Notes under the pieces: generated by a model
The model's database searches: none
Seen by the model: the letters and a program-made list of their open reading frames with translations, nothing else
What the model was told of the DNA's origin: nothing
Source of the DNA: Bacillota bacterium
GTDB taxonomy: Bacteria; Bacillota; Sulfobacillia; JAJZYS01; JAJZLH01
Length of the DNA: 48,274 bases
Reading direction: 5' to 3'
Assembly (NCBI GenBank): GCA_021803575.1
Contig: JAJZLH010000074.1
Coordinates: 1 to 48,274, forward strand
Shown here: positions 1 through 48,274 of the stretch, in pieces
Layout: the number at the start of each line of letters is the position of its first letter
Numbering within the stretch: the first letter of the stretch is position 1
Made by a program: the position numbers and the translations under genes

Positions 1-60
1 CTCCAGGAGCTCCTCCGCCTGGTCGCCACCGACTTCGCCTGGATGCTCACCGACGCCTGA
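1..60 (+). CDS. 3' end of an unidentified CDS
   Basis: Frame 1 is open from the first base and stops with TGA at 58-60, giving 19 residues that end in FAWMLTDA. In related genomes the genes before yacL are often radA and disA, but this short tail matches neither clearly, so no function is assigned. Base use fits coding sequence, with G or C at most third positions. It could also be chance read-through, since only 60 bases are visible. Confidence 0.4.
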   Translation, partial: LQELLRLVATDFAWMLTDA

Positions 61-123
61 GTCTTCCCTGTTCCCCCGTGCCATCGCCGTCCCACGATGG
101 GAAGGAACTTCTGGGATCTGGCA

Positions 124-519
124 CTAGGTGCCGTTGAATACGCCCAGCGCCTTGACCCGCTGCAACTCGGTGAGAAGGCAGTCGTAGAGGGAGAGCCCCA
201 AGGCGTTCATCAGGGAGGTCAAGTAATACATCGAGCTGCCAAGCTCCGACTCGATCGCATCCTGGCAGTTCTCACACAACTGCCCGCGCACGCCGGTGTC
301 GAGCAGGTCGCGCAGCTGGCCGAGGCTGAGACCCTCCGGGATGACGTGCTTCTCAGCCATGATCTGAATGCAGCCGCAACTGGTGACGGACTTGGCGATG
401 GCCCGGTTGACCCGTGAGACGGACTCTTCCAGCTTGGTCATGCCGTCGATCAGGCTCTTGTGCCGGATCACGTTCTCCTGGACGGTGGACTGGAACTCAG
501 AAAACAGCAGGTCCTTCAC
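124..519 (-). CDS. DUF1573-type small conserved protein
   Basis: This 131-residue protein starts at GTG (517-519) with GGGAGG seven bases upstream. It resembles the clostridial DUF1573 proteins often found near radA/disA, as recalled from family members: an N-terminal MKDLL..EFQ..V segment, RHKSLIDGMTKLEES, a SCGCIQI cysteine cluster and a later LCENCQ pair, ending in a helical segment with YYLTSLMNALGLSLYDCLL. The CGC...CxxC pattern suggests metal binding, but that is inference; the function is unknown. It is soluble, with no signal peptide or membrane segment. It is transcribed away from yacL and has a good sigma-A promoter of its own. Confidence 0.75.
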   Translation of the reverse strand: MKDLLFSEFQSTVQENVIRHKSLIDGMTKLEESVSRVNRAIAKSVTSCGCIQIMAEKHVIPEGLSLGQLRDLLDTGVRGQLCENCQDAIESELGSSMYYLTSLMNALGLSLYDCLLTELQRVKALGVFNGT

Positions 520-552
520 CAGACGGCCTCCCTGCCGATCCTACCTGGAACG

Positions 553-582
553 AGTGTAGAGAAGGTGGTGTCCCGCTGTCAA
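553..582 (-). promoter_or_regulatory. sigma-A promoter of the DUF1573 gene
   Basis: On the minus strand a perfect TTGACA (577-582) is followed after 18 bases by TACACT (553-558). The start codon lies about 35 bases further on, behind a GGGAGG ribosome site. This is one of the clearest promoters in the window. Confidence 0.75.
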
Positions 583-671
583 CGAACCAGAGATTGCCAA
601 ATTCCGTCCCTGGGAGCATTCGGCTTGGGCGGAGGATCGTATAGAATGTGACTGAGAGAGGGTGAGACCCA

Positions 672-1781
672 GTGGCTCGGCGCGTGGTGACGGTGATCGG
701 ACTGCTGCTCGGGCTGGCCATTGGCTACTACGTCGCAGTGGCGCTCAGCAACGGTCACTGGCCGGTGCTCCAGCAAACCCTGGTGATGGTGGCCGCCGGT
801 ATCCTGATCGGCTTCCTGGGCTATGTGCTCACCCCCAGGCTCCGCGGCTGGACGCTCGGCTTCCGTGACCGCATCGAGTCCAGGGTGGCGACCTTGACTG
901 CCACCGAAATGGTGTGGGGCGCCCTCGGCGCCATCATCGGCCTGGTGGCCGGCTATCTCCTGGCCCTGCCAGTGTCGTTCGTGCCGCTGGTCGGTCCCTT
1001 CTTGCCCATCTTCGTGAGCGTGATCCTGGGCTACATCGGCCTGGTGGCCGGGATGAAGAAGCGCGACGAACTGACCAGCATGCGCATCCTACCCAGCCGC
1101 GGCCGGCCGGCGCCGCGCAGCCGGCCCAGCCGCGCCCCAGACGGTGCGGTGCCCAAGGTGCTCGACACCTCGGCCATCATCGACGGCCGGATCAGCGACA
1201 TCCTGGACACCGGCTTCGTGGAGGGGCCGGTGGTCATCCCAGCCTTCGTGCTGGAGGAGCTCCGGCACGTGGCTGACTCATCGGACGACCAAAAGCGCCA
1301 GCGCGGCCGGCACGGCCTGGACATGCTGAAACGGATCCGCAAGGAGCACAGCGCCAGCGTCCAGGTGATGGACGACTCGGGAGAGGATCGCTTCCTGGAG
1401 GTCGACTCCCGGTTGCTCAACCTGGCCAAGAGCTTAGACGGTGTGGTCGTCACCACCGACTACAACCTGAACAAGGTGGCGGCGGTGAGGGGCGTTGGTG
1501 TCTTGAACGTCAACCTGTTGGCCAACGCCGTGCGGCCCGTGCTGCTGCCCGGCGAGGAGATCGAGGTGGCGGTGATCCGCGAGGGCAAGGAGGACGACCA
1601 GGGTGTCGCCTATCTGCCCGACGGCACCATGATCGTGGTGGAGCACGGCCGCAACCTGATCGGTGAGACGGTGCCGGTGACCGTCACCTCGGCGCTGCAG
1701 ACGGCCGCCGGGCGCATGATCTTTGCCCGCCCCAGTCAGTTTCATCAGCAAGCACACGGCCAGACGCTCTCCCGGCACTAG
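672..1781 (+). CDS. yacL: PIN/TRAM domain membrane protein (YacL family)
   Basis: This 369-residue protein starts at GTG, with a GAGAGGGTGAG stretch upstream as a weak ribosome site. Residues about 5-130 hold roughly four hydrophobic segments, so it should be anchored in the membrane. A PIN nuclease-like domain follows, with the DTSAIIDGRI motif near residue 165 and the acidic DYNLNKVAAVRGV segment, and then a TRAM-like RNA-binding tail (PGEEIEVAVIREG...GVAYLPDGTMIVVE). Length and order match Bacillota YacL. The predicted role is RNA binding or cleavage at the membrane; the biological substrate is not established. It stands nine bases before ispDF, as expected for the conserved yacL-ispD-ispF order. 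Confidence 0.9.
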   Translation: MARRVVTVIGLLLGLAIGYYVAVALSNGHWPVLQQTLVMVAAGILIGFLGYVLTPRLRGWTLGFRDRIESRVATLTATEMVWGALGAIIGLVAGYLLALPVSFVPLVGPFLPIFVSVILGYIGLVAGMKKRDELTSMRILPSRGRPAPRSRPSRAPDGAVPKVLDTSAIIDGRISDILDTGFVEGPVVIPAFVLEELRHVADSSDDQKRQRGRHGLDMLKRIRKEHSASVQVMDDSGEDRFLEVDSRLLNLAKSLDGVVVTTDYNLNKVAAVRGVGVLNVNLLANAVRPVLLPGEEIEVAVIREGKEDDQGVAYLPDGTMIVVEHGRNLIGETVPVTVTSALQTAAGRMIFARPSQFHQQAHGQTLSRH

Positions 1782-1790
1782 GCGGGCGCG

Positions 1791-2930
1791 GTGGCACAAA
1801 CCTGGGCACTGATCGTGGCCGCCGGCCAGGGCAGGCGCTTTGGGCGGGCCAAGGCCCTGGCCACGGTCGCCGGCCGCCCCATGCTGGCCTGGTCGGTCGA
1901 CGCCTTCCAGCGCTCCAGGGTGGACGGTCTCTTGGTGGTGGCGCGCGAGGAGGATCTGGCGGCGCTCGCCGACTGGTCGTTCCGTGGCAGGCCGCTTCCC
2001 ACGGTGGCGGGGGCCGGGCGCCGGCAGGATTCGGTAGCGCAAGGGCTTAGCGCCCTGCCCTCCGATGTGGAGCGCGTGCTGGTGCACGACGCCGCCAGGC
2101 CCCTGGTCACGCCGGAGCTGATCGCGCGGGTGATGGCGGCGTCGGCCTTGGCCGCCATGCCAGTGGTGGAGGAGGTCGACACCATCCGCCGGCAGCGGGG
2201 CGAGGCCTGGGTCCTAGCCGACGGCAAGGGCGCCATGAGGGTGCAGACGCCGCAGGCCTTCTCCCGCCCTGAGCTGGCGCGACGGCTTGGTGAACGCGCC
2301 GATCTCTTGAGCGATGACGCCGAGCTGTTCGCCAGGACGCCAGGGGAGCTGGTCAGTGTGGAGGGGGATCCCCTCAATCTGAAGATCACCGTGCCCAGCG
2401 ACCTGACCCTGGCCGAGGCCATCCTCGCCCAGCGCGGCCGGGAGCCCGGATTCCGGGTCGGGCACGGCTACGACGTGCACCTCCTGCGCCTGGGCAAGGG
2501 GCCGCTCACCCTGGGCGGTGTGCCGATCTCGGCGGGGCTGGAGCTGATCGGCCACTCCGACGCCGACGTGCTGTTGCACGCCCTGGCCGACGCCATCCTG
2601 GGCGCCGCCGGGCTGGCGGACATCGGCCACTATTTCCCGCCCGGGGAGGCCCGGACGGCCGGCATGGACTCCGCCGAAATCGTGAGGGCTGCCCAGTTGC
2701 ACGCCTTGACCGAGGGGCTGGAGGTGGCGCAGGTCGACCTGACGGTGGCAGCCGAGGCGCCGCGGCTGGGGCCCCACCGCGAGGCCATCCGCCGGGAGGT
2801 GGCCGGCCTGCTCGGCATCCCGCCGGGACGGGTGGGTCTAAAGGCGACCACCGAGGAGGGGGCGGGCGGTGCCACCAGCCCCTTGGCTGTGAAGGTGTGG
2901 GCGCTGGCCCTGCTCAGCCCGGCGCGTTGA
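1791..2930 (+). CDS. ispDF: Bifunctional IspD-IspF (MEP pathway of isoprenoid synthesis)
   Basis: This 379-residue fusion starts at GTG. Residues 1 to about 218 are MEP cytidylyltransferase (IspD), with AAGQGRRFG, VHDAARPLV, TPQAF and the GDPLNLKIT region; the usual PKQF loop reads AKAL. Residues from about 222 are MECDP synthase (IspF), with GHGYDVH and GHSDADV keeping the Asp-His and His zinc ligands. The IspF half is divergent: the FPDTDP loop reads FPPGEA, and the C-terminal TGRGEG stretch is replaced by GATSP, losing the phosphate-binding arginine. The two enzymes make steps 2 and 4 of the pathway; IspE is not in view. Fusion is common in proteobacteria and less so in Bacillota. Confidence 0.92.
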   Translation: MAQTWALIVAAGQGRRFGRAKALATVAGRPMLAWSVDAFQRSRVDGLLVVAREEDLAALADWSFRGRPLPTVAGAGRRQDSVAQGLSALPSDVERVLVHDAARPLVTPELIARVMAASALAAMPVVEEVDTIRRQRGEAWVLADGKGAMRVQTPQAFSRPELARRLGERADLLSDDAELFARTPGELVSVEGDPLNLKITVPSDLTLAEAILAQRGREPGFRVGHGYDVHLLRLGKGPLTLGGVPISAGLELIGHSDADVLLHALADAILGAAGLADIGHYFPPGEARTAGMDSAEIVRAAQLHALTEGLEVAQVDLTVAAEAPRLGPHREAIRREVAGLLGIPPGRVGLKATTEEGAGGATSPLAVKVWALALLSPAR

Positions 2931-2955
2931 CACTGGCGGCGGCGGCGGGGATAAT
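2927..2955 (+). promoter_or_regulatory. Promoter of the cysE-cysS T-box transcript
   Basis: A perfect TTGACA (2927-2932) and GATAAT (2950-2955) are separated by 17 bases. The -35 box overlaps the last codons of ispDF, so the cysteine genes have their own start just before the T-box leader. Confidence 0.8.
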
Positions 2956-2957
2956 GG

Positions 2958-3178
2958 CCGAAACGATGAAGGGGCGAGTAGTCGGTCCTGTAGGCCGTCA
3001 GAGAGGGTCCGCCTGCTGCGAGGACCTGGCCGTTGCCGACGAAGTGCACCCCGGAGTGTGGGCCGAGCGCTGGTGAGGCCCGCCGTATCCCGCGTTAAGG
3101 GTGAGAGGCCGGCCCAGCCGGCGCAATCAGAGTGGAACCGCGACCCCCCTCGCCTCTGAGCGAGGGGGTGTTTGTTTG
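2958..3178 (+). promoter_or_regulatory. T-box leader, cysteine-specific
   Basis: The leader has the T-box landmarks in order: CGAGTAG of the specifier loop, AGAGAGG of the AG bulge, the apical-loop-like GCTGCGA, GAAG-TGC-ACC with the specifier codon TGC (Cys) at 3046-3048 followed by a purine, CCCCGGAG, GCGTTAAGG, and the T-box proper AGAGTGGAACCGCG at 3129-3142. Its TGGA bulge would pair with a TCCA tRNA end, fitting the U discriminator of tRNA-Cys. An intrinsic terminator follows directly. Uncharged tRNA-Cys should favour the antiterminator and switch on cysE and cysS. Confidence 0.92.
3145..3178 (+). terminator. T-box regulatory terminator
   Basis: Arms CCCCCTCG (3145-3152) and CGAGGGGG (3161-3168) form an eight-pair stem with an eight-base loop, followed by a T-rich TGTTTGTTT. 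The 5' arm directly follows the T-box sequence, so antiterminator and terminator are mutually exclusive. Confidence 0.88.
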
Positions 3179-3190
3179 GGAGGGGTAGGC

Positions 3191-3865
3191 GTGTTCGATC
3201 GATGGCGCGAGGACATCCAGGTGATCAAGGAGCGCGACCCAGCCTGCCGCAGCACGCTGGAGGTCCTGCTCTGTTACCCGGGCTTTTTGGCCCTGCGCCG
3301 CCACCGCCTGGCCCACGCCCTCTGGCAGAAAAACTTCCGCCTGGCCGCCCGCTGGCTGTCGGAGTGGACACGCCGGCGCACCGGGATTGAGATCCATCCC
3401 GGAGCCACCATCGGCCGCCGGGTGTTCATCGACCACGGCACCGGGGTGGTGATCGGCGAGACGGCGGAGCTCGGTGACGACGTCACCCTCTACCAGGGGG
3501 TGACGCTGGGCGGCACCGGCAAGGACAAGGGCAAGCGCCACCCCACCATCCGCTCGCACGTCATGATCTCGACCGGAGCCAAGGTGCTGGGCGCCATCGA
3601 GGTGGGCGAGGGTGCCAAGATCGGGGCCGGCGCCGTGGTGGTGCGCTCGGTGCCGCCCCACTCCACGGTGGTGGGCGTGCCCGGCCGGGTGGTGCGCCGG
3701 CACGGGCAGCCGGTGGCGGAAGAGGCGGACCTGGAGCACGGCAACCTGCCGGACCCGATCCAGGAGCGCTTCATGGAGCTCACCCGCGAGATCGCCAGGC
3801 TAGAGGTTCGTCTCGCCGAGCTGGAGCGCAAGAAAGGGGTCCCGCATGTCGATCAGAGTGCATAA
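3191..3865 (+). CDS. cysE: Serine O-acetyltransferase
   Basis: CysE acetylates L-serine with acetyl-CoA, the first committed step of cysteine synthesis. The open frame reaches further upstream, but the GTG at 3191 is chosen: it has GGGAGGGG five bases before it, lies after the T-box terminator, and gives the family's typical MFxRxREDIQ start and a 224-residue length. The C-terminal half is a left-handed beta-helix of hexapeptide repeats, with [30 protein letters not shown] and [18 protein letters not shown] containing the catalytic His/Asp area. A short coiled C-terminus follows. It overlaps cysS by 20 bases, implying coupled translation under cysteine T-box control. Confidence 0.95.
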
Positions 3866-5204
3866 CACCCTCAGCGGCCAGATTGAGACCCTCACCCCGA
3901 TCCACCCGGGCGAGGTGCGCATCTACGTGTGCGGGCCGACCGTCTACGACGAGCTGCACATCGGCAACTTCCGCTGCTTTGTGGTCTTTGACAGCCTGGC
4001 CCGCTTCCTGCGCCAGGAGGGCTACCAGGTGACCAAGGTGCAGAACTTCACCGACGTCGATGACCGCACCATCGCCCAGGCCAAATCGGAAGGGATCAGC
4101 CTCAGGGAGCTGACCGATCGCTACATCGACCTCTACTACCGCGATGCCCGCCTGCTGGGCATCGAGGATCAGATCTACCCCCGGGCCACCGACTACGTCG
4201 CCGAGATGGTGGCGCACATCGCCCGCCTGATCGAACTGGGCCACGCCTACACCGCCGACGGCAGCGTCTACTTCTCAGTCGACTCCTATCCGGCCTACGG
4301 CCAGCTCAGCCACCAGCCCCCGGAGGAGCGGCAGGCCGGGTTGCGGGTGGAGATGGAGCCAGGGAAGCGGGTGGCGGCGGACTTCGCGCTTTGGAAGCGC
4401 GAGACCGATCCCGCCTTCTCCTGGCCGTCGCCGTGGGGGCCGGGACGTCCGGGCTGGCACATCGAGTGCTCGGTGATGTCCGCCCACCATCTGGGCGTGC
4501 CCTTCGACATCCACGGCGGCGGCATCGATCTGGTCTTCCCCCACCATGAAAATGAGATCGCCCAGACGGCGCCGCTTCAGCCGGAGGGACTGGCTCGGAT
4601 CTGGATGCACAACGGCATGCTGACCCTGCATGACGAAAAGATGGCCAAGTCCCTGAAGAACACCTTCCGGCTGTCCGACCTGACCGGCCGCTACCCGCCA
4701 GAGGCGATCCGCCTGTTCTTGCTCTCCGCCCACTACCGGAGCCCGCTGGCGGCAGACGAGGAGGCGATGGATGCGGCCAGAGCGGGCCTCCGGCGGATTG
4801 AGAACGTGCTGCGCCGCCTCGCGGCCAAATCCCGTCCCGCCGCCGAACTGGAGGGCTGGGAGCGCTTTCGGGCTTCCCTGGCCGACGACTTCAACACGGC
4901 CGAGGCCGAGGGTGTGCTGTTCGACACCGTGCGCGGCGCCAACACCGCCCTTGACCATGGGGCGTCACCAGCGGCGCTGGGAGCCTATCTGGCCGGGATC
5001 GAGCGGATGTGCCAGGTGCTGGGCGTGAGGCCAGAGGTGGGTGCGGCAGACGACGACCAGGAGGTGCTGCAGCTGGTCAGCGCCCGGGAGGCGGCCCGCC
5101 GGAGCCGGGACTTTCCGGAGGCCGACCGCATCCGGCTGAAGCTGAGGGAGCTGGGCGTGGTGGTCGAGGATACCGCCGACGGCAGCCGCTGGTACCGGGC
5201 ATGA
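3846..5204 (+). CDS. cysS: Cysteinyl-tRNA synthetase
   Basis: This class I synthetase of 452 residues charges tRNA-Cys. It shows [13 protein letters not shown] (zinc cysteine and the HIGH-type signature, here HIGN), [21 protein letters not shown] (further zinc ligands) and EKMAKSLKN (the KMSKS-type loop). Length is near the usual 460. It starts at ATG with AAAGGGG upstream, inside the end of cysE, and ends in an ATGA overlap with rlmB. The T-box makes supply of cysteine and of its synthetase respond together to uncharged tRNA-Cys. Confidence 0.97.
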
Positions 5205-5953
5205 GCGACTTCAGAGCGCCCGGGCCCCCATCCGCCCCGGACGAGTCCTGGGTGAGCGGGCGTCAGGCGGTGAAGGCCGCCCTCATGGCCGGGCGGCTGG
5301 AAAAGGTGTACCTGGCCGATGGCCGGCACCTGGAGGACCTGCACCAGCTGGCCAGAGCCAGCCAGGTGGCGATCGAGGTGGTGCCGGTGGAGGCGCTGAA
5401 CCGGCTGGTGGGCGGGCACCACCAGGGCGTGGCGGGCCGCATCGCCACCGGCGTGGTGGTGAGCGTCGAGGACCTGATCAGCCAGGCCTTTGCCGCCACC
5501 GCCAACCCGCTGCTGGTGGCCCTCGACCACCTGCAGGATCCGCGCAACCTGGGGGCGATCGCCCGCACCGCCGAGGCGATGGGGGCGGCCGGCCTGATTG
5601 TGCCCCGCCACCGCGCCGCCGGCCTCACCGCCACCGCCCAGCGCACCAGCGCCGGTGCGCTCGCCACCTTGCCGGTGGCCAGGGTGGGCAACCTCAGCCA
5701 GTCGTTCGACCCGTTCCGGCTGCGCGGCGGCCGGGTGGTGGCGGCCGATCCGGCCGGTGAGGTGCCGCTGGCCGAGGCCGACCTGTCCGGCCCCCTGATG
5801 GTGGTGGTGGGTGCCGAGCACGAGGGCCTGGGGCCGCTCCTCCTGAAGCGGGTCGACCTGCGCGTTCGGATCGTGACCAGGGGCCGCACCCCGTCCTTGA
5901 ACGCCTCGGTGGCGGCAGCCATCGTGCTCTACCAGGCCAGCATAGTCAGGTGA
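5201..5953 (+). CDS. rlmB: 23S rRNA (guanosine-2'-O)-methyltransferase, SpoU/TrmH family
   Basis: The start is the ATG overlapping the cysS stop as ATGA; upstream extension of the frame is discarded because it lies inside cysS. The 250-residue product has an N-terminal substrate-binding domain (WVSGRQAVKAAL) and the three SPOUT knot motifs: LDHLQDPRNLGAIARTAEAM, VVVGAEHEGLG and TPSLNASVAAAI. The family transfers a methyl group from SAM to a ribose 2'-OH, in RlmB at G2251 of 23S rRNA. The position after cysS is the standard Bacillota order. Motif 2 has H in place of the more common G or S after GAE. The exact target nucleotide is inferred. Confidence 0.9.
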   Translation: MSDFRAPGPPSAPDESWVSGRQAVKAALMAGRLEKVYLADGRHLEDLHQLARASQVAIEVVPVEALNRLVGGHHQGVAGRIATGVVVSVEDLISQAFAATANPLLVALDHLQDPRNLGAIARTAEAMGAAGLIVPRHRAAGLTATAQRTSAGALATLPVARVGNLSQSFDPFRLRGGRVVAADPAGEVPLAEADLSGPLMVVVGAEHEGLGPLLLKRVDLRVRIVTRGRTPSLNASVAAAIVLYQASIVR

Positions 5954-5978
5954 ATCTGGAAGGGCTTAGGAGAGCGGC

Positions 5979-6008
5979 TTGACGCCGTTTAGGGTGAGTC
6001 CCTATAAT
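5979..6008 (+). promoter_or_regulatory. sigma-A promoter of sigH
   Basis: TTGACG (5979-5984) and a perfect TATAAT (6003-6008) are 18 bases apart. The TATAAT overlaps the first in-frame ATG (6007), so that ATG is upstream of the transcription start and cannot be the start codon of the mRNA made here. Confidence 0.8.
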
Positions 6009-6072
6009 GCCCCCAGCCAAACAACACGGGCGTGCGACGAGGCAGGAGCTGAGCCGAGAGGGGCGTGCTGTC

Positions 6073-6744
6073 TTGAGCCTGAAGGTTTCGGAAGCTGTGT
6101 TCACGGTTGAGCCCCTGCCGTTTGAACTCATGGCCGACGAGGACCTCGTCGAGTTGTCGCACCAAGGCTCGGCCAGCGCCGAGGAGTTCCTGATCAACAA
6201 ATACCGCAACTTCGTGCGGGCCAAGGCCCGCTCCTACTTTCTGATCGGAGCCGACCGGGAGGACATCATCCAGGAGGGCATGATCGGCCTCTACAAGGCG
6301 ATTCGCGACTTCCGCAACGACAAGCAGTCCTCGTTCCGGGCCTTCGCCGAGCTCTGCATCACCCGCCAGATCATCACCGCCATCAAGACCGCCACCCGCC
6401 AGAAGCACATCCCGCTCAACTCGTACGTCTCGCTGAACAAGCCCATCTACGACGAGGATTCGGACCGCACCCTCCTGGACGTGATCACCGGCAACAAGGT
6501 GTCTGACCCGGAGGAGCTGGTGATCAACCGCGAAGAGTTCGGGGACATCGAGGACAAGATGGGAGAGATCCTGTCCGACCTGGAACTGAAGGTGCTGGTC
6601 GCCTACCTGGACCGCAAGTCCTATCAGGAGATCGCCGTCGAGCTGTGCCGCCACGTGAAGTCGATCGACAACGCCCTGCAGCGCGTGAAGCGGAAGGTGG
6701 AGCGGTATCTGAAGACCCGCCAGCAGGACCTGCTGGACGTCTGA
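6073..6744 (+). CDS. sigH: RNA polymerase sigma-H factor (stationary phase / sporulation)
   Basis: The core is nearly identical to Bacillota SigH: LINKYRNFVRAKARSYFLIG, DREDIIQEGMIGLYKAIRDF (region 2), FAELCITRQIITAIKTATRQ, KHIPLNSYVSLNKP, and region 4 with SYQEIAVELCRHVKSIDNAL. In Bacillus it directs early sporulation and competence genes. The frame is open from 6007, but a TATAAT covers that ATG; the TTG at 6073, with GAGAGGGG nine bases upstream, gives 223 residues, the family norm. A GTG at 6097 is the alternative. It is followed directly by a tRNA-Thr gene; the usual rpmG-secE-nusG is not in this window. Confidence 0.93.
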   Translation: MSLKVSEAVFTVEPLPFELMADEDLVELSHQGSASAEEFLINKYRNFVRAKARSYFLIGADREDIIQEGMIGLYKAIRDFRNDKQSSFRAFAELCITRQIITAIKTATRQKHIPLNSYVSLNKPIYDEDSDRTLLDVITGNKVSDPEELVINREEFGDIEDKMGEILSDLELKVLVAYLDRKSYQEIAVELCRHVKSIDNALQRVKRKVERYLKTRQQDLLDV

Positions 6745-6774
6745 GCTCCGGCTCGTGGTAACATCCAAGCGTGC

Positions 6775-6850
6775 GCTGCTGTAGCTCAGTTGGCAGAGCA
6801 GCTGATTTGTAATCAGCAGGTCGGGGGTTCGAGGCCCTCCAGCAGCTCCA
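6775..6850 (+). tRNA. tRNA-Thr (anticodon UGU)
   Basis: The 76 bases fold into a full cloverleaf: acceptor GCTGCTG/CAGCAGC with encoded CCA, D arm GCTC/GAGC, anticodon stem GCTGA/TCAGC with loop TTTGTAA, and T loop TTCGAGG. An extended -10 (TG-G-TAACAT, 6756-6764) sits just upstream. Confidence 0.97.
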
Positions 6851-7072
6851 GACGACCTCGCACGCGGGCCACTGCGCCCCAGCTATCCTGCGCCACAGGC
6901 GCTCAAACCAACCGGGTGACCCAGCACCGGGCGATGTGCCAGCTTTGGGCAGCGCTCTGACCGAACGCGAGCGCCCTCGTGAGTTCGCGCCACAAGCCGT
7001 GTCAAGGGCGCAGGTGTGTCACGGTGGTGATAGCAGGGGGCACACACCCGTCTTGAGCCGGGAGGTGGCACC

Positions 7073-7600
7073 GTGATCGGGCTCAGGCCCATGACCCTCT
7101 ACGACCTCGGGCAGGTAGAGGCTTGGATGGCTGAGCCGCATGTGGCGCCCTGGTGGACGCCAGACACGACCGCCCAGGCCATGGTAGAGGAGTACCGCCG
7201 GCGGGTCAGCGGGGAGGAGATGGCGACCTCGATGCTGATGGTCAGTGCGGATGGCGAGGCCATCGGATGGTGCCAGTGGTACCGCTGGGACTCTTACCCG
7301 GAGGAGGCCTGGGCCATGGGAGCCTTCCCGGGCGAAGTTGGGATCGACTACGCCATCGGAGAACCCGGGGCGCTGGGGAGGGGCCTGGGTGTCCAGATGA
7401 TCGCCGCCCTGGTCCAGGAGGTGCGCCGGCACCATCCTGGAGCAGGGGTGCTGGTCGATCCCCAGGCGGCCAACCAGCCGTCCCGGCGTGCCCTTGAGGC
7501 CAACGGCTTCAGGCTGGTTGCAGTCCGCCAGGTCGCCGGAGAGGGACCCGCGCCGAGGGCCATCTACCGGCTGTCCGGCAGCCCTCTCAATATGGACTGA
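7073..7600 (+). CDS. GNAT acetyltransferase, AAC(6')-like
   Basis: This 175-residue protein starts at GTG with GGGAGG upstream. It reads as one GNAT domain: MxGLRPMTLYDLGQVEAWM at the N-terminus, PWWTPD, IGWCQWYRW, GIDYAIGEPGALGRGLGVQM (the Q/RxxGxG/A acetyl-CoA loop) and ALEANGFRLV. The layout, especially GIDYxI and the late NxxSRRALEANGF, is like aminoglycoside 6'-N-acetyltransferases and their environmental relatives. The substrate is unknown; resistance is possible but unproven. It is alone on its strand, between tRNA-Thr and a hairpin at 7726-7763. Confidence 0.85.
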   Translation: MIGLRPMTLYDLGQVEAWMAEPHVAPWWTPDTTAQAMVEEYRRRVSGEEMATSMLMVSADGEAIGWCQWYRWDSYPEEAWAMGAFPGEVGIDYAIGEPGALGRGLGVQMIAALVQEVRRHHPGAGVLVDPQAANQPSRRALEANGFRLVAVRQVAGEGPAPRAIYRLSGSPLNMD

Positions 7601-7725
7601 GAGAAGTGGTGGCACTGAGAGCGGTCGCGCTCGGCCCAGGCGACACCGTAAAATCAAGCCCTGCACAGCCCTGACAGAGGGGCGAGTCGAACAGGTCGGG
7701 GACCCGATGCACCCACCCACTGCGG

Positions 7726-7763
7726 ACTAGGCGGCACCGCTCTCTCGAGCAGTGCCGCCTAGT
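7726..7763. terminator. Strong hairpin between convergent genes
   Basis: Arms of 12 bases, ACTAGGCGGCAC (7726-7737) and GTGCCGCCTAGT (7752-7763), pair perfectly. Inside, after one mismatch, GCTC and GAGC pair around a TCTC loop. There is no T tract on either side, but it lies between a plus-strand and a minus-strand gene, so a bidirectional terminator is the likely role. Confidence 0.55.
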
Positions 7764-7832
7764 CCCGCTCCCGGACCCCTGGCTGGCGGCTGGGCGCGGG
7801 CAGAAAACAACGTACGCCGATCCAGCGGCTCG

Positions 7833-8332
7833 CTACGAACGATCCGGCCGGTCGTCTTCGGGAGAGTCGTCGGTGCGTGGGCTCGACAGATTGTCGTCGG
7901 TCCCCAGCACCCAGTCGCTCTGTTCGTATTCCCGCCCGACTTCTCCGCGCGTGCCGACCAGATGGAATTGGCCGTCGCTGGCCAGTCCCGGATGGCCCTC
8001 CGGGTCGATCCAGGTCAGCTTCTGCGGCGGTGAGGTGAAGAAGCGATCTGGCTCCCAGCCCTGAGCCTTGTCCTGGCGATCCGCTGGCGAGAGCCGCTGA
8101 TCGGAGCGCTGCCGTTCCTTGGCGTACGGCGTGCCGGGGTTTCGGCGGTCCCAGCCGCTTGAGCCCTGGCCGAGCAGCCGGGACACAAGGGCGCGGCTGA
8201 CCTCGCGGCGGCCGCCGGGGGTCTCGATAAAGTGTTGCCTGCCTGGAGGATATACTCGCCGTGGTTGCGGGTGGCGATCACCATCAGTTCACAGCTGGTC
8301 TGTGGTCGGGAGTCAAGGGATACCTCTGCCAT
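7833..8332 (-). pseudogene. Unidentified gene split by a one-base frameshift
   Basis: An ATG at 8330-8332 opens a protein-like stretch (MAEVSLDSRPQTSCELMVIA...EYILQAGNT). Near 8231 the coding signal moves to another frame, which continues FIETPGGRREVSRALVSRLL to a stop at 7833. The frames join if the run TTT at about 8231-8233 had a fourth T, giving ...AGNT-FIETPGG and a protein of about 166 residues. The C-terminal part is hydrophilic and acidic, with DPEGHPGLASDGQFHLVGTR and an Asp/Ser/Arg-rich tail; no family is recognised. The break may be a true mutation or a homopolymer read error. A GGGG run precedes the ATG. Confidence 0.6.
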
Positions 8333-8392
8333 AGCCGTAGCCCCTATCCGGCAGCCCGGGAGCCGTGCCTAGATCCTTTAACTGCCATATTA

Positions 8393-8407
8393 CACCAATC
8401 ATTGGTG
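8393..8407. promoter_or_regulatory. Perfect palindrome upstream of the split gene
   Basis: CACCAAT-C-ATTGGTG is a perfect 15-base palindrome in an AT-richer intergenic stretch, about 60 bases before the ATG of the minus-strand frameshifted gene. It has the size of an operator half-site pair; the regulator is unknown. Confidence 0.45.
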
Positions 8408-8596
8408 AGATGCCACGAGATTACGGAAGATGTATCCAGACCAGGCCCCGCCCCCGCTTTCCGCCAGCTGACCCCCAAAAACCGCAGCTGATGGAGCGAA
8501 GACCTGTACGAGGTGAATGGGTGGCGGGCGGAGGTGCCCCTCGCTGGCACGGCTGCCCACCAAGGCGCCGAGGATGTCCGGAGGGAGTGGTTCTCA

Positions 8597-9181
8597 GTGT
8601 GGACGAAGGTCGCGGCCTCCTTGGCCGGGGCGAGTCTCCTGGTGCTGCCTGCAGTCGGTGGTCACGGTGCGGTATCCGCCGCTGACGGCGGCGGTGCGGC
8701 ATCCATCACGGTATCGGCGCCTCCCGCCAACATCTCGGCCTCCCAGGCTGGCCAGGACGCCGTGCACTCGCTGGGAGCTGGTACGGTTGAGGGCGTGACG
8801 AGCGCAGTGAGCGGTAGTCAGGCCGTCTATCAGGTCGAGGTGCTGGATCAGGGTCTTTTCTGGACGGTCACCGTGGACATGGCGGGCAACGTGCTGGACG
8901 AGGTGGTGGACAACCCGGCTGGCGCAAGTTCGTCAGGGACGACGGGGAGTGCCTCCGTCACAGCCACCACCCAGCCGACAGCCCAGGTGTCAGGGGATCA
9001 GAGTGAGAACGAGAGCGAACAGCCCGAGGTCAACTCAGAGGCGGAGGGTTCGGACTCTCAGCAGGTGGGCAGCCAAGATCAGGCGGACAACTCAAGTCAG
9101 CTTTCTGCCGGAGCCAGCCTGCAGACTGGCGGCTCTGGCGGCCAGCCGGACGGCGGTAACAGCAGCTCCGGCGACAACTGA
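8597..9181 (+). CDS. Secreted PepSY-domain protein with acidic low-complexity tail
   Basis: The GTG at 8597 is chosen because GGAGGGAG lies nine bases upstream and a normal signal peptide follows (MWTKVAASLAGASLLVLPAV, cleavage near AVSA-ADG). The 194-residue product then has one PepSY-like unit (ISASQAGQDAVHSL...VYQVEVLD..LFWTVTVDMAGNVLDEV), a fold linked to protease inhibition or modulation outside the cell. The last 85 or so residues are rich in Ser, Gln, Glu, Asp, Gly and Asn, probably disordered. No anchor or sorting signal is seen, so the protein is likely released. Confidence 0.78.
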   Translation: MWTKVAASLAGASLLVLPAVGGHGAVSAADGGGAASITVSAPPANISASQAGQDAVHSLGAGTVEGVTSAVSGSQAVYQVEVLDQGLFWTVTVDMAGNVLDEVVDNPAGASSSGTTGSASVTATTQPTAQVSGDQSENESEQPEVNSEAEGSDSQQVGSQDQADNSSQLSAGASLQTGGSGGQPDGGNSSSGDN

Positions 9182-9303
9182 GAGCGGCGAGCCGAGCGCA
9201 GAGTGACTTCGGCGGGAGAAGGGGCGCCAGCCGAGTGCCCTTTCGCTCTCCCCGTCGGCAGCGAAAAAGTTTTGGTCCGAGATGCGGATTCCCGAGTGAT
9301 CTG

Positions 9304-9312
9304 TGGTATACT
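9304..9312 (+). promoter_or_regulatory. Extended -10 promoter of the RRM gene
   Basis: TG-G-TATACT is an extended -10 element without a convincing -35 box. It would give a 5' leader of about 60 bases before the GTG at 9380, long for such a small gene. Confidence 0.5.
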
Positions 9313-9379
9313 GCCACTCGTGCATGTGAGATTCGGATCCGTCCAGCTCCCATGCAACATCTGTGTGGGAGTGTGAGTT

Positions 9380-9664
9380 GTGACCAAGACCCTGTTTGTC
9401 GGCAACCTGCCGTGGAATGTCGAGAGTTCCGAGTTGCTCCAGGTCTTCACCGAGCATGGCGGCGCTGAGGTCATCTCAGCCCGTGTCATCACCGATCGCG
9501 AGACCGGTCGTTCACGGGGCTTCGGCTTCGTCGAAGTTCCGGCCGACAAGGCTGAGGCTGTGATTGAGGCCATGAACAACGCCCAGTTGTCAGGCCGCAC
9601 GATCGTGGTCAACGAGGCCAAGGCTCGTGAGCCGATGGACCGTAACGGAAGAGGTCGTAACTGA
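9380..9664 (+). CDS. RRM-type RNA-binding protein
   Basis: The 94-residue protein is a single RNA recognition motif with RNP2 (LFVGNL, residues 5-10) and RNP1 (RGFGFVEV, 46-53), followed by a short Arg/Gly-rich tail (MDRNGRGRN). It starts at GTG with GGGAG eight bases upstream. Such stand-alone RRM proteins occur in cyanobacteria and various other bacteria, where some respond to cold; here that is inference. It has its own extended -10 promoter and a strong terminator 22 bases after the stop, so it is a single-gene unit. Confidence 0.92.
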   Translation: MTKTLFVGNLPWNVESSELLQVFTEHGGAEVISARVITDRETGRSRGFGFVEVPADKAEAVIEAMNNAQLSGRTIVVNEAKAREPMDRNGRGRN

Positions 9665-9686
9665 TCGTCTGACATTCAGTCCTCAG

Positions 9687-9714
9687 GAAGGGCTCGGGGA
9701 AACCCGAGCCCTTC
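9687..9714 (+). terminator. Terminator of the RRM gene
   Basis: A perfect 12-pair stem, GAAGGGCTCGGG with CCCGAGCCCTTC, closes a four-base GAAA loop. No long T run follows on the plus strand. It also faces the end of the minus-strand EVE gene and may act both ways. Confidence 0.75.
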
Positions 9715-9785
9715 TGCTATGTCCGGGCCGATCTGGCCCTGGGGCCTGAGGTGACGGGCCGGACGCGTTCCGCCCAGGGGAGCAC

Positions 9786-10193
9786 TCAGCTTCCCGCCAA
9801 GAGGTGCAGTCGCTGCCAGATCTGATCGGACACTGGCATCACCGATAGCCGGCTCTGGCGAATCAGCTCCCAGGCGGCGAAGGCAGGATCCGCCTTGATC
9901 GTGCTGAGCGATATGGGGCGGGGAAGACGATAGGCCGGACAGACGTCCACCAGCTGGATGCGGGGATCGTCCTGGCCCGGCTCGGGATAGGGGTCGCTCA
10001 CCACCCGGCAGACCCCCACCACCTGGCGCTCAGTCCCGGTGTGGTAGAAGAGGCAGAGATCGCCCACCCGCATGCGCGCCATGTGGTGGAGCGCCGTCCA
10101 GTTGCGCACGCCGTCCCAGCGGTCCTGGCCGCGGGCCACCAGGTCGTCGTAGCTGAAGACCCCAGGCTCAGTCTTGAGCAGCCAGTATGCCAC
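9786..10193 (-). CDS. EVE (PUA-like) domain protein
   Basis: The 135-residue protein is a single EVE domain: MAYWLLKTEP at the N-terminus, YDDLVARGQDRWDGVRNWTA, MRVGDLCLFYHTG, VVGVCRVVSDPYPE and a C-terminal ELIRQSRLSVMPVSDQIW. EVE domains are PUA-fold modules that bind modified bases such as methylcytosine in DNA or RNA. The start is GTG with GGAGG nine bases upstream, right after the stop of the MoaD-like gene. It is the last gene of a three-gene set with a beta-propeller protein and a MoaD-like protein. Confidence 0.9.
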   Translation of the reverse strand: MAYWLLKTEPGVFSYDDLVARGQDRWDGVRNWTALHHMARMRVGDLCLFYHTGTERQVVGVCRVVSDPYPEPGQDDPRIQLVDVCPAYRLPRPISLSTIKADPAFAAWELIRQSRLSVMPVSDQIWQRLHLLAGS

Positions 10194-10214
10194 CGGTCAG
10201 AGCCTCCTCACCGA

Positions 10215-10514
10215 TCAGCTGGCCGGCCGGGCTCTGTCGCCACCGCCGGAGACGGCCCGGATCACCCACACGTCCTCGCCGTCGGAGAGAGGGAGCCTGG
10301 GGCCATCCTCGCCCCTGGCCAGGGCCTGGGGCAAGAAGATGTTGAGGTGGGGGCGAATCGCCCCGTCGGCCGAGGTGAGCCGGCTGCCGAGTCCGGGGTA
10401 GGTCCGGTCCAGGCTGGTCAGCAGGTCGCCCAGGGTGGGTGCGGCAGGGAGCTGGAGCGGGTTTTGGAATCCGAAGGCGGCGGCCAGGTCATCGGGCAGG
10501 TGCACCGTGATCAC
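10215..10514 (-). CDS. MoaD/ThiS-like ubiquitin-fold protein
   Basis: The start is the GTG that overlaps the stop of the propeller gene as GTGA, giving 99 residues; the longer frame upstream is inside that gene. The sequence has the beta-grasp pattern of sulfur carriers: VITVHLPDDLAAAF, LPAAPTLGDLLTSLDRTYPG, RPHLNIFLP and LPLSDGEDVWVIRAVSGGG. MoaD and ThiS end in Gly-Gly; here glycines occur in SGGG but eight residues (DRARPAS and stop context) follow, so activation would need trimming. No MoaE, MoeB or thiamine genes flank it. Coupled translation with the propeller protein suggests a shared function. Confidence 0.82.
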   Translation of the reverse strand: MITVHLPDDLAAAFGFQNPLQLPAAPTLGDLLTSLDRTYPGLGSRLTSADGAIRPHLNIFLPQALARGEDGPRLPLSDGEDVWVIRAVSGGGDRARPAS

Positions 10515-11587
10515 GGGGCGTACGCCACCGCCACCGAGTGGATGCGCGGCAGGTGGTCGGCCACCACCTGCCACCTCTCGCCCTCGTCGGCGGAGGCGAA
10601 GAGGCTGCCGGAGGTGGTGCCCAGGTAGAGGCCGAGCGGGTCGTGGGCGTCGGCCCGAAAGCCGTCGCGCAGGACGCCTGTGAACACGTGGGCGGGCAGG
10701 CCCTGCTGGAGAGCCCGCCAGGTCTTGCCGGCGTCGTCCGTGCGGTGCACGGCCAGCTGCAAAGCCGGCGGCAGCCGGCCCTCTCCTAGCGGGATGACAT
10801 AGGCGGTGTCAGGGCGCCGGGGATGGGCTAGCACCGGGAACCCGAAGTCGGAGGGCAGGCCCTGACCGATGTCGATCCAGCTGTCCCCGCCGTCGTCGGA
10901 GCGGTAGACGCCGCCGTGGTTTTGCAGGTAGAGGCGATCCGGGGCTGCAGCCAGGGAGAACTTGTGCACGCACTGGCCGACTTCCGGGAAGCGCTGATCC
11001 TCGGGCATAAAGTCGCAGCGGATGCCTTGGTTCTTGGGTTCCCAGCTGTTCCCGCCGTCATCTGTCCGGTAGAGGCCGCCGGTGGAGCAGGCGAAGAACA
11101 TGCGGCCGGGCCGGTGGGGATCCATGGCCAGTGTGTGCATGCACTTGCCGCCGAAGCCGGAGGCCCACTGCTCGTGCGTGGGATGGCTTCGGATGCCATC
11201 CACCTCCTGCCAGCTGTCGCCGCCGTCAAGCGACCGGAAGAGACCGCTCGCCTCCACGCCGGCGTAGAGCAGATCCGGCTGGTCGGCGGGGCCGGGCAGG
11301 ATGGACCAGACCCGGAGGACTTCCTCCGGGTCACCGGGCGCGTACGAGAGGTCGCAGCCGCCCTGATCCCAGGTGGCTCCCAGGTCATGCGAGCGGCGGA
11401 TGGACGGCCCGTAGAAGATGTCGTTGACGCCGGCCAGCAGGCTGCCGCTGCGCGGGTCCTGCACCGCCGCGTAGATCGGTGCGCCCAGGAAGTCGGGCCC
11501 CTCCTCCTGCCAGGAGTGCCGGTCTCTGGAGCGAAAACGGAACAAGCCCTTGGCGGTGCCGACCAACAGGACCACATCCTGAGCCAC
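10511..11587 (-). CDS. Asp-box (BNR) beta-propeller protein, sialidase-like
   Basis: The GTG at 11587 is preferred over the longer frame: GGGAGG lies seven bases upstream and the product begins MAQDVVLLVGTAKGLFRF, as in family members. The 358 residues form a propeller with at least six Asp-box turns of the type S/T-x-D-x-G-x-S/T-W, for instance RSLDGGDSW, RTDDGGNSW, RSDDGGDSW and RTDDAGKTW. No signal peptide is present, so it is probably cytoplasmic, and the catalytic arginine triad of true sialidases is not evident. It overlaps a MoaD-like gene by four bases; that pairing points to a role other than sugar hydrolysis. Confidence 0.85.
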   Translation of the reverse strand: MAQDVVLLVGTAKGLFRFRSRDRHSWQEEGPDFLGAPIYAAVQDPRSGSLLAGVNDIFYGPSIRRSHDLGATWDQGGCDLSYAPGDPEEVLRVWSILPGPADQPDLLYAGVEASGLFRSLDGGDSWQEVDGIRSHPTHEQWASGFGGKCMHTLAMDPHRPGRMFFACSTGGLYRTDDGGNSWEPKNQGIRCDFMPEDQRFPEVGQCVHKFSLAAAPDRLYLQNHGGVYRSDDGGDSWIDIGQGLPSDFGFPVLAHPRRPDTAYVIPLGEGRLPPALQLAVHRTDDAGKTWRALQQGLPAHVFTGVLRDGFRADAHDPLGLYLGTTSGSLFASADEGERWQVVADHLPRIHSVAVAYAP

Positions 11588-11713
11588 GGCGAGACCTCCC
11601 TGAGCAGTGCCGGCGGATGATTCAGGAGCCATCACGAATCGACACCTGCCTGGCGTTCGCCGCCTCGCTCCGCACCCCTGCCGGAGGGGATCCCCATGGA
11701 AGGGAGCCGACCG

Positions 11714-12925
11714 ATGCGTGAGTTCACGCGAGAGGTGGCGCGCCGCTACCTTCTCGGCAGCCAGGGCCTGTGGCCGGGAAAGCGTTGGCGGGGGAAGGGG
11801 GGCGCCGCCCAGGCCCTGGAGGCGCTTGGTGCGGTGCAGATGGACCCGGTCTCACTGATCCATCGCAGCCACGACCTGGTGCTGTTGAGCCGGGTCGAAG
11901 GCTACCAGCCAGAGCACCTGGATCAGCTGCTCTACACCGACCGCCGTTTCTTTGACTACGGCGGCCACCTCGACATGTATCCGATGGCAGAACTCCCGTA
12001 CTGGCGCCAGCACATGGCTCGCCGGGGCCAGCAGCTTAGGGCAGAGGGCTGGCTGGACGACCACCAGGCCGTCATCGACCGGGTGCTGAACGAGATCACG
12101 GAGAGGGGCCCGCTGTTCAGCCGCGAGCTGATTGGCAGCCGCCAGGTGGACAGCTACCGTGGCAGGAAGGACTCGGGCGTGGCGCTCTACTTCCTGTGGC
12201 TGACCGGCGTGACCATGACCCACTCGCGAAAAGGCTTCGAGCGGAGATACGACCTGAGAGGGCGCGTCGCTCCGGAGAATCTCGGCTGGCAGGCAGACGA
12301 GGCAGCCGTGAACGCCTGGTCCGAGGCGGCGGCGCTCCACAGGGCAGGCCTTTGCACGGCGGTGGGCTGGGCCCAGGGTGTCCGCTATCGGCGGCTGGGG
12401 GACAGCTGGCCGGCGGCCGAGCGGGTACGGGCGGTCGGGCGGCTGGTCAGGTGCGGCGCGGCGGCCGAGATCCGGCTGACGGGCCTGCCGGGCAGCTTCC
12501 TGGTGCCCGGAGAAGCCTTACCCCAGCTCGAGGAGCTGGCCAGAGGCGGCCTGCCGGCCGAGTGGACACCATTGCCTGGCCAGGCAACCCGGGTCATGAC
12601 CTTTCTCTCTCCGCTGGACAACCTGGTGCATGACCGCCGGCGCACGCTCCATCTGTTCGACTTCGACTACCTCTGGGAGATCTACACCAAGGCCGAGCGG
12701 CGACGGTATGGGCCCTACACCTTGCCGATCCTGTACGGTGACCGGCTGGTCGGCCGCATCGACCTGCGCCTCGACCGCTCGAAGCGGCGGCTGGAAGTGA
12801 ACGGCGTGTGGTGGGAGAACCAAAAGGAAGCCACAGGGAAGCGATTCCAGGCAGCCTTCGGCGAGTGCCTTGAGGCCTTTGCGGCGGCCCACGGGGCAAG
12901 GGACGTCGGCCCCGCCGGCGTCTAG
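11714..12925 (+). CDS. YcaQ/AlkZ-family DNA glycosylase
   Basis: This 403-residue HTH_42 family protein starts at ATG with GAAGGGAG upstream; an earlier in-frame start at 11696 lacks a ribosome site. Residues 42-44 read QMD, the QxD motif typical of the YcaQ branch that unhooks DNA interstrand crosslinks, as opposed to QxQ in AlkZ. Other conserved parts are RSHDLVLLSRV, FLSPLDNLVHDRRRTLHLFD and the YVP-like GPYTLPILYGDRLVGRIDLR. It likely removes bulky alkylated bases or crosslinks from natural products. It is divergent from the propeller operon; the 126 bases between carry no clear promoter. Confidence 0.88.
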   Translation: MREFTREVARRYLLGSQGLWPGKRWRGKGGAAQALEALGAVQMDPVSLIHRSHDLVLLSRVEGYQPEHLDQLLYTDRRFFDYGGHLDMYPMAELPYWRQHMARRGQQLRAEGWLDDHQAVIDRVLNEITERGPLFSRELIGSRQVDSYRGRKDSGVALYFLWLTGVTMTHSRKGFERRYDLRGRVAPENLGWQADEAAVNAWSEAAALHRAGLCTAVGWAQGVRYRRLGDSWPAAERVRAVGRLVRCGAAAEIRLTGLPGSFLVPGEALPQLEELARGGLPAEWTPLPGQATRVMTFLSPLDNLVHDRRRTLHLFDFDYLWEIYTKAERRRYGPYTLPILYGDRLVGRIDLRLDRSKRRLEVNGVWWENQKEATGKRFQAAFGECLEAFAAAHGARDVGPAGV

Positions 12926-13015
12926 GCGGCCGCGGCGTCCCACCCGGCGCCGGTCGGGCGCACCGGTGGCGCGGCAGGTGACGTGGTCGGCAGTCCGGCA
13001 CGGGCCTGCGTTTGG

Positions 13016-13024
13016 TGTTATAAT
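13016..13024 (+). promoter_or_regulatory. Extended -10 promoter of the DUF2892 gene
   Basis: TG-T-TATAAT is a perfect extended -10. It stands 31 bases before the GTG start at 13056. No -35 hexamer is visible at the usual distance. Confidence 0.65.
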
Positions 13025-13055
13025 ATTGGCAGTTGCGGAAAAAGAAGGGATCTCA

Positions 13056-13253
13056 GTGACCAAGAACATGAGTTCCGCCGACCGGGCGATTCGCCTCTTG
13101 CTGGGCGTGCTGGCCGTCATCATCGGCCTGAACGAAGGCGGGCCGCTGGCGCTGGTGCTCTACATCGTCGCCGCCTTCCTGCTGTTCACCGCCATCACCT
13201 CAGGCTGCCCGATCTACCGCCAGCTCCACATCAACACCAGCAAGCGCCGCTAG
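13056..13253 (+). CDS. DUF2892 (YgaP-type) small membrane protein
   Basis: The GTG at 13056 with AAGGGA six bases upstream gives 65 residues, matching the family. After NMSSADRAIRLLLG come two hydrophobic helices (LLLGVLAVIIGL and LALVLYIVAAFLLFTAITSG), then the conserved SGCPIYRQL motif with a single Cys. The function is unknown; relatives form the membrane part of rhodanese YgaP. No rhodanese domain is nearby. It is a single-gene unit with its own extended -10 and terminator. Confidence 0.88.
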   Translation: MTKNMSSADRAIRLLLGVLAVIIGLNEGGPLALVLYIVAAFLLFTAITSGCPIYRQLHINTSKRR

Positions 13254-13274
13254 CTTCATGACGCCGATCCGCTC

Positions 13275-13306
13275 AGCCACCCTCCTGCCGCTGGAGGGTG
13301 GCTTTG
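13275..13306 (+). terminator. Terminator after the DUF2892 gene
   Basis: Arms AGCCACCCTCC (13275-13285) and GGAGGGTGGCT (13293-13303) form an 11-pair stem with a seven-base loop, followed by TTTG. Confidence 0.85.
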
Positions 13307-13384
13307 CGCTGTCGCCGAGCGGCCAGGAGGGCGGGTGCCTACTGCGAATATGTGCAGATGAAGAGCCAAGAAGGAGACACCGCC

Positions 13385-15340
13385 ATGGCAGAGCGCCGCA
13401 TCCAACCCTACGGCACCTGGGCCTCGCCGATCACCGCCGCGCTTCTGGTGGAGAGGACACGGGGAGTCAGCGAGCTGCAGCTGGACGGGGAGGACGTCTA
13501 CTGGCTGGAGGCCCGGCCCAGCGAGGGCGGGCGGATGGTGGTGGTGCAGCGCGACCGGGCTGGGGTGCTCCACGACCGCACACCAGAGGGGATGAACGCC
13601 CGCACCCGCGTCCACGAGTACGGCGGTGCCTCCTACGGCGTCTACCAAGGCGTGGTCTACTTTTCCAACTTCGCTGATAACCGTCTCTACCAGCTGGCAC
13701 CAGGCGGCGAGCCAGTGGCCGTCAGCGCCGAGGCACCGATGCGCTATGCCAATCCCGTGCTTGACGGGCAGCGCCAGCGCCTGATCGCCATCCGGGAGGA
13801 CCACACGGTGGACCGGCCGTCCGATGTGGTGAACACCCTGGTGGCGATCGACCTCGCAGCCGGTCACCGCCAGGTGGTGCTGGCCTCCGGCCACGACTTC
13901 TACGCCTGGCCCAGGCTCAGCCCGGATGGGCGCCAGCTGGCCTGGTTGTGCTGGGACCACCCGAACATGCCCTGGGACGGCACCGAGCTGTGGGTGGCCG
14001 ACGTGGCGGCGGACGGCTCCCTCTCCGCCCAGCGGCAGGTCGCTGGCGGCAGCCAGGAGTCGATCGCCCAGCCCAGCTGGAGCCCCAGCGGCCAGCTCCA
14101 CTTCATCTCCGACCGCACCGGCTGGTGGAACCTCTACCGGGCGGAGGCCACAGGCGCCGTCCCCCTCCTGCCGCTGGCGGCGGAGTTCTCGGGGCCGCAG
14201 TGGTCGTGCGAGATGTCGACGTACGCCTTTCTGGCCGGGGGGCGGATCCTGGCCATCTACCAGGCGGACGGACGCGCCCACCTCGTGGTCATCAAGCCCG
14301 ACGGGACGAGCCGAGAGGTGGCCCAGCCGTACGCCGCGCTGGCGTCCTTGAAGGTGAGGGGCCAGGTCGCTGTGATGCTCGCCGCCTCCGCCCAGGAGCC
14401 GCCGGCAGTGGTGCGCTGGGACGAGGAGAGCGGCCGCTTCGAGCGGCTCTGGGAGACGATGGCGCTTGACATCGACCGGGCCTTTCTGTCGGTGCCAGAG
14501 GCCATCACCTTCCCAACTACGGGCGGCGAGAGCGCGCACGCCTTCTACTATCCGCCGACCAACCCTGACTTCAGGGCGCCAGCGGGAGAGCGGCCGCCCT
14601 TGCTCACCTTCATCCACGGCGGCCCCACCTCAGCCACCTCTCCCGTCCTCGACCTCGCCATCCAGTTCTGGACCAGCCGCGGCTTCGCCGTGGTCAACGT
14701 CAACTACCGCGGCAGCACCGGCTTCGGCCGCGCCTACCGCCGCCGCCTGATCGGTCAGTGGGGCGTGGCGGATGTGGACGACTGCGTCAGCGCGGCCCGC
14801 TACCTGGTGGCCAAGGGCCTGGCGGACCCAAAGCGGCTCGCCATCCGCGGCGGCAGCGCCGGGGGGTACACCACCCTGGCCGCCCTCACCTTCCGCGATG
14901 TGTTCCGGGCGGGCGCCAGCTATTTCGGGGTGAGCGACATCACCGCCCTGGCCAAGGAGACGCACAAGTTTGAGTCGCGCTACATGGACAGCCTGGTCGG
15001 CCCCTACCCCGCCGCCGAGGAGATCTACCGCGCCCGCTCGCCGGTCCACTTCGCCAGCCGCCTCACCCGGCCGGTCATCTTCTTCCAGGGCGAGGACGAC
15101 AAGATCGTGCTGCCCAACCAGGCCGAAGGGATGGTGGCCGAGCTGCAAAGGGGCGGCGTGCCGGTCGCCTACATCAGCTTCCCGGGCGAGGGGCACGGCT
15201 TTCGGCGGGCCGAGTCGAACCTCAGGGCCCTATCGGCTGAGCTCTACTTCTACGGTCAGGTGTTCGGCTTTGAGCCAGCCGATCGGCTGGAGCCGGTGGA
15301 GATTCACAACCGGGATCGGCTCAGGGAGCCGAAGAGCTGA
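13385..15340 (+). CDS. S9 family prolyl oligopeptidase-like peptidase
   Basis: The ATG at 13385, with AAGGAG eight bases upstream, gives 651 residues; the longer open frame lies across the preceding terminator. Residues about 30-370 form an N-terminal beta-propeller (repeats such as PSWSPSGQLHFISDRTG), and the C-terminal third is an alpha/beta hydrolase: HGGPTSAT, NYRGSTGFGRAYR, GGSAGG with catalytic Ser491, EDDKIVLPNQ with Asp, and GEGHGF with His. This is the acylaminoacyl-peptidase / dipeptidyl-peptidase group. There is no signal peptide, so it cuts short peptides in the cytoplasm. Its 3' end overlaps the convergent cytX by 20 bases. Confidence 0.93.
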   Translation: MAERRIQPYGTWASPITAALLVERTRGVSELQLDGEDVYWLEARPSEGGRMVVVQRDRAGVLHDRTPEGMNARTRVHEYGGASYGVYQGVVYFSNFADNRLYQLAPGGEPVAVSAEAPMRYANPVLDGQRQRLIAIREDHTVDRPSDVVNTLVAIDLAAGHRQVVLASGHDFYAWPRLSPDGRQLAWLCWDHPNMPWDGTELWVADVAADGSLSAQRQVAGGSQESIAQPSWSPSGQLHFISDRTGWWNLYRAEATGAVPLLPLAAEFSGPQWSCEMSTYAFLAGGRILAIYQADGRAHLVVIKPDGTSREVAQPYAALASLKVRGQVAVMLAASAQEPPAVVRWDEESGRFERLWETMALDIDRAFLSVPEAITFPTTGGESAHAFYYPPTNPDFRAPAGERPPLLTFIHGGPTSATSPVLDLAIQFWTSRGFAVVNVNYRGSTGFGRAYRRRLIGQWGVADVDDCVSAARYLVAKGLADPKRLAIRGGSAGGYTTLAALTFRDVFRAGASYFGVSDITALAKETHKFESRYMDSLVGPYPAAEEIYRARSPVHFASRLTRPVIFFQGEDDKIVLPNQAEGMVAELQRGGVPVAYISFPGEGHGFRRAESNLRALSAELYFYGQVFGFEPADRLEPVEIHNRDRLREPKS

Positions 15341-16718
15341 CCCTGGCGCCGGAGGGCGCCCGGTCGGGCCACAGCCGTTCCAACAGCGGATAGAGGCCAA
15401 GCGACAGCGCGAAGGACAGGATCAGGCCCAGGGACGAGCCGGAGAAGATGCCCTGGGCCAGCGGGCCGGAGAAGACGCCGCTCGAGGTGAAGGCGACAGC
15501 GGCGAGCAGTCCGATCAGCCATGCCACCAGGGCTGGCCACCGGCAGCGAGGCACCGCTGGCTGGCCGAGCCGCCCCCTCGCCAGGTCGAGCAGGAAGATC
15601 GCCGCCCACGGGGCGAGCGCACCGGCCAGAAGGGTGAGAAAGGCCTCAAAGGTGCCGACGAAGCTGTGCGCCACGAGCAGGATGTACAGGCTGGCGGCGA
15701 TCGAGATCACGGCGTCGACGAAGACGGTGCGGGCCCGGGGGAGCTTGACCCGGGCGGCCAGGAGGCTCAGGCCCGAGGAGTAGACGTCCATGATGTCGCC
15801 GGTGACCATGCCGCCGACCGCCGTGATCAGGTAGGGCACGCTCAGCCAGGCGGGCAGGGCCGACTCCAGGAGGCCGACCGGATTGGCCGAGGTGGCCAGG
15901 CCGGGCAGGCCGCTGGCGAGCAGAACGCCGAAGGCGGTCAGGAAGAAGGCCGGGATGACTGAGGCCCAGGTGGTGAGCCAGGTCAGCCGGCGCCCCGAGG
16001 TCTGGGCCGGCAGGTAGCGGCTGTAGTCAGATGCCGTGTTCACCCAGGAGAGTCCGCTGACGGCCACCACGATGGAGAAGGCTGGCAACACCCCGGTCAG
16101 CCAGGGGCCAGGGTGCGTGGCGACAAGCGTGGCCCAGCGCACGTGGGGCAGCCAGAACGCCACTTCCACCAGGGTCAGGGCGCCGAAGACGTAGGAGAAG
16201 AGGGTCTGCACCCGGACGATCGCCCGGTGGCCGAGGAAGGCCACGGAAAAAGCCAGCACCGTCACCACCGCCAGGGAGCCGACCAGGGCGGCGGGGCTGG
16301 GAGCGATGCCAAAGGCTGCTCCCAGAGCCGCCTCCAGGGCGTAGCTGGCGATGACCAGCACCACCGTCTCCCAGCCCACCAGGTTGAGCCAGGAGAGGAG
16401 GCTGGGGAAGACATTGCCCAGTTCGCCGAAGGACGCCGCCGAGAGCACCATGGTCGGCCGCCCGGTGCGGCAGCCGGGGATGGAGAAGTAGCCGATCAGG
16501 AGGTAGGAGAACAGGCCGGAGAGCGCGATCAGGCTCTGCCACCAGGCCAGCCCGTAGCTGGCGACGACGGCGCCGATCACCACCGCCGTGATCGCCAGGT
16601 TGGCGGCGAACCAGACCCAGAACACCTCCCGGAGCGTTCCGGGGCGCGCCGTGTCCGGCACGCCGTCCCGGCCGTAGGGCTCGATGGCGAAAAACTCCCG
16701 CACCGCCGGTTCAGACAT
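15321..16718 (-). CDS. cytX: NCS1-family permease, probable hydroxymethylpyrimidine transporter
   Basis: This 465-residue protein has about twelve hydrophobic helices and NCS1 features (FFAIEPYGRDGVPDTARPG at the start, VNTASDYSRYLP, GDIMDVYSSGLSL). NCS1 carriers import nucleobases and related rings with a cation. Position decides the substrate: it is the last gene of the TPP-riboswitch operon thiD-tenA-cytX, and CytX-type members are predicted hydroxymethylpyrimidine or aminopyrimidine importers. It overlaps tenA by eight bases. The role as thiamine-pyrimidine importer is inferred from context. Confidence 0.88.
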   Translation of the reverse strand: MSEPAVREFFAIEPYGRDGVPDTARPGTLREVFWVWFAANLAITAVVIGAVVASYGLAWWQSLIALSGLFSYLLIGYFSIPGCRTGRPTMVLSAASFGELGNVFPSLLSWLNLVGWETVVLVIASYALEAALGAAFGIAPSPAALVGSLAVVTVLAFSVAFLGHRAIVRVQTLFSYVFGALTLVEVAFWLPHVRWATLVATHPGPWLTGVLPAFSIVVAVSGLSWVNTASDYSRYLPAQTSGRRLTWLTTWASVIPAFFLTAFGVLLASGLPGLATSANPVGLLESALPAWLSVPYLITAVGGMVTGDIMDVYSSGLSLLAARVKLPRARTVFVDAVISIAASLYILLVAHSFVGTFEAFLTLLAGALAPWAAIFLLDLARGRLGQPAVPRCRWPALVAWLIGLLAAVAFTSSGVFSGPLAQGIFSGSSLGLILSFALSLGLYPLLERLWPDRAPSGARVSSSAP

Positions 16719-17400
16719 CGGTGCCAGGTCCTCCTTCCTGCCAGTTCGAGTAGGCTTGGTCCCAAAACGCCCGCTCGTGCTGCACGCCGGTCCGGAAGAT
16801 CGCCGAGAAGGCGTCCTGCCGGCCGGGCGCCAGGTCGGCCAGGCGGTCGGCCAGGGCGATCTGTTCCGCCACGGCCTCGCCGTATGACGGGCCTGAGTAG
16901 GTCTCGATCCACTGCCGGTAGAGCGGGTGCGGGCAGGGCGGCCCCTGGGCCAGCCAGGTCCCCACCTGCCGGTACACCCAGAAGCAGGGCAGGAGCGCCA
17001 TCACCAGATCGCTGTAGTCCCCGTCCCTGGCCCAGCCGAACAGGAAGTCCAGGTAGGCCTGGGTGGCCGGGCCGCGGTCGGCCAGGCTGAGTCGGGCGGG
17101 ATCCTGGCCGAAGGCCTGGGTCAGGGTCTGATGGAGCGCCGTCTCCACCTCGAACACACCCAGCGCATGGTTCAAAAACAGCTGGATCTCCTGGCGGCTG
17201 GGCGCCTTGGCGGCGGCGGCGGCGAGCAGCCGGGCGAAGTCCTCCAGATAGAGGGCGTCCTGTTCCAGAAAGTAGAGGAAGCAGCCGGGCTGAAGCGTGC
17301 CCTGGGCCAGCTCCAGGAGAAAGGGGTGGCCCGTGATCGCCTGCCACTCCGGCTCAACCTCCGCCCACAGGCGGACGTGGAAGGGTGATCCCGCACCCAT
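16711..17400 (-). CDS. tenA: TenA/Thi-4 family aminopyrimidine aminohydrolase (thiaminase II)
   Basis: The ATG at 17398-17400 overlaps the thiD stop (TGATG) and gives 229 residues, the TenA norm; the open frame upstream is an overlap with thiD. Features are AEVEPEWQAITGHPFLLELA, FLEQDALYLEDFARLLA, ALLPCFWVYRQVG with the catalytic-type Cys, and the C-terminal HERAFWDQAYSNW with the conserved Glu. TenA hydrolyses aminopyrimidines from degraded thiamine to hydroxymethylpyrimidine, which ThiD then phosphorylates. It sits between thiD and cytX under the riboswitch. Confidence 0.93.
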   Translation of the reverse strand: MGAGSPFHVRLWAEVEPEWQAITGHPFLLELAQGTLQPGCFLYFLEQDALYLEDFARLLAAAAAKAPSRQEIQLFLNHALGVFEVETALHQTLTQAFGQDPARLSLADRGPATQAYLDFLFGWARDGDYSDLVMALLPCFWVYRQVGTWLAQGPPCPHPLYRQWIETYSGPSYGEAVAEQIALADRLADLAPGRQDAFSAIFRTGVQHERAFWDQAYSNWQEGGPGTDV

Positions 17401-18227
17401 CAGAACAGGACCTCCCTGCCCAGCTGGTGCCCGAGCGGGCCGTGCCCTTGGCCCAGTCCCGGGGCATGGGCAATGGCCGCCTGCACGTAGCGGATGGCCC
17501 GGTCGACGGCCAGGCGCAAAGGCATACCCTGAGCGAGGCCGGTGGCCAGGGCGGCCGAGAGCGTGCAGCCGGTGCCGTGGGTGTGTGCTGTGTGCTGGCG
17601 CGGTGCGCTGAACCAGATGGCCTCGTGGCCGTCCCATAGGAGGTCGTCCACGGTTAGGCCGGAGCGGTGGCCGCCCTTGACCAGGGCCGCCCCGGCCCCC
17701 ATCTCGACCAGCGCCCGGGCCGCCCGCTCCTGATCGGCCGCCGTTTCGACCGGCAGTCCGGTCAAGGCCGCCGCCTCGGCCAGGTTGGGCGTGACCACCG
17801 ACGCCAGCGGCAAGAGCAGGTCGCGTAGCGCCGCTTCGGCCTCCGCTGCCAGGAGCCGGGCGCCAGACTTGGCGACCATCACCGGGTCGAGCACCAGCGG
17901 CAGATGGCTGAGCCCTGCCAGCTCCTGGGCCACCGCCCGCACCACCGGCTCCGATGCCAGCATGCCGCACTTGATGCCGTCGACGCCCAGATCCGCCACC
18001 ACCGCCTGAATCTGGGCGACCACCGCCGCCGGCGAAAGCTCCCAGACGGCGGTCACCTGGCGCGTGTTCTGAGCCGTCACCGCCGTGACGGCGGTCATGG
18101 CGAACCCGCCCAGCCGCTCGATCGTCTTGATGTCAGCCTGGATGCCGGCACCGCCGCCAGAGTCGCTGCCAGCCACGGACAGGACCCGGCAGGGCCGGCT
18201 GGGATCGAGGGCCACAGCCTCGGCCAT
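17400..18227 (-). CDS. thiD: Hydroxymethylpyrimidine (phosphate) kinase
   Basis: This 275-residue ribokinase-fold enzyme phosphorylates HMP and HMP-P for thiamine synthesis. It shows VAGSDSGGGAGIQADIKT, TAVTAQNTRQV, DPVMVAKSGARLL, TPNLAEA and HTHGTGCTLSAALA, the anion hole with the catalytic-type residue next to C. It starts at ATG behind GAGGAGG, about 20 bases after the riboswitch terminator T tract. It is the first gene of thiD-tenA-cytX, which together would import, convert and phosphorylate the pyrimidine half of thiamine. Confidence 0.96.
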   Translation of the reverse strand: MAEAVALDPSRPCRVLSVAGSDSGGGAGIQADIKTIERLGGFAMTAVTAVTAQNTRQVTAVWELSPAAVVAQIQAVVADLGVDGIKCGMLASEPVVRAVAQELAGLSHLPLVLDPVMVAKSGARLLAAEAEAALRDLLLPLASVVTPNLAEAAALTGLPVETAADQERAARALVEMGAGAALVKGGHRSGLTVDDLLWDGHEAIWFSAPRQHTAHTHGTGCTLSAALATGLAQGMPLRLAVDRAIRYVQAAIAHAPGLGQGHGPLGHQLGREVLF

Positions 18228-18245
18228 GGCAGGCGCCTCCTCTTC

Positions 18246-18276
18246 AAGAAAAGAGCCGCTGCCTGGCGGCAGCGGC
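18246..18276 (-). terminator. Terminator controlled by the TPP riboswitch
   Basis: On the minus strand GCCGCTGCC, loop GCCA and GGCAGCGGC make a nine-pair stem, followed by TCTTTTCTT. It lies between the TPP aptamer and thiD, the usual expression platform. Confidence 0.88.
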
Positions 18277-18299
18277 GAAAGCGGAGGATCGTCCGTATC

Positions 18300-18392
18300 C
18301 TCCCGCTTCCCTCCGCTGGTATAACCCAGGTCAGGTTCGAAGGGTCGGCCGTACGGCCTCTCAGCCTCTTGGTAGAGGCTCCCCTAGCGGCA
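18300..18392 (-). promoter_or_regulatory. TPP (THI-box) riboswitch
   Basis: Read on the minus strand, the aptamer has P1 arms CCGCT/AGCGG, the GGGGAGCC entry, GGCTGAGAGG of the pyrimidine-sensing helix, GACCCTTCGAACCTGACCT, and GGGTTATACCAGCGGAGGGA of the pyrophosphate-sensing helix. All conserved TPP positions are present. Binding of thiamine pyrophosphate should allow the downstream terminator to form and shut off thiD-tenA-cytX. A TTGACA lies at 18426-18431, but the nearest -10-like box is 21 bases away, so the promoter is uncertain. Confidence 0.96.
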
Positions 18393-18442
18393 TGTCCCAT
18401 TTAGGGTGGACCCGGGGAGTGTCGTTGTCAACGGTCGGTAGC

Positions 18443-19492
18443 TTAGGCCCTCCGACCGCACAGGAGCTGGCTCCTGTTGGCGGTGCGGTGGACCGTTACA
18501 GCGGAGAAGCCGGCCGCCTGAGCCAGGTCAGCCAGCTCCTGATCGGTGTGGAGGTGGCCGCGGCTCGCCATCGGTTCCGGGGCCGCCGGCGTGCCTCGAA
18601 GCTCAGGAGGAATGGTGGCCACGGCCAGCCTGCCTCCCGGCCGCAGGACGCGCCAGCACTCCCGGAGCACAGCCAGGGGATCTGGCAAGAAGAAGAACAC
18701 GGTGGCCATCGCCACGGCCGTCACCCAGAGGCCGGGAAGAGGCAGCGCCTCGGCCTCTCCAGGCAACAGCACCAGACGTCCCAAACCCACCGCCGCCTGG
18801 TTTCGCTGGTGGCTGAGCCGGATCATCTCCGGACTGTGGTCGACCCCGATGGCCGTGCAGCCGGTGAGGAGCGCCTGCTCGAGCAGCACGCCGCCGCCGC
18901 AGCCGACCTCGAGCAATCGGTCGCCGGGGCCCAGCGCCAGTGCCTCGAGGATGGCCGTGAAGCCTGGCAGATGCGTCTCGGGATTCTGGTAGATGCGCCT
19001 GGCGCCGGCCCCTTGCGGTCGTCTGGCCAGGCGGTCGGTCAGCCAGTCGCCCAGAGCCTTGGCGCTGGCCGCCCGGCTGGTCACGGCCAGTACCTGATCC
19101 ACCGCCCAGCCCAGAAGTTCCTGATCGGAGGAGCCGACCACCGACTGGACCACGCCGTCCCATCCCTCGAGCCAGAGAGAGATGAGGCTCCCGCCTGAGG
19201 GAGCCTCGGTCACGGCGATACACACCTCGCTGGTGGTCCCCTCTGCCCAGCCGGCCGGGCGGGAGATCCGGCGGATCTGCCGCTGGCTGGCGTCGATCAG
19301 GAGCTCAGCGACCGGCTCCCCCCTGTTGTCTATCCCCGGGGAGGAAATGGGGCCGCCCCGGGCCGGCCAGGCCAGTCCGTGGACAGCGTCGGAGGTGGCG
19401 AGCTCGGCCAGGATCTGAGTCCAGGTCTGTGGCGGCGCCATCGCCGTCTCCAGCTCGATCCGGACCCTGAAGGGACGCACGGGTTCGGCCAA
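18443..19492 (-). CDS. SRPBCC-like domain fused to class I SAM methyltransferase
   Basis: The TTG at 19492 is chosen because GGGGAGG lies seven bases upstream; it gives 349 residues. Residues about 6-145 resemble an SRPBCC/AHSA1 ligand-binding fold (PFRVRIELETAMAPPQTWTQ ... SLISLWLEGWDG). From about 185 follows a methyltransferase: LLEVGCGGGVLLEQAL (SAM loop), IGVDHSPEMIRLSHQRN, GEAEALPLP, CWRVLRPGGRLAVATIPP. The target is unknown; the N-terminal pocket could bind a small hydrophobic substrate. It is divergent from the molybdate-type operon and in the same direction as thiD, but the thi leader starts after its stop. Confidence 0.8.
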   Translation of the reverse strand: MAEPVRPFRVRIELETAMAPPQTWTQILAELATSDAVHGLAWPARGGPISSPGIDNRGEPVAELLIDASQRQIRRISRPAGWAEGTTSEVCIAVTEAPSGGSLISLWLEGWDGVVQSVVGSSDQELLGWAVDQVLAVTSRAASAKALGDWLTDRLARRPQGAGARRIYQNPETHLPGFTAILEALALGPGDRLLEVGCGGGVLLEQALLTGCTAIGVDHSPEMIRLSHQRNQAAVGLGRLVLLPGEAEALPLPGLWVTAVAMATVFFFLPDPLAVLRECWRVLRPGGRLAVATIPPELRGTPAAPEPMASRGHLHTDQELADLAQAAGFSAVTVHRTANRSQLLCGRRA

Positions 19493-19577
19493 GCCGCCGC
19501 CTCCCCTCTGACGTGTGGCTGGGCTACCACACACTGCGGCCCGACTCCTGCCCCGTTCCGGTCCTGGAGCAGGATAG

Positions 19578-19625
19578 ACGTCATGGATGTCATATAGATA
19601 GGACGTATGTCAAAAATACATGACA
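19578..19625. repeat. Repeated TGTCA-type boxes in a divergent promoter region
   Basis: An AT-rich stretch between the methyltransferase and the XRE regulator has ACGTCAT (19578-19584), ATGTCAT (19587-19593), TATGTCAA (from 19606) and the inverted ACATGACA (19618-19625). TGTCA and TGACA form an inverted pair with an eight-base gap. The spacing and position suggest binding sites for the adjacent regulator. Confidence 0.45.
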
Positions 19626-19653
19626 CCGGCCGACAGGGGAGGGGGAGGGCAGG

Positions 19654-20700
19654 ATGGGTGTGAGCCGGTTGCGGGAGCGGCGGCTGGAGCTGGGCTGGGG
19701 GCAGGCAGAACTGGGCCGGCGCGCTGGCATCAGCCGGCAGGCCGTGAACGCCATCGAACGGGAGCAGACGCGAGCCAATGTGGACACGGCGCTCCGCATC
19801 GCTCAGGCCCTGGGCAGATCGGTGGAGGAGCTGTTCGGCGGCCTGGGATCGGGTGGCCCGGTCTGGGCGGATAGCGAGATTGAGCCCAAGCTTGGCATGC
19901 GGGTGGCAGTCGAGCGCTGGGCCGACCAGGCGGTGGCTCGCCCGATCGCTGCCTACCCGGCCTGGGCGGTGGCGGCGGCCCACGGCGAGGTGCGCCGGGT
20001 GGAAGGGAGAGAGGTGGCGGTCGAGCTCTGGGCGACCAGGCCAGCGCTCTTCATCTACGGGTGCGACCCGGCGCTCGGTCTGCTCGCCGCCCACCTCAGC
20101 CGGACGGGCGGGGAGGGCTGGTGGTGGAACGCCAGCAACGGCCAGGCGCTCTCCCTGCTGAGAGCGGGCCAGGCCCGGGCGGTGGCCCTGCACCATGGCG
20201 TGCTGGAGGCGCGGGCCGTCGACCACAGCTGCCTGCGTCTCAGGCTCGTGGGCTGGCAGAGCGGCTGGCTGGTGGCCCGGGGGAACCCGCTGGGCATCCG
20301 GAGTGCAGCCGATCTCCTGCGGCCGGAGATCCGGGTCGGCGTCCGGGAGAGCGGCGCCGAGGCACGCCGCTTGCTGGAACAAGAGCTGGCAGCGGCCGGG
20401 GTGCCCTGGGCGGGCCTGGCGGGCCGCACCATCCCGGTGCGCAGCCAGCTGGGCGCTGCCCGGCTGGTGGCAGACGGGCTGGTTGACACCGCCATCGGCC
20501 ACGCCGGAGCGGCCAGCGCACTGGCTTGTGATCTGGTACCAATTCGGCAGGAGGTGACCGACCTGCTGATTCCGCGAGCGGTGGCCGAACAGGCGGAGGT
20601 GAGAAAGCTGCTCGCCTGCATGGTCAGCGCGCCGTTCCGGCGTGACCTGGCAGCGGCCGGCCCCTATGACACGGCAAGGACAGGTGAAGAGGTTGGTTAG
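19654..20700 (+). CDS. XRE-type regulator with a periplasmic-binding-protein-like sensor domain
   Basis: The 348-residue protein starts at ATG with GGGAGGG upstream. Residues 1-60 are an XRE helix-turn-helix (RLRERRLELGWGQAELGRRA, GISRQAVNAIEREQ, RIAQALGRSVEELF). From about residue 95 a PBP-like domain follows (LFIYGCDPALGLLAAHLS, VALHHGVLEAR, GWLVARGNP, IRVGVRESGAEARRLLEQEL, DGLVDTAIGHAGAASAL). This design is known in regulators of molybdate/tungstate uptake genes. It overlaps the downstream lipoprotein gene, so it is co-transcribed with and probably controls it, sensing oxyanion inside the cell (inferred). Confidence 0.85.
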   Translation: MGVSRLRERRLELGWGQAELGRRAGISRQAVNAIEREQTRANVDTALRIAQALGRSVEELFGGLGSGGPVWADSEIEPKLGMRVAVERWADQAVARPIAAYPAWAVAAAHGEVRRVEGREVAVELWATRPALFIYGCDPALGLLAAHLSRTGGEGWWWNASNGQALSLLRAGQARAVALHHGVLEARAVDHSCLRLRLVGWQSGWLVARGNPLGIRSAADLLRPEIRVGVRESGAEARRLLEQELAAAGVPWAGLAGRTIPVRSQLGAARLVADGLVDTAIGHAGAASALACDLVPIRQEVTDLLIPRAVAEQAEVRKLLACMVSAPFRRDLAAAGPYDTARTGEEVG

Positions 20701-21583
20701 GCGGCATCTGGCCCTCGCCCTCCTGGTAGCGCTGGTGGGCATGGCCAGCGGCTGCGGCGCCGTATCCACGGCGTCACCCACCCACTCCTCCAAGGTGGTG
20801 GTGCTGTACGCCGGATCTCTGGTGCAGCTGATGGAGCAGTCGCTCGGGCCGGCTTTCGACCGGGCGAGCGGTGACCACTTCCAGGGCTATGCCGGCGGAT
20901 CGGTGGCGCTCGCCAACGAGGTAAAGGGCCGGCTGGTGCGGGCGGACATCTTCATCAGCGCCGAGCCGTCGGTCAACCAGAGCCTGACCGGGCGAGGCAA
21001 CGGCAACTGGGTCTCCTGGTATGCCACCTTCGCCCAGGCCCCCTTGGTCCTGGGCTACAACCCGAAGAGCCAGTTCGCCAACCTGTTTCGGACGGAACCA
21101 TGGTACCAGGTGCTAAAGACGCCCGGGCTGCTCTTGGGACGCACCGATCCGACCCTGGACCCGAAGGGTGTGCTGACCATCGATGTGGTGGAGAGGGAGG
21201 CGGCCCTGCTCGGGCAGCCGGGTCTGGTCAGCCAGATCCTGGGCCCGGCGGAGAATCCGGCGCAGATCTTCCCGGAGCAGGAGCTGGTCGGCCGCCTCTT
21301 GGCTGGGCAGCTGGACGCCGGCTTCTTCTATCAGAATGAGGCGGTCCAGGCCAAGATCCCCTATGTGACGCTGCCGGCGGCGGTCGACCTGGCCGCCCGC
21401 TACACGGTAACGGAACTGAGGGGCGCTCCCGACCCGGCGGCGGCGGCCGCCTTCATCACCTTCCTGTACAGTGCCAGGGGTCAGGCCCTGATGCGGGCCA
21501 GCGGGCTCACACCGCTCACCCCCAGCCTGAGCGGTGCCCCCTCCGCGGTGCCGGCCGGCCTCCGCCACCTGTTCGGCCCGTGA
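20684..21583 (+). CDS. Molybdate/tungstate-type binding lipoprotein (WtpA-like)
   Basis: Starts at 20642, 20666 and 20684 are possible; GTG 20684 is taken because AAGGA lies just upstream and a compact lipoprotein signal follows (MKRLVRRHLALALLVALVGM, lipobox ASGC, Cys24). The 299-residue product matches WtpA/ModA-type binding proteins: LYAGSLVQLMEQ, AGGSVALANEVKG, DIFISAEPS, WYATFAQAPLVLGYNPKS and YQNEAVQAKIPYVTLP. It would capture molybdate or tungstate outside the membrane and pass it to the fused permease-ATPase that begins in its own stop codon (GTGA). Which anion is preferred cannot be told by eye. Confidence 0.87.
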   Translation: MKRLVRRHLALALLVALVGMASGCGAVSTASPTHSSKVVVLYAGSLVQLMEQSLGPAFDRASGDHFQGYAGGSVALANEVKGRLVRADIFISAEPSVNQSLTGRGNGNWVSWYATFAQAPLVLGYNPKSQFANLFRTEPWYQVLKTPGLLLGRTDPTLDPKGVLTIDVVEREAALLGQPGLVSQILGPAENPAQIFPEQELVGRLLAGQLDAGFFYQNEAVQAKIPYVTLPAAVDLAARYTVTELRGAPDPAAAAAFITFLYSARGQALMRASGLTPLTPSLSGAPSAVPAGLRHLFGP

Positions 21584-23370
21584 GGCCTAAGCGCTCTCCG
21601 CTCAGCGTCCGCCTCCTGGGCGGGCTGCTCGCCGTCTACCTCGGCCTGCCGCTGATCGTGCTGGCGACGCACCTCGGCGCCAGTACCTGGCAGGCCGTGG
21701 GCGAGGGTCCGACCCTGGCCGCCCTCGCCACCTCGGTGGAAGCGGCCTCCCTCTCGACGGTCCTGATGGCCGCCTTTGGCATCCCACTCGGCTACGCCCT
21801 GGCTCGCTCCCAGGGCCGGGCCGGTCGCCTGCTCGGGCTGCTAGTCCAGCTGCCGCTGGCCCTGCCGCCCTTGGTCGCCGGCATCCTGCTCCTGCTCTTG
21901 GTCGGACCCTACACCCTGATTGGCACCCTCACCTCCGGCGCCCTCAGCCAGACCTTCCTCGGCATCGTGCTGGCCCAGACCTTCGTCGCCTCTCCCTTTG
22001 TGATCATCAGCGCCAGGAGCGCCTTCCAGGCCATTGATCAGGAGCTCCTGGCCGTGGCCTCCACGCTGGGCGAGCACCCCTTGGGACAGCTGCTGCGGGT
22101 GGCGCTGCCGCTGGCCTGGCCCGGCGTTGCAGCCGGGCTGGCCCTGGGCTGGGTGCGCGCCTTCGGTGAATTCGGGGCGACTGTGATGCTGGCCTACCAC
22201 CCGTACTCGCTGCCGGTTGCCACCTATGTGGCGTTTGGCAGCACCGGCCTGCCTGCCACCTTCGCGCCGGTGATGCTGGCCGCCCTGACCGGCCTCCTCT
22301 TTCTGGTCCTGACCGCGCTCATCCCGCCGCGCTGGCGAAGGGCCCGCCGCTCGGCTTTGGCCGAGCCGTCCCGGCCCCCGGCGGCGGAGGTGCACCAGGA
22401 CCTGTCGTTCCGGCTGAGGCGCGACCTGGGCCCCTTTTCCCTGGACGTGGCCTGGCCGGGCGGTGCCAGGCGGCTCGCCATCCTCGGGCCGTCCGGGGCC
22501 GGCAAGACGCTGACCCTCCGCCTCTTAGCCGGGGTGGATGCGGGCGAGGGCGAGATCCGCTACGGAGAGACGAGAATCGACCAGCTGCCGGCGGAGAGGC
22601 GGGGTATCGGCTATGTGCCGCAGCAGGGTGCCCTGTTCGGGCACCTGACCGTCGCCGACCAGGCGGTCTTCGCCCGGGACGCCGACCGGGCGCTGGCGGC
22701 CTTCTGGCTGGGCGAGATGGGGCTGGCCGCCAGGGCGGGGGCCTTTCCCGACGAACTGTCCGGCGGCGAGCGCCAGCGCCTGGCCCTCATCCGATCGCTG
22801 GCCAGGCGGCCTCGGCTGTTGCTGCTGGACGAACCCCTGTCTGCACTCGACCAGCCGCTCCGGCGGGATCTGCAGCGCCAGATCGCCCATCTGGGCGAGG
22901 TGAGCGGATTGCCGATGGTGGTGGTCAGCCACGACCCGGAGGAAGCCTGGGCCCTGGCCAGCTCGGTGCTGGTGCTGATCGGCGGCAAGGTGGCACAGGC
23001 CGGGACCAAGGAGGAGGTGTTCCGCCACCCCGCCTCGCCCCAGGTGGCGCGCCTGGTCGGCTTCACCGAACTCAATCAGGGGAGGCTCGACGAACAGGGC
23101 GGACTGGTGTGGGGGGGGACCCGCCTGGCCCTCCCCGGGCGGCGGTCGCCGGGGCCGGTGACCTGGGGCGTGGCGCCGGGCGGGGTGCGCCTCGATGAAA
23201 GCGGGCCGTATCAGGGCCGGGTCCTGGAGCGCCTCAGCCGCGTCGGCGGCGACGAGCTGACGGTCGAGCTGGAGGGGGCCAGGCTGACGGTGGCCGGGGG
23301 GCCAGCGCCGCAGGGTCAGGACCGGGTGCAGCTCAGCATCGATGCCGAGGCGGTGGCGGTCTGGGCATAG
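21580..23370 (+). CDS. Fused ABC permease-ATPase, molybdate/tungstate type
   Basis: The 596-residue protein joins the two parts that are usually separate. Residues about 10-255 are a permease with around six helices and the EAA-type coupling loop (ASTLGEHPLGQLLRVALPLA). Residues about 270-490 are the ATPase: Walker A GPSGAGKT near 303, Q loop PQQGALFGHLT, signature LSGGERQRLAL near 393, Walker B LLLLDEPLSALDQ, and H loop VVSHDPEEA. Residues from about 505 form a TOBE-like regulatory tail. The GTG start overlaps the lipoprotein stop by four bases. A homodimer would give two permease and two ATPase halves. Import of molybdate or tungstate is inferred from the binding protein. Confidence 0.9.
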   Translation: MRPKRSPLSVRLLGGLLAVYLGLPLIVLATHLGASTWQAVGEGPTLAALATSVEAASLSTVLMAAFGIPLGYALARSQGRAGRLLGLLVQLPLALPPLVAGILLLLLVGPYTLIGTLTSGALSQTFLGIVLAQTFVASPFVIISARSAFQAIDQELLAVASTLGEHPLGQLLRVALPLAWPGVAAGLALGWVRAFGEFGATVMLAYHPYSLPVATYVAFGSTGLPATFAPVMLAALTGLLFLVLTALIPPRWRRARRSALAEPSRPPAAEVHQDLSFRLRRDLGPFSLDVAWPGGARRLAILGPSGAGKTLTLRLLAGVDAGEGEIRYGETRIDQLPAERRGIGYVPQQGALFGHLTVADQAVFARDADRALAAFWLGEMGLAARAGAFPDELSGGERQRLALIRSLARRPRLLLLDEPLSALDQPLRRDLQRQIAHLGEVSGLPMVVVSHDPEEAWALASSVLVLIGGKVAQAGTKEEVFRHPASPQVARLVGFTELNQGRLDEQGGLVWGGTRLALPGRRSPGPVTWGVAPGGVRLDESGPYQGRVLERLSRVGGDELTVELEGARLTVAGGPAPQGQDRVQLSIDAEAVAVWA

Positions 23371-23384
23371 GCGGCCCTCAGGTG

Positions 23385-23393
23385 TGCTACACT
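23385..23393 (+). promoter_or_regulatory. Extended -10 promoter of the pyruvate dehydrogenase operon
   Basis: TG-C-TACACT lies 15 bases after the transporter stop. It would give a leader of about 110 bases before aceE. No good -35 box is seen. Confidence 0.5.
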
Positions 23394-23444
23394 GGGCCGG
23401 CGGCAAAGTCGTTGCCGCCCCATAGATCGTGATGTTGATGGATG

Positions 23445-23490
23445 CCGAGACGTGTCTTGGGAGCCCGGCTGGGCTCCTCCCCTGTCTCGG
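23445..23490 (+). promoter_or_regulatory. Stem-loop in the aceE leader
   Basis: An outer stem CCGAGAC (23445-23451) with GTCTCGG (23484-23490) encloses an inner stem GGAGCCC (23460-23466) with GGGCTCC (23471-23477) and loop GGCT. Both stems are perfect. The structure ends three bases before the GGGAGGAA ribosome site of aceE, so it could modulate translation or mRNA stability. Confidence 0.55.
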
Positions 23491-23508
23491 CCGGGAGGAA
23501 CACCGGGG

Positions 23509-26193
23509 ATGGCGGTCGGAGACAGGGTGGACGCGGAGTCCGAGCGCGAGCTGGAACTCCGGGAGTGGCAGGCCTCGTTGGACTACGTGATCGCCCAGGG
23601 TGACCCGGGGCGGGTGCGCGACCTGCTTGAGCAGCTGGCCAGGCGGGCCCGGGCCGCGGGCGTGGAGCCGGCGCCGCCCGGGCAGGCAACACCCTACCTC
23701 AACACCATCCCCGCCGACCAGGAGGCGGCCTACCCCGGCGACCTGGCGCTGGAGCGGGAGATCGACGCCCACCTCAGGTGGAACGCCGCCGCCATGGTGG
23801 TGCGCGCCAACCGCAGGCAGGAGGGCATCGGCGGTCACCTGGCCTCTTACGCCTCCATCGCCACCCTGTACGAGGTGGGGTTCAACCACGTCTTCCGGGC
23901 CGCCAGCGGCACAGACAGCGGCGATCAGGTGTTCTTCCAGGGGCACTCGTCGCCCGGCATCTACGCCCGGGCCTATCTGGAGGGCCGGCTCAGCGAGGCG
24001 CAGCTAGAGAACTTCCGCCGCGAGCTGGCTGAGGGCGGCGGTCTCTCCTCCTATCCGCATCCCTGGCTGATGCCGAACTTCTGGCAGTTCCCCACCGTGT
24101 CGATGGGCCTCGGACCCCTGATGGCGGTGTACCAGGCCCGCTTCAACCGCTACCTCCACGCCCGCGGCCTGAAGGACACCTCGAGTAGCCGGGTCTGGGC
24201 CTTCCTGGGCGACGGGGAGACCGACGAGCCGGAGGCGCTGTCCGCCATCCGGCTGGCCAGCCGCGAGCATCTCAGTAACCTCACCTTCGTCATCAACTGC
24301 AACCTGCAGCGGCTGGACGGACCGGTCAGAGGCAACGGCAAGGTGGTTCAGGAGCTGGAGAGCGCCTTCACCGGTGCCGGCTGGCGCGTGATCAAGGTGC
24401 TGTGGAGCCGGGCCTGGGATCCGCTCCTGGCTCGGGACCAGGACGGACTTCTGGCCAGCCGGCTGGCCGAGATGACGGACGGCGAGTATCAGCAGTGCCT
24501 GGCCGGCGGGCCGGCCGTGCTCCGTGACCTGGTGTTCAACAGCCCCGCCCGCCAGCGCCTGGTGGCCGGCATGGCGGACGACGATCTGGCCGGGCTCCTG
24601 CCAGGCGGGCTGGATGCCGTCAAGGTGTACAGCGCCTACCGGGCGGCCATGGCTGAAGAGAGCCGGCCGACCGTGATCCTGGCCCAGACCATCAAAGGCT
24701 ACCGCCTGGGTTCCGAGCTGGAAGCCCGCAACCTGACCCACGATCAGAAGAAGATCTCGGCCGACGCCCTGCTGGCGCTCCGAGACCGCCTGGAGCTTCA
24801 GATCCCGGATCAGGCCGTGCGCAAGGAGCCCCCCTTCCTCAAGCTGGGGGAAAACTCGGCCGCCGATCATTACCTCTTGGCGCGGCGCCAGGCCCTCGGC
24901 GGCTTCCTGCCGGCCCGGCGCCCCTTTGGCGAGCAGCTGCCGGCGGCCGACCCCAAGGCCTTCGCCGAGTTCGACCAGGGCTCGGAGCGGCCGGTCTCCA
25001 CCACCATGGCCACCGTCCGCCTGATGACCAACCTGCTCAGGGACCCCCAGCTGGGGCGGCGGCTGGTGCCGATCGTGCCGGACGAGGCGCGCACCTTCGG
25101 CATGGAGAGCCTCTTCCCGATGATCGGCATCTACAACCCGGACGGGCAGCGCTACCGGCCGGTCGACGCCGGCACGCTCCTGCCCTACAAGGAATCCGAG
25201 ACGGGGCAGCTTTTGGAGGAGGGCATCAACGAGGCGGGCGCCATGGCCTCCTTCATCGCCGCCGCCACCTCGGGCATCACCCACCAGCTGGCGACCATCC
25301 CCTTCTTCTGGTTCTATTCACAGTTCGGCCTGCAGCGGGTGGGCGACCTGGTGTGGGCCGCCGGCGAGATGCGGAGCCGCGGCTTCCTGGTGGCCGGCCT
25401 GGCCGGGCGCACCCAGTTGCAGGGCGAGGGGCTGCAGCACCAGGACGGCGGCAGCCACCTGCTGGCCATGCAGTACCCGACCCTGGAGGCGTACGACCCG
25501 GCCTTCGCCTACGAGATGGCGGCCGTGGTCAAGGACGGGCTCCGGCGGATGCTGATCGAGCGGGAGGCAGTGTTCTACTACCTGACCGTGGGCAACGAGA
25601 CGCTCCGCCAGCCGCCCAGGCCGAAGGGCGTCTCCGACCAGGCCATCCTGGCCGGCCTCTACCCGTTCGCCCAGGTCCAGGTCCCGGCCAAGGGCAAGGT
25701 CAAGGCGCCCATGGTCCAGATCCTGGCCCAGGGCGTCCTCATCCACGAGGCGCTTCACGCCCAGGAGCTGCTTGGGGAGTACGGCGTGGCCTCCGAGGTG
25801 CTGTCCATGCCCTCGGTCAAGGCGCTGCACCGCGACGCCTCCGATCAGGAGCGGGCGCGCCTCTTGGGTGAGAAGAGCCGTCCCTCGCACCTGGAGGTGG
25901 TCCTGGGCGGCCGGGCCGACGCCGTGGTGGCTGTCACCGACTACGTGCGGGCCCTGCCGGACAGCCTGGGCCGCTGGATCAAGGCTCCCTACGCCACGCT
26001 CGGCACCGACGGCTTCGGCCGGAGCGAGGGCCACCAGGAACTGCGGCAGTTCTTCGAGGTGGACCGGGCCCACATCGCCCTGGCCGCCCTGTCCTTGCTC
26101 CAGGGCGCCAAGCGGGTGGACAGTGCCCTGGTCGGCCGTGCCAAGAAGGCCTGGCAGATCGCGGCCGGGACCGTGCACCCGCGCCTGCGCTAG
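23509..26193 (+). CDS. aceE: Pyruvate dehydrogenase E1, homodimeric type
   Basis: The ATG at 23509 has GGGAGGAA eight bases upstream and gives 894 residues, close to the enterobacterial AceE (887) and unlike the two-subunit E1 usual in Bacillota. Family landmarks are PYLNTIPADQEAAYPGDLAL, FFQGHSSPGIYARAYLEGRL, the ThDP motif GDGETDEPE...NLTFVINCNLQRLDGP near residue 234, TIKGYRLG, and the C-terminal YVRALPDSLGRWIKAPYATL. With E2 and E3 it converts pyruvate and CoA to acetyl-CoA, CO2 and NADH. It is followed after 20 bases by aceF. Confidence 0.97.
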   Translation: MAVGDRVDAESERELELREWQASLDYVIAQGDPGRVRDLLEQLARRARAAGVEPAPPGQATPYLNTIPADQEAAYPGDLALEREIDAHLRWNAAAMVVRANRRQEGIGGHLASYASIATLYEVGFNHVFRAASGTDSGDQVFFQGHSSPGIYARAYLEGRLSEAQLENFRRELAEGGGLSSYPHPWLMPNFWQFPTVSMGLGPLMAVYQARFNRYLHARGLKDTSSSRVWAFLGDGETDEPEALSAIRLASREHLSNLTFVINCNLQRLDGPVRGNGKVVQELESAFTGAGWRVIKVLWSRAWDPLLARDQDGLLASRLAEMTDGEYQQCLAGGPAVLRDLVFNSPARQRLVAGMADDDLAGLLPGGLDAVKVYSAYRAAMAEESRPTVILAQTIKGYRLGSELEARNLTHDQKKISADALLALRDRLELQIPDQAVRKEPPFLKLGENSAADHYLLARRQALGGFLPARRPFGEQLPAADPKAFAEFDQGSERPVSTTMATVRLMTNLLRDPQLGRRLVPIVPDEARTFGMESLFPMIGIYNPDGQRYRPVDAGTLLPYKESETGQLLEEGINEAGAMASFIAAATSGITHQLATIPFFWFYSQFGLQRVGDLVWAAGEMRSRGFLVAGLAGRTQLQGEGLQHQDGGSHLLAMQYPTLEAYDPAFAYEMAAVVKDGLRRMLIEREAVFYYLTVGNETLRQPPRPKGVSDQAILAGLYPFAQVQVPAKGKVKAPMVQILAQGVLIHEALHAQELLGEYGVASEVLSMPSVKALHRDASDQERARLLGEKSRPSHLEVVLGGRADAVVAVTDYVRALPDSLGRWIKAPYATLGTDGFGRSEGHQELRQFFEVDRAHIALAALSLLQGAKRVDSALVGRAKKAWQIAAGTVHPRLR

Positions 26194-26213
26194 GGCCGGC
26201 AAGGAGGAGGCCG

Positions 26214-27503
26214 ATGGCCACGGAATGGAAGCTCCCCAAGCTGGCCGAGAAGGAGACCACGGGCACCCTCGCCCGGGTCACGGTCTCCGTGGGCGACCGC
26301 ATCGAAGCCGGCCAGGTGGTGGCCGAGGTGGAAACCGAGAAGGCCGTAGTGGAAGTGCCGGCGCCGTCTGGCGGCACGGTGCGCCAGATCCACGTCAAGG
26401 AGGGCGACGAAGTCCGGGAGGGGAGCCTCCTGTTCACGGTGGCGGAGGCGGACGGAGCTGGCCCGGCCGAGCGGCCCAAGCCGTCCCCACCTGCCGAGCC
26501 GGCCGTGGCCGCACCCAAGCCCCCTGACCCGGAGCCAGCCGCCAGCGAGCGTCCTCAGCCAGCCGCGCCGGCACTGTCCCCAGCCGCCCCCGTATCGCCG
26601 GCGGCCGGCACCGTGAGCCCTCTCATCGCGGCGGCGCCCTCAGTGCGGCGGTTGGCCCGGGAACTCGGCATCGGCCTGGAGCGGGTGCCTGGATCGGGGC
26701 CGCACGGGCGGGTCAGCGAGGCCGACGTGAAGGCCTTCGCCAAGGCGCTGATCACAGGCGGTGAGGGTGCGCGGACCCGCCAGGAGCTCCCCGACTTCAG
26801 CCGCTGGGGCCTAATCCAGCGCCAGAAGCTCTCACCCGTCAGGCGGGCGACCGCCCGCCACCTCAGCGCCTCCTGGCCGGAGGTTCCGCAGGTCACCCAG
26901 TTCGACCGGGCCGACGTCACCCTGCTGGAGGCGGCGCGTCGCCACCACAGCGTCGAGAAGGGCGGCGTCAAGGTGACCCCGACCGCCATCTTGCTGTACG
27001 TGACCTCGCGGCTCATCCGGCAGTGGCCGGCCTTTCGCTCCAGCCTCGATCTCGCTGCCCAGGAGCTGGTGGTGCGGGAGTCGGTGCACATCGGCGTGGC
27101 GGTGGACACAGCGCGCGGCCTCCTGGTGCCGGTGGTGCGCGACGCCGACCAGAAGTCGCTCAGCCAGCTGGCCCGGGACCTGACAGAGCTCAGCCTCAGG
27201 GCCAGGGAGGGCAAACTGGGCGTGGCCGAGATGGAGGGCGGCGTCTTCACCATCTCCAACCTGGGCGGGATCGGCGGCACCTCCTTCACACCGGTGGTGA
27301 ACTGGCCGGAGAGCGCCATCCTGGGCGTGTCCCGGACCAGCACCGAGCCGGTCTGGCAGGATGGCGCCTTTGTGCCCAGGGAGCTGATGCCGCTGTCTCT
27401 CTCCTACGACCACCGCGTCATCGACGGCGCCGAGGCGGCCCGCTTTCTGCGGCAGGTGGCCGAGCGGCTGGAAGACCCGTTTCACCTGATGCTGGAGGGA
27501 TAG
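26214..27503 (+). CDS. aceF: Dihydrolipoamide acetyltransferase (PDH E2)
   Basis: The 429-residue E2 has one lipoyl domain (residues 1-78, lipoyl lysine K43 in VETEKAVVEVP), a Pro/Ala-rich linker, a peripheral subunit-binding domain near 142-177 (APSVRRLARELGIGLERVPG ... GRVSEADVKAF) and a catalytic domain from about 200 with VAVDTARGLLVPVVRDAD, FTISNLGGIGGTSFTPVVN and the active-site DHRVIDG (His400). AceE-type partners often have two or three lipoyl domains, so one is the short form. The start is ATG behind AAGGAGG. It forms the core of the complex with aceE and lpdA. Confidence 0.96.
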   Translation: MATEWKLPKLAEKETTGTLARVTVSVGDRIEAGQVVAEVETEKAVVEVPAPSGGTVRQIHVKEGDEVREGSLLFTVAEADGAGPAERPKPSPPAEPAVAAPKPPDPEPAASERPQPAAPALSPAAPVSPAAGTVSPLIAAAPSVRRLARELGIGLERVPGSGPHGRVSEADVKAFAKALITGGEGARTRQELPDFSRWGLIQRQKLSPVRRATARHLSASWPEVPQVTQFDRADVTLLEAARRHHSVEKGGVKVTPTAILLYVTSRLIRQWPAFRSSLDLAAQELVVRESVHIGVAVDTARGLLVPVVRDADQKSLSQLARDLTELSLRAREGKLGVAEMEGGVFTISNLGGIGGTSFTPVVNWPESAILGVSRTSTEPVWQDGAFVPRELMPLSLSYDHRVIDGAEAARFLRQVAERLEDPFHLMLEG

Positions 27504-27505
27504 AG

Positions 27506-28918
27506 ATGGCAGACCCGGCAGAGACGATGGAGCTGGTGGTGGTGGGCGGCGGCCCTGGCGGCTACGCGGCCGCCTTTCACGCCGCCGACCTCGGTCTCAA
27601 GGTGACCCTGATCGACCCGGAGCCGAACCCCGGCGGTGTCTGCCTCTACCGGGGCTGCATTCCGTCCAAGGCGCTCCTGCACGTGGCGCGCCTGATCAGC
27701 GAGGCCAAGGAGGCCGAGGCGGCGGGCATCAGCTTTGGTCCTGCCAAGATCGACCTGGATAAGCTCCGCCAGTTCAAGGCGGGCGTGGTGGAGCGCCTGA
27801 CTGGGGGACTGGGCCAGCTCTCCCGGGCCCGCAAGATCACCTACCGCCAGGGCAAGGCCGTCTTCACCGGGCAGCACGAGCTCGCCGTCACGGACGGCGC
27901 CGGCCACACCGAGCAGCTCGCCTTCCAGCAGGCGATCATCGCCACCGGATCGCACGCAGCCACCCTGAAGGCCCTGCCTGAGCACGAGCGGGTGATGAAC
28001 TCGCGCCAGGCGCTCGACCTGCCAGATGTGCCGAAGCGGCTTTTGGTCGTGGGCGGCGGCTACATCGGCGTCGAGATGGCGAGTGTGTACGCACAGCTCG
28101 GCTCGGCGGTGACGGTGGTGGAGCTGACGGGCGGCCTTCTGCCCGGGGTGGATCCAGACCTGGTCAAGCCGCTGGCGGCGCGCCTTGGCCCCAAGCTGGC
28201 GGCGCTCCGGTTCGGCACCAAGGTCACCAAGGCGACGGTCAAGGGCAAGACCGTGACCGTCAGCTTCGAGGGTCCGGACGGCAAGGCAGAGGAGAGCTTC
28301 GACCGCGTCCTGGTGGCGGTGGGCCGGGTGCCGAACAGCCAGGGCATCGGGCTGGAGGCGCTCGGCATCGCAGCGGACGGACACGGCTTCATCCCGGTGG
28401 ATCTGGCCCGCCGCACCCAGCTTCCGCACATCTTCGCCATCGGCGACGTGGCCGGCCAGCCGATGCTGGCGCACAAGGCCAGCCACGAGGGCATGGTGGC
28501 AGCGGCGGCGGCGGCCGGGAAGAAGGTGGCCTTCGAGCCTCAGGCCATACCGGCGGTGGTCTTCACCGATCCGGAGGTTGCCTGGTGCGGCCTGGGCGAG
28601 GAGGACGCCAGGCGGGCGGGGGTGGAGGTCAAGGTGGGCCGCTTCCCGTGGGCGGCGTCCGGACGGGCACTGACCATGGGCCGTTCCGACGGTCTGACCA
28701 AGGTGGTGGCAGACGCCAAGACGGGCCGGGTGCTGGGCGTGGGCATGGTCGGCCCCGGCGCCGGCGAGCTGATCGCCGAGGGTGTGCTGGCGGTGGAGAT
28801 GGCGGCCGTGGCGGAGGATCTGGCGCTCAGCGTGCACCCGCACCCCACCTTGTCCGAGACGGTGATGGAGGCGGCGGCGTCGGTCTTCGGGAAGAGCCTG
28901 CACTACCTGGGCCGCTGA
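27506..28918 (+). CDS. lpdA: Dihydrolipoamide dehydrogenase (PDH E3)
   Basis: This 470-residue flavoprotein reoxidises dihydrolipoamide with NAD+. It has the FAD loop VVVGGGPGGYAAA, the redox disulfide in GGVCLYRGCIPSKALLH (C46 and C51), the NAD loop LLVVGGGYIGVEMASVYAQL, the second FAD motif IFAIGDVAGQPMLAHKASHE, and the C-terminal HPHPTLSE with the catalytic His-Glu pair. The start is ATG two bases after the aceF stop, within GGAGGGATAGAG. A large open frame overlapping aceF upstream is a shadow. No terminator of good quality was found after it; a weak hairpin lies at 28960-28978. Confidence 0.97.
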   Translation: MADPAETMELVVVGGGPGGYAAAFHAADLGLKVTLIDPEPNPGGVCLYRGCIPSKALLHVARLISEAKEAEAAGISFGPAKIDLDKLRQFKAGVVERLTGGLGQLSRARKITYRQGKAVFTGQHELAVTDGAGHTEQLAFQQAIIATGSHAATLKALPEHERVMNSRQALDLPDVPKRLLVVGGGYIGVEMASVYAQLGSAVTVVELTGGLLPGVDPDLVKPLAARLGPKLAALRFGTKVTKATVKGKTVTVSFEGPDGKAEESFDRVLVAVGRVPNSQGIGLEALGIAADGHGFIPVDLARRTQLPHIFAIGDVAGQPMLAHKASHEGMVAAAAAAGKKVAFEPQAIPAVVFTDPEVAWCGLGEEDARRAGVEVKVGRFPWAASGRALTMGRSDGLTKVVADAKTGRVLGVGMVGPGAGELIAEGVLAVEMAAVAEDLALSVHPHPTLSETVMEAAASVFGKSLHYLGR

Positions 28919-29045
28919 CCACGCATCGGCTCATGGACCCTATGGCCTCTGCCCCAGGACGGAGGTGCTGAGCCTCCGCGCCCGCCCGGCGGCCTAGCGG
29001 CCGAGCCCTGGGCTGCGACCGGTGCCCGCTCGCTCTGGCCGGTGC

Positions 29046-29086
29046 TTTACGCCCAGACCGCCTATGCTATACTTCACAAAGCATAG
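29046..29086 (+). promoter_or_regulatory. kamA promoter with an overlapping inverted repeat
   Basis: A TTTACG box (29046-29051) and an extended -10 TG-C-TATACT (29065-29073) are 16 bases apart. CTATGCT (29062-29068) and AGCATAG (29080-29086) form an inverted repeat covering the -10 and the expected start point. This is a typical position for a repressor site. Confidence 0.65.
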
Positions 29087-29109
29087 CGAAAGTTTTGGGA
29101 GGCATGTTC

Positions 29110-30501
29110 ATGCCGCTCCACCCACTTGCCACCGTGCGGAGCCAGCTGCAGCTGGAGCGAGGGCACCGCGCCGAGCGCTGGCGGACCGTGCCGGACGAGG
29201 ACTGGAACGACTGGAAGTGGCAGATGAAAAATCGCCTCTCCTCGTACGAGGAGCTGGCGTCGCTGCTTCGCCTGACGGCCGACGAAGCCGCCGGTATCCA
29301 GGCAGCGGGCCGCTTCCGGCTGGACATCACACCGTACTTTGCCTCCCTGCTCGACCCCGAGGACCCGACCTGCCCGCTCCGCCGCCAGGTCATCCCCACC
29401 GCCCAGGAACTCGCGCCCTTCGCCGCCGAGATGGAGGACTCGCTGGCCGAGGACCGGCACAGCCCGGTGCCCGGATTGGTGCACCGCTACCCGGACCGGG
29501 TGCTGATGCTGGTCACCACCCAGTGCGCCAGCTACTGCCGCTACTGCACCAGGAGCCGCATCGTCGGCGACCCCGAGCAGAACTTCCGGCCGGAGGAGTT
29601 TCAGGCCCAGCTTGATTACCTCAGGCGCACGCCTCAGGTGCGGGACGTGTTGCTCTCCGGCGGCGACCCGCTGGTGCTGGCGCCCAAGGTGCTGGAGGGG
29701 CTCTTGGCGGAACTGCGGGCCATCCCCCACATTGAGGTGATCCGGATCGGCACCCGGGTGCCCGTCTTCCTGCCGCAGCGGATCACGACCGAGCTGTGCG
29801 ACATGCTGGAGCGCTTTCACCCGCTGTGGGTGAACATCCACTTCAACCACCCAAAGGAGATCACGCCGGAGGTGGCGGACGCCTGCGCCCGCCTGGCCAA
29901 GGCCGGCATCCCGCTCGGTTCCCAGACCGTGCTGTTGGCCGGCATCAACGACCACCCGGTGGTGATGACCAAGCTGATGCACGAGCTGGTCAAGATCCGG
30001 GTCCGGCCCTACTACATCTACCAGTGCGATCTGGTGCACGGCGCCGGGCACTTCCGCACCACGGTTGCGAAGGGCATCGAGATCATCGAGGCGCTCAGGG
30101 GCCACACCTCCGGCTACGCGGTGCCGACCTACGTGATCGACGCGCCGGGCGGCGGCGGCAAGGTGCCGGTCGGCCCGCAGTACATCATCTCCCAGGCGCC
30201 GGGGACGACCGTCGTCCGCAACTTCGAGGGCTACATCGCCTCCTACATGGAGCCGGAGGACTACCGCGGTCCCGACATGGCCATCCCGCCGCAGTGGGTG
30301 CGCACCGAGCCGGGGCAGACCGGCGTGTCCGGTCTCCTGCGCGGCGACGGGCTGGCGATCGCCCCCGAGGGCTTCGACGGCACCCACCGCCGCGGCGCCA
30401 AGCCGCACCGGCTGAACCAGGACACCAAGAAGTGGGTGCCCAAGGGCTTTGGTCACCCCTTGTCGCAGGCATCGGAGAGCGAGTCGCCGAAGCAGGTCTG
30501 A
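29110..30501 (+). CDS. kamA: L-lysine 2,3-aminomutase
   Basis: The ATG at 29110 has GGGAGG seven bases upstream; earlier starts are too near it. The 463-residue radical SAM enzyme has the CASYCRYC cluster motif (Cys139, 143, 146), SGGDPL, IRIGTRVPVFLPQRIT, the PLP lysine in DAPGGGGKVPV (K351) and WKWQMKNRLSSYEEL at the N-terminus. It interconverts L-lysine and L-beta-lysine, used in lysine fermentation or as an osmolyte or antibiotic precursor. None of the other fermentation genes are nearby, so a solute or modification role is possible. Length is like Bacillus YodO/KamA. Confidence 0.95.
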   Translation: MPLHPLATVRSQLQLERGHRAERWRTVPDEDWNDWKWQMKNRLSSYEELASLLRLTADEAAGIQAAGRFRLDITPYFASLLDPEDPTCPLRRQVIPTAQELAPFAAEMEDSLAEDRHSPVPGLVHRYPDRVLMLVTTQCASYCRYCTRSRIVGDPEQNFRPEEFQAQLDYLRRTPQVRDVLLSGGDPLVLAPKVLEGLLAELRAIPHIEVIRIGTRVPVFLPQRITTELCDMLERFHPLWVNIHFNHPKEITPEVADACARLAKAGIPLGSQTVLLAGINDHPVVMTKLMHELVKIRVRPYYIYQCDLVHGAGHFRTTVAKGIEIIEALRGHTSGYAVPTYVIDAPGGGGKVPVGPQYIISQAPGTTVVRNFEGYIASYMEPEDYRGPDMAIPPQWVRTEPGQTGVSGLLRGDGLAIAPEGFDGTHRRGAKPHRLNQDTKKWVPKGFGHPLSQASESESPKQV

Positions 30502-30565
30502 CCCGGCCCTCCGAAGGCATGCGCGATCGGCTGCATTCCAGGCCCGAGGTAGGGGAGATGGCACC

Positions 30566-30769
30566 ATGTCAACCGCAGTGCGCTCGCCGGCCCACCGGCT
30601 GGTCAGTGTCTTGGAGTGGACGCTGCACGGCGTGAACCTCCTGGCCAACGGAGCCAGGCTGGTGGGCACCCCGATCTACCGCTGGCCGGTGGTGATCGGC
30701 GAGATGGTGGCGGTCTCCACCGCCATTCATGGGCTGGCCCAGTCGGTGCGGGAGAAGAGCATCGGCTGA
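30566..30769 (+). CDS. Small hypothetical protein
   Basis: The ATG at 30566, with GGGGAG about eight bases upstream, opens 67 residues. The sequence begins MSTAVRSPAHRLVSVLEWTL and has two moderately hydrophobic stretches (LHGVNLLANGARLVG and PVVIGEMVAVSTAIHGLA), so it may lie on or in the membrane. No family is recognised. It follows kamA by 64 bases on the same strand and could be co-transcribed. Codon use is like the neighbours. Confidence 0.6.
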   Translation: MSTAVRSPAHRLVSVLEWTLHGVNLLANGARLVGTPIYRWPVVIGEMVAVSTAIHGLAQSVREKSIG

Positions 30770-30810
30770 GCCGGATTCGGAGACCGAGCAGGCTCGGCGG
30801 GAGAGCCGCG

Positions 30811-30840
30811 TTGACCCGCCCGGCGGTCAGTTGCTATGAT
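30811..30840 (+). promoter_or_regulatory. Promoter of the tRNA-Tyr / tRNA-Thr unit
   Basis: TTGACC (30811-30816) and TATGAT (30835-30840) are 18 bases apart, with TGC directly before the -10. tRNA-Tyr begins 31 bases after it. Confidence 0.75.
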
Positions 30841-30871
30841 GAGGGCCGCTTCGGTCTGGCCGGAGCGTCCT

Positions 30872-30956
30872 GGAGGGGTACCGAAGTGGCCAAACGGGGC
30901 GGTCTGTAAAATCGCTGGCATTGCCTTCGTTGGTTCGAATCCAACCCCCTCCACCA
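30872..30956 (+). tRNA. tRNA-Tyr (anticodon GUA)
   Basis: An 85-base class II tRNA with acceptor GGAGGGG/CCCCTCC and encoded CCA, anticodon stem GCGGT/ATCGC with loop CTGTAAA, a long variable arm and T loop TTCGAAT. It is 43 bases before tRNA-Thr(GGU). Confidence 0.96.
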
Positions 30957-30999
30957 GTCACCAACCCGACCCGGGACACCGACTCCGGGAAGGGCCTGC

Positions 31000-31075
31000 G
31001 CTGACGTAGCTCAGTCGGTAGAGCACCTGCATGGTAAGCAGGAGGTCCCCGGTTCGATCCCGGGCGTCAGCTCCA
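31000..31075 (+). tRNA. tRNA-Thr (anticodon GGU), carrying attL
   Basis: A complete 76-base cloverleaf: acceptor GCTGACG/CGTCAGC with CCA, D arm GCTC/GAGC, anticodon stem CCTGC/GCAGG with loop ATGGTAA, T arm CCCGG/CCGGG. Its 3' 45 bases (31031-31075) recur with three changes at 35780-35824, so this gene is the integration site of the island and its intact end was restored on integration. Confidence 0.97.
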
Positions 31076-31082
31076 GAACTAG

Positions 31083-31111
31083 ACCCGCTGCCCGCAAGGG
31101 CTAGCGGGTTT
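31083..31111 (+). terminator. Terminator after the tRNA genes
   Basis: ACCCGCT (31083-31089) pairs with AGCGGGT (31103-31109), with an inner CCC/GGG pairing, then TTTC. It follows tRNA-Thr by seven bases and lies inside the island, so it may have come with it. Confidence 0.65.
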
Positions 31112-31135
31112 CACATTTCCGGGCTCCGGCCCCGA

Positions 31136-31345
31136 ATGGGGCAGTTGGTGCAAGAGCTGGTGCACGGCCTCTCGAATCGAGGCCTGGCCAGTCTGGACGG
31201 GCTGTGGTGGCAAGTGTGCTGAACCAGGTGCTGGAGGCCGAGGTTGCGGAGCAGTTGGGGCCCCAGCGATACCAGCGCACGGACGAACGCCAAGGCTACC
31301 GCAACGGGTTACGATCGGGGTACAGGAGTTGCAGGCTAGGCCGGC
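31136..31345 (+). pseudogene. IS256 (Mutator) family transposase, N-terminal remnant
   Basis: Two joined frames recall the start of IS256 transposases: MGQLVQELVHGLSNRGLASL in one frame, then after about 31200 a second frame with VASVLNQVLEAEVAEQLGPQ, RYQRTDERQGYRNGLRSGYR. The match ends near 31340 in unrelated sequence; the DDE catalytic part is missing. Both a frameshift and a deletion are implied. No terminal inverted repeats were found. Confidence 0.7.
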
Positions 31346-31393
31346 CGAGGGCTCAACGGGCGCAGCCAATAGGCGCCCGGTCGGGGCACCCAG

Positions 31394-32077
31394 TCAACCT
31401 GACGAACTGGAGTGGGGATCAGACTCCGGGAGGTCAGGAGGGAGGCGGTAGACCACCTGTCCCTCTGCGTCAAAGAACTCCAGGCGCGAGTGGCCATCCT
31501 TGGCGACCGCCAGGCGGATCCGCGCTTGGCCCGCACCATCGTGAAGACGCATTTCCGCCGTTCCATCGGATTCGCGGCCGAGAAAGACCCGCTGCGCATG
31601 GCCTTCGTGTAGTCGCGCGATGGCCGCGTCCTTGGCCGGCCCGTCTGGCATGTCCAAGATCTCGGGCCAGCGCTCAAGGTCCTCACGGAGTGGCCGCGCC
31701 GGACGGTCCACCATCCGCAGGCCAAATCGGCGTTCACCCGCCTCGTCCACGCTGAAGACCTGGACGACCTGATCCTGCTGGAAGGCGTCAAACGTCAGCG
31801 AGAGACCCTGCTCGACGTGTCCCTCCCTGGTTTCGGTGCTACCGAAAATGAGTCCGCCACACTCATTGCCATGGGCGTCATAGAACATCAGTCCGGCCAT
31901 CCTGTCGCCCTGGCGCCGGCCGGGGTAGGCAACACCGCCTTGGATCACGTCAGGCATCTCCTCGGCGTTGAAGAGGGCCAGCCGGACCCGCCCGTCGGCG
32001 TCGACTATGTTGATTCGGCGGCTCTCGATCGGAACCGTGACGTCCACGTCGAGCCCCCTCGCGGCACGACTCACCAA
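31394..32077 (-). CDS. Conserved hypothetical protein, possibly with a frameshifted N-terminus
   Basis: The 227-residue frame has a clear domain: TVPIESRRINIVDADGRVRL, DRMAGLMFYDAHGNECGGLI, FDAFQQDQVVQVFSVDEAG, WDRP-like MVDRPARPLRE and GAGQARIRLAVAKDGHSRLE. I recall similar hypothetical proteins in Bacillota, of unknown role, usually with an N-terminal helix. No good ribosome site precedes the TTG at 32077. In another frame just upstream (about 32078-32190) IVKAYRADLPQVAAQLRHRI and DRVLAIAATTAA look coding and follow GGGGGAG, so the true start may be near 32190 with a one-base shift at about 32080. Confidence 0.6.
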   Translation of the reverse strand: MVSRAARGLDVDVTVPIESRRINIVDADGRVRLALFNAEEMPDVIQGGVAYPGRRQGDRMAGLMFYDAHGNECGGLIFGSTETREGHVEQGLSLTFDAFQQDQVVQVFSVDEAGERRFGLRMVDRPARPLREDLERWPEILDMPDGPAKDAAIARLHEGHAQRVFLGRESDGTAEMRLHDGAGQARIRLAVAKDGHSRLEFFDAEGQVVYRLPPDLPESDPHSSSSG

Positions 32078-32290
32078 TGCGCCGCCGTGGTTGCGGCGAT
32101 TGCCAAAACTCTATCAGCTGGAATACGGTGCCGCAATTGGGCTGCCACCTGCGGCAGGTCAGCGCGGTAAGCCTTGACAATGGCCGTCTCCCCCTCTCGG
32201 GCCACTCTTGGCAGATGTGCTAGGCTTTTCTGTGCTGAGCCTCCTTCGCTATGCGACGGCCAGGCCCCGGACGAAAGCGAGGACGAGACG

Positions 32291-32767
32291 GTGCCTGACA
32301 TTCGGCGTGCAACCATCGACGATGCGGGAGCTATTGCATCTATCCTCCATCTAAAGCGATTGCAGTACGCAGAGTATCAGCCGACGTTCTGGCGGGTGGC
32401 GCCCGATGCGGAAGAACAACACCAACACTTCTTGCGGAAGGTCCTCGGCAAGAGCAACACGATCGCCTTCGTCGCTGAGGCAGATTCAAGCCTCATCGGC
32501 GTAGTGATCGCTGGCGTCATACCGCCCCCTCCGGTGTACGCGCCCGGCGGCCCGACCTGCGCCATCGATGACTTTTGGGTGGTTGACCGCAGTGACTGGC
32601 CAACTGTCGGCAGAGCCCTGATGGCGGAAGTGCTGTTGCGCGCAAGGGAGGAGTTTGCCGCCGCTCAAGCTGTCGTAGTGTGCGCCCGGCGTGACACCCC
32701 AAAGCGGGAGATGTTACGGGCCGAGTCGTTCAGTATCGCCAGCGAGTGGTGGACGCTCCCACTGTAA
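32291..32767 (+). CDS. GNAT family N-acetyltransferase
   Basis: The GTG at 32291 gives 158 residues that begin at the usual GNAT point (MPDIRRATIDDAGAIASILH), with GAGG eight bases upstream. Features are LIGVVIAGV (beta strand), CAIDDFWVVDRSDWPTVGRA in place of the usual acetyl-CoA loop, and a poorly conserved Q/RxxGxG. The substrate is unknown. It is island cargo, convergent with the MFS gene. AT content is higher than in core genes, which supports recent acquisition. Confidence 0.75.
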   Translation: MPDIRRATIDDAGAIASILHLKRLQYAEYQPTFWRVAPDAEEQHQHFLRKVLGKSNTIAFVAEADSSLIGVVIAGVIPPPPVYAPGGPTCAIDDFWVVDRSDWPTVGRALMAEVLLRAREEFAAAQAVVVCARRDTPKREMLRAESFSIASEWWTLPL

Positions 32768-32860
32768 CTATCCTGGCCTGAGTCCACAGCGCTGGTGTAG
32801 GCGTCAACATGCAGGCTGTCGCACCCTGCAAGGGCTCAGGATAGGGGAGAGCAGGATCAC

Positions 32861-34108
32861 TCACCCGGCGAGGCTTCGGAGAGGCTCCAAACGCAAGCCC
32901 TCACGCGGCAATCGCCACGACGGGAGCAACGATGCCGCCAATGGTAGACCGCAGACGAGGCCCCAAAAGGCGAAGGAGGCGTTGATCGACCACGAACTGG
33001 CGATGGCGCCCGTTATCACGGCGCCAAAGGGGTAGAGGGCACTCCCAACGAGAAAGATCGCTCCCTGCACCCTGCCCCACAGCCCCTCGGGCACGCTGAC
33101 CATGACGTGGCTGGCTAGAGCGATGTTGAGTGGCTGGCATATGAGCGCCACAGCGGCCAACATGACGACAATCGGCCATGGGCTGCTGACGAGGGATCCA
33201 AGCAGGCCGGTGAGCGCATAGGCTAAGACCTTGAACAGTAGGAGTGCCTGATAGCGAGTGGACTTGAAGTGCACCGCAAGAAGGGAGCCGAAGAAAGATC
33301 CCACAGCCAGAATGGAAAAACTAGCCCCGACGGAGAGCCCTCCCCGCTCCGCCATCCAGAACACCATTCCGTACAGCATGCCTTGAGACGCAACGTTGAT
33401 CAGTCCGTTGGTAACAGCGTAGACCCTCAGGAAGCTGGATCTGACCACCGTGCCGAGGCCTCGGAACACCTCGTGGGTGGTGACGCTGAGATTGTGCCCA
33501 CCACCCAGAGTCCCCTGGATGCGAGCCAGCACGGCCAGCTCCAGAAGGAATGACATGGCGTCGATCGCGAAGGGGAGGGCGTGGGCCACCGTGAAGATCA
33601 CGCCACCCAGGAGAGGGCCGATCAGGGTGGTGGCTACATACTGCGCCTGCCAGGCCGCCAGGCCCTTCTGAACATCAGCAGTGGGGAGCGTGCTCCGGAG
33701 CGCTGCACTTTGGATCGTCGAGACAGAGGCCCCCACGAACCCATTGATCGCCCAGGCCACTCCGATCAACCAAAATTGAAAGCTCGGGTGCCAAACGATG
33801 CACCCCGCCACCGAGGCAGTGGCCAGGGCACCCAGCACGGCACCGGCCATCATCACCGGCCGCCGTGGCAGGCGATCCGCAACGAAGCCAGCTGGAATGC
33901 GGATTACCAGTGTTCCGATGAATCCGGCCGTCGTCAAGATGCCGGCCAGAACGAAGGAATGAGTGTCGCCGACGATATAGAGCGGCAAGGCTACCAGGCT
34001 AAGGGTGCTGCCGACCTCCGACAGCACGGATGCCAGCCAGAGCCTGCGGAAGTCAGCGTTCGCCGCGAGGACCCGCACTGCATCCTTCAATCCTTCGCCA
34101 GCGGGCAC
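32861..34108 (-). CDS. MFS exporter
   Basis: The 415-residue protein starts at GTG with GGGAGG nine bases upstream. It has twelve predicted helices and looks like the MFS_3 / EntS-type drug or siderophore exporters: NADFRRLWLASVLSEVGSTL, IPAGFVADRLPRRPVMMAGA (motif A), LLGGVIFTVAHALPFAIDAM and LWGRVQGAIFLVGSALYPFG. It would export a small molecule with proton exchange. It is island cargo; together with the GNAT gene it may be a self-protection or resistance pair, but the substrate is unknown. Confidence 0.88.
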   Translation of the reverse strand: MPAGEGLKDAVRVLAANADFRRLWLASVLSEVGSTLSLVALPLYIVGDTHSFVLAGILTTAGFIGTLVIRIPAGFVADRLPRRPVMMAGAVLGALATASVAGCIVWHPSFQFWLIGVAWAINGFVGASVSTIQSAALRSTLPTADVQKGLAAWQAQYVATTLIGPLLGGVIFTVAHALPFAIDAMSFLLELAVLARIQGTLGGGHNLSVTTHEVFRGLGTVVRSSFLRVYAVTNGLINVASQGMLYGMVFWMAERGGLSVGASFSILAVGSFFGSLLAVHFKSTRYQALLLFKVLAYALTGLLGSLVSSPWPIVVMLAAVALICQPLNIALASHVMVSVPEGLWGRVQGAIFLVGSALYPFGAVITGAIASSWSINASFAFWGLVCGLPLAASLLPSWRLPREGLRLEPLRSLAG

Positions 34109-34483
34109 TCGGAAGAGCCTCCCTCAACCTGCCTCAGAGTGGCCTTGGCGGCCTCTTTCAGGAAGAGGAAGGACAAGTCCTTCTCCCGCCTGCTGCTTCA
34201 AGACTCGTAAACCTTGCTCAGGCTCGAGTTTGAGCGGAGTTTTCGCGAGAGCCGCACGGCACATGGGTTCGCGGGCGCGAGAAAATTCGTTGGCACGACA
34301 AACCTGCTTCCTGCCCGCTGCCGGCCGGCCCAATGTTTCAGCATGACGGACTCAACTTGATGGCTATTCTCTCTGTAACCTGCTTCTGGACCGTGTTTGA
34401 GGGGCAGGGTGAGCCCGCCAGGTAGATGAAAGAGCGGGTGGACGGTGGTACAGTACCAGCGCGGCGATTGTAAGCGCCGTGCT

Positions 34484-34558
34484 GGGCCGTAAGTAAACCA
34501 GCGGAGCGCCAGATTCCGAACCCGGAGGACGAGGATCCGACTCCCTCCGGCCCTGCTA
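34484..34558 (+). other. Degenerate tRNA-Arg(CCG)-like sequence
   Basis: The stretch 34484-34558 aligns along its length with a tRNA: GGGCCG at the start pairs with CGGCCC near the end, the middle reads AGCGCCAGATTCCGAACCCG with anticodon loop TTCCGAA (CCG, Arg), then AGGAC and a T-arm-like GAGGATCCGACTCCCTC. The anticodon stem has two mismatches, the D stem is broken and the end is GCTA, not CCA, so it is not functional. A hairpin AGCGCGGCG/CGCCGTGCT precedes it at 34458-34483. The rest of 34109-34613 shows no gene. Confidence 0.5.
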
Positions 34559-34613
34559 AATGTCCTCAGCGATCCCTTTGCATGCAGCTGTCAGACTCGC
34601 GGGCGTGCAAGTC

Positions 34614-34874
34614 GTGTCACCCACCGTCCTCATAGAACAGGGCTTTCGCTTTCGGTTCTACTCCAGCGACATGGGCGAACCCCCGCACATCCACGCTGTC
34701 CACCATTCCGGATCCGCGAAGATTTGGCTCGTGCCGGTGTCGATCGCTCGTTCCAACGGGCTCAGCCGGGCACAGGAGCGGCAGGCGGTCAACATCGTCA
34801 GCCGACACCACTAGGAATTGATGGAGGCATGGCAGAGGTTCGCAGAGAGAGGAGGCCCGGACCTTGATCGTTGA
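34614..34874 (+). pseudogene. DUF4160 gene with an in-frame amber stop
   Basis: The frame reads SPTVLIEQGFRFRFYSSDMG, PPHIHAVHHSGSAKIWLVPV and SIARSNGLSRAQERQAVNIV, the DUF4160 pattern. TAG at 34812-34814 then cuts it, but the same frame goes on ELMEAWQRFAERG, the normal DUF4160 C-terminus (family members read ...HREELLEAW.EFF), to TGA at 34872. So one codon became a stop. The GTG at 34614 fits the family start MSPTV; an ATG at 34560 is also in frame. DUF4160 pairs with DUF2442 in predicted toxin-antitoxin-like modules. Confidence 0.72.
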
Positions 34875-35178
34875 CATGGACCCGACAATCGTTGCCGCGT
34901 CCGTGGCGGACGGCAGCATCCAGGTGTCCCTTCGAGACGGCCGCCAGGTGAGCGCTCCTGTGCGCTGGTTCCCGCGGCTCCAGGCCGCCACGCCGGCACA
35001 GCGGGAACACGTTGAGATCGACCCGGCAGGCACGGCTCTGCACTGGCCAGAACTGGACGAGGACATCGACGTGAGCGCCTTCTTGGCCAAGGAGCGCATT
35101 GCCACCTCTCCGATCTCCGCGCTACTTGTCTCTGACGACGGCTCACTGGCGGAGACCGCTCGACGGGGCAGACCGTAG
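34864..35178 (+). CDS. DUF2442 protein
   Basis: The TTG at 34864 with GGAGG eight bases upstream gives 104 residues; an ATG at 34876 is the alternative. It has the DUF2442 layout: ASVADGSIQVSLRDGRQVSA, VRWFPRLQAATPAQREHVEI, and ALHWPELDEDIDVSAFL with the conserved HWPxxDEDI. A C-terminal extension follows. The start lies inside the tail of the DUF4160 gene, so the two were translated together. DUF2442 is the predicted antitoxin partner; here its partner is interrupted. Confidence 0.82.
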   Translation: MIVDMDPTIVAASVADGSIQVSLRDGRQVSAPVRWFPRLQAATPAQREHVEIDPAGTALHWPELDEDIDVSAFLAKERIATSPISALLVSDDGSLAETARRGRP

Positions 35179-35278
35179 CGGCAGGAGCGATGTCTCAGAG
35201 TCGTGACCGAGTTCATCAGCGTGAGGTGCGTTACACTCGGGCAAGCGGGGCGTTCGCCTACAGCGAAGAACGCGGCTC

Positions 35279-35647
35279 ATGTCCAGCGGCGTGCCCCGCC
35301 CCCGTCGAGGTGGCCGACCAGACCGACCTACCAGGTGGTCGCTGACCTGGCGGGTAACCCGTCCGGACGGGACCTCCCAACGCCCTTACGAGACCTTCGC
35401 CGGTATCAAGACGGCGGCCGCCAAGCACTGGCGGGAGAAGCAGGCAGAGATCGAGAGGCTGGGCACGAGATATGCGCCGCCCCGCAAGCAGATCGTCGGC
35501 GAATATCTGGAGCACTGGCTCACGACTTACGTGGACGTGCAGTTCAGCCCTTCCACCGCCGCCCTCTTCCGGATGCTGGTCCGCCAGCACATAGGGCCCT
35601 ACTGGCGAGCCAGACTTCCGAGAGCCAGGCGTGAGGAGTTAGTGTGA
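35279..35647 (+). pseudogene. Tyrosine integrase, N-terminal remnant
   Basis: The frame has the arm-binding segment (RWSLTWRVTRPDGTSQRPYE ... KTAAAKHWREKQAEIERLGT) and the core-binding SAM-like domain (IVGEYLEHWLTTYVDVQFSP, STAALFRMLVRQHIGPYW) of phage-type integrases. It stops after 122 residues; the catalytic domain with R...HxxR...Y is missing, and only about 130 bases remain before the att repeat. The start codon is uncertain. Its place directly inside the distal repeat is where an island integrase is expected. Confidence 0.78.
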
Positions 35648-35779
35648 AAGTTCATGTGAATTGCGGAGGAAAAGCGGGGGTTGAGCTGCCGGATTCGTAG
35701 GAGCTGGAGAGGCCGGAAATGCGGAACTAGAACGGGTTTCTGGGTCTTAGTAAATACTATTGGCGGAGCCCGTTGCTAG

Positions 35780-35824
35780 ATGGTACGCAGGAGGTCCCCG
35801 GTTCGATCCCGGGCGTTAGCTTCA
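35780..35824 (+). repeat. attR-like copy of the tRNA-Thr(GGU) 3' half
   Basis: 42 of 45 bases match 31031-31075. The changes are one base in the anticodon loop, C to T in the acceptor strand and CCA to TCA, so it is no longer useful as a tRNA end. No 5' half precedes it. From here to 35999 (after the integrase stump and before the membrane-protein gene) I see no gene. Confidence 0.85.
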
Positions 35825-35999
35825 CCTAAAATCAAGGCTCCTCGTACAGCGCGGTGCCCATGACGTTGTCAGTTGGAGCTGCTCGAGAGGACGCACCGAC
35901 TGAGGGCTGTCCGGGAACGTTCACCGCCGGCGGCGGTTCGTCTTGGACGATCCCCTCCGCCGAGAGTGGTGGACGAATGCCTGTTGCTCTGGTGCGCCG

Positions 36000-36545
36000 C
36001 TACGGGCGTAAGTCGTACCAGGTTCGCTTCTCCGACTGCACTTTGGGACTCCGCACGAAGAGACAGGCGACCGCACCAGCGGCCACCGCCAAGGCGGCAC
36101 TGCCGCCAGCCAGGATCGCCATCTCGACCACCCGGACGAAGATGGAGCTATCCAGCGAGGCCACCAATTGGGGCGTCGCCTCACCGGCGTATGGGCCAAG
36201 CGTCTGGGGTGGTGTGCCCAGCCCACCGGCCACCACGTTGACAACCCCAGCCACCAGTCCATTGGCCAGGCCGCAGCTGCCAGCCACCATCCCCCAGGAA
36301 AAGCGCCGCTCACGCTTGGCGATGGCCGCCGCCCAGCCGGCAGTGGCGAGGAGGCCGAGCAGGCAGAGTACGCCAATCAGCGTGGAAGAGCCGCTGGGGC
36401 CCGCGTGCACGGCCCCCAGGTAATCGGCCATCCAAATCAACCCGATCACAGCCGAGAGCAGATAGAGCCAGCGGAACCGGGCGAATTGCCGGGGAGGGGC
36501 CACTCTCGCCAAGGCGCTCATCTCCCAGCGGATGTCTTCGCCCAC
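36000..36545 (-). CDS. Hypothetical four-helix membrane protein
   Basis: The 181-residue frame starts at GTG with AAGGGG about ten bases upstream; an inner ATG (36521) is also possible. Four hydrophobic helices are seen: WLYLLSAVIGLIWMADYLG, STLIGVLCLLGLLATAGWAA, GLANGLVAGVVNVVAGGLG and VVEMAILAGGSAALAVAAGA. It ends with a basic tail. No family is recognised. It is the first gene outside the island and has no partner on its strand within 90 bases. Confidence 0.65.
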   Translation of the reverse strand: MGEDIRWEMSALARVAPPRQFARFRWLYLLSAVIGLIWMADYLGAVHAGPSGSSTLIGVLCLLGLLATAGWAAAIAKRERRFSWGMVAGSCGLANGLVAGVVNVVAGGLGTPPQTLGPYAGEATPQLVASLDSSIFVRVVEMAILAGGSAALAVAAGAVACLFVRSPKVQSEKRTWYDLRP

Positions 36546-36639
36546 ATGACGCCTGCCCCTTCTGGCCCAGAATCACGAGAGACAGCGGGACCTTGCTTCT
36601 GTGCCCCCGATTGTGGCGAGACCATACCTCGCTGCAGAG

Positions 36640-37542
36640 TCACTCCAACCGACCGGTGCCAGGCGCGTACACCCCGAAGGCGTCCCACAGCGGCTCAAGT
36701 GCTTTGACCTCATCGACGTTGGCTGGGGGAAGGCGCTGGGCCGTGCCTCGCACCAGCGCCTGAACCAGCATCATGGCGGCTACTAGCGACTCAATGGCGT
36801 CGCTGACCTGGCTGGGCGCGATCAGCACCTCCTGGGCGTGCCGGGCCAGCGGTGAACCGGGATGATCTGTGATGGCGACGACCGGAATCTGACGCCGGTG
36901 GGCGAACTCGGCGAAGCGCACCGTGAAGGCCGCGTAGCGGCTGAACCCGATGACGATGGCGAGGTCCGCCGCGCCGGCGCGGCCCAGCACGTCCAGCTCA
37001 GCCGGATCGCCGGTCATGGCCTCGGCCTGCTTGCCCCACATCCGGAGATACAGCTCGAGATAGACGGCGAGGGCGGCTGCACTGCGGGCTCCGGCCAGGA
37101 ACACGGTGCGGCTCGCCACGATGCGGTCTACAACCCGCCCCAGCGCGTGCTCGTCGGCGTGGTCGGCCAGCGCCTGGGCCAGGGCCAGGTCTTCGGCCAT
37201 AGCCCGGCCGTATCCGTCCGGCGGATGCGCCCGCGCTCGCAGCAGGCGGTCTCCGGTGCGGAGGTGGGCCCGCACCAGCTGCTGCAAGACCCCGTTCAGG
37301 CCGGGGAAGCCGTCGAGAGCCAGCGCCTGGGCGAAGCGGGTGACCGTTGACTCACTGACGCCGGCCGCCCTGGCCAGTTCGGCCGCGCTGAGAAAGGCGG
37401 CGTCAAGCGGGTCCCTGAGCACGACATCGGCGAGGCGGCGGAAGCCCGGACTGAGGGTGGGATATCGGCGCTGCAACTGGCGGAGGAAGGGATGGGAGAG
37501 GAGGCTGCCGCTGCCCGTGACCGCACTGTCCGACGGTGTCAC
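36640..37542 (-). CDS. MurR/RpiR family transcriptional regulator
   Basis: The GTG at 37542 with GAGGGGG upstream gives 300 residues; the longer frame lies in the aminotransferase gene. An HTH_6 domain (YPTLSPGFRRLADVVLRDPL, AELARAAGVSESTVTRFAQA) is followed by a SIS domain near residues 125-270 (TVFLAGARSAAALAVYLELY, LAIVIGFSRYAAFTVRFAEF, PVVAITDHPGSPLARHA). RpiR proteins usually bind sugar phosphates, but relatives next to amino-acid genes exist. It follows the aminotransferase gene by 16 bases on the same strand and likely controls it. Confidence 0.9.
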   Translation of the reverse strand: MTPSDSAVTGSGSLLSHPFLRQLQRRYPTLSPGFRRLADVVLRDPLDAAFLSAAELARAAGVSESTVTRFAQALALDGFPGLNGVLQQLVRAHLRTGDRLLRARAHPPDGYGRAMAEDLALAQALADHADEHALGRVVDRIVASRTVFLAGARSAAALAVYLELYLRMWGKQAEAMTGDPAELDVLGRAGAADLAIVIGFSRYAAFTVRFAEFAHRRQIPVVAITDHPGSPLARHAQEVLIAPSQVSDAIESLVAAMMLVQALVRGTAQRLPPANVDEVKALEPLWDAFGVYAPGTGRLE

Positions 37543-37558
37543 CCTGATGCCCCCTCTC

Positions 37559-38917
37559 TCAGGACGCGGTGGGTCGGGCCAGGGCGCGCCCCAGGTCGGA
37601 GAAGGCGCCCGCCCAGGCCTCGAGGGATTTCCGGGCCGTGGCATCGTCGTGGGCGGTCGACACCGACAGCCGGTGCTGCGGTTTGGTGAAGACGCCGCGG
37701 GCCATGGCGAAGAAGTCAAAGGCGCGCCGCCGCTCCAGGGCGGTACCGGCCCAGGCCGGTGCGTCTTTGGGAGCCTCCTCGGCGAAGAAGAGGTCGAAGA
37801 CGGTGCCGATGCCGGCGGTGCGCACCTGGAACCCACAGGCTGCCCCGGCCTGTTCCAGCCCGGCCCGCAGGCGGTCGGCGTGGGCGACCAGGGCCGGGAA
37901 CACGCCCGGCTCCTCCAGGACCCCGACCGTGGCCAGCCCGGCTGAGAGCGCCAGGGGATTGGCATTGAAGGTGCCGCTGTGAAAGACGGGGCCGCCCTCC
38001 TTCGGACTTCTCAGCGGCGAACAGAGGTCGATCAGGTCACGCCGGCCCCCGACCACCCCAATCGGCAGGCCGCCGCCGATCACCTTGCCTAGGCAGGTGA
38101 GGTCCGGGGCCACCTGGTACCAGCCCTGAGCGCCGCCCAGCGCCACCCGGAACCCGGTCTTGACCTCGTCGAAGATGAGCGGGATGCCGAGTTCTCGGGT
38201 GAATCCTCGGAGCTGGCGCAAAAAAGCCGGATCGGCCGGCACGACGCCGCCCAGAAGCGGTTCCAGGATCACGGCCCCGATCTCCGGCCCGTGCTCGCGG
38301 AGGAGGGCGTCGCAGGGTGCCCAGTCGTTGAAGGGCAGCACGAAGGTGTGCTCGACTACGAAGGGGGGAAGGCCGTACGAGCTGGCGATGGTCTCGCCGG
38401 CCCGGGGGTTCGCCGGCTCGCTGCTGACCAGCACCCGGTCATGGGCGCCGTGATAGTGACCGGCAAACTTGGCGACCTTGCTGCGGCCGGTGTAGGCCAG
38501 GGCGAGGCGCAGGGCCAGCATGGTGGCCTCCAGGCCGGAGTTGGTGTAGCGCAGGCGCTCGATGCTGGGATAGAGCGACTGAATGCGTTCGGCCAGGAGT
38601 CCCTCTTCTGATGAGGGCGCCCCGAACACCACCGTGCCGGAGCGCTCCCAGACGCCAGCGATGGCCTGGTGAAGCGCCGGGTGGCCGTGGCCGAGAACGA
38701 GGGCGCCGAAGGCCAGAAGGTAGTCGACGTAGCGGTGGCCGTCCACATCGTGTAGATGGGCCCCCCGCCCCTCGGCAAAGGTGAGCGGGTAGGGCGCATA
38801 GTACTTGATGTTGGCGTGCACCCCTCCGGGCGTCTGGCGGGAGCGCTCTTCGTAGAGCCGGCGCGACTCGGGAGTCCGCGCCTCGTACTGCTCAGTAAAC
38901 CCGTCTGCAACACTCAT
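37559..38917 (-). CDS. Class III aminotransferase, glutamate-1-semialdehyde aminomutase-like
   Basis: The ATG at 38917 gives 452 residues; GGAGG lies twelve bases before it and the upstream open frame is a shadow. Fold type I PLP features are clear: TPGGVHANIKYYAPYPLTFA, GALVLGHGHPAL, NSGLEATMLALRLA, GHYHGAHD, FDEVKTGFR (Asp250) and GKVIGGGLPIG with the PLP lysine K278. It resembles HemL and related aminomutases or transaminases, but no haem genes are nearby. The substrate is unknown. It is co-directional with the RpiR gene and divergent from the C45-type hydrolase. Confidence 0.88.
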   Translation of the reverse strand: MSVADGFTEQYEARTPESRRLYEERSRQTPGGVHANIKYYAPYPLTFAEGRGAHLHDVDGHRYVDYLLAFGALVLGHGHPALHQAIAGVWERSGTVVFGAPSSEEGLLAERIQSLYPSIERLRYTNSGLEATMLALRLALAYTGRSKVAKFAGHYHGAHDRVLVSSEPANPRAGETIASSYGLPPFVVEHTFVLPFNDWAPCDALLREHGPEIGAVILEPLLGGVVPADPAFLRQLRGFTRELGIPLIFDEVKTGFRVALGGAQGWYQVAPDLTCLGKVIGGGLPIGVVGGRRDLIDLCSPLRSPKEGGPVFHSGTFNANPLALSAGLATVGVLEEPGVFPALVAHADRLRAGLEQAGAACGFQVRTAGIGTVFDLFFAEEAPKDAPAWAGTALERRRAFDFFAMARGVFTKPQHRLSVSTAHDDATARKSLEAWAGAFSDLGRALARPTAS

Positions 38918-38935
38918 CGCAGACTGAGACCTCCA

Positions 38936-38961
38936 ATGCAAAATGTCTTGCATACATGCAA
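38936..38961. promoter_or_regulatory. Operator-like ATGCAA/TTGCAT repeats
   Basis: ATGCAA (38936-38941), TTGCAT (38948-38953) and ATGCAA (38956-38961) alternate. The last two form the perfect inverted repeat TTGCAT-AC-ATGCAA. They lie in the 108-base gap between divergent genes and are a good candidate site for the RpiR regulator. Confidence 0.6.
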
Positions 38962-39025
38962 CCACGCCCTGTACGCTGTGGCAAGAGTCTGCGCCAGGAG
39001 ACATGCCGAGAGGGAGGCGCCAGCG

Positions 39026-40060
39026 ATGGCGATCGAGGTCAGCGAGGAGAATCAGGGCGGCATCCGCCGGATGCGGGTGAGGGGGGACCGGACGGCGGCG
39101 TTCACCGAGCTGGGCCGCCGTCTCGGCGGGCCGATCCGCCACACCCTGGAGGTGCTGCCGGCGGCCCGCCGGCTCACGGCGCTGTTGGACACCGACCCGG
39201 GGCAGCGGCAGTTCCGTGCCGTGCTCGATGCCAGCCGGCAGGCCTTCCCGACCGAGTGGGGAGAACTGGCTGCCATGGCCGCCGGCGCTGGAATTCCGGC
39301 CGAACAGCTGACCCTCTTCAACCTGCGGGGAGATCTCGGCGAGGCGCCGGCCGGGCGCTCGGGCTGCAGCGACCTCTCCTGGCGGGGCAGCCGGCTCCTG
39401 ATGGGTCACAACGAGGACGGGAACCGGCACTATCAGGACCTGTGGCTGCTGCTCACCCTTGAGATCGAGGACGACCCCATCCACAGCTGCTTCTGGTACC
39501 CCGGCTTCTTGCCCGCCAACGCCTTCACCTACACCGAGACGGGGCTCGTCTGGACGGTGGACAATCTGCCGGCGCCGCATCCCACCAAGGCGCCCGGCCG
39601 CCACTTTGTGGCGCGGGGCCTGCAACGGCGGGCCACCAGCGCCAGAGAAGCCCGGGCTTACTTGATGGCGCACGACTCGGCCGGCGCCTTTGCCTACAAC
39701 GTGGGCGACGCCTCCGGCGAACTGTTCACGGCGGAGGTGGGCGCCGGTCAGCGGGGCATCGCCGATGCGACGTCCGAGAGTCCGCTCATCTGGCACACCA
39801 ACCACGGACGGTACATGCCGGACCCGCCCCGGCCGACCGGCGGCACGAGTCTGGAGCGGGGGCGGATTCTGGCTGACCTGGCCAGACCGGATGAGGAGCC
39901 GGACACCGACTGGCTGCTCCGGGTCCTGGCGACGCCGCCTCCAGGCGGGGTGTTTGCCAGCGGGGAGAGCGTCACCCTGGTGACCCTGGCCGCGGACCTA
40001 CGGGCCAGACGGGTCGTTTTGAAGCCGCGGGGTGAGGCGCCGGTCACGGTCCTGGGCTGA
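39026..40060 (+). CDS. C45-type Ntn hydrolase / acyltransferase-like protein
   Basis: The ATG at 39026 with GGGAGG eight bases upstream gives 344 residues. It resembles the acyl-CoA:6-aminopenicillanate acyltransferase (peptidase C45) family, whose members cleave themselves before an N-terminal Cys: RSGCSDLSW (Cys114 after Gly), LLMGHNEDGNRHY, LVWTVDNLPAPHP, ARAYLMAHDSAGAFAYNVGD and WHTNHGRYM. Such enzymes hydrolyse amides of amino acids or peptides. No signal peptide is seen. It is divergent from the aminotransferase-RpiR pair, which suggests hydrolysis of an amide whose amine is then handled by the aminotransferase (inference). Confidence 0.82.
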   Translation: MAIEVSEENQGGIRRMRVRGDRTAAFTELGRRLGGPIRHTLEVLPAARRLTALLDTDPGQRQFRAVLDASRQAFPTEWGELAAMAAGAGIPAEQLTLFNLRGDLGEAPAGRSGCSDLSWRGSRLLMGHNEDGNRHYQDLWLLLTLEIEDDPIHSCFWYPGFLPANAFTYTETGLVWTVDNLPAPHPTKAPGRHFVARGLQRRATSAREARAYLMAHDSAGAFAYNVGDASGELFTAEVGAGQRGIADATSESPLIWHTNHGRYMPDPPRPTGGTSLERGRILADLARPDEEPDTDWLLRVLATPPPGGVFASGESVTLVTLAADLRARRVVLKPRGEAPVTVLG

Positions 40061-40191
40061 GGGCTCAGGGGTGTCTCGTGTCGGCATCGGGTCGTGCTGC
40101 CGCCTGGAGGAGCCGCAGAATGGCGCGTGGCCGGCCGCACGGCGGTGCGTCGTGATCGGCTGTGGCCGAAGAAGCCGTCTGGACCGGTGTT

Positions 40192-41577
40192 TCAGACCGG
40201 CTCGAAGCGGGCCGTGAAGTGGCGGAGGACTGGTGCCTCGTACACCATCCGGTACCCTGGCACGGTCTCCCTGCGCCGGGCGATGCGCCGGGTGGCCTCT
40301 GCCACCTGGGCCAGATGAGCGTCGGAGTAGACACGGCGGGGAATGGCGAGGCGGACCAGATCCATCGCCGGATAGTCGTGTTCGCCGGTGGCAGCATCGC
40401 GGCCAGCCAGGACGGTGCCGATCTCCACGGCCCGGATGCCGCGCTCTCGATACAGTTCCACAGACAGCGCCCAGGCCGGGAAGGCGTGGCGGGGGACGGT
40501 CGGGAGGAGGGCGGCGGCATCGATGTACACGCCGTGCCCGCCAGCCGGCGACACCACCGGCACGTCGGCGTCCCGCAAGGCGGCGTGCAGCCGTGCCACC
40601 TGGCCGACCCGAAAGGTCAGGTACGCCTCGTCGACAGACTCTCGCAGGCCCTGCGCCAGGGCAGCCAGATCGCGGCCGGCCAGCCCGCCATATGTGGCGT
40701 AGCCCTCGTACAAGATGGTCTGGGTGCGCAGCGCCTCGAACAGGACACGATCGCGGACCACCAAGAGGCCGCCGATGTTGACCAAGGGATCCTTCTTGGC
40801 CGATATGGTGCAGCCGTCAGCCAAGGACATGATGTCCAGGGCAATGTCGGGAATGGTCCGCCCGGTCTGACCGGGCTCCCGGCGCTGGATCAGGAAGGCG
40901 TTCTCGGCGAAACGGGCGGCATCCAGAAACAACAGCTTGCCATGGCGGTCACAGACCTGGCGCACCGCTCTCAGGTTGGCCAGTGAGACCGGTTGGCCGC
41001 CGTTCTGGTTGGAGGTGACGGTCACCATCACCAGGGGGATCTCTTCGCCGTGGCGCTGGAGCAAGTCGTCCAGGCGGGCCACATCGACGTTGCCCTTGAA
41101 CGGGTGGTCGCCCTCGGCCCGCCGGCCCTCGTCGATGACCAGGTCCACCGGCTGGGCCCCGACATTGAGAACGTGCGCCTTGGTGGTGTCGAAGTGCATG
41201 TTGTTGGGGACGACCTGCCCCGGTTTGACCAGGGTCCTGAACAGAATGTGTTCGGCGGCGCGGCCCTGGTGTACTGGGAGCAGATGCGGGAAGCCAAGGA
41301 TCTCCGTGACCGCCAGACCCAGTTCTTGAAAGCTTAAGGAGCCCGCATATGACTCGTCGCCCCGCATCAAGGCGGACCACTGGTCCTGGCTCATGGCGCC
41401 TGTGCCAGAGTCGGTCAGGAGGTCGATGTACACGTCCTGAGCCTGGAGCAAGAACGGATTGAACCCGGCGTGCCGGATCGCCTTTTCCCGATCCTCGGCC
41501 GGGAGCAGCCGGATTGGCTCGATCATCTTGGCCTTGTACGGCTCGGCAAAGGGCCAGCCCTCAGGCGCATCTGACAC
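40192..41577 (-). CDS. tnaA: Tryptophanase / tyrosine phenol-lyase family beta-eliminating lyase
   Basis: The GTG at 41577 is preferred; the ATG two codons earlier touches the GGAGG ribosome site. The 461-residue protein matches the family closely: FPHLLPVHQGRAAEHILF, NNMHFDTTKAH, TVTSNQNGGQPVS, FLDAARFAENAFLI, ISAKKDPLVNIGG with the PLP lysine near K262, and VLRHFTARFEPV. RAVEIG resembles tryptophanase, which lacks the arginine that tyrosine phenol-lyase uses at this place, while KKDPLVNIGG and GRDAATGEH lean to the latter. It splits an aromatic amino acid into pyruvate, ammonia and indole or phenol. The exact substrate is open. Confidence 0.88.
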   Translation of the reverse strand: MSDAPEGWPFAEPYKAKMIEPIRLLPAEDREKAIRHAGFNPFLLQAQDVYIDLLTDSGTGAMSQDQWSALMRGDESYAGSLSFQELGLAVTEILGFPHLLPVHQGRAAEHILFRTLVKPGQVVPNNMHFDTTKAHVLNVGAQPVDLVIDEGRRAEGDHPFKGNVDVARLDDLLQRHGEEIPLVMVTVTSNQNGGQPVSLANLRAVRQVCDRHGKLLFLDAARFAENAFLIQRREPGQTGRTIPDIALDIMSLADGCTISAKKDPLVNIGGLLVVRDRVLFEALRTQTILYEGYATYGGLAGRDLAALAQGLRESVDEAYLTFRVGQVARLHAALRDADVPVVSPAGGHGVYIDAAALLPTVPRHAFPAWALSVELYRERGIRAVEIGTVLAGRDAATGEHDYPAMDLVRLAIPRRVYSDAHLAQVAEATRRIARRRETVPGYRMVYEAPVLRHFTARFEPV

Positions 41578-42089
41578 ACGCATCCTCCTGTCCGCCTCAC
41601 CAACCCTGGCCGCGATGGAACGAGCGCCCCGGCTGCCACTGGCGGCCGGAGGCAACCAGCATGTCCTCACCCGCCATACGCTGCACAACGGACAATCCCT
41701 GCGCCCGAGGGGTGGGGGCCTGCTGGTGCCGGGGCGGATGGGGACGAAACAGTGGAACGCTCGCCCGCCACGTCGCCCCCAGTCAGGCCGCCGTCGATCG
41801 CCGCGAAGGTGAGCAGCGCCCGGAGCTGGCTCGGTCTGTCTGCCCTCTCCGGCGGCCGCCAAGTCGGAGAGGGCGCGCCGTCGGATGTTGAGGGTATCCT
41901 GGAGCGACTTCGGGCCGACAATCTCCGTGCGGCTCAGGCCCTGGCGCCGCCCCATCGGGCTCTGTCAGTGCCCGTTACTGACATTCTCGCTTGACGGCTA
42001 CAGGCGGTGGTGACCGGGCAGTGCTGCTGGGCGCGAGTCTGGGCTTTTGCTAGCCGGTAGGTGCCGGTAGGTGCGCCGCAGCCAACGCC
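41578..42089. other. Intergenic region before tnaA
   Basis: These 512 bases hold no convincing gene; open frames here lack ribosome sites. They contain an operator-like repeat (41963-41983), a ten-pair hairpin GCCCTCTCCG/CGGAGAGGGC (41842-41851 with 41865-41874) that would lie in the tnaA leader, and a tandem duplication of GCCGGTAGGT (42053-42072). No TnaC-like leader peptide was found. Confidence 0.5.
41963..41983. promoter_or_regulatory. Operator-like inverted repeat upstream of tnaA
   Basis: TGTCAGT (41963-41969) and ACTGACA (41977-41983) form a perfect inverted repeat with a seven-base centre. It lies about 385 bases before the tnaA start and 107 bases after the catalase stop. Confidence 0.5.
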
Positions 42090-43601
42090 TCAGGAGTGGT
42101 GAGGCGCTGCGGCTACCTCGCCGATGGCTGGCGAGGCGGACGGGGGCTTGAGGAGGCCCCTCTCAATCTCTCGGCCCAATTCGTGATCGATGCTGGTCCA
42201 GTAGGCCACGACCCGCTCCTGAACCGCCGCCGACACACCGTGACCGGCGTGGTTCACGACATTGGACACGAGGTGTGTGCGGTCGGTATTGCTCATCACG
42301 TCTCGAACCAAGGCGCTGGCCTGGCCGAAGTCGTCGTCGTCGCGGTGGAGGTCGTAGGCGTAGCGCCCGAGCTCCTGGCTCGCCACCGACCAACCCAGAT
42401 CCTCCCCGGCCTCCGGGTCTGCCACCGGCCCGCCGTACGAATTGGGGGCATACACCGGCTGGGCCCCAGCGTGGTGATAGGCCATGGCGCCCTCCTTGTT
42501 GTAGGAGTGCACCTCGACCCTGGGGGCGTTGATCGGCAGCTGTTCGTAGTTGGCGCCGATGCGGTGCAGGTGGGTGTCGTGGTAGGAGAAGATGCGGGCC
42601 ATCAGCACCCGGTCGGGGCTCAGCCCGGTGCCTGGAACCAGGTTGGCCGGTGAAAAGCCCGCCTGCTCGACCTCGGCGAAGAAGTTGGCGGGGTTTCGAT
42701 CGAGCACCAGACGGCCGACCGGGATCAGGGGGTAGTCCTGGTGCGGCCACACCTTCGTGAGGTCGAACGGATTGAAGCGATAGTCGGCAGCCTCGGCAAA
42801 AGGCATCACCTGCATCTCAAGACGCCACTCCGGCGCCTCGCGGCGAGCGATCGCCTCGCTGAGGTCGCGGCGGTGAAAGTCCGGATCCTCTCCGGCCATG
42901 GCCTCGGCCTCGCTGGCCGTAAAATTCTCGATCCCTTGCGCCGTCTTGAAGTGGTACTTCACCCAGAAGCGCTCGCCGGCAGCATTGATGCAGGAGAAGG
43001 TGTGCGAGCCATAGCCGTTCATGTGCCGAAAGCTCTTCGGCGTGCCGCGGTCGGACATCAGAATGGCCACCTGATGCGCCGACTCCGGCGACAGCGTCCA
43101 GTAATCCCACTGCATGTCGTTAGAGCGCAGCCCGGTGTCGGGCAGACGCTTTTGCGAGTGGATGAAGTCCTGAAACTTGGAGGGGTCCCGCATGAAGAAG
43201 ACGGGCGTGTTGTTGCCGACCAGGTCGAAATTGCCCTGATCGGTGTAGAACTTCAGGGCGAAGCCGCGGGGATCGCGCAGCGTGTCCGGATACCCCTGCT
43301 CGCCGGCCACAGCGGAAAAGCGGGCGAACACCGGCGTCCGTTTGCCGATCTTGGACAGGAAGCTGGCCTTGGTGAACCACCTCGCGTCGTCGGTCACCTC
43401 AAAAAAACCGTGGGCGCCTGAGCCTTTGGCATGCACCACCCGCTCTGGCACCCGCTCCCGGTTGAAGTGCTGCATCTTCTGCACCAGATAGTGGTCGTGC
43501 AGAACGATCGGACCGCTGGGGCCGACGGTCAACGAGTACTCGTCGCTGGGGGCCAGGATCCCGGAGTCTGTGGTGGTCGGAGGCCCTGTTCTACGGGTCA
43601 T
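42090..43601 (-). CDS. katA: Monofunctional haem catalase, small-subunit clade
   Basis: The 503-residue enzyme breaks hydrogen peroxide to water and oxygen. Haem-site residues are all present: His57 in ERVVHAKGSGAHG, Asn130 in NFDLVGNNTPVF and the proximal Tyr340 in RIFSYHDTHLHR. FARFSAVAGEQGYPDTLRDP and the NADPH-type region are also conserved, and the length is that of small-subunit clade 3 catalases. It starts at ATG behind GGGAGG and is cytoplasmic. It is followed by about 615 bases to the end of tnaA. A promoter is seen at 43667-43694. Confidence 0.97.
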   Translation of the reverse strand: MTRRTGPPTTTDSGILAPSDEYSLTVGPSGPIVLHDHYLVQKMQHFNRERVPERVVHAKGSGAHGFFEVTDDARWFTKASFLSKIGKRTPVFARFSAVAGEQGYPDTLRDPRGFALKFYTDQGNFDLVGNNTPVFFMRDPSKFQDFIHSQKRLPDTGLRSNDMQWDYWTLSPESAHQVAILMSDRGTPKSFRHMNGYGSHTFSCINAAGERFWVKYHFKTAQGIENFTASEAEAMAGEDPDFHRRDLSEAIARREAPEWRLEMQVMPFAEAADYRFNPFDLTKVWPHQDYPLIPVGRLVLDRNPANFFAEVEQAGFSPANLVPGTGLSPDRVLMARIFSYHDTHLHRIGANYEQLPINAPRVEVHSYNKEGAMAYHHAGAQPVYAPNSYGGPVADPEAGEDLGWSVASQELGRYAYDLHRDDDDFGQASALVRDVMSNTDRTHLVSNVVNHAGHGVSAAVQERVVAYWTSIDHELGREIERGLLKPPSASPAIGEVAAAPHHS

Positions 43602-43666
43602 AACGCACCTCCCCGCAGTGGGCCGACTGCAGCGGCAGGGCTGCGGCGGACTGCTAGTTTATGTCA

Positions 43667-43694
43667 ATCATACGCTTTGCTGGATGATCGGCAA
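43667..43694 (-). promoter_or_regulatory. katA promoter
   Basis: On the minus strand TTGCCG (43689-43694) and TATGAT (43667-43672) are 16 bases apart, about 65 bases before the ATG. No clear PerR box was found. Confidence 0.5.
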
Positions 43695-43755
43695 GCGACT
43701 GCAGAAGTCACCGCTATGCGGGGAGCGGGCAGGAGTGGCGGACGAGGCACAGCTG

Positions 43756-44643
43756 TCAGCGGCCACCCGGGTTGTCTCCACAGACCGCGGGATCCTGGCC
43801 CTGCCAGGCGTGGGCACGAGATGCCCGATAGTCGATCAGGAGGCACCCATGACGCCACAGCGAGCCTCCCAAGGCACCGTCCACCGGTCGGTCCATCAGG
43901 CGCGCCATGGTCTCGTGAAAATTGGAGTCCGCCCGCCGCGTGAACCAGACGGGTCCCCAGCTGGCGTTCCCCAGTCGGACGGCGGGCACCTCGATCATCG
44001 GTGCCAGACCCCGGGCGTCCGCCTGTTCCACGACCCGCCACTGTGGATGGCGCTCACGCCACGTGTCGAACACCGATGCCACCACAAAAGAGGTGCCGCG
44101 CAGCCTTGGACCGATGGCGGCAGCCTCCCCCGTCGCCTGCAGAGTGGCTCCGGTGTCGAGCAAAAAGTCGTGGTGGCGGCCGTCTATCTGAGCCGTCAGG
44201 CGAGGAAAGCCATTTTGACGGCGACCACTGGCGTCGGTCTGGAAGGCCAGCGGGAGCGAATCCGGACCGAGGATGCTGGGCGAGCTGGCTCCTTGCCAGA
44301 CCCAGCCCTGCCGTCTTGGATACTCAAACATCCAGACGTGACCGTTGTGCCACGATTGCCCGAGCATGCCGTCAGCACCGTCCAGAAACTCCGGCACGGG
44401 ATCCAAGATCAGCGCCGTACCGACCTTCGGAGCCCAGGCGGTGGAGGCAAAGGCCGGCAGCTGGACGCTCTGGTGGATAGTGCCGTCGATCGTCTGGCAG
44501 CGGCTAGCAAGGCCGAGCCGGGAAGCGAGCATCGCGGAGACCAGGGCACCGCCGCCGCCGCTGTCGAGAAGGAGGGTGAGGGGTTGCCCAGACTTCGTGA
44601 CGGGATGCAGAAATAGCCGGTCGGCCCGAAACTCGAGAGGCAA
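43756..44643 (-). CDS. Two-lobed retropepsin-like aspartic protease-like protein
   Basis: The 295-residue protein has two aspartic-protease-type motifs, LTLLLDSGGGGALVS (Asp27) and HDFLLDTGATLQATG (Asp163), each followed about 70-100 residues later by a similar block (DGMLGQSWHNGHVWMFEYPR and DGALGGSLWRHGCLLIDYRA). That pattern suggests an internal duplication, one catalytic Asp per lobe, in a single chain. No signal peptide or membrane anchor is seen. The start is TTG 44643 with a weak ribosome site; a -10-like TATAAA lies at 44721-44726 on this strand. The substrate is unknown. Confidence 0.75.
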   Translation of the reverse strand: MPLEFRADRLFLHPVTKSGQPLTLLLDSGGGGALVSAMLASRLGLASRCQTIDGTIHQSVQLPAFASTAWAPKVGTALILDPVPEFLDGADGMLGQSWHNGHVWMFEYPRRQGWVWQGASSPSILGPDSLPLAFQTDASGRRQNGFPRLTAQIDGRHHDFLLDTGATLQATGEAAAIGPRLRGTSFVVASVFDTWRERHPQWRVVEQADARGLAPMIEVPAVRLGNASWGPVWFTRRADSNFHETMARLMDRPVDGALGGSLWRHGCLLIDYRASRAHAWQGQDPAVCGDNPGGR

Positions 44644-44762
44644 AGCCCGCCAGCGGCCCGTCAGTCATCCCCCCAGTTGTCCTGAGCGCTCGGACCTCTC
44701 CTGGTCAGGCGGCACCATAATTTATAGCGTCAGCCCCGCCAGAACGGCTACCGCCACCGGTC

Positions 44763-45398
44763 TCAGGTGCGCCCATAGCGGTCGGCGAGACGAACCACGT
44801 CGTCCGCTTCCGGGCTGGACACCTCGATCACCTGAAGGTCATCGTCGGCATGGATCCGGTGCACGGTGCCAGGCGGGAGCGTGACAACGTAGCCGGGGGC
44901 CGCGGCCACCTCCTGCTCGCCGATCTGGAACCGGCCGTGGCCAGCCACCACCCACAGGGTCTCCAGTTTCGTCCGGTGATACTGCAGCGAGAGAGAGTGA
45001 CCAGACCGCACCTCAATCAGCTTGCCCAGGTAGCGGCTGGTCTCGGCCCACCAGATCTCCCGGCCCCAGGGCTTCTCTACGATACGGGCAGGAGCGGCGC
45101 TGGCGCCCAGTGCCTGGGTGGAGAGGGTCTGCTCATCCTGGCCGTTCCACTGCCGGACGCTCACACCCTTGGCCAGGAGGCCGAGCGCCATGCTCTCGGC
45201 AAGCCCCACCACCTGGGCTTTGGGCAGGCCGGGGCAGGCGGCGCGCACCCTCTCCACCAGGACGGCTGGGCAAAGGACATGCACCTCCGTCGCTGGCGCC
45301 GCGGCGAGCAGCCAGGCCACCGTGGCAGCGAGCTGGCCCTGGCCGGCGACAAGCGGCGCCAGGGCGTCCTCAGCGGAGACCTGGACCAAAAAGCCCAT
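44763..45398 (-). CDS. Cupin protein, mannose-6-phosphate isomerase type II-like C-terminus
   Basis: The 211-residue protein starts at ATG with GGGAGG nine bases upstream. Residues from about 108 form a cupin like the C-terminus of type II mannose-6-phosphate isomerase / GDP-mannose pyrophosphorylase: EKPWGREIWWAETSRYLGK, SLSLQYHRTKLETLWVVAGH, APGYVVTLPPGTVHRIHADD and VIEVSSPEADDVVRLADRYG. Metal-binding His and Glu are kept. Residues 1-100 (ATVAWLLAAAPATEVHVLCP) are alpha/beta-like and match no domain I know. It is divergent from the NCS1 permease gene; a link to sugar nucleotides is uncertain. Confidence 0.8.
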   Translation of the reverse strand: MGFLVQVSAEDALAPLVAGQGQLAATVAWLLAAAPATEVHVLCPAVLVERVRAACPGLPKAQVVGLAESMALGLLAKGVSVRQWNGQDEQTLSTQALGASAAPARIVEKPWGREIWWAETSRYLGKLIEVRSGHSLSLQYHRTKLETLWVVAGHGRFQIGEQEVAAAPGYVVTLPPGTVHRIHADDDLQVIEVSSPEADDVVRLADRYGRT

Positions 45399-45613
45399 CC
45401 CGTTTTACCTCCCGCCGCACCGGCTATCGCTGTCTGGGCGTCTCCCGGCCGGATGTCGTTCCAGGTGTCCAGGCTGAGACCTCGAACAAGAGACGACGCT
45501 CATCAGTCTGCGGCTCCTGCGGCCGCCGGGAAAGGGGGCGAGTGCGAGGCACCCTCCGTCCAGTTCGGCATCATCGTACGGCTGTCTTGATCTACGGAGA
45601 GGACTGACTTGGT

Positions 45614-46957
45614 GTGTCCATCTGGAAGGCTGAGCCGCACTCGATCGAACCGATTCCCGAGGCGGAGCGCCACGGCCGGGCCCGCGACCTGTTCACGCTC
45701 TGGTTCAGTGCCAACATGCAAATCACCACCATCGCCCTGGGCGCCGTCTTCTACTTCATCGGGCTCTCCCTGCCCTGGGCGATCTTGGCCATCGTCATCG
45801 GCAACCTGATCGGCGCCATCTTCATGGCCTACCACAGCGCCCAGGGCCCGGTGATCGGCGTGCCGCAGATGATCCAGTCCCGTGCCCAGTTCGGCTTCTA
45901 TGGCGCCCTCTTGCCGCTGGTGCTGGTGGTGGTCATGTACCTGGGCTTTTTCGCCCTCAGCTCCGCCTTGGGCGGCCAGGCCCTGGCCGGCCTGACCAGC
46001 ATGCCCGTCACCCCCGCCGTCATCATCCTCGGCGTGATCACAGCCCTGATGGCCGTCTTCGGCTACGACCTGATCCACGCCTACCAGCGCTACGTCTCCT
46101 TGGTCTTCCTGGTCGCCTTCGTCATCTTCTCGGTGGTGGTGGCCACCTCCGGCCTCATTCCGCACGCCGCCTGGTCCTGGTCCGGCTTCAACGGCGGCAC
46201 CTTCCTGCTCGGCGTGATGCTGGCCGTCACCTGGCAGATCACCTACGCACCCTACGTCTCGGACTACTCGCGCTACCTGAGGCGGGACATCGGGGTGGGA
46301 CCCACCTTCCAGAACAGCTACTGGGGGACGGTCATCGCCTCGGTCTGGATGATGATCCTGGGCGCGGCCCTGACCGAGATCAGCCAGAAGCTGACCACCG
46401 TCGGCGTGATCAGCCAGCTGGCCGGCGGCCTGGCCGGGGTGATGCTGGTCATCATCCTGCTCGGCATCATCGCCGCCAACGTCCTGAACGTGTACGGCGG
46501 CATGCTAACCGCCGACACCATCTGGGGGACCTTCACCCGAGGCGTCAGCTCCGGCACCCGCCGCCTGATCATGATCAGCCTGGTGGCGATCGTGGGCATG
46601 ATCCTGGGGGTGATCGCCGAGGGCAACTTCGACGCCAACCTGACCAACTTCATCGTCTTCCTGACCTACTTCGTGATTCCGTGGACGGCGATCAACCTGA
46701 CCGACTTCTACCTGGTGCGACACGGCCAGTACGACCCGGACGCCTTCTTCCGGCCGGCCGGATACGGCGGCCTGAACGCCATGGCGCTCGTTGCCTATGT
46801 GATCGGCATCCTGATCGAGATCCCCTTCATCGACTCCACCCTGTACGAAGGCCCCTTCGCCAAGGCGATGGGCGGCGCCGACATCTCCTGGGTATTCGGC
46901 CTCCTGGTGGCAGGCGGCGTCTACCTGCTCTTCGCCAAGAGTCGGCCGGCTGCCTGA
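45614..46957 (+). CDS. NCS1-family purine/cytosine permease
   Basis: The 447-residue carrier starts at GTG, with GGAGAGG nine bases upstream. It has about twelve helices and NCS1 marks: IEPIPEAERHGRARDLFTLW, WFSANMQITTIALGAVFYFI, QGPVIGVPQMIQSRAQFGFY, YAPYVSDYSRYLRRD and IPWTAINLTDFYLVRHGQYD. These resemble the cytosine/purine branch more than CytX. It imports a nucleobase or allantoin-like compound with protons or sodium; no catabolic gene nearby identifies which. It is the second NCS1 gene in the window and is convergent with the ROK gene. Confidence 0.9.
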   Translation: MSIWKAEPHSIEPIPEAERHGRARDLFTLWFSANMQITTIALGAVFYFIGLSLPWAILAIVIGNLIGAIFMAYHSAQGPVIGVPQMIQSRAQFGFYGALLPLVLVVVMYLGFFALSSALGGQALAGLTSMPVTPAVIILGVITALMAVFGYDLIHAYQRYVSLVFLVAFVIFSVVVATSGLIPHAAWSWSGFNGGTFLLGVMLAVTWQITYAPYVSDYSRYLRRDIGVGPTFQNSYWGTVIASVWMMILGAALTEISQKLTTVGVISQLAGGLAGVMLVIILLGIIAANVLNVYGGMLTADTIWGTFTRGVSSGTRRLIMISLVAIVGMILGVIAEGNFDANLTNFIVFLTYFVIPWTAINLTDFYLVRHGQYDPDAFFRPAGYGGLNAMALVAYVIGILIEIPFIDSTLYEGPFAKAMGGADISWVFGLLVAGGVYLLFAKSRPAA

Positions 46958-46987
46958 GCCGAACACCGAGCAGGGAGCCGGGGCCGC

Positions 46988-47902
46988 CTAGGCGGGAGTG
47001 CCCGCACTGGCGGTCTCGGCCAACCAGGCGGCCCCGATCAGGGGTGCATCCTCTCCCAGGGCGGCCGGCAGCACCGGCAGCGGCAGGTTGGCGGCCCAGG
47101 CCCGCCGCACCAGCGACCGGGTCATGGCCGGACTGAGCAGGTCGAGACTTCTGGCCAAGGACCCGCCGACGATCACGGCCTCCGGATTCGCCACCTGAGC
47201 CCAGGCCGCCAGGGCGGCGCCCAGCGCCTCACCGGCCGTCCGGTAGACCGAGCGGGCGAGTGCCTCACCGGCCCGGGCCCGCTCGGCGATCTGGGCTGGG
47301 GTGAGCGGAGCGCCGCCTGCGGCCTGGTAGCGGCGGGCGATGGCCGGACCGGAGGCGATGGCCTCCACGCAGCCCCGGCGGCCGCAGCCGCAGGGCGGTC
47401 CGCGCCGTGACACCTGGAGGTGGCCGATCTCGCTGGCCGCGCCCTGGGCGCCGAGCAGCGGCTGGCCGCCCAGGATCAATCCGCCACCGATGCCGGTGCC
47501 GAGGGTGAGATAGGCGAAATTGGACAGGTCCTGGCCGGCGCCGTGGGCGAATTCGCCGAGCCCGCCCATGAGGGCGTCGCGCTGGGCGAAGACCGGGACG
47601 TCGAGCCCCAGGGCCCGGCCGAAACTAGCCACCGATTCGCCGCTCCAGCCGGCCGGCATGTTGGGAGCGTGGCGAAGCACACCGCCCAGCACCGGCCCTG
47701 GCACGGACAGTCCGACTGCCCCCGCTGTCCGGTCCTGTCGCCTGGCCATCGCCCGGAGCGCCCGGCCGACCTGAGCGAGCTGCTGGGCGGCGGTGAGGTC
47801 AGCGGTCGGGAAGTGGGACCTGGCCAGGAGGCGGGAGCCTTCCACCAGGGCGAAGGCCACCTTGGTGCCGCCCACGTCCACGGCGTACTGCAGGGTCCTC
47901 AC
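46988..47902 (-). CDS. ROK family sugar kinase
   Basis: The 304-residue protein has the ROK pattern: YAVDVGGTKVAFALVEG (phosphate loop), LSVPGPVLGGVLRHAPNMP, LTLGTGIGGGLILGG, EIGHLQVS and the zinc motif CGCGRRGCVEAIASG. No DNA-binding domain precedes it, so it is a kinase of the glucokinase / N-acetylmannosamine kinase group. Substrate is unknown. The start is uncertain: GTG 47902 is fused to the ribosome site GGGAGG, while a CTG nine bases later has ideal spacing. It is divergent from the FAD oxidase gene. Confidence 0.9.
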   Translation of the reverse strand: MRTLQYAVDVGGTKVAFALVEGSRLLARSHFPTADLTAAQQLAQVGRALRAMARRQDRTAGAVGLSVPGPVLGGVLRHAPNMPAGWSGESVASFGRALGLDVPVFAQRDALMGGLGEFAHGAGQDLSNFAYLTLGTGIGGGLILGGQPLLGAQGAASEIGHLQVSRRGPPCGCGRRGCVEAIASGPAIARRYQAAGGAPLTPAQIAERARAGEALARSVYRTAGEALGAALAAWAQVANPEAVIVGGSLARSLDLLSPAMTRSLVRRAWAANLPLPVLPAALGEDAPLIGAAWLAETASAGTPA

Positions 47903-47982
47903 CTCCCGCCGGGGAAGACGTGGGCCATGCCTTGGCCGGTGACCCAGCGGATCCCTGCCTATGGAGCGAGAGGAGCGGTGCT

Positions 47983-48274
47983 GTGCCCTGGCTCACGGAA
48001 CTCCTCCAGACCCTGGCCCCGGGCCAGGTGAGCACCGTCGAAAGCGTGCTCGAACAGCACGCCCACGACGAGTCCTATCACCCGGCGGTACTGCCTGACG
48101 CCGTGGTCTTCCCCGAGTCCGAGGCGGACGTGGTGGCCGTGATGCGGCTCGCCTCCCGCTGGCGGGTGCCGGTGGTGGCCTTCGGCGTGGGCAGCGGCCT
48201 GGAAGGCCACGTGGTGCCGGTCCAAGGCGGCATCTCGCTCGACACCTCGCGCCTCAACCGGGTGCTGGCGGTGC
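47983..48274 (+). CDS. GlcD-type FAD-linked oxidase, 5' part
   Basis: A GTG at 47983, with AGAGGAG six bases upstream, opens a frame that runs off the window, giving 97 residues. It is the start of a PCMH-type FAD-binding oxidase as in GlcD or D-lactate dehydrogenase: DESYHPAVLPDAVVFPESEA, DVVAVMRLASRWRVPVVAFG and VGSGLEGHVVPVQGGISLDT (the GxGxxxxG-type flavin loop). It probably oxidises a 2-hydroxy acid such as glycolate or D-lactate. The rest lies beyond the window. Confidence 0.85.
   Translation, partial: MPWLTELLQTLAPGQVSTVESVLEQHAHDESYHPAVLPDAVVFPESEADVVAVMRLASRWRVPVVAFGVGSGLEGHVVPVQGGISLDTSRLNRVLAV

Follow-up and report, generated by a model that had tools for sequence, protein, structure and literature searches.

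A β-propeller gene recurrently paired with a gene for a MoaD/ThiS-type ubiquitin-like protein

Organization of the gene pair

The window, the whole 48,274-nucleotide stretch of Bacillota DNA that was analysed, carries two genes coupled by a four-base stop/start overlap:

10511-11587, minus strand: Asp-box propeller gene; 358 aa, GTG start at 11587, TGA stop at 10513-10511
10215-10514, minus strand: gene for a MoaD/ThiS-type ubiquitin-like protein (UBL) of beta-grasp type; 99 aa, GTG start at 10514, TGA stop at 10217-10215
10511-10514, minus strand: GTGA overlap of the propeller stop and the UBL start, coupling both genes

A propeller gene and a small ubiquitin-fold gene sharing a GTGA are what the original prediction described here, and both were recovered on that strand at those positions. 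A GTGA or ATGA overlap is found also in most Bacillota relatives of the pair. A longer propeller ORF could start at the in-frame GTG at 11635, an extension that finds no support among the relatives.

The propeller and its conserved site

The propeller matches the BNR/Asp-box model (PF02012, above cut-off) and the Sortilin-Vps10 models, and its AF2 model (pLDDT 94.3) combines the repeats and the fold of an Asp-box propeller. The best solved relative is Reut_B4987 (3b7f; profile E 1.2e-93, TM 0.92), a seven-bladed member of the same family; YCF48 and sortilin are also among the structural matches. The published listing of 3b7f gives 7 blades and the function as 'not known', and MoaD goes unmentioned there (PMC2716378). 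Inspection of the window propeller and its relatives by eye showed no signal peptide, and the window sequence predicts a cytoplasmic protein with seven blades. Public records label such propellers 'exo-alpha-sialidase'; no glycoside-hydrolase model scores above its own cut-off with the window propeller.

Seven residues (W94, W141, H151, H208, Q222, H224 and R307) are invariant in 148 propellers drawn from every gene arrangement, and position 271 is Arg in 136 of the 148. Part of this set maps in the window as follows:

11135-11137, minus strand: codon of propeller His151, invariant in 148 propellers
10964-10972, minus strand: propeller Cys206-Val-His208; His208 invariant, position 206 Cys in 142/148 and Asp in 6/148
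10916-10924, minus strand: propeller Gln222-Asn-His224; Gln222 and His224 invariant in 148 propellers
10667-10669, minus strand: propeller Arg307, invariant in 148 propellers

Reut_B4987 keeps the residues aligned with His151, His208, Gln222, His224 and Arg307 but, unlike the window propeller, aligns Asp at Cys206 and Phe at Trp94. In the structural model the conserved residues are predicted to sit at the starts of inner strands or in the B-C and D-A loops, surrounding the channel on the top face, where three His together with a Cys or an Asp would make suitable metal ligands. The same conserved site is present in propellers of Streptomyces, Nocardioides and some Rhodobacterales that have no adjacent UBL, so a catalytic or ligand-binding site is more likely than a surface devoted only to the UBL. 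The site may then serve a function independent of the paired UBL.

The UBL and its Gly-Gly motif

The window UBL matches Pfam ThiS with 25.2 bits against a cut-off of 22.5, and its AF2 model (pLDDT 87.4) has beta-grasp elements followed by a disordered tail; model and Pfam match together place it in the beta-grasp fold of the ThiS family. Its closest solved relative is 3dwg (E 1.2e-10), the other best ones being 4n6e, 2m19 ('molybdopterin converting factor subunit 1') and SAMP1. We take 3dwg and 4n6e to be CysO-type carriers. Of the 35 pair UBLs scanned, just 2 are matched by the moaD model (E<=0.001). The NCBIfam model of SAMP1 (NF041918) matches all 35, more than any other model, with the window UBL at 32.9 bits, below the curated cut-off of 60 bits.

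10242-10247, minus strand: UBL Gly90-Gly91, invariant in the 35-sequence alignment of pair UBLs
10218-10241, minus strand: UBL tail GDRARPAS in the window copy, eight residues past Gly-Gly; two sister genomes have their stop at this place

Gly-Gly is the exact C-terminal end of most unfused pair UBLs, and the window copy runs eight residues beyond it. Both sister-genome UBLs terminate precisely at -AVSGG, with GGT-TAG or GGC-TAG where the window reads GGT-GGC-GAC and reaches its stop eight codons on. The window UBL thus appears, from this comparison, to be an odd copy that has lost the original stop codon. Some other pair UBLs also carry short tails, from one residue to a few. The window tail may be trimmed by the genome's JAB protease, may mark an impaired copy or may reflect a wrong assembly. 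A pair UBL of a Brocadiia MAG (L052:7116-7805) runs in-frame through SGG into a domain resembling low-molecular-weight phosphatases and arsenate reductases.

Other UBLs and cofactor genes of the same genome

The window genome has four ThiS-family genes, three fused to their partners and the fourth being the window UBL, the only one that adjoins a propeller. A MoaD-MoaE fusion (contig C21) has an internal PPVSGG, a ThiS-ThiG fusion (contig C53) an internal AMAGG, and a CysO-E1-rhodanese fusion (contig C18), followed by CysM and JAB, again an internal AMAGG. E1, JAB and MoaE were assigned by Pfam matches; the labels CysM, ThiG and CysO rest on sequence and context. The C18 locus (L024, 4556-8538) is a compact cysteine-synthesis cluster of the triple fusion, CysM, JAB and a second rhodanese. 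The genome has one E1-rhodanese.

The only MoaE of the genome is fused to another MoaD, on C21, and the window UBL is without a MoaE partner; an ordinary MoaD with its MoaE, which would have spoken against the original prediction, was thus not found. Nor is the window UBL a CysO: the linked CysM and JAB lie on C18, and in a tree of about 93 columns, with many weak forks, the pair UBLs branch apart from CysO, ThrC-linked, MoaD and ThiS UBLs. A single origin of the pair UBLs is compatible with this tree, and they may share one. The window UBL is a fourth, unassigned one, distinct from the UBLs of molybdopterin, thiazole and cysteine synthesis.

It had been claimed that the neighbourhood holds no genes for molybdopterin or thiamine, which is not true of the window. 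A cytosine/thiamine-type permease, TenA and ThiD (phosphomethylpyrimidine kinase) follow each other at 15321-18227 (minus strand), 4 kb upstream of the propeller, and point to thiamine pyrimidine salvage. An HTH-PBP-like regulator, a ModA-type binding protein and a fused permease-ATPase at 19654-23370 (plus strand) form a molybdate/tungstate-type importer, the ABC importer genes proper spanning 20642-23370 (plus strand). These salvage and transport genes, 4-13 kb from the pair, are outside its operon and are not sulfur-transfer genes; they do not explain the pair. The further idea that the UBL serves something other than sulfur transfer to known cofactors stands as far as the protein is distinct from the MoaD, ThiS and CysO of its genome; a role outside sulfur transfer found no support.

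Distribution and gene order

The UBL gene follows the propeller gene, mostly with a 4-base overlap, in all 12 relatives from the same order or class that have a full-length propeller and enough sequence beyond the gene. Among 80 loci fetched from named genomes, a set ranked by similarity and not a fair sample, 36 have the UBL directly downstream; they come from Bacillota, Actinobacteriota, Chloroflexota, Acidobacteriota, Gemmatimonadota, Planctomycetota, Verrucomicrobiota and other phyla. All but two of the 44 loci without a downstream UBL belong to Streptomyces relatives (Streptomycetaceae) and to Nocardioides/Propionibacteriales. The Streptomyces loci at first resembled counter-examples; those genomes instead carry UBLs by threonine synthase and in CysO-CysM-JAB, one of which the propeller might use. 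At L123-L128, from Streptomyces, Nocardioides and Kribbella, a UBL distinct from CysO lies directly behind threonine synthase and forms a further putative UBL-client pair.

In 198 actinobacterial genomes sampled evenly, 57 genomes have 58 propellers, 47 of these propellers being UBL-linked (24 with the UBL downstream, 15 upstream including L174, and 8 fused) and 11 unlinked. The UBL-first order of part of the Actinobacteriota is also seen in Proteobacteria (a P. aeruginosa plasmid, Mitsuaria, Burkholderia and Cupriavidus). Three Rhodobacterales propellers have no annotated adjacent UBL, and the propeller family is rare in Bacillota at large (3/299).

The pairing recurs in separate genomes, and chance adjacency is therefore rejected: the two genes adjoin far beyond chance, and propeller and UBL are a real, widespread two-gene module. 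The survey of conservation proposed with the original prediction thus came out in its favour, adjacency being recurrent across many bacterial phyla; the rarity elsewhere that would have counted against it is contradicted by the many genomes in which the two genes adjoin. No third gene is conserved with the pair: the 81 neighbouring proteins compared gave 119 families, each seen in at most two members.

Fusions and co-inheritance

Eight genomes encode both proteins in a single frame, with an N-terminal UBL, [AV][IV]SGG where the two parts join, a linker that is short and variable, in three of the eight just a few residues long, and then the propeller. The fused UBL domains have a mean identity of 54% (minimum 38%) and 23 invariant columns out of 87, and S-G-G is unchanged in 8/8. 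The fusions recur in separate genomes, which argues against an assembly artefact; they may stem from one event and do not count as eight independent origins. Their internal Gly-Gly recalls MoaX, where cleavage after Gly82 is required for function (PMC4326299), and the Deinococcus MoaD-MoaE fusion, which is cut by a JAMM protease (PMC8832034).

Distances among propellers and among their UBLs are correlated (r 0.85 for 36 pairs, a value reached by no permutation; r 0.77 for 25 dereplicated pairs). Vertical descent alone can also produce such a correlation; partnership is better evidenced by the fusions and by the reversal of gene order.

E1 and JAB genes

Of the E1-like and JAB-type partners proposed for survey, an E1 adjoins the pair at a single one of the roughly 90 loci searched, L038 of the Bacillota MAG WH5.bin24, where the propeller (to 1983), the UBL (1980-2252) and an E1 with a rhodanese domain (to 3448) follow each other on one strand. 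JAB is absent from the pair loci searched, as are CysM and MoaE. Genome-wide, an E1 gene is present in 58 of 59 pair genomes, a passed test but weak evidence, most bacteria being expected to have one. A single MoeZR sulfurates both MoaD and CysO in mycobacteria (PMC3227635).

A JAB gene is present in nearly all pair genomes and in all eight fusion genomes. In the actinobacterial sample it is found in 55/57 genomes with a propeller versus 69/141 without; among genomes with some UBL the figures become 55/57 versus 60/65. JAB was ruled out as a specific partner because the enrichment vanishes with this control.

Proposed function of the pair

To our knowledge, sulfur-carrier UBLs come from only a few pathways, the client enzyme defining each. 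We favour the hypothesis, with a probability of about 0.58, that the pair UBL is a dedicated sulfur carrier loaded by E1-rhodanese and that the propeller is its client. The MoeZ-type E1-rhodanese of the cell would adenylate and sulfurate the C-terminal Gly-Gly; the UBL would then dock on the propeller with its Gly-Gly tail near the His/Gln/Trp/Arg site of the top face, and the propeller would put the thiocarboxylate sulfur onto a small-molecule acceptor at the His-rich site. Models for these steps are MoaE using MoaD, ThiG using ThiS and CysM using CysO. A Gly-Gly that is internal, as in the fusions, or followed by a tail, as in the window, would need prior trimming by a JAB protease, and the invariant residue cluster could have a metal or catalytic role. 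Given the invariant Gly-Gly and the one locus in which an E1-rhodanese neighbours the pair, the more economical interpretation is sulfur transfer to an acceptor yet to be named. Observations that count for the hypothesis are the recurrence of the pair in either gene order, the fusions, the conserved Gly-Gly, the E1 operon and the invariant propeller residues. Observations that count against it are the single E1-linked locus, the UBL-less propellers that keep the same site, the JAB enrichment that disappears under control, the many weak forks of the UBL tree and the tail behind Gly-Gly in the window copy. More tentatively, the His-rich, possibly metal-binding propeller could represent a new class of UBL-dependent enzymes in many phyla, using sulfur from its own dedicated thiocarboxylated UBL to make or modify a metabolite yet to be named.

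The pair resembles MoaD-MoaE and MoaX in having a Gly-Gly UBL beside, or N-terminally fused to, a candidate user enzyme, with a cell-wide E1 that is shared. It differs from them in that the propeller is unrelated to MoaE, Moco genes are not linked and the genome has a separate MoaD-MoaE. The likeness to CysO-CysM-Mec+ (JAB) lies in CysO being the closest solved UBL, in the association of a UBL with a candidate client, and in the presence of E1-rhodanese and JAB in the genome. Unlike in that system, no cysteine synthase lies by the pair, the genome's own CysO is separate and E1-fused, and the two UBLs are on different tree branches.

A non-covalent partnership, with the UBL as a stable subunit or regulator whose Gly-Gly enters the propeller pocket as a plug or a structural element and is never activated, is unlikely but deserves the most attention among the alternatives. 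E1 is seldom linked to the pair, Gly-Gly lies within the chain in the fusions, three of which have a linker just a few residues long, and peptide C-termini are ligands of related propellers (the D1 peptide for YCF48; sortilin). However, no feature is conserved more strongly than Gly-Gly, which is the exact end of most unfused copies, as in activated UBLs, and in L038 an E1-rhodanese comes directly behind the pair.

We consider it improbable that the UBL is a protein modifier that becomes attached to the propeller itself or, by way of the propeller, to further proteins, and is released by JAB as deconjugase. Like Haloferax SAMP1, the pair UBLs have a beta-grasp fold and, in most of them, a C-terminal Gly-Gly, and all those scanned match its model, and nearly all pair genomes have JAB and E1. 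Against this, the window UBL stays below the curated cut-off, a non-systematic look at the surroundings of the pairs turned up no gene for an E2-like protein or another ligase, and the E1 neighbour in L038 has the rhodanese domain that typifies sulfur transfer.

Co-regulation of two members of one pathway whose products never touch is a very remote alternative: translational coupling alone is no proof of binding, but the single-chain fusions, the two gene orders and the lack of a third conserved gene speak for contact. That the UBL is an ordinary MoaD with a distant MoaE, beside the propeller by chance, is hardly credible despite the Pfam ThiS match and the molybdate-type importer in the window, given the MoaD-MoaE fusion elsewhere in the genome, the near absence of moaD matches and an adjacency that recurs across phyla, by which the survey already contradicts it.

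Iyer et al. 2006 described operons of ThiS/MoaD with E1-rhodanese, often with JAB, outside Moco and thiamine synthesis (PMC1779556), and the propeller-UBL-E1/rhodanese locus L038 fits this class. Neither a propeller nor BNR, sialidase, sortilin or YCF48 is mentioned in the main text of that study (PMC1779556). No prior description of the propeller-UBL pair emerged from a search of mainly open-access literature; the pair is apparently undescribed and probably sulfur-handling.

The propeller is a client candidate of unrelated fold that is widespread and usually annotated just 'sialidase'. The fusions and the E1-containing operon make its partnership with the UBL directly testable, and the pair could give a function to the orphan 3b7f family and to many partnerless 'MoaD/ThiS family' genes.

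Other genes near the propellers

An EVE-domain gene lies downstream of the pair (window 9786-10193, minus strand) and a gene for an AlkZ-like DNA glycosylase divergently upstream (window 11696-12925, plus strand), both conserved there only within the genus. A DNA-repair link was dropped, AlkZ and EVE being restricted to the genus and Ung to Streptomyces-type loci without UBL. At these loci ung (uracil-DNA glycosylase) closely follows most UBL-less propellers (L058:7110-7796 and about 36 others). In a Dehalococcoidia MAG, a thiosulfate-sulfurtransferase homologue (L055:7872-8732, minus strand), 52% identical to one in the window genome, lies near a UBL-less propeller.
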